From an uncultured Bacteroidota bacterium (lineage in GTDB: Bacteria > Bacteroidota > Bacteroidia > Bacteroidales > GWA2-32-17), in the NCBI GenBank assembly GCA_903837285.1, contig CAILUD010000189.1, forward strand, positions 1 through 36,469: 36,469 nt of DNA, read 5' to 3'. Below the pieces are notes generated by a model, which ran no database searches, was not told the origin of the DNA, and was given only the letters and a program-made list of their open reading frames with translations. Shown here piece by piece: positions 1-36,469 of this stretch; within the stretch, counting starts at the first letter, position 1, and the number at the start of each line of letters is the position of its first letter. Made by a program: the position numbers and the translations under genes.

Positions 1-3000
1 ACCATTTACTGTTATCCAGTAAAAGTTATGCCATCCATAATAACCTACTCCTCCGGTATCAATTGTTGCAATAGGTGTATTATTTATTGGTGAAGGAGTA
101 TAGGTTGTATTTTGAACTGTATCCATCCAGTATCCATAACCTACCGAAGGTTGTTGTCCGCTAAGTAAGGAGTAAACTGGTCCACAAACGGTAGTGTCAC
201 TAGGTCCAACAAGCGATATAGCTGGTTGTATGCTGCCAAAATATACGTTTACAGAATCGTATCCTGTACAATAACCGTTATCTTCAAACCAATACAATGT
301 TTTCCACACGTTAGCTGCGCCATTTCTAATTGTTGTACAAGCCGAATCCTTAAAGTTTACATTATAATTACCATCTATGGCATCATAGTATGCAATTCCA
401 CCTTGGGGACAACTCCATGTACCTCCAGGAAAAGAAGGAGTAGCGCAAATATTTGCCCATAATCCGCATACAGAAGTATCTAAACCTGCATCTGGCATTG
501 GTTGTACTTTAAATTCTACCCTAATTGTATCGCGATCAGAGCAAACAGGGGAAAGAGCATTAGATTCTCTCCACACAAATTGATATACTCCATATTCGGA
601 TACTGTTACATCTGATAATGGATTACCAGGTGAAACAAAGTCTGCTGTACCATTTACTGGAGCAGAAATTGTTGACCAAATTCCAACAGGATTGTCAATA
701 CTCCAGTTGGCTTCCATATTATATGATTTTCCACAAAGAGCAGTATCTTTTCCGGCATATGTAAGTGGTACATCATAAAAAACAACCCTTACTGTATCCA
801 TTCCTGTACATCCAATACCATTTTGAGAAACAAAAATTAAATAATATTCTCCTACTGAAAAATGATAAGCTGAATTTCCCATTGCCGAAATATCTGCTGT
901 TGCATTGAATGGATTTGGAAGTGGGCTAGGAGTGATAGTAGGACCTGTTGGAGAAGAAATCCAATATCCATTAGTAACACCACTACCAAGTGTGTCTAAA
1001 ATTAAATTTGCCGATGTTCCACAAACACTTATTGTTGAAGGTGGAGCTGGGTTTGGTGGTCGGGTAAATGTAACATTCACAGCGTCAACATCTGTACAGT
1101 TACCATTCTCGGCATGCCATGTAAAGGTAACCGTATATGTTACAGGAACAAAAACAGGAATCCATACAGATGGGCTTGGATCATATATATCGGGTGTAAA
1201 TTGAACAGGTACCGATGAAGTCCAGTATCCTGTATATGTACTGTCTGCTGATAAATTATATCTATTACCGCAAGCAGTTGCATCAGGTCCTGCATTTGCA
1301 ACCGGAACTTGCATAAATTCAATACTTACTGTATCTCTTTTAAAACAACCATTATTTGTTTCAGTCCAAACATATTCAAATGACCCATAACCTGGACCTA
1401 CAATATCAGAACTAGGACTATTTGGAGTACTTATTAATCCTGGTCCAGACCATAGTCCGGTACCCGAAGTGCTCATTTGAGCTAACATGTTATAATTTAA
1501 TCCACATATCGCAGTATCTGGTCCACCATGTGCAACAGGGTCTTGAATGAATGTTAAAGTAACAACATCTGATGCGTTACACGGTCCATTTACTTCATTC
1601 CATTGATAGGTATATGTGCCAGGTAAAGTAACTGTTACCAAAGAATTTATAAGATGATTATTACTTCCACCGTAACCTGAGGTTCCTGGTCCGGTTAGCT
1701 GAGTCCAGCTTCCAACATAATTTGGATTATCTGGAATATCTGCGTTAAATTGACCTGCTGTTCCGCAGAAAGAAGTATTTGGACCGGCATCAGGAGTCGG
1801 TATCATACAACAATTAGGCGTACCAGCACCAAGAACTTGAATATAATGAACTACTGTATCACCTATACAGCCTGTTAATGCATTTGTTGCAATTAAAGAA
1901 ACCTGATAAACACCTGCTACGTACCATGTTAATGTAAATGGGCCTTGTGTTCCTGCTGTTCCTTGAAGGATTGTTGCACCACCAAAATTCCATGGAAATG
2001 TACTACCACCTGTACCATTATAAGTAACAATAGCATCTTCGCCAGCACAAATAACTGAAGTTAATGAAAAATCTGACGTTGGTATTGGGTTTACTGTTAT
2101 ATCAATATTATCAGTTGCTGTGGCACCGCAGGCATCGGTTGCAGTAACTGTATATGTATGCGGCCCAATAGTAGGGCTCATTGTTATGTTAGCTAGTGGC
2201 GGCAATCCATTACTCCAATTTAAAGTTAAAGGGTTTACACCACCCGAAGCAGCAACACTGAAGCTTACGGGCAAAGCATCATTGCAGACTGTTTGATTTG
2301 ATGTTACAGTTGCAACAACAGGTGTATTATCAATAATATTTAAAGTAACATCTTGCGTACCACACGGAGATGTCTGCACATGTAAAATAATCGTTTCAGT
2401 TCCTTCTGTTAAAGCATCTGTTAGTGCATTAATTATTAATCCAACGGAATCAGATCCAATAGGAATAATTAGAGAAGTAGGTATTGTTGTATAATCAACT
2501 CCATTCACAGCTGTTCCACCAATTGTGTAACTAACAGTAACAGGTGCTGTTGCGGGATTGTCTAATGTAAAACTAATTATTCCATCAGAACAATTTTCAA
2601 TTGCACTTAATCCTAAACTTGGATTTGTATAATACGCTCCTAATCCAATTGCATTACCCTGAAAACTATTTTCTTCAAGGAAAACTCCTGAATCATAAGC
2701 ACCATCACCAATGTCGCTTATTGCAAGTTTAATGTGATATTGCTGACAAGGAACAACATTAACTGTTGCTGTTAATGGAGTTGTAAATCCATCAAAACAA
2801 ATTGTTGAACCAGTATTGTTAACATAATACATATTATATGCAAGAGAAGTACAGCCGGAAGGAGTTCCATACGAGCCTGAAGTTCCGCTGTTTACAGAAT
2901 TAATAGTAACAGGTAATGTTGTTCCCGGAATAATTGCAATATTCTGGTTTGTATAACTTCCACCAAGTGGATTAGGTCCAGAAACAAAAAAACCGAATGC

Positions 3001-3468
3001 ATCATTAAAGTTTGAGCAAACATATTCTGGATATTCTTCTGAACCAAAAACATACCTAAAATTTACAGTGTTAGAAAGCGGCACAAAGTCGAATTCTAAA
3101 ACCACTGCATCATATGATGTGAATCCGCCTGAAAGTGTTGCTAATAAGGGATCGCCAGCACCGCTTAATGAATTACTTAAAAAGTATCCGTTAGCGTTTG
3201 GAACATTTGCAAAACCACCTGTTGACATAACAATACCGCTGGCGAGCCCAAGATTTGTAGCTGTGCCACCGGTTGTAAAGCTACCCAAACAGTTAGTTGG
3301 GCCCGAAGATGTAACGTTTGTAATAGTTACACCATTACCTACAAGAATATTTTGAACCAACTGCGTTGCAGTCATACCACCAGCTGTTACCAATTGCGAT
3401 TTCACCTGAAACGAAAAAGCAAGAACTGCCAGGGAAATTAAGGCGAAAATTTTAACCTTGATTTTCAT
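1..3468 (-). CDS. Large secreted adhesin with choice-of-anchor-L, Calx-beta, PKD and Cys-periodic repeats (C-terminus outside window)
   Basis: The minus-strand frame is open from the ATG at 3468 to the left edge, giving 1156 codons without the C-terminus. It begins with a signal peptide (MKIKVKIFALISLAVLAFSF, cleavage probably near VKSQ). Residues about 25-270 resemble the choice-of-anchor-L module, including VFGSEEYPEYV and GVFLEENSF. Residues about 288-368 carry a Calx-beta-like motif (GTAVNGVDYTTIP). Two PKD/Ig-like stretches follow to about residue 545. From about residue 557 at least seven repeats of roughly 77-95 residues follow, each opening with a variant of AGPDTxxCG and closing with C-x(3)-D-x-V-x-V-x-F. 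Proteins of this design in Bacteroidota are usually exported by the type IX system and end in a sorting or gliding-motility C-terminal domain; that end is not in the window. An adhesive surface role is inferred. Confidence 0.85.
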   Translation of the reverse strand, partial: MKIKVKIFALISLAVLAFSFQVKSQLVTAGGMTATQLVQNILVGNGVTITNVTSSGPTNCLGSFTTGGTATNLGLASGIVMSTGGFANVPNANGYFLSNSLSGAGDPLLATLSGGFTSYDAVVLEFDFVPLSNTVNFRYVFGSEEYPEYVCSNFNDAFGFFVSGPNPLGGSYTNQNIAIIPGTTLPVTINSVNSGTSGSYGTPSGCTSLAYNMYYVNNTGSTICFDGFTTPLTATVNVVPCQQYHIKLAISDIGDGAYDSGVFLEENSFQGNAIGLGAYYTNPSLGLSAIENCSDGIISFTLDNPATAPVTVSYTIGGTAVNGVDYTTIPTSLIIPIGSDSVGLIINALTDALTEGTETIILHVQTSPCGTQDVTLNIIDNTPVVATVTSNQTVCNDALPVSFSVAASGGVNPLTLNWSNGLPPLANITMSPTIGPHTYTVTATDACGATATDNIDITVNPIPTSDFSLTSVICAGEDAIVTYNGTGGSTFPWNFGGATILQGTAGTQGPFTLTWYVAGVYQVSLIATNALTGCIGDTVVHYIQVLGAGTPNCCMIPTPDAGPNTSFCGTAGQFNADIPDNPNYVGSWTQLTGPGTSGYGGSNNHLINSLVTVTLPGTYTYQWNEVNGPCNASDVVTLTFIQDPVAHGGPDTAICGLNYNMLAQMSTSGTGLWSGPGLISTPNSPSSDIVGPGYGSFEYVWTETNNGCFKRDTVSIEFMQVPVANAGPDATACGNRYNLSADSTYTGYWTSSVPVQFTPDIYDPSPSVWIPVFVPVTYTVTFTWHAENGNCTDVDAVNVTFTRPPNPAPPSTISVCGTSANLILDTLGSGVTNGYWISSPTGPTITPSPLPNPFNATADISAMGNSAYHFSVGEYYLIFVSQNGIGCTGMDTVRVVFYDVPLTYAGKDTALCGKSYNMEANWSIDNPVGIWSTISAPVNGTADFVSPGNPLSDVTVSEYGVYQFVWRESNALSPVCSDRDTIRVEFKVQPMPDAGLDTSVCGLWANICATPSFPGGTWSCPQGGIAYYDAIDGNYNVNFKDSACTTIRNGAANVWKTLYWFEDNGYCTGYDSVNVYFGSIQPAISLVGPSDTTVCGPVYSLLSGQQPSVGYGYWMDTVQNTTYTPSPINNTPIATIDTGGVGYYGWHNFYWITVNG

Positions 3469-3479
3469 ATTATTATTAT

Positions 3480-3869
3480 TTATAAATTATCAATTGAGGT
3501 TACAATATTATCTTGAACAGCTTCAGTAACTTTCATTATTTTAAACAAATTTTTAAAATATGCGATATCAGAATATTCATAGAATATACCACTAGCTTGC
3601 CATTTGTTAGAGCCACTTATTGGCAACATATTAAATTCTTCTACTCCACGATATCCTCTAATGAATTTTATTAAATTATCAGCATGTTTCTGACTTTCAA
3701 TACCCGAAATTTCAAAGGAGAGTATATGTTTTCCATTAGTGTTAGAAGTAAAAATACTTCCGGATGTTTTTGTTAATTTTACACTAAGGCCGGTTGTTTG
3801 AGCAATAGTGTTTTTCCCAATAAAAAGAAATAAAACTGCTAGGGTAAAAAATGAAATTAAGGTTTTCAT
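3480..3869 (-). CDS. Small exported protein of unknown function
   Basis: This 129-residue protein starts with a clear signal peptide (MKTLISFFTLAVLFLFIGKN, cleavage near TIAQ). The mature part is about 105 residues with no motif I recognise. The predicted strand/helix order (strand around KHILSFEISG, helix around HADNLIKFIRGYRG, two strands, helix DIAYFKNLFKIM) resembles a ferredoxin-like beta-alpha-beta-beta-alpha fold such as HMA domains, but no CxxC metal motif is present. Its stop is only 11 bases before the ATG of the large adhesin on the same strand, so the two are probably co-transcribed with this gene first. It might be periplasmic or exported with the adhesin; that is inference from context only. 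Confidence 0.7.
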   Translation of the reverse strand: MKTLISFFTLAVLFLFIGKNTIAQTTGLSVKLTKTSGSIFTSNTNGKHILSFEISGIESQKHADNLIKFIRGYRGVEEFNMLPISGSNKWQASGIFYEYSDIAYFKNLFKIMKVTEAVQDNIVTSIDNL

Positions 3870-4076
3870 ATTTATTGTTTTTGGTTTTTTATATATAAGT
3901 CAATTAACTAGTGCATTTGGTTGCCTGAATACTAATAAAAATCGAACTATTTTTTCCTATTTTTTTTAAACGGCTGAAAATTAATTCTTTTTAAAATTTT
4001 CCGAAATATACAAAATCTCTGAAATTTATGCAAAGTTTACGATATTTGAAGATTATTTCACGAAAAAAAGCATGCA

Positions 4077-4685
4077 ATGAAACAAATAATATTTTTCTCC
4101 ATTCTGATACTGATGAGTACTTCGGTTTTTTCACAAGAAGAAAATTCTGATTCTGATGATAGTTTGGGTCTATCGGGGTATCTCTCTCCATTTTTTGAAA
4201 CAACCTCAATGGTAAAACAAAGCAATTATTTTGGAGGAGTTGGGGGCATTTTTGTTACTCCAAATATTATTGTTGGGGGTTTTGGTAAAGCAATGCTTAC
4301 TTACTTTAAAGTTGATAGCGCTTATTTTGAGAGAGATAAAGTAACTAATAAAGAATATAATTTAGAATTAGACTTTGGTGGAGGCGGTTTAGTTTTTGGT
4401 TATAGATTTATGGCTACTAAAAAAATCAGACCAATTATAATGCTTTGGGCCGGTGGTGGAAGTATTTCACTAAGCGATAAAACCAGAAACAGAATTAAAG
4501 AATTATACGATGATTTTTTTCTTTTTAATGGAACCGTAGAAATTGATTATCAACCGTTAAAATTCTTATCTATAGGTATTGGAGCACATTATCAAATGGT
4601 CTCTGGCCTAAAATTATACGGTTATTCGAATAATGATTTTAATGGAGGCGGACTTTTTGTAAATGTTAAGCTTGGATCGTTTTAA
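4077..4685 (+). CDS. Exported outer-membrane beta-barrel-like protein
   Basis: This 202-residue protein has a signal peptide (MKQIIFFSILILMSTSVFSQ) followed by a short acidic stretch, then alternating glycine/aromatic-rich strands (YFGGVGGIFV, LDFGGGGLVFGYRFM, LSIGIGAHYQM, GGGLFVNVKLGSF) typical of small Bacteroidota barrel proteins. The last residues end in a hydrophobic strand with terminal Phe, as many outer-membrane barrels do. The start at 4077 overlaps the end of a tiny ATG-CAA-TGA reading frame at 4072-4080. It is transcribed away from the adhesin pair and converges on deoC. No specific function is recognisable. Confidence 0.75.
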   Translation: MKQIIFFSILILMSTSVFSQEENSDSDDSLGLSGYLSPFFETTSMVKQSNYFGGVGGIFVTPNIIVGGFGKAMLTYFKVDSAYFERDKVTNKEYNLELDFGGGGLVFGYRFMATKKIRPIIMLWAGGGSISLSDKTRNRIKELYDDFFLFNGTVEIDYQPLKFLSIGIGAHYQMVSGLKLYGYSNNDFNGGGLFVNVKLGSF

Positions 4686-4699
4686 TTAACAAATTAAAA
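4680..4699. terminator. A/T-only inverted repeat between convergent genes
   Basis: TTTTAATT and AATTAAAA form a perfect 8-bp stem around AACA exactly between two converging genes. It could serve as a weak two-way terminator, but a stem without G/C is poor evidence. Confidence 0.3.
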
Positions 4700-5554
4700 A
4701 TAATTTATTTCCTGTTTATCACCTGTTTCAAATTCTTTAATCAGAGAAATTAAATTATTAGCCAAACGGCTAGCACCCAATCTAAACCATTCTGGATTCA
4801 ACCATTTTTCACCCAAAACTTCTTTTATTATTGCAAAATAAACTAATGATTGTTCAGGAGTTACAACACCTCCAGCTGGTTTTATTCCAACCATTCTTCC
4901 TGTTTTTTCAAAATAATCTTTTATTGCGGTTACCATTACATATACAGCTTCAGGTGTTGCAGCAGGCTCCATTTTTCCGGTAGAAGTTTTAATAAAATCT
5001 GCACCTGATTCCATAGCTAACATACTTGCTAAATAAATCTCTTCAAATGTTGTTAATGCTCCTGTTTCTAATATAACTTTAACATGAGCTTTTCCAGCAG
5101 CGGCTTTAATAAGAGTTATTTCGTTTGCTACAGTTTGATAATCTTTTTCTAAAAATTTACCAACTGAAATAACCATGTCAACTTCATCAGCTCCTTTTTC
5201 AACGGCTATACTGGTTTCTGATAATTTAATTGAAATAAAAGTCTGCGACGAAGGAAATCCACCAACAACAGAAGCAATATTTACATTTTTAGCACTAAGC
5301 GATTTTTTTACTAAACCAACAAAAGAGGGATAAATACAAATAGCTGCGACATTTGGGATATCTGGAAAATTATTTGAAAAATTATTTACTTTTTCACATA
5401 ATTCATTTACTTTTTTGTCGGTATCGGCAGTATTTAATGTTGTAAGATCAATTAAACTGAAAACTTTTTTCAAATTTCCAATATTTGACAAACTCATGGA
5501 TTCTTTTGAAATCCTTGCTGTTTCTGATAAAACAAATTCTTTTGTAAGTGACAT
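4694..5554 (-). CDS. deoC: Deoxyribose-phosphate aldolase
   Basis: Cytoplasmic class I aldolase that cleaves 2-deoxyribose 5-phosphate to acetaldehyde and glyceraldehyde 3-phosphate in deoxynucleoside catabolism. The 286-residue TIM-barrel sequence contains the Schiff-base lysine in FIKTSTGK (K189), the second active-site lysine in GIKPAGGV (K225) and the conserved Asp in GADEVDMV (D126). It is of the longer E. coli-like type (E. coli enzyme 259 residues) with an N-terminal extension of about 25 residues. It stands alone; no other deo genes are nearby. A -7-like box lies just upstream. Confidence 0.95.
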   Translation of the reverse strand: MSLTKEFVLSETARISKESMSLSNIGNLKKVFSLIDLTTLNTADTDKKVNELCEKVNNFSNNFPDIPNVAAICIYPSFVGLVKKSLSAKNVNIASVVGGFPSSQTFISIKLSETSIAVEKGADEVDMVISVGKFLEKDYQTVANEITLIKAAAGKAHVKVILETGALTTFEEIYLASMLAMESGADFIKTSTGKMEPAATPEAVYVMVTAIKDYFEKTGRMVGIKPAGGVVTPEQSLVYFAIIKEVLGEKWLNPEWFRLGASRLANNLISLIKEFETGDKQEINYF

Positions 5555-5574
5555 AATAGTTGTTTATTTAAAAT

Positions 5575-5582
5575 CAAAAGTA
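5575..5582 (-). promoter_or_regulatory. -7 box for deoC
   Basis: On the minus strand this reads TACTTTTG, an exact match to the Bacteroidota -7 consensus TAnnTTTG, about 20 bases upstream of the deoC ATG. No convincing -33 TTTG is seen. Confidence 0.45.
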
Positions 5583-5673
5583 CGAGTTTTTGTTTTAATA
5601 AAATATCTTTAAATTTTATCTTTAAATTTGCTAAAAACATATAAAATTTTGCCAGAAACAATTAGAAATAAAA

Positions 5674-6150
5674 ATGCAAATAGAAACATTAAAAGAACAG
5701 GATTTATCTGCTTTTGCAGAAATATATGTTGAGTTTATAGAATCTATACGAGATATTGGTTTTGAGATTTATTATGACTATAAACCTGAAATGAAAGAAA
5801 AAATGGAAAGAGTTTTTTCCATAGCAATAAAAAAACCTGAATGGAAAATTTTTGTCGCTAAAGAAAAAAATAAGATAATAGGATTTATTGCTGGTGATAT
5901 TCGCCAAACATTTTTTCCATATTCAAAAATTGAAAAAATCGGATACATTTCGGCTGTTTATATTGCCGAAGAATTCAGAAAAGAGGGACTTGCAAGAAAA
6001 TTCGAAAAGAAAATATGCGATGAGTTTTTTTCTAAACATAACATCAAATATCTCGAGCTTCATTGTTTAACAAATAACATTTCTGCAAAAAAATGTTGGA
6101 ATAACATGGGATATGAGACTTTTCGCGAACAGTTAAGGAAAACTTTATAA
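5674..6150 (+). CDS. GNAT family N-acetyltransferase
   Basis: This 158-residue protein has the GNAT fold signature. The central strand and acetyl-CoA pyrophosphate loop appear as SAVYIAEEFRKEGLARK, in which R102-K-E-G-L-A107 fits the (R/Q)xxGxG/A motif. The N-terminal strand/helix (residues 1-25) and the C-terminal LELHCLTNNISAKKCWNNMGYE also match the family (motif B, with the usual N-x-x-A-x-x-x-W/Y-x-x-x-G-F/Y pattern). It transfers an acetyl group from acetyl-CoA, but the substrate cannot be read from sequence. It lies divergent from deoC and convergent with the glycosyltransferase. Confidence 0.85.
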   Translation: MQIETLKEQDLSAFAEIYVEFIESIRDIGFEIYYDYKPEMKEKMERVFSIAIKKPEWKIFVAKEKNKIIGFIAGDIRQTFFPYSKIEKIGYISAVYIAEEFRKEGLARKFEKKICDEFFSKHNIKYLELHCLTNNISAKKCWNNMGYETFREQLRKTL

Positions 6151-6167
6151 TTTTGTTTTTAAAGTTT

Positions 6168-7280
6168 TTATTTACAATTCCTTTCTTTCCAACTATAATT
6201 TCCAATTAGCGAGTATACTGATATCGCAGTTGTATAAATAAAATATACTAATTGTAGAGAAATAAAATACCAAAGTAATTTTTTTTGTTTATAAAAGTCA
6301 GAAGCAGAAAATAGTATAACAAAATCAAAAATTGATTTAATAATTAAACCAAAAAAGAATAAGAATATAATATGATGTATAAAAACAGAACTAATCAACA
6401 AAATAAATAATAATAAGTTTAATAAAATTACAGCAAAAGAAGTAATTAAAGATGTCGAATTTTTATAACCTTTTGCCTTTGAAGCCCATCTGACTCTTTG
6501 ATTAAAGAACGATTTTATTCCTAATGGTGAATTTGTTAGAACTATCGCATTTTCAGAAAAAATAAATTTTATTTTATCTTTTGGTAATAACTTTATTGCA
6601 TTATGAAGTAAAAAAATATCATCACCCGAGGCATACTTATTTCCATTTTCGCTTGAAATATTTTCCCATACTTTTCTTGTAAAAGCAATATTTGCTCCAT
6701 TACACATAAACGGAGTTTTCATTTCGGCTGCTCCAGCTCCAACTGCCTGTAAACTCAAAAAATCGAGAGAAAAGAATTGTTGAAAAATGTTTTTTACTGC
6801 AATTTGTTTTACTGGTCCAATAATAAATTCGACATGCTCCGAATTATAAAAAGAAACCATACTCTCTATCCAATTTTTATCAGGAATACAATCTGCATCT
6901 GTAGCTAAAATTAATTCCCCTTTTGATAACTGAATTGCGTTCGCAATTGCTACTTTTTTCCCAAATTCATTTTCACCCAAGCTAACGAGACGACATTTAA
7001 TTAAATTATTTTTATTTATTATTTCTGTCGTTTTATCTGTAGAATGATCGTCAATTATAATTACTTCAAAATGTTTATATGTTTGAATCGACAGTGCTTT
7101 TAATAAATTTAAAATATTTTTTTCTTCGTTTCTTGCAGCTATTATTATTGAAACAAAACTGGTTAAATCAGTTTTTTGATATTTATAATCTTTGTGCTTT
7201 AACCAGCCTAAATAAAAATAGCCAATAACTAAGCTGTAAAACAAAGAAATAGTGATAACTATAATCCAAATAAAAGTCAT
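6168..7280 (-). CDS. Membrane-bound family 2 glycosyltransferase
   Basis: 370 residues: one N-terminal membrane segment (residues 3-26), a cytoplasmic GT-A catalytic domain (about 40-270) and about three C-terminal membrane segments (about 280-365). Visible GT2 motifs are SIIIAARNEEKNI at the start, DDHS (77-80), DAD (128-130) for metal/nucleotide-sugar binding, SGDD (219-222) as the likely catalytic acid region, and QRVRW (261-265), the QxxRW signature of processive-type enzymes. It probably adds sugars to a lipid or polysaccharide at the inner membrane; donor and acceptor are unknown. No other polysaccharide genes are adjacent. Confidence 0.9.
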   Translation of the reverse strand: MTFIWIIVITISLFYSLVIGYFYLGWLKHKDYKYQKTDLTSFVSIIIAARNEEKNILNLLKALSIQTYKHFEVIIIDDHSTDKTTEIINKNNLIKCRLVSLGENEFGKKVAIANAIQLSKGELILATDADCIPDKNWIESMVSFYNSEHVEFIIGPVKQIAVKNIFQQFFSLDFLSLQAVGAGAAEMKTPFMCNGANIAFTRKVWENISSENGNKYASGDDIFLLHNAIKLLPKDKIKFIFSENAIVLTNSPLGIKSFFNQRVRWASKAKGYKNSTSLITSFAVILLNLLLFILLISSVFIHHIIFLFFFGLIIKSIFDFVILFSASDFYKQKKLLWYFISLQLVYFIYTTAISVYSLIGNYSWKERNCK

Positions 7281-7413
7281 TTTAACTAATGCTTAAAAAT
7301 GTATAAATTTACACCAATAAATCAATTTATGATTTAGTCCGTCACGTTGGTTTACGATTTAGGGTTTTATGTTGTGTAAACTCCTCATTTCGTTAATCAT
7401 TAAAATTCTGGTT

Positions 7414-8646
7414 ATGAAAGATGATAAAATTTTGGAGGTAAGTAAAGATGTAAAATGGATTGGAATCCTAGATAAAGACCTTGTTACTTTTGATGTGGTA
7501 ATGGAAACAAAATATGGAACGACATATAATTCATATTTTATTAATGCTGAAAAAAAGGTTTTAGTAGAAACTGCAAAAGAGAAGTATTTCGATACTTATT
7601 TAGAAAAAGTAAAACAAGTTGTAAAGCCCGAAGAGATTGATTATATTATAATGAATCACACCGAACCTGATCATTCTGGATGTTTAAGGCATCTGTTACA
7701 GGTTGCCCCTCAGGCTGTTGTTGTTGGTAGCGGAAATGCTATTCGGTATTTGCAGGATATAATAGGAGTACCTTTTAAATCGTTACAAGTTAAAGATGGC
7801 GACAGTTTAAGTTTGGGAAACAAAACTCTTCGTTTTATGTCAACTCCAAATTTACATTGGCCAGATACCATGTTTACATATTTGGAAGAAGATAAACTTT
7901 TGTTTACATGCGATTCTTTTGGTGCCCATTATTGTGATAAGGAAATGTTTGATGATTTAGTGCCAAATTATGACGATGCATTTGAGTATTATTTTGATGT
8001 AATTATTAAACCTTATAGCAAATTTATGCTTAAGGCTATCGAAAAAATAAAACCTCTCGAAATAAAAACAATATGCACTGGACATGGTCCTATTCTTCGT
8101 TCAAATTGGAAAAAATATGTTGATTACGCCGAAGAACTTTCATTAAAATATTTAAAAGAAACAAATCACGATCAAAAAAATGTTCTTATTGCTTTTGTTT
8201 CTGCTTATGGCTATACTCGCCAGATGGCAGAGGCTTTTGCTGAGGGGATAAAGCAATCTAATTGTAATATTGTTGTTGAGTTAGCAGATGTTGAAAACAT
8301 GACTTTAGGCGAAATTGATGCTAAATTAACAAGGTGCAATGGTTTAATTGTTGGTTCGCCCACTCTAAATCAGAACATAATGTTACCAGTTTACAAAGTT
8401 TTTTCGATGATAAATCCAATTCGTGAACGCGGTAAACCTGCTCTGTCATTTGGGTCATACGGCTGGAGTGGCGAAGCAGTAAAAATTATTGATGCTTCAT
8501 TAAAAAGTTTAAAGTTAAATGTTATACGCGAAGGTGTCGCTATTAAATTTTCTCCATTTGGCGAAACAAGAAATATTCTTGTTCAAGTAGGAAGAGAATT
8601 TGCCAAATCTGTTGCAACTCAACCAGAACAAGTTAATTGCGACTAA
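7414..8646 (+). CDS. FprA-family A-type flavodiiron protein
   Basis: Starting at ATG 7414 gives 410 residues, the usual length; an earlier in-frame ATG at 7369 would add 15 hydrophobic residues that the family lacks, so the later start is preferred. The N-terminal metallo-beta-lactamase-like domain has NHTEPDHSGC (H82, E84, D86, H87) plus LHWPDTM and CDSFGAHY, which supply di-iron ligands. The C-terminal flavodoxin domain starts near residue 255 (IAFVSAYGYTRQMAEAFAEG), binding FMN. Such proteins reduce O2 to water or NO to N2O in the cytoplasm of anaerobic or micro-oxic bacteria. The stop is 4 bases before the start of meaB, so the two are likely co-transcribed. Confidence 0.93.
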   Translation: MKDDKILEVSKDVKWIGILDKDLVTFDVVMETKYGTTYNSYFINAEKKVLVETAKEKYFDTYLEKVKQVVKPEEIDYIIMNHTEPDHSGCLRHLLQVAPQAVVVGSGNAIRYLQDIIGVPFKSLQVKDGDSLSLGNKTLRFMSTPNLHWPDTMFTYLEEDKLLFTCDSFGAHYCDKEMFDDLVPNYDDAFEYYFDVIIKPYSKFMLKAIEKIKPLEIKTICTGHGPILRSNWKKYVDYAEELSLKYLKETNHDQKNVLIAFVSAYGYTRQMAEAFAEGIKQSNCNIVVELADVENMTLGEIDAKLTRCNGLIVGSPTLNQNIMLPVYKVFSMINPIRERGKPALSFGSYGWSGEAVKIIDASLKSLKLNVIREGVAIKFSPFGETRNILVQVGREFAKSVATQPEQVNCD

Positions 8647-8650
8647 TAAA

Positions 8651-9727
8651 ATGAAAGAGCAACAACGCAAAAGTGCATTACAGGTAAATTCAGGGGTTGA
8701 ACAACCTTCAAATGTTAATGCCGAAAGCGTAAAACATATTCGCGAAAAACGAAAGAATAAAATTATTGCTAACGATTATACAAAAGAAATATTAAAGGGT
8801 AACAGAACAATTTTAAGTCAGGCAATTACTTTAGTTGAAAGCACATTGCCAGAACATCAGAATTTATCTCGCGAAATAGTTGAAGCTTGTCTATTGCATT
8901 CAGGCAATTCCATTAGAATTGGAATTTCTGGAGTTCCTGGTGTTGGAAAAAGTACTTTTATTGAAGCATTTGGCAAACAACTTACAAAACAAGGATACAA
9001 GCTTGCAGTTTTAGCTATCGACCCAAGCAGTGAAAAATCAAAAGGAAGTATACTTGGCGATAAAACCAGAATGGAAGATTTGGCTAACGATCCAAATGCA
9101 TATATTCGACCTAGCCCATCTTCTGGAACATTAGGTGGTGTTGCCCGCAAAACCCGTGAGGCAATAATTTTATGCGAAGCTGCGGGATTCAATGTTATTT
9201 TTGTAGAAACAGTAGGTGTTGGACAATCGGAAACTGTAGTTAATCATATGGTCGACATGTTTTTATTACTTATGCTTGCTGGTGCTGGCGATGAATTGCA
9301 AGGAATAAAACGTGGCATAATGGAAATGGCCGATATTATTGCCATTAACAAAGCAGACGGAACAAATATTAAAAAAGCTGAAATTGCAGCTACAGAATAC
9401 AGAAATGCTTTGCATTTATTTCCAGCTAACGAATCCGGCTGGATACCTCAAGTTGTTACTTGTTCTGCAATAACAAATCACGGAATAATAGAATTAGCTG
9501 AACTAACAAATCAATATTTTGAGAAAGTAAAGCAATCTGATTATTTTAAAATTCGCAGAAACTTTCAAGCAAAATATTGGATGTACGAAGTAATTTTCGA
9601 AAAATTAAAAGAAAACTTTTTCAATCAGCCTGATATTAAATCCAAATTAAACGAAATGGAACAAAAAGTTTTATCAGGCGAAATTTCATCAGTTGCAGCT
9701 GCGAATATTATTGTAAGTAAGTTATAA
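8651..9727 (+). CDS. meaB: Methylmalonyl-CoA mutase-associated GTPase MeaB
   Basis: G3E-family GTPase (ArgK/MeaB type) that loads and protects the adenosylcobalamin cofactor of methylmalonyl-CoA mutase. The start at 8651 gives 358 residues and sits just after the preceding stop; an upstream in-frame start at 8600 would overlap the flavodiiron gene. Walker A is GVPGVGKST (94-102), the switch region is ETVGVGQSE (186-194), and the guanine-specificity motif is NKAD (233-236). The mutase subunits themselves are not in this window; the pairing with the flavodiiron gene looks like local operon structure rather than functional coupling. Confidence 0.93.
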   Translation: MKEQQRKSALQVNSGVEQPSNVNAESVKHIREKRKNKIIANDYTKEILKGNRTILSQAITLVESTLPEHQNLSREIVEACLLHSGNSIRIGISGVPGVGKSTFIEAFGKQLTKQGYKLAVLAIDPSSEKSKGSILGDKTRMEDLANDPNAYIRPSPSSGTLGGVARKTREAIILCEAAGFNVIFVETVGVGQSETVVNHMVDMFLLLMLAGAGDELQGIKRGIMEMADIIAINKADGTNIKKAEIAATEYRNALHLFPANESGWIPQVVTCSAITNHGIIELAELTNQYFEKVKQSDYFKIRRNFQAKYWMYEVIFEKLKENFFNQPDIKSKLNEMEQKVLSGEISSVAAANIIVSKL

Positions 9728-9803
9728 TAAATTATTATACTTTTAAACTTCAATCATTATAAGCCTTCAAGTTTAATTACAATCATGTACATAGAGTCCA
9801 CTC

Positions 9804-9834
9804 TTTGTTTTTAAATAAAAAATCTATAAGTTTG
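9804..9834 (+). promoter_or_regulatory. Consensus Bacteroidota promoter for the permease pair
   Basis: A -33 TTTG (9804-9807) and a -7 TAAGTTTG (9827-9834, exact TAnnTTTG) are separated by 19 bases, the canonical Bacteroidota primary sigma spacing. The predicted transcript starts about 15 bases before the permease ATG at 9857. Confidence 0.75.
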
Positions 9835-9856
9835 AGTTTTAAACCTCAAATAACTT

Positions 9857-11323
9857 ATGGCATCAAAAATTTTCAAAAGAAAACCTATAGGTGAATTACT
9901 CAAAGAGACCGAAAATGAGAATAGCCTTAAAAAAACTCTTACCGCAACTGCATTAATTGCGCTTGGTGTTGGGGCAATTATTGGAGCGGGATTATTTGTA
10001 AGAACTGCTTCGGCAGCGGCAAATAATGCTGGTCCGGCTGTTACAATCGGCTTTATTATTGCAGGCATTGGATGTCTTTTCGCTGGATTATGTTATGCAG
10101 AATTCGCATCAATGATTCCTGTTGCGGGTAGCGCATATACGTATTCGTATACTACAATGGGTGAAATGGTTGCATGGATTATTGGTTGGGATTTAGTTCT
10201 TGAATACGCACTTGGAGCAGCAACAGTAAGTATTGCGTGGAGCGAGTATTTAAATAAATTACTAGGCTATTTTGATATGCGAATTCCATACGAATGGAGC
10301 CATTCTCCTTTTGAAATAAGTACTTTGGGAAATCATGGAATTATGAACATTCCTGCTTTATTTATAGTGTTTTTACTTACAGTTTTATTAATTAGAGGAG
10401 TAAGGGAATCATCATTTGTTAATGCAATTATTGTTATTGTAAAGGTTGCAATAGTTATTTTGTTTATTGGTTTTGGCTGGTCATACATAAATCCAATTAA
10501 TCACACTCCTTTTATTCCCGAAGCAACATTATACACCGATTCACAAGGAATTTCTCATAACTTTGGTGGAATATTAGGAATTCTAGGTGCTGCAGGAGTA
10601 GTCTTTTTTGCTTTTATTGGCTTTGATGCTGTTTCAACCGCAGCTCAGGAAACCAAAAACCCAAAACGTGATATGCCTATTGGAATACTTGGGTCATTAG
10701 CAATTTGCACGGTACTATATATTTTATTTGCTTATGTTTTAACTGGTGTTGCGAGTCTTAACGATTTTAGAACTGTTGGAAAAGAAGCATCTGTTACATT
10801 TGCAATTCAAACATATATGCCAGGATATGACTGGTTAGGAAAATTAGTTACTGTTGCAATTTTAGCTGGATTTTCTTCAGTTATTTTAGTAATGTTATAT
10901 GGCCAGTCACGTGTTTTTTATTCAATGAGTAAAGATGGCCTTGTACCAAAAATATTTTCTGATGTACATAAAAAATTTAAAACACCACATAAATCTAACT
11001 GGCTATTTTTAATCTTTGTTGGACTATTTGCTTCATTTGTACCTGGCGAAATTGTTGGTGATATGACAAGCATAGGAACTTTGTTTGCGTTTATTTTAGT
11101 TTGTGCCGGTATTTTGATTTTACGAAAAACAAATCCGGAAATTCCACGAAAATTTAAAACTCCTTTAGTTCCATTAGTTCCAATTTTAGGAATAATAACT
11201 TGTGGTGCTATGATATTTGGATTAGGACCTGCTAATTGGTATCGGTTGTTAGCTTGGATGGCTATAGGTTTAATAATTTATTTTATTTATGGTATAAGAA
11301 AAAGTAAATTAAGAGGTAAATAA
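9857..11323 (+). CDS. APC-superfamily amino acid permease (cationic amino acid transporter-like)
   Basis: 488 residues with about 12-13 hydrophobic membrane spans. The first span carries the APC unwound-helix glycine motif (GVGAIIGAGLFV) and the family signature continues with GPAVTIGFIIAGIGCLFAGL and CYAEFASMIPVAGSAYTY. FIGFDAVSTAAQETKNPKRDMP matches the helix 6/loop signature of CAT-type transporters. It moves amino acids across the inner membrane, probably by proton- or exchange-driven transport; substrate specificity cannot be set from sequence. It is the first gene behind a consensus promoter, with a second permease 21 bases downstream. Confidence 0.9.
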   Translation: MASKIFKRKPIGELLKETENENSLKKTLTATALIALGVGAIIGAGLFVRTASAAANNAGPAVTIGFIIAGIGCLFAGLCYAEFASMIPVAGSAYTYSYTTMGEMVAWIIGWDLVLEYALGAATVSIAWSEYLNKLLGYFDMRIPYEWSHSPFEISTLGNHGIMNIPALFIVFLLTVLLIRGVRESSFVNAIIVIVKVAIVILFIGFGWSYINPINHTPFIPEATLYTDSQGISHNFGGILGILGAAGVVFFAFIGFDAVSTAAQETKNPKRDMPIGILGSLAICTVLYILFAYVLTGVASLNDFRTVGKEASVTFAIQTYMPGYDWLGKLVTVAILAGFSSVILVMLYGQSRVFYSMSKDGLVPKIFSDVHKKFKTPHKSNWLFLIFVGLFASFVPGEIVGDMTSIGTLFAFILVCAGILILRKTNPEIPRKFKTPLVPLVPILGIITCGAMIFGLGPANWYRLLAWMAIGLIIYFIYGIRKSKLRGK

Positions 11324-11344
11324 TTCGTATATATAACAAATTGT

Positions 11345-12766
11345 ATGAGCACAGAAGCAAATACCGGATTTAAAAAAAGCTTGAACTTATTCGATTCTAC
11401 TGCAATTGTTATAGGGTCAATGATTGGTTCCGGAATATTTATTGTTAGTGCCGACATGCTAAAAACTCTTGGTTCGCCAGGTTGGCTATTAGTTGCATGG
11501 GTAATAACTGGAATAATGACAATTTTTGCTGCATTAAGTTATGGCGAATTAAGTGGTATGTTTCCAAAAGCAGGAGGACAATATGTATACTTAAAAGAAT
11601 GCTACAATCCTTTGGCTGGTTTTTTATATGGCTGGAGTTTCTTTACAGTAATACAAACTGGTACAATTGCGGCAGTTGCAGTTGGTTTTGCAAAATTTGC
11701 AGGTTATTTTTTTCCTGCGTTAGCATGGGAAGATATAAATACATTTCCGGTTTTCGGACTTAAAATTCATTATGCTCAATTGGTTGCAATTCTCTTAATT
11801 GTTCTGTTGACATTAATTAATACAAGGGGAATTAAAACAGGAAAAATTATTCAAACCATTTTTACTTCCACAAAATTATTATCGCTTTTTGGATTAATAA
11901 TTGCCGGTTTTATTGCGTTTAATTGGGATATATGGAGCGCAAATTGGCAAAACCCTTGGGTAATTCAGAGTTTAACAAAAAGTGCTGATGGTAGTATGAA
12001 TTTTGAGTCTTTGGTTAGTATTGTCGCCCTTGGTGCAATAGCCAGTGCAATGGTAGGAAGTATGTTTAGTAGCGATGCATGGAATAATGTAACATTTATT
12101 GCAGGTGAAGTAAAAAATCCAAAACGTAATATAGGCTTAAGTCTATTGTTAGGAACTGTAATCGTAACTGTTATTTATGTGTTGTTAAATGTTGTTTATC
12201 TTGCAACTGTTCCTTTAAATGATTTAGCATTTGCAAAAGACAACCGGGTTGCTCTTAGCGCATCCGAAGCTATTTTTGGCAGTAGCGGAACAGTTATTAT
12301 TGCCATTATGATTATGATATCTACTTTTGGCTGTAACAATGGACTAATATTAGCTGGTGCAAGAGTCTATTACACCATGGCCAATGATAAATTGTTTTTT
12401 AAGAACGCAGGTAAACTCAATAAAAATTCAGTTCCAGCCTGGGCTTTGTGGATTCAATGTGTAATGGCTTCTGCTCTTTGTTTGAGTGGAAGATATGGAG
12501 ATTTACTTGATATGGTTTCGTTTGTGGTAGTCATTTTTTATGTGTTAACCATTGCTGGAATTTTTATTCTTAGAAAAAAACAACCAAATGCAGAGAGACC
12601 ATACAAAACTTTTGGTTATCCCGTCTTACCAGTTTTATATATTTTAATGGGAATTAGTTTTTGCACATTGCTTATTATATATAAACCACAATTCACCTGG
12701 CCAGGATTGATAATCGTGTGTGTTGGCATTCCAGTCTATTTTATATGGAAAGCCATTAAAAAGTAG
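11345..12766 (+). CDS. APC-superfamily amino acid permease (LAT-like)
   Basis: 473 residues with about 12 membrane spans. IVIGSMIGSGIFI is the APC helix 1 glycine motif; LSYGELSGMFPKAGGQYVYL is the LAT/APA-type helix 2 signature; FSSDAWNNVTFIAGEVKNPKRNI is the helix 6 region. It belongs to a different APC subfamily from the preceding permease, so the pair is not a simple tandem duplication. The 21-base gap and shared strand suggest one transcript from the promoter near 9804-9834. The pair may form an uptake/exchange system for related amino acids (inference). Confidence 0.9.
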   Translation: MSTEANTGFKKSLNLFDSTAIVIGSMIGSGIFIVSADMLKTLGSPGWLLVAWVITGIMTIFAALSYGELSGMFPKAGGQYVYLKECYNPLAGFLYGWSFFTVIQTGTIAAVAVGFAKFAGYFFPALAWEDINTFPVFGLKIHYAQLVAILLIVLLTLINTRGIKTGKIIQTIFTSTKLLSLFGLIIAGFIAFNWDIWSANWQNPWVIQSLTKSADGSMNFESLVSIVALGAIASAMVGSMFSSDAWNNVTFIAGEVKNPKRNIGLSLLLGTVIVTVIYVLLNVVYLATVPLNDLAFAKDNRVALSASEAIFGSSGTVIIAIMIMISTFGCNNGLILAGARVYYTMANDKLFFKNAGKLNKNSVPAWALWIQCVMASALCLSGRYGDLLDMVSFVVVIFYVLTIAGIFILRKKQPNAERPYKTFGYPVLPVLYILMGISFCTLLIIYKPQFTWPGLIIVCVGIPVYFIWKAIKK

Positions 12767-12819
12767 GCGATCTTTTACGTTGTTAAATATTTAAAAACAC
12801 TGATATATTAATAAAAAAA

Positions 12820-13989
12820 ATGAACGGAGACAATATAAAAACATTCATCTCTTTTTTAAATGAAAGCGTTGAAAACAATAGCTTTGTTAAACTGGCCTTA
12901 ATGAATAAACGAGTTAAAACTAACGAATTAAACACCGTTACAGCTAAGTTAATAAAAACAAAAGATGAGTTTAAACTTTCATTTGTATATAGATATCCAA
13001 CAAAAGATATTACCAAGAATTATACGTTATTCGAGAGTAAGAATATTATTGAACAACTTTTATTAAATTATTTTTTTCAGGCCGATATTTATACTTTAAC
13101 TACTGATTGGTTTTTGTCAATTAATAAAAACAATATTGTTTCTTTGAGAAAAAAACCTCCAAGTATTGTAGAAAAACCTGCTCTTTCACATGATGAGATT
13201 AAAAACAGATTAATAAAAACCGAGAATAATATTTATTTAAAAGAACTGGGAATTACATCAGCCGACTGGCAGGTTAAAACAAGTATGCAGGACAAATACC
13301 GTCAGATAAATAAATATATTGAAATTATAGATGGAATATTAAGAAATGCAAATTTAGATAAATCTATTAATGTTGTAGACATGGGTGCAGGAAAAGGTTA
13401 TCTTACTTTTGCAATTTATGATTATTTGTTAAACACTTTAAAAATAGCACCAAATATTTTGGGTATTGAATTAAGAGAAGAACTTGTTAATGATTGTAAT
13501 CTTATTGCGAAAAAGGCTGGATTTAATAATTTACAGTTCAAATCTGGTACAATCAAGGAAGTTGAATTAAATAAAGTCGATTTGTTAATTGCCCTTCATG
13601 CATGCGATACTGCAACTGATGATGCAATTTATCGTGGAATAAAATCAAATGCAAAAATAATTATTTGTGCACCTTGTTGTCACAAACAATTAAGAAAACA
13701 AATGAATCCTACTGATGAATTAAAATTAATTAGTCAATATGGAATATTAAAAGAACGCCAAGCCGAAATTATAACAGATGCAATACGTGCATTAATTCTT
13801 GAAGCTTATGGATACAAAACAAAAGTATTCGAATTTATCTCCACCGAACATACACCCAAAAATGTTTTAATAGTAGGAATAAAACAAAGTGAAAAGAAGA
13901 TTCCAGATCAAGAAATTTTAAAGCAAATAGAGATCATTAAAAAAATTCATGGAGTTGAATTTCATTATCTCGAAAAACTGATAAGTTGA
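12820..13989 (+). CDS. Class I SAM-dependent methyltransferase (Methyltransf_32/METTL25-like)
   Basis: 389 residues. An N-terminal domain of about 175 residues precedes a Rossmann methyltransferase domain. SAM motif I is VVDMGAGKGYLTFAIYDYL, the acidic ribose-binding region is GIELREELVNDC, and motif IV-like LIALHACDTATDDAI is followed by IICAPCCHKQLRKQM. The ALHACD and APCCHKQ signatures are typical of the Methyltransf_32 family, some of which act on RNA; the bacterial target is not established. It stands 53 bases after the permeases without its own clear promoter, and is followed by the repeat-rich gap. Confidence 0.85.
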   Translation: MNGDNIKTFISFLNESVENNSFVKLALMNKRVKTNELNTVTAKLIKTKDEFKLSFVYRYPTKDITKNYTLFESKNIIEQLLLNYFFQADIYTLTTDWFLSINKNNIVSLRKKPPSIVEKPALSHDEIKNRLIKTENNIYLKELGITSADWQVKTSMQDKYRQINKYIEIIDGILRNANLDKSINVVDMGAGKGYLTFAIYDYLLNTLKIAPNILGIELREELVNDCNLIAKKAGFNNLQFKSGTIKEVELNKVDLLIALHACDTATDDAIYRGIKSNAKIIICAPCCHKQLRKQMNPTDELKLISQYGILKERQAEIITDAIRALILEAYGYKTKVFEFISTEHTPKNVLIVGIKQSEKKIPDQEILKQIEIIKKIHGVEFHYLEKLIS

Positions 13990-14182
13990 AAATAATAATA
14001 AACCTTTTTTGTTTTGGCGTAGTTGATTTCTAGTTTTGGCGTCCTCGCCAAAACAATCCAATTCCTTGGTTCATTCTAATTCCCATGGTTCGTGTCCTCA
14101 CGAAACAAAACCAAATCGTCATGGCGGACTACGACCTGTAATCTAATACTAAACTGATTTACAAGCTAGTAAAATATATGGA

Positions 14183-14250
14183 GTCATGTTGAGGCTCTCG
14201 AAACATGTGTGAGGGGTTGTGGGCAAATCCTTCGAGAACCTCAGGATGAC
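14183..14250. repeat. Imperfect 24-bp inverted repeat (REP-like hairpin)
   Basis: The left arm (14183-14206, GTCATGTTGAGGCTCTCGAA...) and the right arm (14227-14250, ending TTCGAGAACCTCAGGATGAC) pair at 19 of 24 positions around a 20-base loop. The TTCGAGAACCTCAGGATGAC form resembles sequence seen dispersed in many bacterial genomes. It lies between family C copies of the hairpin block. Confidence 0.6.
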
Positions 14251-14558
14251 TGTGTTATGATTTTACAAATTGGTCTAAATATTATTTCATTTTGCTATAA
14301 TTAGTAACTCCAAATCGTCATGGTGGACCACGATCCGCCATCTCATTGAGTACTCCCTCTTGGTTTTGGCGTCCTCGCCAAAACGAGACATCAATTCCCC
14401 TGTTTCGTGTCTTCACGAAACAAAACAAATCGTCAAGGTGGACTACGATCCTCCTCTTGTTTTGGCGTCCTCGCCAAAATATTTAATCAAAACAGTTAAA
14501 AAAATCTAATCTTTATAATCTATTCATTAATTTTCATGGCAATATGTCAATCTTTTTG

Positions 14559-14566
14559 TAATTTTG
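14559..14566 (+). promoter_or_regulatory. -7 box for the sigma-54-type regulator operon
   Basis: TAATTTTG is an exact TAnnTTTG match, 28 bases before the ATG at 14595. At the -33 position only a weak ATGG is seen, so the promoter is probable but not strong. Confidence 0.45.
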
Positions 14567-14594
14567 TCAGTTGTAATTTATGAAATTGTGAGTT

Positions 14595-15818
14595 ATGGAT
14601 ATTCAGCAAGTTAAACAGAGATTTGGAATTATTGGCAATTCTGCCGGTCTTACTAGGGCAATTGATATTGCAATGCAAGTGGCAGCTACCGATTTATCTG
14701 TTTTAATTACAGGCGAAAGTGGAACAGGAAAGGAAATATTCCCTCAAATAATACATCAGTTTAGCCCACGCAAACATGGAGTTTATATTGCAGTAAATTG
14801 CGGTGCAATTCCAGAAGGGACAATTGATTCAGAGTTATTTGGTCACGAAAAGGGATCTTTTACAGGTGCTCACGAAAAACGAAAAGGTTATTTTGAAGTC
14901 GCTCATAATGGGACCATTTTTTTAGATGAGGTAGCAGAGTTACCCTTATCTACTCAGGTTCGTTTGCTTCGAGTTTTAGAAACAGGTGAATTTTTTAAAG
15001 TTGGAAGCTCTGAATCACAAAAAACAAATGTAAGAGTTGTTGCTGCTACAAATGTTGATGTACCAAGAGCAATACAGTCTGGTCGTTTTCGTGAAGATTT
15101 ATATTACAGACTAAATACTGTTCCTATTTTTGTTCCTCCTTTACGAGATAGAACAGAAGATACACTTTTGTTATTCAGAAAATTCTCTAGCGATTTTGCC
15201 GAAAAATACCGCATGCCAACAATAAAGCTTAGTCCGGGTGCACAAATGGCTCTTACTAATTATGGCTGGCCTGGAAATGTTCGTCAGCTTAAAAATATTA
15301 CCGAACAAGTTTCAATAATCGAACAAGAAAAGGAAATTACTGAAGAAACTCTGCAAAAATATTTGCCAGATGCATTTACTTCCAAATTACCAGCCATATT
15401 TTCAGGGGATATTGTTGATAATAAAACATTTAATTCTGAGCGTGAAATTTTATACCAAATTTTATTTGATATGAAAAAAGACATGAATGAATTAAAGCAA
15501 TTGGTTAATGATATTATGCACGATAGAATTGGAAATGTTCAGATGAGGGAAAATGCTTATCCGTCAAACGTTAACGAGAATAAAGCTATAATAAATCAAA
15601 ACCAGGAATCTACAATTCGCATTTCAAATGTAAATCACAAAAACATTCAGGATACTGAGATTTTTGAAGAAGAATCTTTTTCGTTGGGAGATAAAGAAAA
15701 AGAATTTATTATAAAAGCTTTAGAAAAATATCACGGAAAACGTAAATTAGCAGCTACAGAGCTTGGTATTTCAGAACGTACATTATATAGAAAAATTAAA
15801 GAATATAATCTTGGATAA
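14595..15818 (+). CDS. Sigma-54-interacting AAA+ transcriptional regulator
   Basis: 407 residues. The AAA+ domain starts almost at once: Walker A is GESGTGKE (40-47), the sigma-54 contact loop is GSFTGA (87-92, a conservative variant of GAFTGA), Walker B is in GTIFLDEVAEL (from 106), and GRFREDLYYRLN holds the sensor/arginine region. A Fis-type helix-turn-helix closes the protein (about 365-407, KRKLAATELGISERTLYRKI). No receiver, GAF or PAS sensor domain precedes the AAA+ module, so activity must be controlled by expression or partner proteins. It opens a gene run with lptE 4 bases downstream. This position beside lptE and secG is common in Bacteroidota; the target promoters are unknown. Confidence 0.92.
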   Translation: MDIQQVKQRFGIIGNSAGLTRAIDIAMQVAATDLSVLITGESGTGKEIFPQIIHQFSPRKHGVYIAVNCGAIPEGTIDSELFGHEKGSFTGAHEKRKGYFEVAHNGTIFLDEVAELPLSTQVRLLRVLETGEFFKVGSSESQKTNVRVVAATNVDVPRAIQSGRFREDLYYRLNTVPIFVPPLRDRTEDTLLLFRKFSSDFAEKYRMPTIKLSPGAQMALTNYGWPGNVRQLKNITEQVSIIEQEKEITEETLQKYLPDAFTSKLPAIFSGDIVDNKTFNSEREILYQILFDMKKDMNELKQLVNDIMHDRIGNVQMRENAYPSNVNENKAIINQNQESTIRISNVNHKNIQDTEIFEEESFSLGDKEKEFIIKALEKYHGKRKLAATELGISERTLYRKIKEYNLG

Positions 15819-15822
15819 TAGC

Positions 15823-16332
15823 ATGATAGGCAAACTTACTTTTATATTTACTTTTATTTTTTTAATTGGTTTTACTGGTTGCAGAATAAGTTATTCCTTT
15901 TCTGGAGCATCACTTTCTCCGGAAATGAAAACAATTAGCGTACAGTTTTTCCCAAATCAGGCACCGCTTTTTCAACCAACGCTTAGCACCGTTTTTACCG
16001 AAGCATTAAAAAACAGAATGACTTCGCAAACCAGTTTAGAATTAATAACCAGTTCTGCTGATCTTGATTTTCAAGGTGAAATAACAAATTACAGCACTAC
16101 TCCAATGGCGATTCAAGGAAACGAAACTGCAGGCTTAAATCGTCTAACAATTGCTGTACGTGTAAAATTCACAAATCAGAAAAACCCAAAACTTAATTTT
16201 GATAAAACATTTTCGCAGTTTTCAGATTACGAAAGTACTAAAATGCTAAGTAGTGTAGAGGAGGATCTTATTCAGCAAATTGTTGAAAAACTTACCGAAG
16301 ATGTTTTTAATGCAGCACTTACAAATTGGTAA
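15823..16332 (+). CDS. lptE: LptE-family LPS-assembly lipoprotein
   Basis: The ATG at 15823, 4 bases after the preceding stop, gives 169 residues with a lipoprotein signal ending in GFTGC (lipid-modified Cys20). The mature part contains the family pattern RISYSFSGASLSPEMKTISV...FPNQAPLFQP and the GLNRLTIAVRVKF strand. Known role: an outer-membrane lipoprotein that plugs and supports the LptD translocon delivering lipopolysaccharide to the cell surface. A longer start at 15763 would place 20 charged residues before the signal and overlap the regulator, so it is rejected. Confidence 0.85.
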   Translation: MIGKLTFIFTFIFLIGFTGCRISYSFSGASLSPEMKTISVQFFPNQAPLFQPTLSTVFTEALKNRMTSQTSLELITSSADLDFQGEITNYSTTPMAIQGNETAGLNRLTIAVRVKFTNQKNPKLNFDKTFSQFSDYESTKMLSSVEEDLIQQIVEKLTEDVFNAALTNW

Positions 16333-16334
16333 AC

Positions 16335-18044
16335 ATGAATCTAGACTCATTTTACACATATCTGGAACAGCCGCAGACACTAAATGGTCAGTCGCTTGTG
16401 GAATTAAATGAGCTTGTTAATCGTTACCCATATTTTCAATCAGCACGTTTGCTTTATTTAAAAAACTTACATTTATTAAATGATTATCGCTACAACGAAG
16501 AATTAAGAACAGTTTCGGCCTATGCAGGTAATCGCAAAGTTTTATATGAATTAATTAATGAAGGTAAAACAAATTACACCGAAATACCAGAGATAAACAA
16601 TGATACTGTAATTGAGGAGAATATTGACACGACAATTAATGTAGAAAAGATTATTGATAATAGTGATCAAAAAACTAATGTAGATGATGCAATTAATTTA
16701 GAACAAAATAATTTAATTCAAAATAGTGAAATAAAAGAAGAGATTAAAGAACCTATCGAATCTCTTAACATTATACCAGAAATAAAAGAAGATATTAAAG
16801 AAACAGAAAACTCTCAATTAATTCAGTTATCTAAAATATCCGAAATAAAAGGAGAAACTGAAACAAAAGTTGAAGAAAATAACATATCGCACAATATTTC
16901 AGAAAAAACAGAATTACCCGCCAATATAATTATTGAAGAAACATCAGAAGTTGAAAAAGTAATAGAAGTCTCAGTAGAAAAAGAAATAGTAATTGAAAAT
17001 AACAAACAAGAAATTATTCTTCCTGTTGTTATTGCAGAGCCAAAGATTGAGAAAAAAGAAATAATAATAACCGAGCCGGCTAAGGAAAGTGTTGCTGATA
17101 TGATACTAAAAAAAGTAGCAGCAATTCATACAGAAAGAGCAAAATTAAAAGAACAGCCAAAAGAACAAATTATAACTAAACCCATTGTTAATCAAGATAA
17201 ACCAATAGTTTGTGAACAAAAATTATTAGATGAAATTATTGCAGAACATAAATCCAGGGTTAAAGAGGTAAAAGTTGAAAGTGAAATAACTATAGCCGAA
17301 GCGAAGCAATCCGAAGAAATTATTGTCGAAATAAAACCTGAAATAGAAGATGTAACCGCTGATAGTTTTATTGCTCTAACCGAGGAAGAAGATTTAACAA
17401 ATTATAATGAAATTCAGGAAAATGAATATTTCAAAGAAGAAATTAAAGAAGTTGAACCAGTTTCATTTACAAGAAATTTTAAACATGTTATTATAGTTTC
17501 AGATGAAAAAGAAATTGCTTTGAAACCAATTTCCGAAGAAAAAATAATTAGCGAAACAAAAATTGAAGAAACTAAAAATATTGTATCAGATTATTTTTTA
17601 GTTGAAGATTCACCGATATTCCAACCTGCTTACGACATTAATTCATTACTCGAAAAAGAAATTATTAAAGAAACCGAAAAAACTGAAAGCCTTGAACAGA
17701 TTTCAATGCCTTTTGAAAAATGGCTGGATTTTATTTCAATTGATTCAAAAAAAGTATCAAAATCAAAAACTCACCCCGATTTAATAGAGGCTTTTATTAA
17801 ATCTGAGCCAAGGTTAAGCTTCAAAATAGCCTCAGAAACATCAAAATTTGAACAAAAAGAGCCATTAATTTCACATAACGAAATCGAGTTAGTGTCTGAA
17901 TCATTGGCAGATATATATGCAAAGCAAGGGTTGTATGATAAAGCAATTAAAATGTATGAGAAATTAGCTTTGCAATATCCCGAAAAAAATATTTACTTTG
18001 CAAACCTTATTTTAAAAACTAAGAAACAAAATAGTAATCAATAA
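16335..18044 (+). CDS. Acidic low-complexity protein with conserved N-terminus and C-terminal TPR
   Basis: The ATG at 16335 gives 569 residues (a TTG 9 bases earlier overlaps lptE). Residues 1-85 form a helical conserved head (SLVELNELVNRYPYFQSARL, LLNDYRYNEELRTVSAYAGN). Residues about 85-455 are a long stretch dominated by Glu, Lys and Ile, with repeated EIKE/EEI-type runs, probably disordered. Residues about 510-560 hold a TPR unit (LADIYAKQGLYDKAIKMYEKLALQYPEK). No signal peptide is present, so it is cytoplasmic. This gene commonly sits between lptE and secG in Bacteroidota, but its function is not established; a scaffold role is plausible. Confidence 0.8.
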   Translation: MNLDSFYTYLEQPQTLNGQSLVELNELVNRYPYFQSARLLYLKNLHLLNDYRYNEELRTVSAYAGNRKVLYELINEGKTNYTEIPEINNDTVIEENIDTTINVEKIIDNSDQKTNVDDAINLEQNNLIQNSEIKEEIKEPIESLNIIPEIKEDIKETENSQLIQLSKISEIKGETETKVEENNISHNISEKTELPANIIIEETSEVEKVIEVSVEKEIVIENNKQEIILPVVIAEPKIEKKEIIITEPAKESVADMILKKVAAIHTERAKLKEQPKEQIITKPIVNQDKPIVCEQKLLDEIIAEHKSRVKEVKVESEITIAEAKQSEEIIVEIKPEIEDVTADSFIALTEEEDLTNYNEIQENEYFKEEIKEVEPVSFTRNFKHVIIVSDEKEIALKPISEEKIISETKIEETKNIVSDYFLVEDSPIFQPAYDINSLLEKEIIKETEKTESLEQISMPFEKWLDFISIDSKKVSKSKTHPDLIEAFIKSEPRLSFKIASETSKFEQKEPLISHNEIELVSESLADIYAKQGLYDKAIKMYEKLALQYPEKNIYFANLILKTKKQNSNQ

Positions 18045-18055
18045 ATCAACTTAAT

Positions 18056-18400
18056 ATGATTTACAATATAGTTATCGTTCTAATTTTTGTCGTTTGTGTT
18101 TTACTTATTCTTATCGTTTTAGTTCAAAACTCAAAGGGTGGCGGATTAACTTCCAGCTTTGCATCATCAGGTCAAATTATGGGTGTACGTCGTACAGCTG
18201 ACTTTCTAGAAAAAGCCACATGGTACCTTGCTGGTGCACTTTTAGTGTTCTCGGTAGTGGCAAGTATGACAATTCCTCGCGAAACTGTAGACCCAAATAA
18301 ATCTAAAATTGAAGATCAGGTAAATACAATGCCTGGTGCAAAAACAGATGTTCCAAATATGCCGGCAGCTGGAGCAGGGCAAAATCAACCAGTAAAATAA
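18056..18400 (+). CDS. secG: Preprotein translocase subunit SecG
   Basis: Small inner-membrane subunit of the SecYEG channel. 114 residues with two membrane segments (residues 3-24 and about 55-75) linked by the conserved loop LVQNSKGGGLTSSFASSGQIMGVRRTADFLEKATW. A hydrophilic Pro/Ala/Asn tail of about 35 residues follows, longer than in E. coli (110 residues in total there) but usual in Bacteroidota. It is the last gene of the run starting at 14595, 11 bases after the TPR gene, and is closed by a terminator. Confidence 0.93.
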   Translation: MIYNIVIVLIFVVCVLLILIVLVQNSKGGGLTSSFASSGQIMGVRRTADFLEKATWYLAGALLVFSVVASMTIPRETVDPNKSKIEDQVNTMPGAKTDVPNMPAAGAGQNQPVK

Positions 18401-18420
18401 TTTACAGTAATATATATAAA

Positions 18421-18457
18421 TGTCAGTATGTCATACATGCTGACATTTTTTGTTTTT
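18421..18457 (+). terminator. Rho-independent terminator after secG
   Basis: TGTCAGTATG and CATGCTGACA form a 10-bp stem with one G-U pair around the loop TCATA, followed directly by TTTTTTGTTTTT. It separates the lptE-secG run from groESL. Confidence 0.85.
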
Positions 18458-18506
18458 AATAGCCTACTAATTGTAAAATTGTCGCTTTCTTTGTCAAAAT
18501 TTTTGA

Positions 18507-18521
18507 TGGCATAAAATTAGA
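18507..18521 (+). promoter_or_regulatory. Possible degenerate -24/-12 element upstream of groES
   Basis: TGGCA with GG followed after 10 bases by GA instead of GC. It resembles a damaged sigma-54 site. No TAnnTTTG box and no CIRCE inverted repeat (TTAGCACTC/GAGTGCTAA) is present in this gap, so how groESL is controlled cannot be read with confidence. Confidence 0.2.
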
Positions 18522-18571
18522 ATAAGGCTGTCAGTTTATAAAAATAATTGTTTAACTAAATAAAATAAATC

Positions 18572-18856
18572 ATGGCAAAAATCAAGATTAAACCTTTAGC
18601 CGACAGAGTTGTTATTGAAGCTCAACCCGCAGAAACAAAAACTGCCGGAGGTATTATAATTCCAGATACAGCACAGGAAAAACCTCAAAAAGGTAAAGTT
18701 ATGGCTATTGGAACAGGAACTAAAGACGAAGAAATGAAATTAAAAGTTGGTGATGTTGTACTTTATGGAAAATATGCAGGTACAGAAATCACACTTGACA
18801 AAGATAAATATCTCATTATGAGACAATCAGACGTGTTGGCAGTTTTAGAAAAATAA
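18572..18856 (+). CDS. groES: Co-chaperonin GroES
   Basis: 94 residues, standard length. Opens IKPLADRVVIE, has the mobile loop that contacts GroEL (AETKTAGGIIIPDTAQEKP) and the roof/core motifs GKVMAIGTG and VGDVVLYGKYAGTEI. It caps the GroEL ring and encloses folding substrates. groEL starts 20 bases downstream in the usual groES-groEL order; both share one transcript ended by the terminator near 20537-20567. Confidence 0.97.
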   Translation: MAKIKIKPLADRVVIEAQPAETKTAGGIIIPDTAQEKPQKGKVMAIGTGTKDEEMKLKVGDVVLYGKYAGTEITLDKDKYLIMRQSDVLAVLEK

Positions 18857-18861
18857 TTTAA

Positions 18862-20514
<1,653 letters not shown>

Positions 20515-20536
20515 TACAAGTATAATGTTATATTTT

Positions 20537-20567
20537 AAAAAACCGCCTCAAAAGGGCGGTTTTTTTT
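20537..20567 (+). terminator. Rho-independent terminator after groEL
   Basis: AAAACCGCC and GGCGGTTTT form a strong stem around the loop TCAAAAG, followed by a run of eight T. It ends the groESL transcript 22 bases after the stop. Confidence 0.92.
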
Positions 20568-20648
20568 GTTCATCAACTTAAATATAAAATAATAGGTCTT
20601 ACAATTTTTTTTCAATTTGAAAGTTTATTATTCAAAATCATTAACAAT

Positions 20649-21170
20649 TTGAAAAGACTATTTTTTATAATTGTAATTTTAACGATTATAGTTAAGTTGG
20701 TTAAATGCGAAACAGCCCTTTCTTTGTCGGGTAAAACACTTCGCTCTTTACAATGTAACAGACCCCATAATTTATTTCGTTTTACGCTAGCGTATCAAAA
20801 AGCTATTTCTGTAGAAATAGGAATTTCTCGTTTTAATTATAGTAAAATTTTAAAACATGGAAACAAATTTGACTATTATGGCTCTTTTGAAATAACACCT
20901 GCATTAGAACCAAAAAAAGAAACTAATATTATTGGATTAAAAGTTGGTTATGAATTTTACATGAGAAGACTAGTTCTAGCTATAGAACCAAAATATTTAA
21001 CAGATGGCAATAATTATAATTTACTAATAACGCCTAAAGTAGGGTTAGATTTTGGTCGTTTTATCTTATTTTATGGTTATAATATCTCAGCAATTGGTGC
21101 CCAATTCTCAAGAGTTGGAAATAATCAATTCTCTGTAGTAATTCATTTTAGAAGTAAACTTTTCTTTTAA
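20649..21170 (+). CDS. Small exported protein, possible outer-membrane barrel
   Basis: 173 residues starting at a TTG codon; no ATG is available in frame before the signal peptide (KRLFFIIVILTIIVKLVKC, cleavage near CETA). The mature part shows alternating strands (FRFTLAYQKAISVEIGISRF, IIGLKVGYEFYM, LVLAIEPKYL, FILFYGYNISAIGAQFSRV, FSVVIHFRSKLFF) ending in terminal Phe, consistent with a small beta-barrel. It follows the groEL terminator and has a near-consensus -7 box (TCAATTTG, 20612-20619). I do not recognise the family. Confidence 0.65.
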   Translation: MKRLFFIIVILTIIVKLVKCETALSLSGKTLRSLQCNRPHNLFRFTLAYQKAISVEIGISRFNYSKILKHGNKFDYYGSFEITPALEPKKETNIIGLKVGYEFYMRRLVLAIEPKYLTDGNNYNLLITPKVGLDFGRFILFYGYNISAIGAQFSRVGNNQFSVVIHFRSKLFF

Positions 21171-21193
21171 TTAAAAACATTTATTACAAATAT

Positions 21194-21300
21194 TCCCCCT
21201 TTGGCGCAAGTGTCAACTTTTGACAGAAACTACTGCTTCTACGTTATGTTATAAGATAATTCTAAATCGTAGTTTAAACTTTTATCACGACCAAAGGGAG
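21194..21300. repeat. Small element with terminal inverted repeats
   Basis: The left end CCCCCTTTGGCG (21194-21205) is inverted against the right end CGACCAAAGGGAG (21288-21300). Inside are a perfect TGTCAA-CTT-TTGACA palindrome (21211-21225) and an inner AAACTAC/GTAGTTT pair. No reading frame is present. It resembles a small non-coding dispersed repeat. Confidence 0.45.
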
Positions 21301-21378
21301 TAAACTTCGATTAAATTTGATTCTTGTAATTTATTTTGTAATTTGCATAATATTACACCTTCTGTTTAATTAATTAGC

Positions 21379-21558
21379 ATGAAAATAAATGGTAACATAA
21401 AATACATTTTTATAATACTGATTTTTTTATTCTCCTGTAAAACAACAGACCCAACACTTTCTCACACCTACGGAACAAAAAAGACAAAAAAAGCAAAAAC
21501 AGTAAGGGTTCAAACTGGTAACGATAAAAATTGTCCAGGATTTAAGAAATGTAAATAA
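21379..21558 (+). CDS. Small lipoprotein, 59 residues
   Basis: ATG at 21379 to TAA at 21556-21558. The N-terminus (MKINGNIKYIFIILIFLFSC) is a lipoprotein signal with lipid-attachment Cys20 in LFSC. The mature peptide is only about 40 residues, basic (KKTKKAKTVRV), and ends NCPGFKKCK with two further cysteines. The signal/lipobox structure argues it is a real gene despite its size. It stands alone between repeat sequences and the his leader. Function unknown; it would be anchored in a membrane. Confidence 0.7.
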   Translation: MKINGNIKYIFIILIFLFSCKTTDPTLSHTYGTKKTKKAKTVRVQTGNDKNCPGFKKCK

Positions 21559-21704
21559 AGCATTAACCAATACTTTTAAAAAATCAGCAACAAATTATTT
21601 AAGCCGATTTACAAAACGGAATTTATATTGCAAATTAAAATTCAAAGGGGGATCGAAAAAAAGTAAACTTCTTATTTAAAAGTAAATCGATTTTTTAAAA
21701 TAAA
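21559..21704. other. A/T-rich spacer with a second CAAAGGG...AGTAAACTTC copy
   Basis: No gene seen. CAAAGGGGGATCG at 21643-21655 followed by AGTAAACTTC (21660-21669) echoes CAAAGGGAGTAAACTTCG at 21291-21309, so related sequence flanks the small lipoprotein gene. Confidence 0.4.
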
Positions 21705-21735
21705 TTTGCATATTAAAAATTCCTGCATATATTTG
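21705..21735 (+). promoter_or_regulatory. Promoter of the histidine operon
   Basis: -33 TTTG (21705-21708) and -7 TATATTTG (21728-21735) are exact consensus matches with 19 bases between them. The predicted transcript begins about 21742, a dozen bases before the leader peptide ATG, so the leader and attenuator are in the transcript. Confidence 0.8.
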
Positions 21736-21754
21736 CACCAAGATTTAATAAATA

Positions 21755-21808
21755 ATGAACAATCAATTACATCATCGTCATTTTAATACTGGCTATCAGG
21801 CGAGGTAG
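21755..21808 (+). CDS. Histidine operon leader peptide
   Basis: A 17-codon reading frame, MNNQLHHRHFNTGYQAR, with three His codons in a four-codon stretch (CAT CAT CGT CAT, 21770-21781). It sits between the consensus promoter and a rho-independent terminator upstream of hisG. A cluster of codons for the end product in a short leader is the hallmark of ribosome-mediated attenuation: when charged tRNA-His is scarce the ribosome stalls there. The peptide itself is presumably non-functional and short-lived. Confidence 0.85.
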   Translation: MNNQLHHRHFNTGYQAR

Positions 21809-21869
21809 AAATGATATATGTAATTTAAAATATTTCAAAAACCCGTCTGAGTAAACAGACGGGTTTTTT
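21797..21869 (+). promoter_or_regulatory. Transcription attenuator of the his operon (antiterminator and terminator)
   Basis: Terminator: ACCCGTCTG (21841-21849) pairs with CAGACGGGT (21856-21864) around AGTAAA, followed by a T run to 21869. Competing arm: CAGGCG-A-GG (21797-21805), inside the last leader codons, can pair with CCCGTCTG (21842-21849) with one G-U pair and one bulge. A ribosome stalled at the His codons ending 21781 leaves this arm free, so the terminator cannot form; a ribosome reaching the TAG at 21806 covers it and the terminator forms. This is classical attenuation logic inferred from complementarity. Confidence 0.8.
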
Positions 21870-21916
21870 GTTTTCTAAATCTCCCCATAGTTTATTCAGA
21901 CACAAAAAAAGAAAAA

Positions 21917-22774
21917 ATGAGTAAACTGAAAATTGCAATTCAAAAAAGCGGAAGGTTAAGCGAGAAATCACTCGAGCTTCTCAAAGAATGTGGTATAAAA
22001 CTTTCTAACGGAGATAGGAAATTAAAATCTATTGCTAAAAATTTTCCAATTGAAATTTTGTTTCTCCGCGACGATGATATTCCACAGTATGTAGAGCAAG
22101 GAGTTTCTGATATCGGAATACTCGGAGAAAATGAGGTTTGGGAAAAAGATAAAAATGTAAATATTGTTGAAAAACTCGGTTTCGCTTCGTGCAAGCTTTC
22201 TTTGGCTATCCCAAAAGATGAAAATTATACAGGAGTATCATATTTCAATAATAAAAAGGTAGCCACTAGTTATCCGAAAATCCTGAAGAATTATTTTGAT
22301 CAGAATAACATAAATGCCGAAATTGAAGAGATAGGTGGCAGCGTGGAAATAGCTCCTGGGATAGGTCTCGCAAATGCCATTTTTGACATTGTAAGTACTG
22401 GAAGTACTCTTCTTATGAATGGTCTTAAAGAAGTGGAACTCGTAACCAAAAGCGAGGCAGTTATGATTTCCAACAAGAATCTTAGTGAAAAAAAACAACA
22501 GATACTAAATAAACTTCTTTTTAGAATAAGAGCAGTAAGAAATTCATCAGAGAATAAATACATACTGTTGAATGCACCAAATTCAGCTATAAAACAAATT
22601 ACTGCAATTCTTCCAGGCATGAAATCGCCCACTATTTTACCTTTAGCCGAGAACGGATGGAGCAGTTTACACTCTGTTGTTAAAGAAGATGAATTCTGGG
22701 ATATTATCGATCAGCTGAAAGCTCTTGGAGCGCAGGGAATACTGGTTGTTCCTATAGAAAAAATGGTGTTATAA
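21917..22774 (+). CDS. hisG: ATP phosphoribosyltransferase (long form)
   Basis: First enzyme of histidine synthesis: joins ATP and PRPP to form phosphoribosyl-ATP. 285 residues, the long form carrying a C-terminal ACT-like regulatory domain (about 210-285), so no HisZ partner is expected and feedback inhibition by histidine is likely. The PRPP-binding segment is IAPGIGLANAIFDIVSTGSTL; the N-terminus KIAIQKSGRLSEKSLELL matches the catalytic domain. First structural gene after the attenuator. Confidence 0.96.
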   Translation: MSKLKIAIQKSGRLSEKSLELLKECGIKLSNGDRKLKSIAKNFPIEILFLRDDDIPQYVEQGVSDIGILGENEVWEKDKNVNIVEKLGFASCKLSLAIPKDENYTGVSYFNNKKVATSYPKILKNYFDQNNINAEIEEIGGSVEIAPGIGLANAIFDIVSTGSTLLMNGLKEVELVTKSEAVMISNKNLSEKKQQILNKLLFRIRAVRNSSENKYILLNAPNSAIKQITAILPGMKSPTILPLAENGWSSLHSVVKEDEFWDIIDQLKALGAQGILVVPIEKMVL

Positions 22775-22790
22775 TTTAATTCCAAACAAT

Positions 22791-24071
22791 ATGAAATATA
22801 TATTAAATCCAGACAAAAAAGATTGGTTAAAATTAACTAAGCGGCCTGAAATTAAATTAGACAAACTATATAATATAGTAAATACTGTATTTGATGATAT
22901 AAAAAAAAACGGAGACAATGCAGTAAAAAAATATACAAAAGAGTTTGATAATGCAAATTTGAGAACCCTATCTGTAAACAATATAGCTATAACAAATTCT
23001 ACTAATAAACTTGCAAAAGAACTAAAAGCAGCAATACTACTTGCAAAAAATAATATAGAGAAATTTCACTCTTCGCAAATAGAAAAATCCAAAATTATTG
23101 AAACAACAAAAGGAGTAATCTGCTGGCGCGAAAACAGGGCCATTGAAAAAGTAGGAATCTATATTCCAGGCGGAACAGCTCCTTTATTTTCAACAGTTTT
23201 AATGTTAGCAATACCTGCAAAACTTGCGGGATGTAAAGAAATTATTCTATGCACTCCTCCAAATAAAAAAGGAGAAATTAATCCGGCTATCTTATACACA
23301 GCTAGCCTTGTAGGTGTAACTTCAATCTACAGTGTAGGTGGAATACAAGCTATTGCTGCCATGACTTTTGGCACACAAACTATTCCCAAAGTAGATAAAA
23401 TTTTCGGTCCTGGAAACCAGTTTGTAACAGCAGCCAAACAAATGGCCCAGAATTTCGGTGTAGCCATAGACATGCCTGCAGGTCCAAGTGAAGTGCTTGT
23501 TGTTGCTGACAAAACATCCAACCCTGCATTTGTTGCTGCAGATTTGTTATCGCAGGCTGAGCATGGGGAAGATAGTCAAGTAATACTTTTATCAAACGAT
23601 GAAAACGTAATTGAAAAAACATTAACCGAACTAAAAAAACAGGTAAAGCTTTTACCTCGTAGGGAAGTTGCTGAAAAAGCATTAAAAAACAGTCGCGCTT
23701 TTGTTTTAAAATCTTTAAAAGAATGCATTGAGTTTAGTAATCTTTATGCACCTGAACATTTGATTCTTGCAATTAAAAACTCCAAAGAACTTATTCCGTT
23801 AATTTCAAATGCAGGATCAGTTTTTCTTGGAAACTACAGTTGTGAAAGTGCAGGCGACTATGCCAGTGGAACAAATCACACACTTCCTACAAATGGTTAC
23901 TCTAAAAACTATAGTGGAGTTTCTTTAGATAGTTTTGTTAAAAAGATTACTTTTCAAGAACTAACTAAAGAAGGAATAAAAAAAATAGGTCCTTCTATAG
24001 AATTAATGGCTGATGCAGAACAATTATTTGCTCATAAAAATGCTGTAACAATACGTTTAAAAACAATCTGA
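22791..24071 (+). CDS. hisD: Histidinol dehydrogenase
   Basis: Zn-dependent enzyme that makes histidine from histidinol in two NAD-linked oxidations. 426 residues. The family signature spans GPGNQFVTAAKQMA to AIDMPAGPSEVLVVAD; zinc and catalytic residues are visible in LLSQAEHGEDSQ, APEHL, DYASGTNHTLPTNG and the C-terminal LFAHKNAV. Starts 16 bases after hisG. Confidence 0.97.
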   Translation: MKYILNPDKKDWLKLTKRPEIKLDKLYNIVNTVFDDIKKNGDNAVKKYTKEFDNANLRTLSVNNIAITNSTNKLAKELKAAILLAKNNIEKFHSSQIEKSKIIETTKGVICWRENRAIEKVGIYIPGGTAPLFSTVLMLAIPAKLAGCKEIILCTPPNKKGEINPAILYTASLVGVTSIYSVGGIQAIAAMTFGTQTIPKVDKIFGPGNQFVTAAKQMAQNFGVAIDMPAGPSEVLVVADKTSNPAFVAADLLSQAEHGEDSQVILLSNDENVIEKTLTELKKQVKLLPRREVAEKALKNSRAFVLKSLKECIEFSNLYAPEHLILAIKNSKELIPLISNAGSVFLGNYSCESAGDYASGTNHTLPTNGYSKNYSGVSLDSFVKKITFQELTKEGIKKIGPSIELMADAEQLFAHKNAVTIRLKTI

Positions 24072-24072
24072 T

Positions 24073-25098
24073 ATGTTTTATTTAAATAAAATAGTACGAA
24101 GAAATATTCTGGCACTTAAGCCGTATTCAAGTGCAAGAGATGAGTTCTCAGGAAAAGAAGGAGTTTTTCTGGATGCAAACGAAAATCCATTTGGTATTCT
24201 TAATAGATATCCTGACCCACACCAAAAAGAACTTAAGAAAAAACTTAGTGAGGTAAAAGCGATACCTGTTGAAAATATTTTTATAGGAAATGGAAGCGAT
24301 GAAGTAATAGATATTGTTTTCAGAACCTTTTGTAATCCGGGAAAAGATAAGGCACTAACTTTTTCACCTACATATGGGATGTATGAAGTTTCTGCTGGAA
24401 TTAATGATGCGGAACTAATTACTATTTCATTAAATTCATCTTTCCAAATTGATTTTAATGATCTAGGAAAATACTTAAATGACGATAATTTAAAACTTAT
24501 TTTTGTATGTTCTCCAAATAATCCTACAGCTAACAATATATCCAAAGTAGAGCAAATTCTCGAAAATTTTAAAGGAATTGTTATACTTGATGAAGCCTAT
24601 AATGATTTTAGTTCCAATGGTTCTTTCCTTAAAAATCTTGAAAAATATCCGAACTTAATAATCTCACAAACATTCAGTAAAGCATGGGCACTTGCAGGTG
24701 CAAGGGTAGGGATTGCATATGCAAGCTCAGAAATTATTTCTTTATTTAATAAAGTAAAACCTCCATATAATGTAAGCGAACTAAACCAGAAGGCAGCAAT
24801 TAATGCACTTATAAATATTGAAGAATTCGAAACTAAAAAAGCGCTAATTCTTAAACAAAAAAATATTTTAGAACAAGAACTAAAAAGCCTTGATATAATT
24901 AAAAAAATCTATCCTTCAGATGCAAATTTCTTTTTAGTTGAAACTTCTAATGCCGATAAGATTTATAATGAACTTGTAAAACAGAAAGTAATAACTAGAA
25001 ATAGAAGTTCAATGGTAAAAAACTGTATCAGAATAACTGTTGGAACTCCAGAAGAAAACTGTAAATTAGTAAATGCATTAAAAAATATAACCTTATGA
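24073..25098 (+). CDS. hisC: Histidinol-phosphate aminotransferase
   Basis: PLP-dependent fold-type I aminotransferase that moves an amino group from glutamate to imidazole-acetol phosphate. 341 residues. Substrate/PLP residues: [33 protein letters not shown] and the Schiff-base lysine K203 in [15 protein letters not shown]. The start lies 1 base after the hisD stop, and the 3' end overlaps hisB by 4 bases (ATGA), consistent with translational coupling. Confidence 0.96.
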
Positions 25099-26186
25099 AA
25101 AAAGTTCTATTCATAGACAGAGATGGCACATTGGTTTTGGAACCTCCTTTTGATTTTCAGCTGGACAGTTTAGAAAAACTAGAGTTTTACCCTGGTGTTT
25201 TTCAATATCTGTCAAGGATTGCAAAAGAACTAGATTACATATTAGTTATGGTTACAAATCAAGATGGACTAGGAACTTCATCATTTCCTGAAGATACATT
25301 TTGGCCAACTCAAAATAAAATAATTAATTCATTTAAAAATGAAGGTATAGTTTTTTCAGAAATTCTTATCGATAGATCCTTCCCAAAAGATAACTTACCT
25401 ACACGCAAACCAGGAACTGCATTGCTTACACAATACATAAAAGGTAATTATGATTTATCTAACTCATTTGTTATAGGTGATCGACTAACTGACGTTCAAC
25501 TTGCAAAAAATTTGGGTTGTAAAGCAATTTTTATTAGTAATGACAAATGCGAAGACTCTATATTATCAACAACAAACTGGGCTGATATATATAAAATGCT
25601 CAAAGCAGAACCCCGAAAAGCAAAAGTGACAAGAAAAACTTCCGAAACTGATATTGAAATTGAACTAAACCTCGACGGTACGGGCATTAGCTCCATCTCA
25701 ACAGGGCTAGGATTTTTTGATCACATGCTGGAACAAATTGCAAAACATGGCAATATAGATCTTAATATTAAAGTAACTGGAGATCTTCAAATTGACGAAC
25801 ACCATACTATTGAAGATGTTGGCATTGCTCTTGGGGAAGCTTTTAATATTTCTCTTGGAAGTAAAAAAGGAATTGAAAGATATGGTTTTCTTTTACCTAT
25901 GGACGATTGTTTAGCTCAGATTGCAATCGATTTTGGAGGCAGACCATGGCTTGTTTGGGATGCCGATTTTAAACGCGAAAAAATTGGTGAAATGCCAACA
26001 GAAATGTTTTTACATTTTTTTAAATCATTCAGCGATAATGCAAAATGTAATTTAAATATTAAAGCCGAGGGAGAAAATGAACACCATAAAATTGAAGCTA
26101 TATTTAAAGCCTTTGCTAAAGCAATAAAGATGGCTGTGAGTAAAACAAATAATTATTCAATTCCTACAACAAAGGGCACCTTATGA
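25095..26186 (+). CDS. hisB: Bifunctional histidinol-phosphatase / imidazoleglycerol-phosphate dehydratase
   Basis: 363 residues, a fusion. The N-terminal HAD phosphatase (about 1-165) has DRDGT (nucleophile D8, acid D10), VTNQDGLGT and [14 protein letters not shown]. The C-terminal dehydratase (about 175-363) has [33 protein letters not shown] and [16 protein letters not shown], which bind Mn. In the phosphatase, the region that holds zinc-binding Cys/His in the E. coli enzyme reads [18 protein letters not shown] and has no Cys or His. Overlaps hisC and hisH by 4 bases each. Confidence 0.96.
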
Positions 26187-26761
26187 TAGCAATTTTAAAA
26201 TATAATGCGGGCAACATAAAATCAGTAGAGAATGCTGTGAAACGATTAGGTTTCAAATGTGTTGTTACCGATAACGAAAATGAAATAAGAAATGCCGAGA
26301 AAGTTATAATTCCGGGAGTGGGCGAAGCAGGTTCTGCTATGAATTATCTCAAAAAGTATAACCTAGACACACTGATAAAATCATTAATTCAGCCGGTACT
26401 GGGTATTTGCCTTGGTCAACAATTAATGTGCTCATTTACAGAAGAAGGAAATACTGAATGTCTTAGAATTTTCGAAACACAAGTAAAGAAATTTCCTCCT
26501 AAGGAACTTGTTCCACACATGGGTTGGAACAATTTACAAAATATAAAAGGAAATTTGTTCAAAAACATTAACGAAAATGATAATCTATATTTTGTGCATA
26601 GTTATTATTGCGAAATATCAGAAAACACAACTGCTACCTGCGATTATATTCTACCATTTAGTGCATCAATGCAAAAAAATAATTTTTATGCAACTCAGTT
26701 TCATCCCGAGAAATCATCTTTAATTGGCGAACAAATTTTAAAAAACTTTTTATCTTTATGA
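26183..26761 (+). CDS. hisH: Imidazole glycerol phosphate synthase, glutamine amidotransferase subunit
   Basis: Class I glutaminase supplying ammonia to HisF. 192 residues. The nucleophile is C76 in GICLGQQLM; the His-Glu of the triad are in TQFHPEKSS near the C-terminus; the oxyanion region is [12 protein letters not shown]. Overlaps hisB and hisA by 4 bases each. Confidence 0.96.
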
Positions 26762-27471
26762 GAATAATTCCTGCTATAGATATAATTAACGGCAAATGTG
26801 TTAGACTTACCAAGGGCAATTACAATACTCAAATAATTTATAATGAGGACCCCTTGGAAGTAGCAAAAGAATTTGAAGATAATGGTATAAAATTTTTACA
26901 CCTTGTTGATCTAGATGGAGCTAAATCAAAGCACATTGTTAATTTTAAAATACTGAACCTGATAACATTGTATACAAATCTGAAGGTGGATTTTGGTGGT
27001 GGTTTAAAAAGCAATATTGACCTGCAGATTGCTTTTGAGAACGGTGCTTCACAAATTACAGGTGGAAGTATAGCTGCATCGAATCCTGCTCTTTTTCTTG
27101 AATGGCTTAAAGTTTATGGTGCAGAAAAAATAATTCTGGGTGCAGATTGCTATAACCGGAAAATAGCTACTCATGGCTGGCAAAAAAGCTCAGAACTGGA
27201 TGTACTGGAGTATATTTCTGAATATGAAAACAAAGGAATTAAATATGTTATTTGTACAGATATTTCTAAAGATGGAATGTTACTAGGGGCATCGGTGGAT
27301 TTGTACGACGAAATTAAACGGGAAACAAATATAAACCTTATTGCAAGCGGTGGAGTTTCATCAATCAGTGATTTGATAAAATTAAAAGAAACAGGTTGCG
27401 AAGGTGCCATTATAGGTAAAGCTATTTATGAAAAGAGAATTAGTTTAAAAGAATTACGTGAATTATGTTAA
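26758..27471 (+). CDS. hisA: Phosphoribosylformimino-5-aminoimidazole carboxamide ribotide isomerase
   Basis: TIM-barrel isomerase (Amadori rearrangement of ProFAR). 237 residues. Catalytic Asp8 in [15 protein letters not shown] and the second Asp in [13 protein letters not shown]; phosphate-binding glycines in VDFGGGLKS and [13 protein letters not shown]. Overlaps hisH by 4 bases and hisF by 7. Confidence 0.96.
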
Positions 27472-28217
27472 AAAAACGAATCATCCCTTGCCTAGATATT
27501 AAGGACGGTCGAACTGTGAAAGGAATAAATTTTATTGATATCCGTGATGCTGGAGATCCGGTTGAACTTGGAAAAAAATATGCACTTGAAGGGGCCGATG
27601 AACTGGTGTTTTTAGATATAACGGCTACAATTGAAAAACGCAAAACACTTTCCTTACTTGTTGAAAAGATTTCCCGCGAAATTAATATTCCCTTTACCGT
27701 TGGTGGTGGAATAAATTCACTCGAAGATATTTCTGTTATTATAAAAGCCGGTGCCGATAAGGTAAGTATAAATTCTTCTGCTGTAAAACGACCAGAGCTA
27801 ATTTCAGAAATCGCCAACCAGTATGGAAGTCAGTGTGTGGTGGTAGCAGTGGACACAAAATTCGAAAGCAACGAGTGGATGGTGTATGTGAGCGGAGGTA
27901 AGATTCCAACAACAATACGCACCATGGATTGGGTAAGAAAAGTAGAAAAATTAGGAGCAGGAGAAATTCTTCTTACCTCAATGAACAACGATGGCACTAA
28001 AAACGGCTTTGCTATTGATATTACAATGGAAGTGAGCAGTGCATTAAATATTCCTGTGATTGCTTCAGGTGGTGCCGGAACAAAAGAACATTTTAAAGAA
28101 GTGTTTGAGCAGACTAAAGCAAGCGGAGCACTAGCCGCCAGTATTTTTCACTATGGCGAAATTCCAATAACAGAATTAAAAAACTATTTAAAAACTCAAA
28201 AAATACTCGTACGATGA
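27465..28217 (+). CDS. hisF: Imidazole glycerol phosphate synthase, cyclase subunit
   Basis: TIM-barrel partner of HisH that closes the imidazole ring and releases AICAR. 250 residues. The key aspartates D11 ([14 protein letters not shown]) and D130 (VVVAVDTKF) are kept when aligned by eye with the Thermotoga enzyme; phosphate sites are TVGGGINS and [25 protein letters not shown] has Asn where many HisF have Asp (position 174), not one of the two key catalytic residues. Overlaps hisA and hisIE. Confidence 0.96.
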
Positions 28218-28813
28218 CAATCGATTTTACAAAAAACAACGGCCTTGTGCCTGTTATTATTCAAGACTATCTTAATCTCCAGGTTTTAATGCTTGGTTAT
28301 ATGAATGAAGAAGCATTTCAGAAAACACAAAAGGAATTAAAAGTTACTTTTTTTAGTCGCAGTAAAAACCGTTTGTGGACCAAAGGCGAAACCTCCGGCA
28401 ATTTTCTTCTGGTAAAAGATATGAAAATTGATTGTGACAACGATACATTGCTTATTAAAGTCCAGCCTATTGGCCCGACCTGTCATAAAGGAACAACTTC
28501 CTGTTTTGATGAAGAAACATCAAAAGGTTTTTTATATGTGCTACAGCAGACCATTGAACAGCGTATAGAAGATAACGACGAAAATTCGTATACCAACAAA
28601 TTATTTAAACGCGGCATTAACAAAGTAGCTCAGAAAGTAGGAGAAGAAGCCATAGAACTGGTTATTGAAGCGAAAGACAATAACGAAGAACTATTTAAAA
28701 ACGAAGCAGCTGATTTACTATATCATTTCTTAATTTTATTAAGATCTAAAAATACTATGCTCGAAGATGTTGAGGGAATTTTAAAGAAAAGAGCAGAAAG
28801 TTCAAAAAGATAA
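28214..28813 (+). CDS. hisIE: Bifunctional phosphoribosyl-AMP cyclohydrolase / phosphoribosyl-ATP pyrophosphatase
   Basis: 199 residues, a fusion catalysing steps 2 and 3. N-terminal HisI (1-about 105): [23 protein letters not shown] and [11 protein letters not shown], giving Mg and Zn ligands. C-terminal HisE (about 110-199): [15 protein letters not shown] and [17 protein letters not shown], the MazG-like metal site. Last gene of the operon; overlaps hisF by 4 bases. Confidence 0.96.
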
Positions 28814-28828
28814 AAGATTCTTTTTTAT
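28804..28828 (+). terminator. Weak A/T hairpin at the end of the his operon
   Basis: AAAAAGA and TCTTTTT form a 7-bp stem with an 8-base loop that includes the hisIE stop, followed by T-rich sequence. The stem has one G/C pair only, so termination would be leaky. Confidence 0.3.
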
Positions 28829-28832
28829 TTAG

Positions 28833-28840
28833 TATTTTTG
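28833..28840 (+). promoter_or_regulatory. -7 box for the ATP-grasp gene
   Basis: TATTTTTG is an exact TAnnTTTG match 31 bases before the ATG at 28871. A TTG inside it (28838) is in frame with the gene but is better explained as promoter. No clear -33 element. Confidence 0.45.
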
Positions 28841-28870
28841 AATCATTTTAAACAAAATTTAATACAGTCA

Positions 28871-30034
28871 ATGTTTTTAATAGATAAACCCTACGTTTCC
28901 GACTTTTTAATAAAGACTTTAAAAGACAATAATTTTCCAGTAATCTCTACCCAAAATGCAAGAGAATTAATGCCAGAGGAAGCATTGAACTGGATTTCAG
29001 AAGAAGAAGCAATTGCAATTATTAACAATGTACCAAATACTTCTCTTTATTTAAATTCTGAAAATGGTACTGCATGGATTTACAATAACCTTGGTTCATC
29101 TGCTAAAGCAAAACATAGCAGTATTTTTAAAGACAAATTCAGATTCAGAGAATTATTAAAAGATTCTTTTCCTGATTTATTTTATAAGGTTGTTACAATT
29201 GAAGAAATTCAAAAATTAAGCCTGTATGGTATTCACTTCCCATTTGTTATAAAGCCATCAGTGGGATTTTTCAGCATTGGGGTTTATACTATACACAATT
29301 TACAAGAATGGGAAATTACAAAAAAAGAACTGAAATATGAAAATCTGCAAACAATTTACCCGAAAGAAGTATTAAACACATCTTCCTTTATTATTGAAGG
29401 TTATATAAAGGGTGAAGAATATGCTGTAGATTGTTATTTCAACAATATTGGAGAAGTTGTAATTTTAAATATTCTTCATCACAAGTTTTCATCAAGTTCT
29501 GACATCAACGATAGGGTTTATACCACTTCTAAAGAAATTATATTAAACTACAAACAATTGATTGAGGAGTTTTTGCAAACAATAAGCAATAAAACAGGTT
29601 TAAGAAATTTTCCGGCTCACGTAGAATTAAGAATTGATGACACCGGCCGTATCTGTCCTATTGAGGTAAACCCTTTACGTTTTGGTGGAATATGCAGCAC
29701 AGGCGACTTAACATGGCATGCATACGGAATTAATTCATATGAATATTTTATGCTAAATAAAAACCCTGATTGGGAAAATATTTTTGCAACCAGAAACAAT
29801 AAAAAGTATAGTAACATTGTACTAAATAATAATTCCGGATTTGCCCCATCAGAGATCAAACATTTCGATTATGATCTTTTGACAAAAGAATTTGAAAATA
29901 TTTTAGAATTAAGAAAAATGGATATTATCAAATATGGAGTATTTGGATTTATTTTCACCGAAACAAGCCCTGAAAATGAAGAAGAACTTAATAATATTCT
30001 GATTTCAGATTTAAAGAAATATATTACAGTTTAA
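28871..30034 (+). CDS. ATP-grasp domain protein
   Basis: 387 residues from ATG 28871. An ATP-grasp ligase fold is visible: the lysine strand PFVIKPSVGFFSIGVY, the IIEGYIKGEEYAVDCYF nucleotide-binding strand, and the metal-binding HVELRIDDTGRICPIEVNPLRFGG. Such enzymes activate a carboxylate with ATP and join it to an amine or thiol; the substrate is not identifiable. It lies 57 bases after hisIE on the same strand, but a -7 box between them suggests independent transcription, with possible read-through. An in-frame TTG at 28838 would add 11 residues and falls within the promoter box. Confidence 0.8.
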   Translation: MFLIDKPYVSDFLIKTLKDNNFPVISTQNARELMPEEALNWISEEEAIAIINNVPNTSLYLNSENGTAWIYNNLGSSAKAKHSSIFKDKFRFRELLKDSFPDLFYKVVTIEEIQKLSLYGIHFPFVIKPSVGFFSIGVYTIHNLQEWEITKKELKYENLQTIYPKEVLNTSSFIIEGYIKGEEYAVDCYFNNIGEVVILNILHHKFSSSSDINDRVYTTSKEIILNYKQLIEEFLQTISNKTGLRNFPAHVELRIDDTGRICPIEVNPLRFGGICSTGDLTWHAYGINSYEYFMLNKNPDWENIFATRNNKKYSNIVLNNNSGFAPSEIKHFDYDLLTKEFENILELRKMDIIKYGVFGFIFTETSPENEEELNNILISDLKKYITV

Positions 30035-30049
30035 TAAATTTTGCAGCTT

Positions 30050-30070
30050 GTCGGGATTTATAATCCCGAC
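30050..30070. repeat. Perfect palindrome with TTATA loop
   Basis: GTCGGGAT and ATCCCGAC pair perfectly around TTATA. A sister hairpin with the same loop follows 10 bases later. No T run follows, so it is not an obvious terminator. Confidence 0.75.
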
Positions 30071-30079
30071 GTTATTAAT

Positions 30080-30098
30080 TGAGGATTTATAATCCTCA
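30080..30098. repeat. Second palindrome with the same TTATA loop
   Basis: TGAGGAT and ATCCTCA pair perfectly around TTATA. Compared with the preceding hairpin the stem bases differ on both sides in a compensating way. Confidence 0.75.
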
Positions 30099-30143
30099 CT
30101 ATTATCTACTCCATGGTTTATGGTATCTACAGCTACTAGGGAT

Positions 30144-30160
30144 TATCTGTGTAATCTGTG
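30144..30160. repeat. Short tandem repeat ATCTGTG-TA-ATCTGTG-G
   Basis: Two ATCTGTG copies separated by TA. It lies in the same gap as the two palindromes; I think of it as a dispersed intergenic repeat, but copy number cannot be judged here. Confidence 0.4.
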
Positions 30161-30234
30161 GCATAAAACAAAAACGTTAATCAAGTAACCGAGCCTAGAG
30201 AATACTTATTATTAAAATAATTAAAAAGTATTTA

Positions 30235-30266
30235 TTGTGGTAATTACCTCATAAATCTTATTTTTG
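30235..30266 (+). promoter_or_regulatory. Promoter of the EF-hand-like lipoprotein gene
   Basis: TATTTTTG (30259-30266) matches TAnnTTTG exactly; TTG at 30235-30237 lies 21 bases upstream. The ATG follows at 30286. Confidence 0.5.
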
Positions 30267-30285
30267 TATACCAAAGAAATAAAAA

Positions 30286-31104
30286 ATGCAACACAAATTA
30301 ACAAATTCATTTTCAGTAAAGATTATATTAAGTAATCTGATTTTGATAACGCTTTTTGCCTCTTGTATCCACAAAAAAGCAGAGCAAAAAGAGGAGCAAA
30401 TTAGTATTATTGGTTCTGAAATAGCAAATGTAACCGATACTCTTAACTCAATTCAAGGAAATATTTCATTAAATCAGATTGCAACAAATCCAAATTCCGT
30501 TATACTCACCGGTCTTCCAGAACATAGATTAGTTACGGTTTACAAGTCAAAGAAAAATGGAGAACCCCGATCTGTAACTGAACGTTATTCAAGTTACTCA
30601 AGTTATTCGTATAATGATTATGACGACGAAAACGAAGAACAGGAGCATTACATGCCCGGCATCGATATTCTTTACGGATATAATCTTTTAAATATTGCAC
30701 ATTACGATTTAAAAACCGAAAAACTTAATTTTTTGTTTAATAGCCCATCATTAATTAAAACATTATATTACCCATGTTTTACACAGGATTCGTTGAATAA
30801 AAAACCTATAAATCGCAATTATTTTTTAGTTTCAGTTTATGATGAAGATACTAATAAAGATACACTCATAAACAAAAAAGATCTTAGAAGATTTTACTGT
30901 TTTGATGCAACTTGCACAGTAAAAACACAACTAATACCTGCAAATTATTCTGTAACAGAGTCACAATACGATTCTCAAAATGACGTAATGTATGTTTTTG
31001 CTAAATTGGATCTCAATAATAATGGAACTATTGATAAAAAAGAGCCTATCCATATCTTTTGGATTAACATAGCTGCTCCAGCCGTTGCTAAGCGTTTGTA
31101 TTAG
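30286..31104 (+). CDS. Lipoprotein with an EF-hand-like loop
   Basis: 272 residues with a lipoprotein signal ending LFASC (Cys27). The middle has a Ser/Tyr stretch and an acidic Asp/Glu run (about 100-121). Near the C-terminus DLNNNGTIDKKE (242-253) matches a calcium-binding EF-hand/dockerin loop (D-x-N-x-N-G-x-I-D-x-x-E), and DEDTNKDTLINKKDL (186-200) is a looser copy. Calcium binding is inferred. The overall family is not recognised. It is transcribed alone, behind its own promoter. Confidence 0.75.
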   Translation: MQHKLTNSFSVKIILSNLILITLFASCIHKKAEQKEEQISIIGSEIANVTDTLNSIQGNISLNQIATNPNSVILTGLPEHRLVTVYKSKKNGEPRSVTERYSSYSSYSYNDYDDENEEQEHYMPGIDILYGYNLLNIAHYDLKTEKLNFLFNSPSLIKTLYYPCFTQDSLNKKPINRNYFLVSVYDEDTNKDTLINKKDLRRFYCFDATCTVKTQLIPANYSVTESQYDSQNDVMYVFAKLDLNNNGTIDKKEPIHIFWINIAAPAVAKRLY

Positions 31105-31208
31105 TTTTTATTGAAGTATTTTATCTACAACAATATGCTCAACATTACATAATCTTAAATAGAATTCATCTTATTTCCATTATTTATTCTGATTATAATA
31201 AAGCACAC

Positions 31209-31655
31209 ATGAAAACAATAATAATATTTGCTACATTTTGCATTCTGGCAACTACAGCTATGGGACAAATAGTGAACCCTGGTTACGACTCTACTTTAGC
31301 GAAAACACTAGGAGCAGACGAATACGGAATGAAATGGTAAGTATTTGTGATACTGAAAACAGGTAGTAATAATATTGAAGATAAAGTTAAACGCGACAGC
31401 CTGTTTGCCGGTCATATGGCTAACATAAATCGTTTAGCTGATATGGGGAAATTAATAATTGCCAGCCCGTTTGGAAAAAACGATAAAACATATCGAGGAT
31501 TATTTATTCTAAATGTTAAAACAACTGATGAAGCAAATGAACTACTCCAAACAGATCCTGCAATAAAAGCAAAAGTTTTTGATGTTGAATTATATAACTG
31601 GTATGGTTCGGCAGCTATTCCGGAATATTTAAAATTCCACGATAAAATCGAATAG
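31209..31655 (+). pseudogene. YciI-like exported protein interrupted by an in-frame TAA
   Basis: The ATG at 31209 starts a signal peptide (MKTIIIFATFCILATTAMGQ) and then NPGYDSTLAKTLGADEYGMKW before TAA at 31338-31340. The same frame continues without any shift: VFVILKTGSNNIEDKVKRD through to TAG at 31653-31655, with GHMANINRLADMGKLIIASPFG and GLFILNVKTTDEANELLQTDPA, typical of YciI-like proteins. Read through, it would be 148 residues with Tyr (TAT or TAC) the likely original at codon 44. The downstream part could start at GTG 31347 but would have no signal peptide. A nonsense mutation, a sequencing error or read-through are all possible. Confidence 0.75.
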
Positions 31656-31723
31656 GTAAAAATCAAATAATCGGGGATTTCGGATTTTTATCATGCTAAA
31701 TAACATGTATTGATATATTTTTA

Positions 31724-31731
31724 TATCTTTG
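31724..31731 (+). promoter_or_regulatory. -7 box for the type IX cargo gene
   Basis: TATCTTTG is an exact TAnnTTTG match, giving a 5' leader of about 70 bases before ATG 31809. No clear -33 element at the normal distance. Confidence 0.4.
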
Positions 31732-31808
31732 TAATAAATATATTATACCCATAGTTAACGTATTGTGAAATCGTATAATGTTGTAGAACATAAATAAAAA
31801 ACAAAAAT

Positions 31809-32306
31809 ATGCTACATAAAAGATTTATATTAAGTGTTGTTTTCTTTTTTGGCTTTGGGCTAATAGGAATACATGCACAAGAAATTCATCAAACCATTTC
31901 TACTTCAGGCGGAGAAGATTCGGGTATAGGTGGTTCAATAAGTTATTCGGTTGGTCAGATTGTATACACTACTAATACTGGCACAAATGGTTCGGAGTCG
32001 CAAGGGGTTCAACAACCTTATGAGATTTCAGTTGTAACCGGGCTTGAAGAATCGGCAGGAATAAATCTAACTCTTTCGGCTTTTCCAAACCCAACAACAA
32101 ATGTTCTACAATTAAAAATCGAGAATTATAGCAAAGAAAATATGTCTTATCAAATTTACGACATAAATGGAAAACTTTTAGAAACAAAAAAAATTGATAG
32201 TAACATAACAAACATTGTGATGGGCAATTTTGTATCATCTAATTATTTTCTTAAAATAAACAATAACAACGAACTAGTAAAAACTTTTAAAATAACCAAA
32301 AACTAA
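31809..32306 (+). CDS. Type IX secretion C-terminal sorting domain protein
   Basis: 165 residues: signal peptide (about 1-23, ending IHAQ), a short body (SGIGGSISYSVGQIVYTTNT, QGVQQPYEISVVTGLEE) and a C-terminal type A sorting domain (about 88-165): LSAFPNPTTNVLQLKI, YQIYDINGKLLETKKI, NYFLKINNNNELVKTFKITKN. The sorting domain directs passage through the outer membrane and is usually cut off. The mature body is only about 65 residues. The next gene begins 6 bases downstream, so the two are probably made together. Confidence 0.88.
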   Translation: MLHKRFILSVVFFFGFGLIGIHAQEIHQTISTSGGEDSGIGGSISYSVGQIVYTTNTGTNGSESQGVQQPYEISVVTGLEESAGINLTLSAFPNPTTNVLQLKIENYSKENMSYQIYDINGKLLETKKIDSNITNIVMGNFVSSNYFLKINNNNELVKTFKITKN

Positions 32307-32312
32307 TAACAA

Positions 32313-33806
32313 ATGAAAAAACTATTTTCAATTATAGTCGCAATTTTAATATTTGCAACTATTTTCCTGCCACAGCAGGCAAGTGCTCAAACACCTCAAA
32401 AATTTAGTTATCAGGCAGTTATGCGAAATGTTAGTAATGCGTTAGTTACAAATACTGTTGTTGGCATGAAAGTTAGTATTTTACAAGGTTCTTCAACAGG
32501 AACTCTGGTTTATTCTGAAATAAAAGCACCAACAACTAATGCTAATGGTCTTGCAACAATTTCTATTGGTGATGAAATTGGATTTGATACAATTAACTGG
32601 GCAAATGGTCCTTATTTTATTAAAACAGAAACTGACCCTCTCGGTGGAACAAATTACACAATTACCGGAACAAGCCAATTGTTGAGCGTTCCATATGCAT
32701 TACATGCCAAAACTGCTGAAAGTATTACAGGTACTATTATTGAAAAAGAAGGAGTAGGATTAGGTGAAATAACATCTGCAAATTTTAGAATACAACCTAT
32801 ATCACCATCATTAATGTATAGAGGAAAACTTTACGATAACAATGGTCAACCTTTAAATGGTGTTTATGCAATTACAGTTCGTTTGCATAATGCAGAAATT
32901 GGTGGAACTTTGATTTGGCAAAATGTATGGTCTGTTCCTGTTGCTAATGGAATTTTTAATATTGATATTACTTCGGCTAGTACTAGTTTGTATGGTATTT
33001 TTGAATTCAACCCTCAATTATTTTATGAATTTTCAATAAGTTCTGATCCAGCAATGACACCACGAAAGAAATTCGAAACAGTACCGAATGCAATTACCTC
33101 AAATTATGTTGAATGGGTTAATGTTGGTGGCGCTCCAACCTTTTCACAAGTTGCAACAAGTGGCGATTATAACGATTTAATTAATACACCTGTTGGCACA
33201 ACACCTGGTCAAATGCTATATTGGAATGGAACAGCATGGGTATATATTACTTCTGGTTTAAACGGACAAATATTAAAATATAAAAATGGAATACCAACAT
33301 GGTCAGATGGTAGCATTAATGATTTAAATGTTGGTGATAGTTATCAAGGTGGAATAATTGCATATTTTTTACAACCTGGCGATCCTGGTTACGATTCTAA
33401 CATCCGTCACGGTATTATTGCTGCAACAAGCGATCAATCTGATTCAGAATGGGGTTGTTTTGGAACGGCAATATCTGGGGCAGGAGGAATAATACTAGGA
33501 ACGGGAAATCAAAATACTATTGATATTGTGGCTGGTTGTTCGACGGTCGGAATTGCTGCTGAAATTTGCGCTAACTTAACCATTGGAAGTTATAGTGATT
33601 GGTATTTACCAAGTAGTGATGAATTAAATAAATTATTTCTTAATAAAAATGTGATTGGAGGTTTTTATGTTGGAGCCTTCAACTTCTATTGGAGTTCTAC
33701 TGAATCTGGATCTACTGATGCAATAGTTCAGGATTATAACACTGGCGGTCAAACTAACAGGACTAAGTCTAATCCAACTCGTTTTCGTGCAATTCGCTCT
33801 TTTTAA
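32313..33806 (+). CDS. Exported surface protein with C-terminal DUF1566 (Lcl_C) domain
   Basis: 497 residues: signal peptide (about 1-25), an N-terminal domain (PQKFSYQAVMRN to LLSVPYALHAKTAES), a second carbohydrate-module-like region (MYRGKLYDNNGQPLNGVYA), a spacer similar to tail-fibre linkers (FSQVATSGDYNDLINTP), then a DUF1566-type domain (about 340-497) with SYQGGIIAYFLQPGD, DWYLPSSDELNKLF, YWSSTES and RFRAIRSF. DUF1566 has an FGE/C-type-lectin-like fold often found in surface-exposed binding proteins. No sorting domain is visible at its end. Partner of the preceding type IX cargo gene by context. Confidence 0.82.
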   Translation: MKKLFSIIVAILIFATIFLPQQASAQTPQKFSYQAVMRNVSNALVTNTVVGMKVSILQGSSTGTLVYSEIKAPTTNANGLATISIGDEIGFDTINWANGPYFIKTETDPLGGTNYTITGTSQLLSVPYALHAKTAESITGTIIEKEGVGLGEITSANFRIQPISPSLMYRGKLYDNNGQPLNGVYAITVRLHNAEIGGTLIWQNVWSVPVANGIFNIDITSASTSLYGIFEFNPQLFYEFSISSDPAMTPRKKFETVPNAITSNYVEWVNVGGAPTFSQVATSGDYNDLINTPVGTTPGQMLYWNGTAWVYITSGLNGQILKYKNGIPTWSDGSINDLNVGDSYQGGIIAYFLQPGDPGYDSNIRHGIIAATSDQSDSEWGCFGTAISGAGGIILGTGNQNTIDIVAGCSTVGIAAEICANLTIGSYSDWYLPSSDELNKLFLNKNVIGGFYVGAFNFYWSSTESGSTDAIVQDYNTGGQTNRTKSNPTRFRAIRSF

Positions 33807-33828
33807 CATTATTCAAATATAATATTTA

Positions 33829-33870
33829 AAAGGTTGATATGGATTTATTCCTTATCAACCTTTATTTTTT
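33829..33870 (+). terminator. Rho-independent terminator between convergent genes
   Basis: AAGGTTGATA and TATCAACCTT pair around a 13-base loop, followed by TATTTTTT. On the opposite strand a T-rich stretch also follows the stem, so it may serve ribD as well. Confidence 0.75.
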
Positions 33871-33881
33871 CAGACATATAG

Positions 33882-34931
33882 TTATTTTATATTTTTAAAT
33901 ATTTCCAACTTGCTATCCAGAATCATTTCTGAAGAAAAAGGCTCTTTGTTAATAATTGGAGCAGATAATCCTTTGTCAAATGTTATATCACCAGTAAAAA
34001 CTCTCGCTTCGTCCCATAGATTTTTACAAATAAACGAATTTAAAGTCTGTGCTCCACCTTCAATAATTACCGACTGAATATTTCGATTATAAAGCTCGTT
34101 TAAAATGCCTTCGACAAGATTATCGTTAAAAGAAATTACTAAAGTTTCAATATTTTTTTCAGAGTTCTTTTCATTAAATTTTTCACTAATTATGATTGTT
34201 GGAGCTTTATCATTAAACACTTTAAGATTTTTAGGTAAACAATTGTTCTTGTCAATAACAATACGCAGTGGATTTTTACCAGTCCACGACCTGACGGTTA
34301 ATTCCGGGTTATCATTAATTGCAGTATTGCTTCCAATTAAAATTGCCTGTTCTTCCGACCTCCATTTATGAACTAAAGTTCTGCAGGTTTCATTTGTAAT
34401 CCATGTTATTTTGGAACTGTCATCTGTTCTTTCAACATCAATAAAACCATCTTTTGTCTGTGCCCACTTTAAAATAATGTATGGCCGCTGCTTTTTAAAA
34501 AAAGTAAAAAATCTGCGATTTACAAATTCATATTCCTTCTTTAAAACTCCTGTTTGAACATTAACACCTGCATTTTTTAAAATTTCTATCCCTTTACCTG
34601 CAACTTTTGGAAAAGGATCTTGTGAAGCAATTACCACTCGTGGAATACCACTTTTTACTATTAAATCAGCGCAAGGAGGAGTTTTTCCAAAATGAGAACA
34701 AGGCTCAAGCGTTACATATAGAGTAGAGTTGTTAAGTAATTCTTTGTTCTTGATAGAGTTAATTGCATTTACTTCAGCATGCGCCTCACCAAATTGCTGA
34801 TGAAATCCTTCGCCAATTATTTTTTCTTTATGAATAATTACACATCCAACCAATGGATTTGGAGCAGTGTGCCCTAAACCCATTTCTGCAAGTTCAATGC
34901 AACGTAGCATAAATTTTTGGTCGATGATCAT
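33882..34931 (-). CDS. ribD: Bifunctional riboflavin biosynthesis deaminase/reductase
   Basis: 349 residues. N-terminal cytidine-deaminase-like domain (about 1-145) with zinc residues H51 and catalytic E53 in AHAEVNAI and C78/C87 in EPCSHFGKTPPCADL. C-terminal NADPH reductase (about 150-349) with ILKWAQTKDGFI, ILIGSNTAINDNPELTVR and IIEGGAQTLNSF. It deaminates and then reduces the pyrimidine intermediate after GTP cyclohydrolase II in riboflavin synthesis. Other rib genes are absent here. Divergent from prmC with only 23 bases between starts, leaving no room for an FMN riboswitch. Confidence 0.95.
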   Translation of the reverse strand: MIIDQKFMLRCIELAEMGLGHTAPNPLVGCVIIHKEKIIGEGFHQQFGEAHAEVNAINSIKNKELLNNSTLYVTLEPCSHFGKTPPCADLIVKSGIPRVVIASQDPFPKVAGKGIEILKNAGVNVQTGVLKKEYEFVNRRFFTFFKKQRPYIILKWAQTKDGFIDVERTDDSSKITWITNETCRTLVHKWRSEEQAILIGSNTAINDNPELTVRSWTGKNPLRIVIDKNNCLPKNLKVFNDKAPTIIISEKFNEKNSEKNIETLVISFNDNLVEGILNELYNRNIQSVIIEGGAQTLNSFICKNLWDEARVFTGDITFDKGLSAPIINKEPFSSEMILDSKLEIFKNIK

Positions 34932-34942
34932 GCTTAATTTTT

Positions 34943-34950
34943 TATCTTTG
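34943..34950 (+). promoter_or_regulatory. -7 box immediately before prmC
   Basis: TATCTTTG matches TAnnTTTG exactly but ends only 4 bases before the prmC ATG, so a transcript from it would start at or just inside the gene. TTTG at 34916-34919 is 23 bases upstream, longer than usual. Confidence 0.35.
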
Positions 34951-34954
34951 CTCT

Positions 34955-35809
34955 ATGTCTGAAACTATAAATTCATACTTTAATCAACTAGTAAACAAGT
35001 TAAAAACAATTTATTCGGATAACGAATCTGAAAGTATTGCTTTTATGGTAGTTGAACATGTGCTAAATTACTCAAAATTCAGATATTCAGAAAATCGTTC
35101 GCAACCTTTTCCCAAAACAAAAAAAGGAAAATGGAAAACTTTAGAAATAAGGTTATTAAATTCAGAACCCATACAATATATTATAGGTGAAGCAGATTTT
35201 TTTGGTTTAAAATTCAAGGTTAATAATAATGTACTAATTCCAAGACAGGAAACAGAAGAATTAGTGCAATTAATTTTATCTGAAAATAATTCTGAAAAAA
35301 TAAAATTACTCGATATTGGTACAGGTAGTGGTTGTATTCCTGTTTCCTTAAAAAAGAAAAGAAATAACTGGGATATTTATGCAACTGATATTTCAAATAA
35401 TGTGCTTAAAATTGCGACAGAAAATGCGACAGAAAATAATGCAGAAATAACATTTTTACAAGATGATATTTGTAATTCAGTAGCGTTTAATTCAGATAAT
35501 AAATTTGATGTTATTGTAAGCAATCCACCGTATATTCCGATAATGGAGATTGATAAAATGCACCGTAATGTTAAAGATTTCGAGCCACATTTAGCACTTT
35601 TTTCTCCGGATGATAATCCTTTAATTTTTTATCAACATATTGCAGAATTTTCGCAAATACATTTAAATAAAAACGGAACTTTATATGTAGAAATTCATGA
35701 AAAGTTTGCAAATGAAGTGTCAAGATTATTTAAAAACAAAGAACTTAAAAACATAAATATTATTAATGATATAAACGAAAAAGCAAGAATTGTAAAAGCA
35801 AACTACTAA
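34955..35809 (+). CDS. prmC: Peptide chain release factor N5-glutamine methyltransferase
   Basis: 284 residues, full length. N-terminal helical domain (about 1-75) that recognises the release factor, then a SAM domain with LLDIGTGSGCIPVSL (motif I) and SNPPYIP (NPPY at 190-193), the signature that places the glutamine amide for methylation of the GGQ motif in RF1/RF2. RPQE-like start region IPRQETEELV is also typical. Confidence 0.95.
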   Translation: MSETINSYFNQLVNKLKTIYSDNESESIAFMVVEHVLNYSKFRYSENRSQPFPKTKKGKWKTLEIRLLNSEPIQYIIGEADFFGLKFKVNNNVLIPRQETEELVQLILSENNSEKIKLLDIGTGSGCIPVSLKKKRNNWDIYATDISNNVLKIATENATENNAEITFLQDDICNSVAFNSDNKFDVIVSNPPYIPIMEIDKMHRNVKDFEPHLALFSPDDNPLIFYQHIAEFSQIHLNKNGTLYVEIHEKFANEVSRLFKNKELKNINIINDINEKARIVKANY

Positions 35810-35811
35810 CA

Positions 35812-35836
35812 GTCCCCTGAGCGGAGTCGAAGGGTC
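35812..35836. repeat. Short dispersed-type repeat (CCCCTGAGCGGAGTCGAAGGG)
   Basis: The core CCCTGAGCGGAGTCGAAGGG sits between prmC and recX; CCC and GGG ends pair loosely. I recognise this type as a common dispersed intergenic sequence in Bacteroidota and other bacteria; only this copy is in the window. Confidence 0.45.
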
Positions 35837-35865
35837 TACTGGTATTCTAAAAACAAAATATTAAT

Positions 35866-36330
35866 TTGACCAACTACGAATTCTATATTAACCGTGTAAT
35901 GTACTGGTGCAGCCGTCGCGAAATGTGCTGTAGTGAGGTTAAACTACGTTTGCAAAAAGCTGAGGTTGACGAAACGTCTATTAAAAAAATTCTCGCTAAA
36001 CTTATTGAAGAGAATTTTATAAACGAAGAACGATTTGTTAAAGCATTTATTCACGACAAACTAGAATATCAAAAATGGGGTCTGGCTAAAATTAAAAATG
36101 CATTATATTTTAAAAATATTCCAAAAGAATTAATCGCTGAAGGCATTTCTGGAGTTGACAAAGAAGCCTATATTGCAAAACTTACAGAAATTGCATTGCA
36201 TAAATTAAAATTTATTAAAGCCGAAAACGATTTTTTACGTGATCAGAAACTGTTACGTTTTTTAGCATCTAAAGGCGTTTCGGCAGATGATGCGTTTAAA
36301 ATTATAAATATTATTAAAGCTAAAAAGTAA
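35866..36330 (+). CDS. recX: Regulatory protein RecX
   Basis: 154 residues, small helical protein that binds RecA filaments and dampens recombination. Signature elements: YINRVMYWCSRREMCCSEVKLRL (first three-helix repeat), LIEENFINEERFVKAFIHDKLEYQKWGLAKIKNAL (second repeat) and a final repeat ending LASKGVSADDAFKII. The TTG start at 35866 keeps the normal helix 1; the first ATG (35899) would remove 11 residues of it. The TTG also lies in a near -7 sequence (TTAATTTG), so the start is uncertain. Confidence 0.88.
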   Translation: MTNYEFYINRVMYWCSRREMCCSEVKLRLQKAEVDETSIKKILAKLIEENFINEERFVKAFIHDKLEYQKWGLAKIKNALYFKNIPKELIAEGISGVDKEAYIAKLTEIALHKLKFIKAENDFLRDQKLLRFLASKGVSADDAFKIINIIKAKK

Positions 36331-36374
36331 AATATTTGCATAGAATTGCAACCCAAATATTTTTTTCTTGTCTT

Positions 36375-36382
36375 TAGTTTTG
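36375..36382 (+). promoter_or_regulatory. -7 box for the right-edge gene
   Basis: TAGTTTTG is an exact TAnnTTTG match, 24 bases before the GTG at 36406. A TTG lies 26 bases further upstream, off the usual spacing. Confidence 0.4.
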
Positions 36383-36405
36383 AAATTAAATCCTGAAAAG
36401 GAATA

Positions 36406-36469
36406 GTGCAGGAAGATATTCATAAAAAATTAGTTGAAAGGTGTATCCGCGGAGAACGGAAAGCACAGT
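36406..36469 (+). CDS. Start of a probable ECF-type sigma factor (cut by window edge)
   Basis: From GTG 36406 the frame reads VQEDIHKKLVERCIRGERKAQ up to the edge. The pattern LVERCIRGERKAQ resembles the first helix of sigma-70 region 2 in Bacteroidota ECF sigma factors (LIERCIKGDRKAQ type). An in-frame TGA at 36394 limits the start to this GTG or a nearby ATA. Only 21 codons are visible, so the call is by resemblance. Confidence 0.55.
   Translation, partial: MQEDIHKKLVERCIRGERKAQ

Follow-up and report, generated by a model that had tools for sequence, protein, structure and literature searches.

The window analysed here, a 36,469-nucleotide stretch of DNA from an uncultured Bacteroidota bacterium (contig CAILUD010000189.1 of assembly GCA_903837285.1), carries a histidine operon preceded by a short reading frame rich in His codons and by a terminator, and it raises the question of whether a leader peptide controls this operon and whether such control ends with transcription. 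In the Proteobacteria the his attenuator (Rfam His_leader, RF00514) consists of a His-rich leader peptide, an antiterminator and a terminator located 5' of hisG. An initial annotation had read the locus as a compact attenuator with a single competing arm.

The his operon and its source genome

The leader is followed by a complete his operon in the order hisG-hisD-hisC-hisB-hisH-hisA-hisF-hisIE; the coordinates of these genes and of the leader elements are collected in Table 1. The gene after hisIE (28838-30034) gave only weak NCBIfam matches, which are ligase-like and read as the ATP-grasp kind, all of them far under the cut-offs.

Table 1. Features of the his leader and operon in the window
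Feature	Positions	Strand	Remarks
Promoter, TTTG-N19-TATATTTG	21705-21735 (TTTG 21705-21708; TATATTTG 21728-21735)	+	spacer of exactly 19 nt
Leader ORF, MNNQLHHRHFNTGYQAR	21757-21810	+	17 codons, ATG...TAG; His codons 21772-21777 and 21781-21783
Arm A, 5' half of hairpin with His codons	21765-21784	+	MFE fold; moderate comparative support
Arm 2 (putative antiterminator), CAGGCGAGG	21797-21805	+	last three leader codons; duplex, pair counts, mask folding
Arm B, leader stop and following bases, predicted partner of arm A	21808-21825	+	MFE fold
Arm 3, 5' half of terminator	21837-21849	+	folding and pair counts
TGAGTAAAC, 9-nt copy of the hisG start region (21918-21926)	21848-21856	+	top of arm 3, loop, first base of arm 4
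Arm 4 and U tract, 3' half of intrinsic terminator	21856-21869	+	folding and pair counts
Arm 5, AGTTTATTCAGAC	21889-21901	+	21890-21901 with 21845-21856, or 21889-21898 with 21918-21927
hisG start region, ATGAGTAAACTG, alternative partner of arm 5	21917-21928	+	start-codon hairpin folding
hisG	21917-22774	+	NCBIfam TIGR00070, 190 bits
hisD, hisC, hisB (bifunctional), hisH, hisA, hisF, hisIE	22791-28813	+	NCBIfam matches

The source genome (G000) contains the full operon, and a HisG match was found in none of the nine genomes of the same genus or family that were searched (G001-G009). PF00800 (prephenate dehydratase) and PF04715 (the TrpE N-domain) likewise gave no match in the source genome, and retention or gain of his alone would be of interest. 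No second copy of the locus stands out there either, the RNA model R1, which spans arm 3 to arm 5, scoring the locus with 72.3 bits and the next match with 42.8. A match of the DNA search in the same genome (C229, 7049-7117) proved on inspection to be an ordinary terminator 3' of another gene. The model also gave matches in 120 of 296 genomes of the phylum at E<=0.01; these are judged to be mostly generic low-scoring terminators and were not counted as relatives.

Loci compared

The hisG loci were taken from the order (n = 30, the window included as L014), from the class (n = 65, with 19 more) and from named genomes picked for HisG similarity (n = 80). No hisG start was found in 2/65 and 1/19 of the class loci, which left 191 usable upstream regions; the sets overlap slightly, L015/L039 and L022/L057 being identical records. 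A leader was counted where an ORF with at least three His in six residues was present upstream of hisG. For the duplex comparisons 83 leaders were reduced to 63 non-redundant ones, with the exclusion of L028 and L090, in which the wrong terminator had been picked.

Promoter and leader peptide

The sequence at the 5' end of the locus fits the consensus of promoters of the Bacteroidota type. Enough upstream sequence was available for 157 of the 161 loci with both leader and terminator, and 129 of them have TAnnTTTG in the 75 nt that precede the leader ORF, compared with 5.3% of shuffles; the same motif together with TTTG 18-21 nt further upstream was found in 42, compared with 0.03%.

Three His in six residues were reached by 11 of 1000 shuffles of the window's own upstream region. 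A His-run leader was found upstream of hisG in 171 of the 191 usable regions, the window included, against 1.7% of shuffles, and under the stricter rule of four His in six residues in 151 regions, against 0.2%. The samples contributed 24/30 (order), 57/65 and 18/19 (class) and 72/80 (named genomes); leader and terminator together occurred in 22/30, 50/65, 17/19 and 72/80, that is, in 161 of 194 locus entries. The consensus promoter and the 17-codon leader with His codons that the initial annotation had described are present where it placed them, and the comparison of hisG upstream regions in relatives that it had proposed shows both the promoter motif and the His-run leader to be common.

The His run of the window (21772-21783) reads HHRH, many relatives having HHHH or longer, which may represent a weakened run or a peculiarity of the lineage. 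A further group of five loci (L215, L216, L223, L235 and L252, family f53) has His-rich leader ORFs upstream of hisG, no intrinsic terminator recognised and an hisG start that is apparently TTG or GTG; control in this group is possibly translation-only or Rho-dependent.

Terminator and antiterminator

The predicted terminator consists of a stem (21837-21849/21856-21868) closed by the loop 21850-21855 and followed by T, with an energy of -19.4 kcal/mol. The fold of the whole leader gave z = -6.4, none of 200 shuffles being equally stable. Arm 2 can form eight pairs with 21842-21849, one of them G.U (21800-21846), A21803 remaining unpaired and the duplex energy being -7.7. When the RNA was folded to 21858, with arm 4 incomplete, a ribosome mask to 21794 (His codons) gave about 8.9 pairs between arms 2 and 3 and a mask to 21820 (stop codon) gave none; with no ribosome, 7.7 such pairs still form. 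Once arm 4 is present the terminator prevails in every ribosome state in these foldings. Known attenuators likewise have a terminator that is favoured by energy in the full RNA. Since the full RNA always favours the terminator, the attenuation decision would be kinetic.

In 36 of 63 leaders no more than 5 of 100 shuffles equalled the pairing of arm 2. An arm 2:3 duplex of -7 kcal/mol or stronger is present in 125 of 161 loci; measured from the last base of the stop codon, arm 2 ended there at a median of 2 nt before it and arm 3 began at a median of 31 nt after it, both figures being without shuffle control. Leaders often end in QAR or QAS, which agrees with the location of arm 2 in their final codons.

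A second hairpin, absent from the initial annotation, is predicted between arms A and B, and its stem encloses arm 2. In 31 of the 63 non-redundant leaders no more than 5 of 100 shuffles equalled the A:B pairing, the figure for the window itself being 9 of 100, which gives moderate support to a possible protector or pause hairpin.

An amino-acid-rich leader ORF, an intrinsic terminator and a coverable antiterminator arm, the last recognised by folding and comparison, are all present, and leader-peptide transcription attenuation, taken alone as a first layer of control, is very probable in this his operon. When charged tRNA-His is scarce, the ribosome would stall at the His codons and leave arm 2 free; arms 2 and 3 would then pair, the terminator would not be formed in time and RNA polymerase would continue. 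A ribosome at the stop codon would cover arm 2, and arms 3 and 4 would form the terminator.

The strong terminator of the initial annotation was recovered with coordinates that had been right within a few bases, its competing arm was found, with eight pairs, and the geometry that it had proposed is reproduced by the masks, arm 2:3 forming at a His-codon stall and not with the ribosome at the stop codon. Its reading of the locus as a ribosome-mediated his attenuator in the Bacteroidota gains from the conserved leader, His run, terminator and antiterminator arm, but the words "compact, single-competitor" are not supported: the His codons can also pair past the leader stop, and an arm downstream of the terminator has two alternative partners.

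An arm with two predicted partners

This arm, arm 5, is placed 3' of the U tract, 15 nt before hisG, and does not figure in the initial annotation. In the window it can form 12 pairs with arm 3 and the loop, one of them G.U (-13.7), or it can pair with the hisG start (-8.2); TGAGTAAAC is present in the terminator and also in the hisG start, ATGAGTAAACTG. Folding of the read-through RNA predicted pairing of arm 5 with the hisG start (21918-21927) instead of arm 3 and the loop, and never showed arm 5 captured by arm 3 and the loop. The energies were -27.6 for the terminator with closed start, -13.7 for captured arm 5 and -15.9 for arm 2:3 with closed start. Equilibrium therefore favours the OFF state, and the ON state would need kinetics or the help of a ribosome, namely an initiating one.

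Among the relatives, the duplex of arm 5 with arm 3 and the loop had a median of -14.4 kcal/mol compared with -5.9 for shuffles, and at most 5 of 100 shuffles reached it in 47 of 63 leaders. For the pairing with the hisG start, no more than 5 of 100 shuffles did as well in 29 of 62 leaders, and no more than 10 of 200 in 48 of 80 arm-5 loci; in three loci whose hisG begins ATGGAAAAA (L106, L108 and L110) it was at chance (105, 105 and 72 of 200 shuffles). Similarity between loop and start was weaker still, with 19 of 62 leaders at 5 of 100 shuffles or fewer and with 56 of 5000 permutations reaching it.

A hairpin over the start codon is predicted in the window and, with a mean pairing probability of AUG above 0.5, in 35 of 47 leaders. 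The other 12 had probabilities of 0.5 or less (L036, L040, L044, L065, L072, L075, L081, L086, L087, L099, L106 and L114), although the MFE structures of L114 and L099 do contain the hairpin. In 67 of 79 loci the paired part of arm 5 ends 13-19 nt from the hisG ATG, most commonly 15, and this distance is kept while the spacer before arm 5 is variable. The Ser codon AGT at codon 2 of hisG (68/69) was considered as specific support and rejected, hisG genes without arm 5 being alike (9/11).

Comparative evidence for the pairings

Covariation was measured on an alignment (A1) of 47 of the 63 leaders (Table 2), 14 without evident arm 5 being excluded together with L112 (arm 5 at 5/100) and L015, so that the covariation sets are selected for the presence of arm 5. 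Most of these 14 have other terminator types, but L052, L060 and L069 have the same terminator core.

Table 2. Four pairings on the 47 aligned leaders; the last two columns give the number of 500 shuffles that reached the observed count
Pairing	Paired	Covariation	Covariation, shuffled	Shuffles reaching covariation	Both-side changes	Further pair types
Terminator	95.4%	0.225	0.136	0/500	168/500	128/500
Arm 2:3	90.0%	0.096	0.072	0/500	185/500	493/500
Arm 5:arm 3+loop	91.7%	0.248	0.171	0/500	157/500	36/500
Arm 5:hisG start	85.7%	0.148	0.107	0/500	113/500	30/500

For both arm-5 pairings none of 500 shuffles reached the observed percentage paired or the covariation score, and for the terminator and arm 2:3 at most one shuffle did so in either measure. 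Sliding the partner by 1-3 columns lowered both arm-5 pairings to 19-42% paired. On sequence evidence, the leader, the arms and the four pairings stand above their shuffle and slide controls. The stricter measures, which count both-side changes and further pair types and which the pair counter itself describes as giving the fewest false positives, fail to convince.

Permutation of partners among 46 loci (L081 also being excluded; one further analysis used 44 of the 47, with three more excluded) gave 453 +/- 4.3 pairs between arm 5 and arm 3 with the loop, compared with 490 observed, and 337 +/- 3.3 pairs between arm 5 and the hisG start, compared with 353 observed; none of 5000 permutations reached the observed number in either case. 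Because relatedness can mimic a covariation signal, a HisG tree of 69 of 79 arm-5 loci (HisG of at least 180 aa) was used to draw independent pairs. In these contrasts both pairs with arm 3 and the loop were kept in 36 of 55, compared with 10 of 55 when partners were swapped. The corresponding figures for the hisG start were 16 of 34 and 4 of 34, 18 of the 34 changes losing at least one pairing, and for loop-start identity 7 and 1; the sites are linked, so that summed contrasts do not equal the number of independent events.

Individual loci illustrate the kind of change involved. In L114 three elements differ together, with ATGACTAAAATC in hisG, ACTAAAATC in the loop and GATTTTAGTTT in arm 5 (start pairing reached by 4 of 100 shuffles), and in L099 the corresponding sequences are ATGAATACATTA, GAGTACATC and GATGTACTC (1 of 100). 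In several loci GTTTG in the terminator arm is matched by CAAAC in arm 5.

Distribution of arm 5

With a threshold of at most 4 of 200 shuffles, arm 5 was counted in 3/30 loci of the order (window included), 7/65 and 8/19 of the class and 62/80 of the named genomes. The terminator core that accompanies it is mainly CGTCTGAGT/CGTTTGAGT, and the records in which it was seen include some named Flavobacterium, Empedobacter, Planktosalinus, Polaribacter and Seramator. In many other Bacteroidia the terminator is of the AAGGCTTACC kind and arm 5 is absent. Arm 5 is a feature of one leader subtype.

Leader ORFs rich in Phe and Tyr (e.g. YYFFFYFF) or containing WWW were observed in other Bacteroidia upstream of pheA and trpE (L254-L289), most of them followed by a terminator. 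When the rules were kept loose, 11 of 16 pheA loci and 15 of 20 trpE loci showed a leader, several being doubtful (e.g. L259, L266, L271 and L286) and the trpE count omitting 10 weaker PF04715 loci (L290-L299). No arm-5-like element was evident in the listed pheA and trpE leaders, where the pairing with arm 3 and the loop was never stronger than -8.9 kcal/mol (without shuffle control); L268 had a start pairing of -17.8, but its start codon is probably misplaced.

A second layer and its alternatives

In the Bacteroidota, initiation of translation takes place largely without Shine-Dalgarno pairing. The two partners of arm 5 would be mutually exclusive, and in the arm-5 subtype only they may form a second layer of control. 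Where the terminator has formed and polymerase escapes, arm 3 would be locked in the hairpin and arm 5 would close the hisG start. Where the terminator is prevented, arm 5, which emerges before hisG, would be captured by arm 3 and the loop, the free loop serving as toehold, and hisG would be translatable. We infer ribosome stalling as the trigger, the order of events and the direction of the second layer.

A leader-peptide his attenuator in which both layers act together, with transcription and translation as its two outputs, is on balance the reading to which we incline, by a modest degree. It is tempting to speculate further, with chances that we put at nearly even, that the terminator carries a decoy copy of the hisG start, that the one downstream arm picks either the decoy or the real start codon, and that the transcriptional decision would in this way be passed on to the translation of the same molecule. 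The weak stricter counts and the chance-level start pairing in L106, L108 and L110 speak against the second layer.

The same weak stricter counts, together with a hisG-start pairing that is itself weak in many loci, would be expected if the leader attenuated transcription only, arm 5 being a by-product or having an unrelated role, such as mRNA stability or processing, and resembling the complement of the hisG start only incidentally. In the samples from order and class, most his loci combine a leader with a terminator and have no arm 5 detected, which indicates that the first layer works alone, and the pheA and trpE leaders inspected (without shuffle control) showed no comparable arm. Both arm-5 pairings, however, exceed shuffles and swapped partners, independent contrasts included, and arm 5 stays 13-19 nt from the hisG ATG in 67 of 79 loci despite the variable spacer that precedes it; we consider control of transcription only to be rather unlikely.

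The direction of the second layer could also be the opposite one: the helix of arm 5 with arm 3 and the loop, standing upstream of hisG, would block initiation when the leader ribosome does not stall, and pairing of arms 2 and 3 would keep arm 5 free. The upstream edge of the ribosome's footprint lies near 15 nt from the ATG. This helix lies about as far from the ATG, near that edge, and it is stronger and better conserved than the pairing of arm 5 with the hisG start; the opposite sign leaves unexplained the hisG-start contrasts (16/34 vs 4/34) and the AUG hairpin predicted in 35 of 47 leaders, and it is regarded as improbable. The repeats GTCTGAGTAAAC and GTTTATTCAGAC form an inverted repeat, though an imperfect one, between promoter and hisG. 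That a histidine-dependent repressor uses them as its DNA operator is scarcely credible, as across lineages their sequence varies and their complementarity is largely kept, which is expected of RNA pairing and not of a protein-binding site, and as a His-rich leader and terminator work without a repressor.

Attenuation with both layers, the reading set out at the beginning of this section, would have several consequences. If the first layer is real, leader-peptide attenuation would be a common his-operon control across the Bacteroidia, though no Rfam family matches the leader, and ribosomes in the Bacteroidota would have to trail RNA polymerase closely enough to steer transcription. The second layer, if real, would be a simple means to silence leaky read-through.

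Comparison with known systems

Lopatovskaya et al., in 2010, reportedly may have predicted attenuators in the Bacteroidetes. No Rfam family matched anywhere in the window at the gathering threshold, and RF00514 was not among the 33 Rfam matches with E<=10 for 21690-21960; nor was any T-box family among the matches of the window at the gathering threshold or of 21690-21960 at E<=10. Matches below threshold were taken as leads only. With the proteobacterial his attenuator the present leader shares a His-rich peptide, an antiterminator and a terminator, all placed before hisG; it differs in giving no match to the Rfam model and in having the additional arm 5.

Closer in phylum is Bacteroid-trp (RF01692, from Weinberg et al. 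2010, PMC2864571, as far as the available part of that source goes), by its Rfam description a leader-peptide RNA of Bacteroidetes, which differs in being concerned with tryptophan; the window scored 26.2 bits against its model, below the gathering score of 49. In Flavobacterium psychrophilum, hisG was reported in 2021 among the genes with conserved 5' elements, with no Rfam hit, and clues to leader-peptide attenuation upstream of amino-acid operons were mentioned (PMC9723704, in its accessible part). Gene and phylum are those of the present case, and the accessible text of that report gives no leader sequence, arms or second layer. The 5' UTRs of B. thetaiotaomicron include short ORFs reminiscent of attenuating leader peptides (PMC7366714, in its accessible part). 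No his attenuator of the Bacteroidota beyond that of PMC9723704, and no description of the arm-5 layer, was found in the accessible parts of the literature searched, which consisted mostly of papers free of subscription. Leader-peptide attenuation at this locus is well supported, yet it is not new in kind, RF01692 and the hisG element of PMC9723704 being its Bacteroidetes precedents.

The second layer has its nearest likeness in Bacillus subtilis. In the yxjB leader (PMC6851288, 2019, in its accessible part) a leader ribosome stalled by tylosin prevents both termination and translational repression; a terminator is common to both cases, stalling on a leader peptide and a hairpin over the initiation site are predicted for the present one as well, and the differences lie in the stalling agent, the organism and the element covered, there the Shine-Dalgarno sequence and here, as predicted, the start codon itself, with amino-acid codons in place of the antibiotic. 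Folding predicts a hairpin of the yxjB type over the start of the first gene for the window and for 35 of 47 relatives; in other loci it is weak or absent, and the stricter covariation counts for it are weak. The vmlR leader (PMC9226507, 2022, in its accessible part) likewise combines attenuation of transcription and of translation by a ribosome stalled on an upstream ORF, the gene there conferring antibiotic resistance and the ribosome being stalled by an antibiotic. If the proposed second layer is correct, it would be the amino-acid counterpart of these two-layer antibiotic leaders of Bacillus, and it would use a mimic of the start codon in place of Shine-Dalgarno masking.
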